Assembly: GCA_027295475.1 (NCBI GenBank)
Contig: JAPUKV010000125.1
Location: forward strand, 1 to 8,530
From: Pseudomonadota bacterium
GTDB lineage: Bacteria > Pseudomonadota > Gammaproteobacteria > Woeseiales > Woeseiaceae
Direction of reading: 5' to 3'
DNA: 8,530 nt
The notes under the pieces were generated by a model, which worked only from the letters and a program-made list of their open reading frames with translations, was not told the DNA's origin and ran no database searches. This document shows positions 1 to 8,530 of this stretch, in pieces (the stretch's first letter is position 1; every line of letters starts with the position of its first letter). The position numbers and the translations under genes were made by a program.

Positions 1-136
1 TGCTGACGCCAGCTCGTTTGGCGACATCGTCAACACGGGTCGCGGCATAACCATGTTCGGCGAACGCCTCCAGCGCCGCCTGGGTTATTTCTGCCGGCCG
101 CTCCTCCTTGCGTCGCTGAAAACGTGGTTCAGCCAT
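1..136 (-). CDS. TetR/AcrR-family transcriptional repressor, N-terminal fragment (runs off the left edge)
   Basis: Only the first 45 codons are in the window, read leftwards from an ATG at 136-134. The peptide begins MAEPRFQRRKEERPAEITQA and continues with ALEAFAEHGYAATRVDDVAK and RAGVS. This is the classic start of a TetR-family DNA-binding domain: helix 1 with the A-L-x-x-F-A-E-x-G-Y pattern, then the first helix of the helix-turn-helix (T-R-V-D-D-V-A) and the turn (A-G-V-S). The ligand-binding domain, and so the inducer, lies outside the window. The gene is divergent from the GTP cyclohydrolase II homologue at 281. Two matching palindromes lie between them and overlap the likely promoter of this gene, which suggests autoregulation and possible control of the neighbour. 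The family call is firm; target and ligand are unknown. Confidence 0.88.
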   Translation of the reverse strand, partial: MAEPRFQRRKEERPAEITQAALEAFAEHGYAATRVDDVAKRAGVS

Positions 137-152
137 GAAAATTCCGACTTAA

Positions 153-166
153 TGACCAATGGGTCA
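153..166. promoter_or_regulatory. Putative TetR operator, site A
   Basis: This is a perfect inverted repeat: TGACC (153-157), a 4-bp centre AATG, then GGTCA (162-166). The position in the divergent tetR promoter region and the matching second copy 28 bp away support an operator role. The arms resemble the RutR-type core TGACCA/TGGTCA, but many TetR proteins use GAC/GTC half-sites, so this does not identify the regulator. Confidence 0.55.
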
Positions 167-171
167 GTAAG

Positions 172-177
172 TATAAT
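172..177 (+). promoter_or_regulatory. Candidate -10 box of the GTP cyclohydrolase II gene
   Basis: TATAAT (172-177) is a perfect -10 hexamer facing the gene at 281. The hexamer 17 bp upstream (149-154, TTAATG) is a poor -35. A second copy, CATAAT (200-205), sits in the same place in the next 28-bp repeat unit. Palindrome 153-166 would cover the spacer and palindrome 181-194 the start site, so the same repressor could close both divergent promoters. Confidence 0.4.
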
Positions 178-180
178 AAA

Positions 181-194
181 TGACTCGTCGGTCA
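181..194. promoter_or_regulatory. Putative TetR operator, site B
   Basis: TGACT (181-185), centre CGTC, then GGTCA (190-194). It has the same TGAC-N6-GTCA architecture as site A with one arm mismatch, centred exactly 28 bp from it. The conserved geometry with a diverged centre is what a duplicated binding site would look like. Confidence 0.5.
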
Positions 195-280
195 GCAAGC
201 ATAATTTAGGGGATGTGCGCGCAGGCTGCACAATGTGCGGTATTGCTCAGCCAGGCCGGATCAGGTGGTAGTCTCTCGGC

Positions 281-1099
281 ATGTTCACCTATATCGATCC
301 TAACGTCCGCGCCAGGCTGATGGAGCAGGGCAAGCTCATCCGGATTGACGCCGACGGCCAGTTGACCGACGCGAATCAGGCGCCGGTTCCAGGCGCCGGG
401 GCGATCAGCATCCTCGGCCCGATTCCGCTGCCTCTCGAGCGGCACGGTAAACATTACGAGGTGCAGTGGTATGCAAGCGTGCGGCACACTGAGTTGAGTA
501 AGGCACAGGAACTCGCCGATGAACTGCGCGAACACGGTGGTCAACGGTCATTTGCCCTCGTTGCCTCGTCAATGGCTGTGAATAGCGTTTTGATCATGGG
601 TGATCCCGCGAACTGGGAGAATCCGCTTATTCGTATTCACTCCAGCTGCCTGACAGGCGATGTATTCGGTTCGATGCGCTGCGACTGCGGGCCGCAGTTC
701 ATCTCGGCGCTGGAGCGCATCGCCGCTGATTCCGCAGGAGGCATGATCATTTACATGTCGGGGCACGAAGGCAGGGGAATAGGGTTGTGGGCAAAGGCGG
801 CGACTTATCTGCTGCAGGACTCGGGTGAGGATACTTACCAGGCGAATCGAACCCTCGGGCTGCCGGATGATTCACGAGATTTCGTTGATGCCGCCTCGTT
901 GTTGAAGTACTTCCACGGAGACCGGCCATTTCGGCTACTGACAAACAATCCCAAGAAAGTAGATGACCTCAACGAGCACGGGCTGGGGAATATCACGCCG
1001 GTCAAGCATGTTATCGGGGTGGGCGATGCGAACCGCGACTATTTGGCGGCCAAACGGGATTGGGGCCACAAACTCGATCCGGAAGATATCGCCTCTTAA
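281..1099 (+). CDS. ribA: GTP cyclohydrolase II family protein (RibA-like) with N-terminal extension
   Basis: 272 residues. GTP cyclohydrolase II opens GTP to 2,5-diamino-6-ribosylamino-4-pyrimidinone phosphate, formate and pyrophosphate, the first step to riboflavin. The catalytic core runs from about residue 90 to 265. RIHSSCLTGD and SMRCDCGPQ supply the three zinc cysteines (C123, C134, C136). Y176, D197 and R199 align with E. coli Y105, D126 and R128, and RLLTNNPKKV (218-227) and the C-terminal W-G-H-K-L are typical. Two oddities stand out: roughly 70 extra residues at the N-terminus compared with the 196-residue E. coli enzyme, and YMSGHEGRGIGL where E. coli has YHRQEGRNIGL, one residue longer and without the Q. 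There is no DHBP synthase domain. The ATG at 281 is preceded by a weak AGGTGG (263-268); an in-frame TAG at 269 excludes earlier starts. No FMN riboswitch is visible. It could be the housekeeping RibA or a specialised paralogue. Confidence 0.82.
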   Translation: MFTYIDPNVRARLMEQGKLIRIDADGQLTDANQAPVPGAGAISILGPIPLPLERHGKHYEVQWYASVRHTELSKAQELADELREHGGQRSFALVASSMAVNSVLIMGDPANWENPLIRIHSSCLTGDVFGSMRCDCGPQFISALERIAADSAGGMIIYMSGHEGRGIGLWAKAATYLLQDSGEDTYQANRTLGLPDDSRDFVDAASLLKYFHGDRPFRLLTNNPKKVDDLNEHGLGNITPVKHVIGVGDANRDYLAAKRDWGHKLDPEDIAS

Positions 1100-1107
1100 T
1101 TGACTGA

Positions 1108-1186
1108 TATCGCCCGTCAGGACGGGCTCCTACGAAGCCACCGGCCTTCTATTGTGACCTGTTGGAGCCCGTCCTGACGGGCGATA
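1108..1186. repeat. REPIN-like element: two inverted REP-like palindromes between convergent genes
   Basis: Arms 1108-1130 and 1164-1186 are perfect 23-bp inverted copies around a 33-nt loop. Each arm is itself a hairpin, CCCGTC-AG-GACGGG (1113-1126) and its complement CCCGTC-CT-GACGGG (1168-1181). Read outward, the left copy starts with GTAGGAG and the right with GTTGGAG. A GTAG-type tetranucleotide next to a GC-rich palindrome is the hallmark of REP sequences mobilised by RAYT (TnpA-REP) transposases, and an inverted pair is a REPIN. It starts 8 nt after the RibA-like stop and ends 4 nt before the queF stop, so it may also act as a two-way transcription terminator or mRNA 3'-end stabiliser. 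Confidence 0.72.
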
Positions 1187-1190
1187 CCAA

Positions 1191-2000
1191 TTACTGGCGC
1201 CAGAGTCTCAGATTCTCAGTCGTTGGTTCAAAATCACTGCGAAACGGATTGATATCCAATCCGCCGCGGCGATTGTAGCGTGCAGTTACGCTTAGCTGCT
1301 CCGGATCACACTGCTTCTTGATGTCGAGGAAGATACGTTCGACACAGCTCTCGTGGAAATCGTGGTGCTTGCGGTAAGAAACGATATAACGAAGCAGAGA
1401 ACCCGGATCGATCTGTCGTCCATGGTAGCGAATCAAAATGCTGCCCGAATCCGGCTGGCCGGTGACCGGGCAAAGACTGCGGAGCAAATGTGAATACAGT
1501 GTCTCGGACACGGTGGCGTCACTCGCGCAGCTGAGCATGTCCGGATCGGCATTCTCACTGCCACATTCGACGTCCAGATCGTCAATACATTTGCCGGGGA
1601 GTTCCCTGATGGATGCCAAGCCGGTAAGCGGGTGAAGCTGCACAGTGACCGGGGCTCCGGTGGCGCTGGTGAGATCCGCAAGAATTGTATTCGTGACGTC
1701 GTCTGGTCCCTGATATTGCGTCATGGAAAGCGAGTCCAGGTACAACTTCATCGACTTCGACTCGATAATGTTCGGGGAATCCGCCGGGACACGGAGTTCC
1801 GCAGTCGCCACCTGAGGCTTGCCCCGCATGTTGAGCCAGGTCAATTCGTAGGCGTTCCAGATATCTTCTCCGTGAAAGGGCAACTCGGCGGCGAGGCCGA
1901 GAATCCGCCGGTTTTCCTCGCGTGGAATCGACTGGAGGAGATCCGGCGAATAGCTGCTTCCATATTCCGCTTGCTCGCCGAGTAGCGATTTGCCGGGCAT
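1191..2000 (-). CDS. queF: NADPH-dependent 7-cyano-7-deazaguanine (preQ0) reductase QueF, long bimodular form
   Basis: 269 residues. QueF reduces the nitrile of preQ0 to the aminomethyl group of preQ1 using two NADPH, in queuosine tRNA modification; it is cytosolic. The length fits the E. coli-type fused T-fold protein rather than the ~150-residue Bacillus form. In order: the QueF motif ESKSMKLYLDS (80-90); LCPVTGQPDSG (176-186) with the nucleophilic C177, which forms the thioimide with preQ0, and the general acid D184; HHDFHESCVERIF (212-224) with the substrate-binding H216-E217; and the C-terminal YNRRGGLDINPFRS. Start: ATG at 2000-1998 with AAGGAG (2015-2010) nine bases upstream. It stands alone, divergent from iadA and convergent with the RibA-like gene. 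No queC, queD or queE is in view, nor any preQ1 riboswitch in the 62-bp leader. Confidence 0.96.
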   Translation of the reverse strand: MPGKSLLGEQAEYGSSYSPDLLQSIPREENRRILGLAAELPFHGEDIWNAYELTWLNMRGKPQVATAELRVPADSPNIIESKSMKLYLDSLSMTQYQGPDDVTNTILADLTSATGAPVTVQLHPLTGLASIRELPGKCIDDLDVECGSENADPDMLSCASDATVSETLYSHLLRSLCPVTGQPDSGSILIRYHGRQIDPGSLLRYIVSYRKHHDFHESCVERIFLDIKKQCDPEQLSVTARYNRRGGLDINPFRSDFEPTTENLRLWRQ

Positions 2001-2062
2001 CCAGATTTACTCCTTACGTAGAGACACAGACGCTTCTTAGCTAGTGTAATATATCGCCCCTT
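2001..2062. promoter_or_regulatory. Divergent queF / cyanophycin-operon intergenic region
   Basis: These 62 bp must hold both start regions unless the operon is read from elsewhere. The AT-rich patch TGTAATATATC (2045-2055) gives -10-like hexamers for both strands (TAATAT 2047-2052 rightwards, TATATT 2053-2048 leftwards). No convincing -35 goes with either, so the promoters may need an activator. The strong Shine-Dalgarno at 2010-2015 belongs to queF; no comparable site precedes iadA. Confidence 0.3.
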
Positions 2063-3259
2063 TTGTGCCCGGACGATATCTTGCTTGAAGTGCTTACAAA
2101 TGCCCGCGTTTTTGCGCCGGAGGACCTTGGCATATGCCAGTTGCTTGTGGGTGGCGGGCAAATCCTTGCCGTCAGTCAGGGCAAGGAGACGATTGCCGCC
2201 CCGAAAGCGCGTGTCACCGATCTGGGCGGGCGGCGGCTGATTCCCGGGTTTATCGACGGCCACGCCCACGTCACCGGCGGCGGTGGCGAATCGGGCTTCA
2301 GTAGCCGTGTGCCGCCAGTGCCGTTGAGCGGCTTTACGAGCGCAGGGGTGACCAGCGTTGTGGGCGTACTGGGGACAGATGACACTACCAGGGATACCCG
2401 GGCGTTGCTGGCGCAGACGAGGGCGCTCAGGGAAGAAGGCCTCGGTGCCTGGTGCCATACCGGTGGCTATCATGTGCCGCCGGTTACGCTGACCGGCAGC
2501 GTGCGGGACGACATTGTGTATCTGGACCCGGTGATCGGCATCGGCGAACTGGCGTTGAGCGACCATCGTTCGTCTCAGCCCACGCGTGATGAACTGTTGC
2601 GGATCGCGAGTGACGCCCATGTCGCAGGAATGATCTCGGGTAAAGCGGGGATCGTGCACCTGCACCTCGGTGATGGTGAGCGTGGCCTGGACCTGGTTCG
2701 CCAGGCCCTTGCCTTGAGCGAGTTGCCGGCACGCGTCTTTAATCCCACACACATCAACCGGCGCAAGGCGCTGTTCGAAGAGGCACTCGATCTCGCCCGT
2801 AATGGCAGCACGGTTGATATTACGGCGTTCCCCGTTGCAGAAGGCGAAGACGCCTGGCCGGCGGAAGACGCCTTACTGAAGTATCTGCAGTCCGGCGCGC
2901 CGGCCGACAAAATCACGATCAGCTCCGATGGCGGCGGTTGCCTGCCGGTATTCAATGAGCAGGGCGAAGTCCAGGAGATGGTCATCGGCCGGGCGGCAAG
3001 TCTGCCGCTAACGCTTAAGAATCTGCTGGCGGGAGGTGCACCGCTTGAGCAGGTATTGCCTGCGTTCACTTCGAACGTTGCAAATATTCTGCGCCTGCAC
3101 GACAGAGGCCGAATCACGACGGGGTATGCTGCCGATGTCATCGTGCTCGATGAGGATCACGATATTCACGATGTCATGATCGCTGGAATCTGGCACGTGA
3201 AGGATCGCCGTCAGCAAGTCTTTGGTCAGTTCGAGGAGCAGAACGGAGAGCAACGATAA
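2063..3259 (+). CDS. iadA: Isoaspartyl (beta-aspartyl) dipeptidase IadA, last step of cyanophycin breakdown
   Basis: 398 residues, against 390 in E. coli IadA (amidohydrolase superfamily, MEROPS M38). It should split beta-Asp-Arg released by cyanophycinase into aspartate and arginine in the cytoplasm. Visible residues: PGFIDGHAH (61-69) with metal ligands H67 and H69, E76 in GGGGES, Y136 in GGYHVP, R169 in SDHRS, H201 in HLHLGDG, H230 and R233 in PTHINR, D289 in SSDGGG. All line up with E. coli numbering to within four residues. The position of the carboxylated lysine (E. coli K162) is E162 here, in IGIGELALSDHRS, and E. coli S289 is replaced by C293. The start is TTG at 2063 with no clear Shine-Dalgarno; an in-frame TAG at 2042 rules out earlier starts. 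This start gives an N-terminus of E. coli-like length, but TTG 2081 (GGA 7 nt before) or GTG 2090 remain possible. Its stop overlaps the cphB start by one base. Confidence 0.92.
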   Translation: MCPDDILLEVLTNARVFAPEDLGICQLLVGGGQILAVSQGKETIAAPKARVTDLGGRRLIPGFIDGHAHVTGGGGESGFSSRVPPVPLSGFTSAGVTSVVGVLGTDDTTRDTRALLAQTRALREEGLGAWCHTGGYHVPPVTLTGSVRDDIVYLDPVIGIGELALSDHRSSQPTRDELLRIASDAHVAGMISGKAGIVHLHLGDGERGLDLVRQALALSELPARVFNPTHINRRKALFEEALDLARNGSTVDITAFPVAEGEDAWPAEDALLKYLQSGAPADKITISSDGGGCLPVFNEQGEVQEMVIGRAASLPLTLKNLLAGGAPLEQVLPAFTSNVANILRLHDRGRITTGYAADVIVLDEDHDIHDVMIAGIWHVKDRRQQVFGQFEEQNGEQR

Positions 3260-4089
3260 TGGGCCCGTCGAATCATGCAGACGGGGCTGAGCGCGGCTTC
3301 ATCATCCCGATCGGTGGTGCCGAGGAAAAATTGCACAACCCTGAAATCCTCGATCGCTTTGTCGAAATTTGCGGTGGCAGGTCGGCCCGCATTGCGATTA
3401 TACCGACTGCGTCCGAGCTCGAAGATACGGGCCGGAATTACGAGAAACTGTTTCGCAAACTCGGCATCGAACATGCGCGTGTCCTGCAGATGCTGACACG
3501 TGAAGACTGCCACTCGCAGAAATTTCTCGATTACATCGAGGGCGCCCAGGGCGTTTTTATGACGGGCGGAAACCAACTGCGGCTTTCGACAACGCTGGGT
3601 GGAACACCCGTTGCGCAGATGATTCGGCGCCGGAATGCCGCTGGGCTGCACGTCGCAGGGACGTCGGCGGGTGCGGCATTCATGCCCGAACACATGATCG
3701 CAGGGGGCGGCGAAGGCAGCACGCCTAGCCCGGACATGGTAACGATGGCACCCGGCCTTGGCCTGACCAACAGCTTCATCATCGACCAGCATTTTCGCGA
3801 GAGAGACAGGCTCGGTCGCCTGCTGACCGCGCTGGCCTATAACCCGTTTGCGGTCGGCATCGGTCTGGATGAGGACACGGCAGCCTTCATCAAGCCCGGA
3901 GACAGTCTTGAAGTCGTCGGCAGCGGTGGCATCACGATCATCGATCCGACGAACCTCAGCTATTCTTCGATGGACCGGGCGCAGCGGGGCGAGCCCGTTA
4001 GCCTGATTGACGTGAAGCTGCATATACTGATAGCCGGCGGGCGCTTCGAGATTGCTTCCCGCGAAGCGTTCGCAGAGCCAAAAGAATAA
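3259..4089 (+). CDS. cphB: Cyanophycinase CphB (peptidase family S51)
   Basis: 276 residues, usual length for intracellular cyanophycinase; no signal peptide. It is a serine exopeptidase that trims cyanophycin to beta-Asp-Arg dipeptides. The nucleophile is S136 in the elbow GTSAGA (134-139). FIIPIGGAEEK (14-24), FMTGGNQLRLS (100-110), DQHFRERDRLGRL (176-188, with H178) and GIGLDEDTA (200-208, with E205) are the S51 signatures; H178 and E205 are the likely triad partners. The ATG at 3259 overlaps the iadA stop as TAATG, with GGAGAG (3245-3250) eight bases upstream, so translation is probably coupled to iadA. cphA follows after 16 nt. Placed between a beta-Asp dipeptidase and a cyanophycin synthetase, the substrate is hardly in doubt. 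Confidence 0.96.
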   Translation: MGPSNHADGAERGFIIPIGGAEEKLHNPEILDRFVEICGGRSARIAIIPTASELEDTGRNYEKLFRKLGIEHARVLQMLTREDCHSQKFLDYIEGAQGVFMTGGNQLRLSTTLGGTPVAQMIRRRNAAGLHVAGTSAGAAFMPEHMIAGGGEGSTPSPDMVTMAPGLGLTNSFIIDQHFRERDRLGRLLTALAYNPFAVGIGLDEDTAAFIKPGDSLEVVGSGGITIIDPTNLSYSSMDRAQRGEPVSLIDVKLHILIAGGRFEIASREAFAEPKE

Positions 4090-4105
4090 CGATGGAGCCC
4101 GGCCC

Positions 4106-6892
4106 ATGAATATCGTCAGCACCAACGTCTATGTTGGACCTAATATTTATGCACACTTCCCGGTAATCCGGCACGTTCTCGATCTGGGCGATCTCGAGGA
4201 CTGGCCGACGGGCCGACTGGGCAAGGACTTCGTTGACCCGCTGCTCGACTATCTACCGGGACTGCAGGAACACGGCTGCTCCTACAACGAGCCCGGCGGG
4301 TTCGTCCGCCGGCTGAAGGAGGACGAGGGCACATGGCTCGGGCATGTCATGGAACACGTCGCGATCGAACTGCAGAATATTGCTGGTTACCCCGTGACCT
4401 TCGGCCGGACACGCTCGATCGATGGCAAATCCGGCCACTACAACATGGTCTTCCAGTACCACGACGACGCAGTTGGTCGTGAAGCAAGCCAGTTGTCTCT
4501 GGCGTTGATCCACAGCCTCCTGCCGGCAGAAGTGAAACCAGACGATGCACCCGGCGACGATTGGGAATTCGGCGAAGAGCGGGACAGATTCATTCGCTAT
4601 GCGCAGCGTCGTGCATTTGGCCCGAGTACCGCATCGCTGGTACGTGCGGCAGAAGAGCGCGGCATACCGTGGATTCGCCTGAACCGTCAAAGCCTGGTGC
4701 AGTTCGGTCACGGCAAGTACCAACACCGCATCCAGGCGACAACGACCGGCAACACCAGCAATATCGCAGTCGAACTGGCGTCGGACAAAGAAGAAACCAA
4801 CAGTATTCTCCGCGACCTTGGATTACCGGTGCCGAAGCAGCGACTGGTGCGAAGTTCGAGTGACGCAAAACGCGCGGCGGCGCGAATCGGCTTTCCCGTC
4901 GTCCTGAAACCACTCTCCGGCAATCATGGGCGCGGCGTTTCCATCAATCTGAAAACGAACGATGAAGTTGAAGCCGCGTTTGCCAAGGCAAGAGAGCATG
5001 GCCGCAACATCATCGTGGAGAGTTTTCTCGAGGGCCACGATCACAGGCTTCTCGTCGTCAATGGCGAACTCGTTGCCGCAGCGAAGCGCGTGCCAGGTCA
5101 TGTCGTCGGTGATGGCAGGCAAACGATCGAGCAGCTTGTGGAAGTCGTTAACGAAGACCCGCGTCGCGGTGTCGGTCATGAGAAAGTGCTGACACGGCTG
5201 GAATTGGATCATCAGGCCGAGCGCCTGCTGGCAAAGCTGGGCTACGACCGCAACACGGTTCCAAAGGACGGGGAGACTGTTTACCTGCGATCGACCGCGA
5301 ACCTTTCAACCGGTGGTACGGCGATCGACGTAACGGACACTATTCATCCTGACAATCGCGACATGGCGATTCGCACGATCAAGGCAATCGGCCTGGATAT
5401 CGGCGGCGTCGATTTCCTGACCAAAGACATCACCGAGTCATACCGTGAAACAGGCGGCGGAATCTGCGAAGTCAACGCGGGGCCCGGTTTCCGCATGCAT
5501 GTTGCGCCGAGTGAAGGCACGTCGCGAGATGTGGCCGGCCCTGTGCTGGATATGCTTTTTCCACCCGATTCCCCCAGCCGTGTCCCGATTGCAGCAGTGA
5601 CCGGCACGAACGGCAAGACGACAACCTCACGCATGCTTGCGCACATCCTGAAGATGTGTGGCTTCACGGTTGGCCTGACTTCGACAGACGGTGTCTATAT
5701 CGACGGGCAGCTCAGCGTCCCGGGCGACATGACGGGCCCGGTATCGGCAAAGATGATTCTGCGGGATCCGTCTATCGATGCAGCCGTCATGGAAACGGCT
5801 CGCGGCGGCATGTTGCGCGGCGGGCTGGGATTCCAGGAGTGTAATGTTGCTGCCTGCCTCAATGTTGCTGCCGATCATCTGGGCATGAAGGGCATAGACA
5901 CGCTCGAGCAGCTGGCTGAAATCAAGCGAGTCCCTGTTGAAGTCGCCAGGGACGCGGCCATCCTCAATGCCGATGACGCGCATTGCCTGCAAATGGCGGA
6001 CTACACAGACGCGGCAACGCTCTGCTATGTGACGATGAATCCCGGGCATCCGCTGGTCAAGCAACATATTCGTGCCGGTGGGCAGGCCTTCGTGCTCGAA
6101 GAGGGCATGAACGGCCACATGATCACTATTTATGACAATGAGAGTCATATCCCGCTGCTCTGGACTCACCTGATTCCCGCGACGATCGAAGGCCGGGCAA
6201 TTCACAATGTACAAAATGCGATGTTTGCCGCTGCACTCGCCTACAACATGGATATCGGGCTCGAGGATATCCGCCACGGGCTGCGAACCTTTGACGCGAC
6301 GTTTTTCCAAACGCCGGGACGTATGAATATCTATGACGAACACCCGTTCAAGGTCATTCTCGATTACGCGCACAATCCCGCGGCTGTTCGGGCAATGTGC
6401 CATCTGGTTGACCGTTTCGAGCCTGAAGGAAGACGCATTGTGGTGCTGTCCGCCCCCGGTGACCGGCGAGATGAAGACATCAGAGAGATAGCAGAAATCG
6501 CTGCCGGGCATTTTGATCATTTCATTTGCCGCTGCGACGACAACCGCCGCGGACGTGGTGACGAGGAAGTCGCCGTCATGCTCAAGAACAAACTGCTTGA
6601 GGAAGGCGTTTCCGTGGACCAGATCGAAGTCATCCCCGACGAGCAGGAGGCGACGACCCGAGCGCTGGAGACGGCGGAGCCGGGCGACCTGGTCCTGGTG
6701 CTTACCGATGCTGTCAAACGCACCTGGAAGCAAATCATCTATTTCAATTCTGGCGCCAGGGTCGAGGATGCGCCCAAGAGATCGTCGGTGAGTATCGAAC
6801 TGCCGGAAAGCGAGGATTTCAATTTTAACGATGACCTAGAGCTCATCAGCGATGAACGCGGCGTTCGTATTGCCAGGGAAGCCGGCGATTAG
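4106..6892 (+). CDS. cphA: Cyanophycin synthetase CphA (CphA1 type, two-ligase)
   Basis: 928 residues from ATG 4106, preceded by GGAG (4094-4097) at 8 nt. Upstream codons back to ATG 4052 lie inside cphB and lack family similarity, so they are excluded. CphA polymerises aspartate and arginine with ATP, without a ribosome, into multi-L-arginyl-poly-L-aspartate granules. Domains: N-domain about 1-160, starting MNIVSTNVYVGPNIYAHFPV and carrying GHVMEHVAIELQ (79-90) with H80-x-x-E83-H84; ATP-grasp G-domain about 161-485, with KPLSGNHGRGV (268-278) and EVNAGPGF (455-462), which adds Asp to the backbone; Mur-ligase-like M-domain about 490-890, with P-loop GTNGKTTT (500-507), ETARGG (563-568), NVAADHLG (586-593), TPGRMN (736-741) and DYAHNP (753-758), which adds Arg to the side chain. 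A 40-residue acidic tail closes the protein. Both ligase sites look intact, so this is CphA1 rather than CphA2. Confidence 0.97.
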   Translation: MNIVSTNVYVGPNIYAHFPVIRHVLDLGDLEDWPTGRLGKDFVDPLLDYLPGLQEHGCSYNEPGGFVRRLKEDEGTWLGHVMEHVAIELQNIAGYPVTFGRTRSIDGKSGHYNMVFQYHDDAVGREASQLSLALIHSLLPAEVKPDDAPGDDWEFGEERDRFIRYAQRRAFGPSTASLVRAAEERGIPWIRLNRQSLVQFGHGKYQHRIQATTTGNTSNIAVELASDKEETNSILRDLGLPVPKQRLVRSSSDAKRAAARIGFPVVLKPLSGNHGRGVSINLKTNDEVEAAFAKAREHGRNIIVESFLEGHDHRLLVVNGELVAAAKRVPGHVVGDGRQTIEQLVEVVNEDPRRGVGHEKVLTRLELDHQAERLLAKLGYDRNTVPKDGETVYLRSTANLSTGGTAIDVTDTIHPDNRDMAIRTIKAIGLDIGGVDFLTKDITESYRETGGGICEVNAGPGFRMHVAPSEGTSRDVAGPVLDMLFPPDSPSRVPIAAVTGTNGKTTTSRMLAHILKMCGFTVGLTSTDGVYIDGQLSVPGDMTGPVSAKMILRDPSIDAAVMETARGGMLRGGLGFQECNVAACLNVAADHLGMKGIDTLEQLAEIKRVPVEVARDAAILNADDAHCLQMADYTDAATLCYVTMNPGHPLVKQHIRAGGQAFVLEEGMNGHMITIYDNESHIPLLWTHLIPATIEGRAIHNVQNAMFAAALAYNMDIGLEDIRHGLRTFDATFFQTPGRMNIYDEHPFKVILDYAHNPAAVRAMCHLVDRFEPEGRRIVVLSAPGDRRDEDIREIAEIAAGHFDHFICRCDDNRRGRGDEEVAVMLKNKLLEEGVSVDQIEVIPDEQEATTRALETAEPGDLVLVLTDAVKRTWKQIIYFNSGARVEDAPKRSSVSIELPESEDFNFNDDLELISDERGVRIAREAGD

Positions 6893-6918
6893 CCCGCAAA
6901 TCCCGCCGATCGACGCCG

Positions 6919-8530
6919 ATGGAATACATTGACGCGCGCAGACTGACCGGGCCGAGCCTGTTGTGGAACAAGCCGGGCACGATCCTCGATGTTCGCTGCA
7001 GCGAAGCGGAGGCCGGACAGCTCATCCCGTTCTGGGAGACCAGTATCCGACGTATGCTCGAAGCCGTCGGTTGGGCAGACGAATCTACCTGCAGCTGGCG
7101 CCTGTCCGGAGGCGTAAGCCTGGCTTTCTCGGCCCCTATCGACGCGCTGTATGCAGCCTCCGCCATCAACGAATGGGCATGGGCGTGTTGCGACAGCGAG
7201 TTCAACGCCGCGGACGCCGCCGATTTCGATGCAACCGTCGAGCGCATACGCGCAGAGATTAGCGAAGAGGCAAATCCTGGCCTGCTGAAGCTTGCAGCAG
7301 CGGCCGAGGAGCGCGGCAAGACCTTTCTCTGGGATGATGACGAGGCATCGATCGGTCTTGGGACGGGCTCACTGACCTGGCCTGTACGCGAATTACCGGA
7401 ACCCGGCGAAATCGACTGGGACGCTATACATGACATACCCGCCGGAATAATTACCGGCACCAACGGCAAAACGACGACCGTACGCCTTGCCGCGCATATC
7501 GCCCGCGTGTCCGGGAAAAACGTCGGGCTGAGTTCTACTGACTGGATCGCCGTGAATGATCGGATCATCGATCGGGACGACTGGTCAGGACCGGGTGGTG
7601 CCAGAAATATTTTACGGCAACAGGAAGTGGATCTGGCCATTCTTGAAACGGCGAGAGGCGGCCTGTTGCGCCGTGGCCTGGGTGTCACGCGAGCCGACGT
7701 CGCCCTTATTACCAATATCGCCGAGGATCATCTCGGCGATTTTGGTTCGCAAAACCTGAATGAATTGCTGAACGTCAAATGGATCGTCAGCCATGCTGTC
7801 GAAACTTCCGGTTCGCTCATCCTGAACGCGGACGACGACTTGCTCGTCGGGAAGTCGGCGGAATTTTCTGGAAAAATCGTTTGGTTCACAATGGACAAGG
7901 ACAATCCCACGGTTGAAAAACATGTGGCTAACGGTGGTCTGGCCTTCGTGCTGGACGACGATAGCTTGTCACGCGTTGATGGTGAATCGAGCGAAGTCAT
8001 CTGCAAGAGCGAGGAAATACCGATCACGCTCGGCGGAGCTGCGAGTCACAACACCGCCAATGCGCTGGCCGCGGCTGCATTAACACACTGTCTTGGTATT
8101 CCTGTAGCGGATATCCGCGAGGGACTGACCTCGATGTCCCAGGACGACAATCCCGGTCGCTCCAACGTTTATTCGATTTCGGATTTCAAAGTGCTGGTAG
8201 ACTTCGCACACAATCCTCACGCGATGCAGGCACTATTCGATATGGCGCGCGCACTGCCGGCGAAGCGCAGGCTGCTTGCTTTCGCTCAGGCGGGGGACCG
8301 AACGGAAGCATCCATTCGCGAACTGGCGAGAAGCGCCTGGTCGATAGGTCTCGATGAAGTGATCGTGTCGGAACTCGAAGCTTACGCGCGCGGTCGGCCC
8401 CCGGGCGAGGTCTACGGTCTCATCAGGGAAGAGCTGATCAAATGCGGTGCACGGGAAGATCAAATAAAGCATCACATGGAAGAGACCGAGTCGCTCGATG
8501 CTGCCCTCGATTGGGCGCAACCGGGTGATC
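6919..8530 (+). CDS. CphA-related Mur ligase lacking the ATP-grasp core (open at right edge)
   Basis: 537 codons are visible with no stop before the window ends. It starts 26 nt after cphA without a clear Shine-Dalgarno; ATG 6919 is chosen because MEYIDARRLTGPSLLWNKPG lines up with the CphA N-terminus (G11-P12 in both). Residues 1-115 resemble a worn CphA N-domain without the HxxEH motif. Residues 128-148, AAEERG ending in LGTG, match CphA 181-203, AAEERG ending in FGHG. About 30 residues later comes P-loop GTNGKTTT (180-187), then ETARGG (243-248), NIAEDHLG (266-273), NPGR (411-414), DFAHNP (428-433) and AGDRTEASIRELA (458-470). CphA has about 267 more residues between AAEERG and the P-loop, that is, its ATP-grasp core. 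The Mur site looks intact, so ATP-dependent amide ligation is expected; the substrate (perhaps arginine onto an aspartyl chain) is unknown. It could be a CphA partner or a separate ligase. Confidence 0.87.
   Translation, partial: MEYIDARRLTGPSLLWNKPGTILDVRCSEAEAGQLIPFWETSIRRMLEAVGWADESTCSWRLSGGVSLAFSAPIDALYAASAINEWAWACCDSEFNAADAADFDATVERIRAEISEEANPGLLKLAAAAEERGKTFLWDDDEASIGLGTGSLTWPVRELPEPGEIDWDAIHDIPAGIITGTNGKTTTVRLAAHIARVSGKNVGLSSTDWIAVNDRIIDRDDWSGPGGARNILRQQEVDLAILETARGGLLRRGLGVTRADVALITNIAEDHLGDFGSQNLNELLNVKWIVSHAVETSGSLILNADDDLLVGKSAEFSGKIVWFTMDKDNPTVEKHVANGGLAFVLDDDSLSRVDGESSEVICKSEEIPITLGGAASHNTANALAAAALTHCLGIPVADIREGLTSMSQDDNPGRSNVYSISDFKVLVDFAHNPHAMQALFDMARALPAKRRLLAFAQAGDRTEASIRELARSAWSIGLDEVIVSELEAYARGRPPGEVYGLIREELIKCGAREDQIKHHMEETESLDAALDWAQPGD

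What the first reader, a model, noticed from the sequence alone, without database searches (positions are those of the whole stretch)
6919..8530. CphA-derived paralogue with the ATP-grasp core removed and the Mur-ligase site kept
Seen: the protein matches CphA at both ends. The N-terminal G11-P12 is in register, AAEERG plus 17 residues to a G-x-G matches CphA 181-203, and the M-domain motifs follow in order. Between AAEERG and the Mur P-loop there are 46 residues here and 313 in the neighbouring CphA. Known: CphA2, the described single-site variant, keeps the ATP-grasp activity and loses the M-domain function, the reverse of this case. Inference: an in-frame deletion after tandem duplication gave an arginine-ligase-like or structural partner. 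Possible roles are a hetero-oligomer with CphA, finishing arginylation of the polymer, adding another side chain such as lysine, or ligating a recycled dipeptide. The lineage and function look undescribed, or at least unnamed.
Basis: partly seen in the sequence, partly recalled or inferred. Interest (0 to 1): 0.72.

Follow-up and report, generated by a model that had tools for sequence, protein, structure and literature searches.

The report
Cyanophycin-synthetase offshoot without its polymerase core
Next to the gene for cyanophycin synthetase (a bacterial nitrogen-storage polymerase) sits a shortened relative that lost the half that builds the chain but kept the half that attaches side groups, with an altered pocket; it recurs in marine and other proteobacteria, and what it does is not known.

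Summary
Window 6919-8530 encodes 537 of about 559 residues of a CphA-derived protein directly after a complete cphA1 (order iadA-cphB-cphA1-partner). Its Mur-ligase (M) part is CphA-type. Its first ~155 residues, which match no Pfam family at E<=0.01, are the CphA N domain plus the first elements of the ATP-grasp (G) core: profile comparison P=7.6e-7, and the ten best PDB fold matches are CphA1/CphA2. The rest of the G domain is missing. The partner is a real, old family: 25 complete genes in 29 GTDB loci, others in further Gamma- and Alphaproteobacteria, next to cphA1 wherever the contig reaches, and co-diverging with it (Mantel r=0.87, 14 pairs). Records call it 'Mur ligase family protein'. 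Nine ATP, Mg or catalytic positions are kept in 18 of 18 partners. Changed: the N-domain primer site (0 of 37), CphA1-invariant R778 (kept in 1 of 18) and D781 (6 of 18), and the region aligned with MurE's DNPR. My reading is an active amide ligase of cyanophycin metabolism whose nucleophile is probably not arginine; this is inferred. The N-M layout also arose separately elsewhere.

The parts
2063..3259 (+). iadA, isoaspartyl dipeptidase (first gene of the cyanophycin gene run)
   Evidence: TIGR01975 393.6 bits, cut-off 331.25
3259..4089 (+). cphB, cyanophycinase
   Evidence: TIGR02069 258.4 bits, cut-off 126.6
4106..6892 (+). cphA1, complete cyanophycin synthetase; N-domain HxxEH, G and M motifs intact
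   Evidence: TIGR02068 1148.9 bits, cut-off 850; G and M motifs invariant in 11 of 11 rows of A2, this one included; H..EH in 36 of 36 CphAs examined
6919..8530 (+). partner gene (N-M protein), 537 of about 559 residues, cut by the window end
   Evidence: ORF; 28-row family alignment A1; dN/dS 0.133 against L001, N part alone 0.284
6919..7245 (+). CphA-type N domain, residues 1-109, without the HxxEH site (boundaries approximate)
   Evidence: fold model pLDDT 93.9; PDB matches CphA1; profile match; 0 of 37 partners with H..EH in the first 200 residues
7246..7383 (+). remnant of the start of the ATP-grasp (G) core, residues 110-155, aligned to about CphA 163-207
7384..7428 (+). short linker where about 280 residues of the G domain are missing
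   Evidence: 46 against 313 residues between AAEERG and P-loop; 549 of 559 model residues align to CphA1 7lgq_A 1-872
7429..8530 (+). CphA-type Mur-ligase M domain (core and lid), residues 171-537
   Evidence: PF08245 and PF02875; TIGR02068 positions 477-842
7453..7479 (+). P-loop TGTNGKTTT, residues 179-187
   Evidence: equivalent of K499 is K in 18 of 18 partners
7579..7605 (+). loop DWSGPGGAR; CphA1 S542 replaced by G227
   Evidence: G in 18 of 18 partners; S 34 and A 5 of 39 CphA1
7645..7647 (+). Mg-ligand glutamate E243 (TeCphA1 E558)
   Evidence: 18 of 18 partners
7726..7731 (+). D270-H271 (SuCphA1 D585-H586)
   Evidence: 18 of 18 partners
8293..8307 (+). GDRTE in place of the CphA1 motif GDRRD
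   Evidence: R778 39 of 39 CphA1, 1 of 18 partners; D781 39 of 39 and 6 of 18
8368..8397 (+). SELEAYARGR; region that aligns with MurE DNPR
   Evidence: column 801: D in 32 of 39 CphA1 and 0 of 18 partners; column 803: Y or H in 18 of 18 partners and 4 of 39 CphA1; MurE rows

Best explanation
The gene encodes a member of an old CphA-derived family (N domain, a stub of the G core, complete M domain) that is a catalytically competent ATP-dependent amide ligase working with cyanophycin. Shown here: homology, domain loss, conservation of nine ATP, Mg or catalytic positions, and linkage and co-divergence with one clade of CphA1. Inferred: the protein phosphorylates a carboxylate of an Asp-containing acceptor (the cyanophycin chain lying between N and M domains, or a fragment of it) and joins it to an amine that is probably not arginine, because lid positions that are invariant in CphA1, next to the stretch aligned with MurE's amino-acid motif, are changed while the cognate CphA1 keeps its own M site. 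The expected product is a modified or capped cyanophycin, or a modified beta-Asp dipeptide.
Against: No assay, and no structure with substrate. That MurE's DNPR binds the incoming amino acid is recalled, so the change of nucleophile is an inference from alignment; R777 and R805 of the same stretches stay invariant, D781 is kept in a third of partners, and four CphA1 also have Y or H at 803. The loop with S542 is changed too, and the M-core contact E607 (E or Q in 32 of 39 CphA1) is R in 14 of 18 partners, so the acceptor need not be cyanophycin. No neighbour gene beyond cphB and iadA points clearly at a substrate.
Confidence: 0.45

Rival explanations
1. Arginylation helper: the partner does the same reaction as the CphA1 M domain (Arg onto the C-terminal Asp) in trans, speeding or completing side-chain addition.
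For: Nine catalytic positions kept; N and M, between which the polymer lies in CphA1, both kept. R777 and R805 of the lid invariant in partners and CphA1.
Against: R778 and D781, 39 of 39 in CphA1 and both kept in the separately derived N-M protein of L. adelaidensis, are kept in only 1 and 6 of 18 partners. Cognate CphA1 has its own intact M site (15 cognates among the 39 rows).
Confidence: 0.17
2. Non-catalytic or mainly structural subunit: hetero-oligomer with CphA1 that changes its assembly, chain length or granule formation.
For: Gene pairing and co-divergence; in the CphA1 tetramer the M core contacts its own N domain and three G cores (PMC9427784, passage), so an N-M protein could dock on CphA1 G cores.
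Against: 18 of 18 keep the nine catalytic positions, which a scaffold would not need.
Confidence: 0.15
3. Ligase acting on a small molecule rather than the polymer, for example on the beta-Asp-Arg dipeptide for salvage or export, kept next to cphA for regulation.
For: Acceptor-side loop and lid positions both changed; the neighbouring genes make and split the dipeptide.
Against: In the genome samples no partner was seen away from CphA1 where the contig reaches; the N domain, which binds polymer in CphA1, is kept.
Confidence: 0.18

Closest known systems
CphA1, cyanophycin synthetase (TIGR02068; 7lg5, 7lgq, 7wae)
   Same: N domain fold, start of G core, complete M domain with the catalytic residues; gene neighbour
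   Different: No ATP-grasp active site, no HxxEH primer site, lid and S542-loop positions changed; less than half the TIGR02068 cut-off score
CphA2 (7ta5, 8fxh)
   Same: CphA-derived, reduced to one active site
   Different: CphA2 keeps G and lacks P-loop and lid of M (PMC9427784, passage); this family is the reverse
MurE ligase
   Same: M core and lid fold, P-loop
   Different: No CphA N domain; M identity 22-24% in the long alignments against 32-41% to full-length CphA1
N-M protein of a Legionella adelaidensis plasmid (P0121)
   Same: N domain plus G stub plus M domain, next to cyanophycinase
   Different: Separate origin: falls with full CphA1 of its own order (joint clade with partners rejected, p=9e-6); keeps HxxEH and GDRREED; seen in 1 of 112 genomes

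Membership tests
CphA1 (TIGR02068) | whole-protein score over the curated cut-off 850 | tested here: not met
   370.6 bits, positions 477-842 only; the protein is cut by the window end
CphA1 (TIGR02068) | ATP-grasp G domain that adds Asp | tested here: not met
   no ATP-grasp family at E<=0.01; 46 against 313 residues; structure alignment
CphA1 (TIGR02068) | Mur-type M domain with P-loop, E558, D585-H586 | tested here: met
   18 of 18 partners
CphA1 (TIGR02068) | N domain fold | tested here: met
   PF18921 itself not reported at E<=0.01
CphA1 (TIGR02068) | N-domain Cx19HxxEH primer site (83% of CphA1 by PMC9262961, passage; so not universal) | tested here: not met
   0 of 37 partners, 36 of 36 CphAs with H..EH
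CphA2 | active G domain, M P-loop and lid lost | tested here: not met
   G missing, P-loop and lid present
MurE and other peptidoglycan ligases | M domain closer to Mur ligases than to CphA | tested here: not met
   370.6 bits for CphA against 95.1 for the best MurE model; tree splits CphA plus partners from MurE at 100/100, but AU does not exclude partners as first branch of the CphA side (p=0.531)
cyanophycin-modifying ligase (proposed) | ATP-dependent ligation to cyanophycin or its fragments | not testable with these tools
   needs an enzyme assay

The most novel reading that the evidence does not exclude
A second, dedicated side-chain ligase for cyanophycin: partners attach an amino acid other than arginine (or a cap) to the polymer made by their cognate CphA1, so that many proteobacteria would make a cyanophycin of a composition not yet described.
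Probability: 0.3. Interest if true: 0.82.

Novelty: new variant of a known kind. Interest (0 to 1): 0.6.

Why it matters
Cyanophycin is described as made by one enzyme, CphA1, or repolymerised by CphA2 (PMC10206079, passages). A conserved second ligase beside CphA1 in Gamma- and Alphaproteobacteria would mean that the polymer, its capping or its turnover is not fully known there, and would give a natural single-activity M enzyme for study and for making altered polymers. The one survey of cyanophycin gene clusters that I looked into (PMC10206079, abstract and passages) has no occurrence of 'ligase' in its main text.

Tried and rejected
Rejected: a MurE/MurC/FolC ligase fused to an unrelated domain. 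Rejected: degenerate pseudogene (dN/dS 0.133, catalytic residues kept, 25 complete ORFs of 555-570 aa among 29 loci). Rejected for the same reason: fragment artefact of assembly. Led nowhere: recurring neighbours. Beyond cphB and iadA, the groups that cross distant lineages and are not antisense to the core genes were an ORF pair in L087 and L093 (the L093 one is annotated aldehyde dehydrogenase) and a group in L008, L026, L088 and L094 (the L094 ones are annotated ABC-transporter ATP-binding proteins); flanking genes were not annotated by profile. The first profile test of the N domain, with 34 CphAs, gave P=0.011; it was repeated with 120 rows, and both are told. Other positions looked at: F692, A755 and W672 vary in CphA1 and partners alike; S603 varies in CphA1 too. 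Short paralogues in G718, G742 and G731 (hits) were opened as possible further N-M proteins: they have no M P-loop (G718 and G742 about 600 aa with part of G missing, G731 729 aa and CphA2-like), so they are not N-M ligases. Unresolved: the root of the partner clade. Not searched: whether Acinetobacter, whose CphA1 falls with the cognate clade, has a partner; phyla outside Pseudomonadota, except plasmid records. Not found in print with searches (open-licence papers only). PMC9974463 (PNAS 2023) is not held; the 2021 Nat Chem Biol paper on CphA1 structures was not looked up. Absence from the literature is not established.

Rows dropped: two CphA-prime rows and C1_G234 before the counts; MurE_G053, C1_G234 and the two CphA-prime rows before the tree.

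Full report
What is there. The window carries ribA (281-1099), queF (1191-2000, minus), then iadA, cphB, cphA1 and the partner gene in one direction, with gaps of -1, 16 and 26 bases when cphA is started at 4106. It resembles Woeseiaceae-type gammaproteobacterial MAGs: the nearest held locus, L001, is 92% identical in the partner, and several of the 29 loci are labelled Woeseiaceae. No whole genome is held for the window.

Homology of the M part. Residues 171-537 are a CphA M domain: 370.6 bits to TIGR02068 against 95.1 for the best MurE model, 37% identity to the neighbour CphA, and a profile-profile match of 363 columns, probability 100.

Distribution. In 29 GTDB loci the partner lies directly after cphA in 27; L017 and L029 begin inside the partner; cphB is seen in 24 and iadA in 9. 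Class of G002: 13 of 274 genomes have CphA1 over the cut-off; 6 of the 13 have an adjacent M-only second match, 4 have instead an adjacent N-G type paralogue, 3 have no second adjacent match listed. Phylum of G002: 29 of 398 have a CphA-type M domain, 5 have a partner, each next to cphA. Class of G350: 7 of 337, of which 3 have a partner, each next to cphA. Order of G002: 38 of 117, of which 36 have a partner match (G1088 split over two contigs, G1126 without a CphA match on its contig), one (G1132) a contig-end fragment, one (G1102) only CphA. Plasmids: partners in two Ruegeria, Shinella zoogloeoides and a record labelled Roseateles XES5 (flagged unverified), annotated 'Mur ligase family protein'; three of these four were opened and have cphB-cphA directly before it.

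Phylogeny. In a tree of 67 M domains the 18 partners are one clade (100/100) on the CphA side, which is split from MurE at 100/100; the 15 cognate CphA1s and Acinetobacter CphA1 form another clade (100/99). A tree of 69 rows with 20 partners and 17 cognates gives the same two clades. The two are not sisters in the best trees; forcing them together is not rejected (p=0.113); forcing partners with MurE, that is as first branch, is not rejected either (p=0.531, with the constrained tree 0.63 log units better than the free one). So 'old' is supported, 'tandem duplicate of the local cphA' is not shown. Pairwise distances of 14 partner/CphA1 pairs correlate at r=0.874, with 0 of 20000 permutations as high; partners diverge faster (mean identity 42% against 64%). 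dN/dS between window and L001 is 0.133 for the partner, 0.284 for its N part alone, 0.086 for cphA.

Active site. Of 14 positions looked at, the nine with a stated role in ATP or Mg binding or catalysis and conserved in CphA1 are conserved in 18 of 18 partners (T500 as T 15, S 3). F692, A755, W672 and S603 vary in CphA1 as well. E607, E or Q in 32 of 39 CphA1, is R in 14 of 18 partners. S542 (S 34, A 5) is G in 18 of 18. R778 is R in 39 of 39 CphA1 and 1 of 18 partners; D781 39 of 39 and 6 of 18; D801 32 of 39 and 0 of 18; column 803 is Y or H in 18 of 18 partners and 4 of 39 CphA1; R777 and R805 are invariant in both. In the alignment MurE's DNPR falls on columns 802-805, and partners have one residue more just before. 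The role of DNPR in amino-acid binding is recalled. HxxEH is absent in 37 of 37 partners and present in 36 of 36 CphAs.

Parallel cases. A 622-aa N-M protein on a Legionella adelaidensis plasmid, beside cyanophycinase and an isoaspartyl peptidase, keeps HxxEH and the CphA1 lid motif, and falls with CphA1 of its own order; a joint clade with partners is rejected (p=9e-6). Of 112 genomes of that order 48 have a match; the uninterrupted N-M match is in one, which by 100% identity is the same species and also has a full-length CphA-type gene. Genome G838 has a third N-M protein, sister to the cognate CphA1 clade (100/96; long branch).

Function. The best reading is an active ligase in cyanophycin metabolism with a nucleophile other than arginine. 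Shown: homology, architecture, linkage, co-divergence, selection, catalytic residues. Inferred: substrate, product and role. Literature seen: PMC9427784 (section 10 and passages), PMC10206079 (abstract and passages), PMC9262961 and PMC11915815 (passages); none describes an N-M paralogue in what I saw.

Noticed in passing
L134:3936-8208 (G838 contig C8): Second CphA-type locus in one genome: a 648-aa N-M protein in tandem with an N-G-M protein whose M P-loop is destroyed and whose DH is DQ; the NHGRG of its G domain is also lost, so it may be decaying or repurposed. A ureohydrolase-like ORF lies nearby (named from its sequence by recall).
   Followed up: partly
L096:5680-7548: Legionella adelaidensis plasmid N-M protein with intact N-domain HxxEH and CphA1-like lid, beside cyanophycinase and isoaspartyl peptidase; a full-length CphA-type gene lies elsewhere in that genome (L133) and shows no HxxEH in the 260 residues printed.
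   Followed up: partly
L101:2975-5149 and L102:2942-5458: Deinococcus deserti and D. taeanensis 'Mur ligase family proteins' (724 and about 840 aa) with a CphA-type M domain and an altered front part; they fall in the clade of Deinococcus ficus and alphaproteobacterial CphA1.
   Followed up: partly
L043-L046, L108-L110 (G111, G228, G095, G217): Four of 13 CphA1 genomes in the class sample have an adjacent N-G type paralogue (open frames 715-777 aa, one with a stop inside), the other single-site layout beside CphA1.
   Followed up: no
L135, L136, L137 (G718, G742, G731): Further reduced CphA paralogues in one order: two of about 600 aa with part of G, no M P-loop and no lid, and one of 729 aa that looks CphA2-like (NHGRG kept, no M P-loop).
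   Followed up: partly
L093:3043-5664: In Ruegeria sp. THAF33 a saccharopine-dehydrogenase-like gene and an aldehyde dehydrogenase lie before cphB-cphA-partner; a hint at lysine, but only an aldehyde-dehydrogenase-like ORF recurs, in one other lineage (L087).
   Followed up: partly
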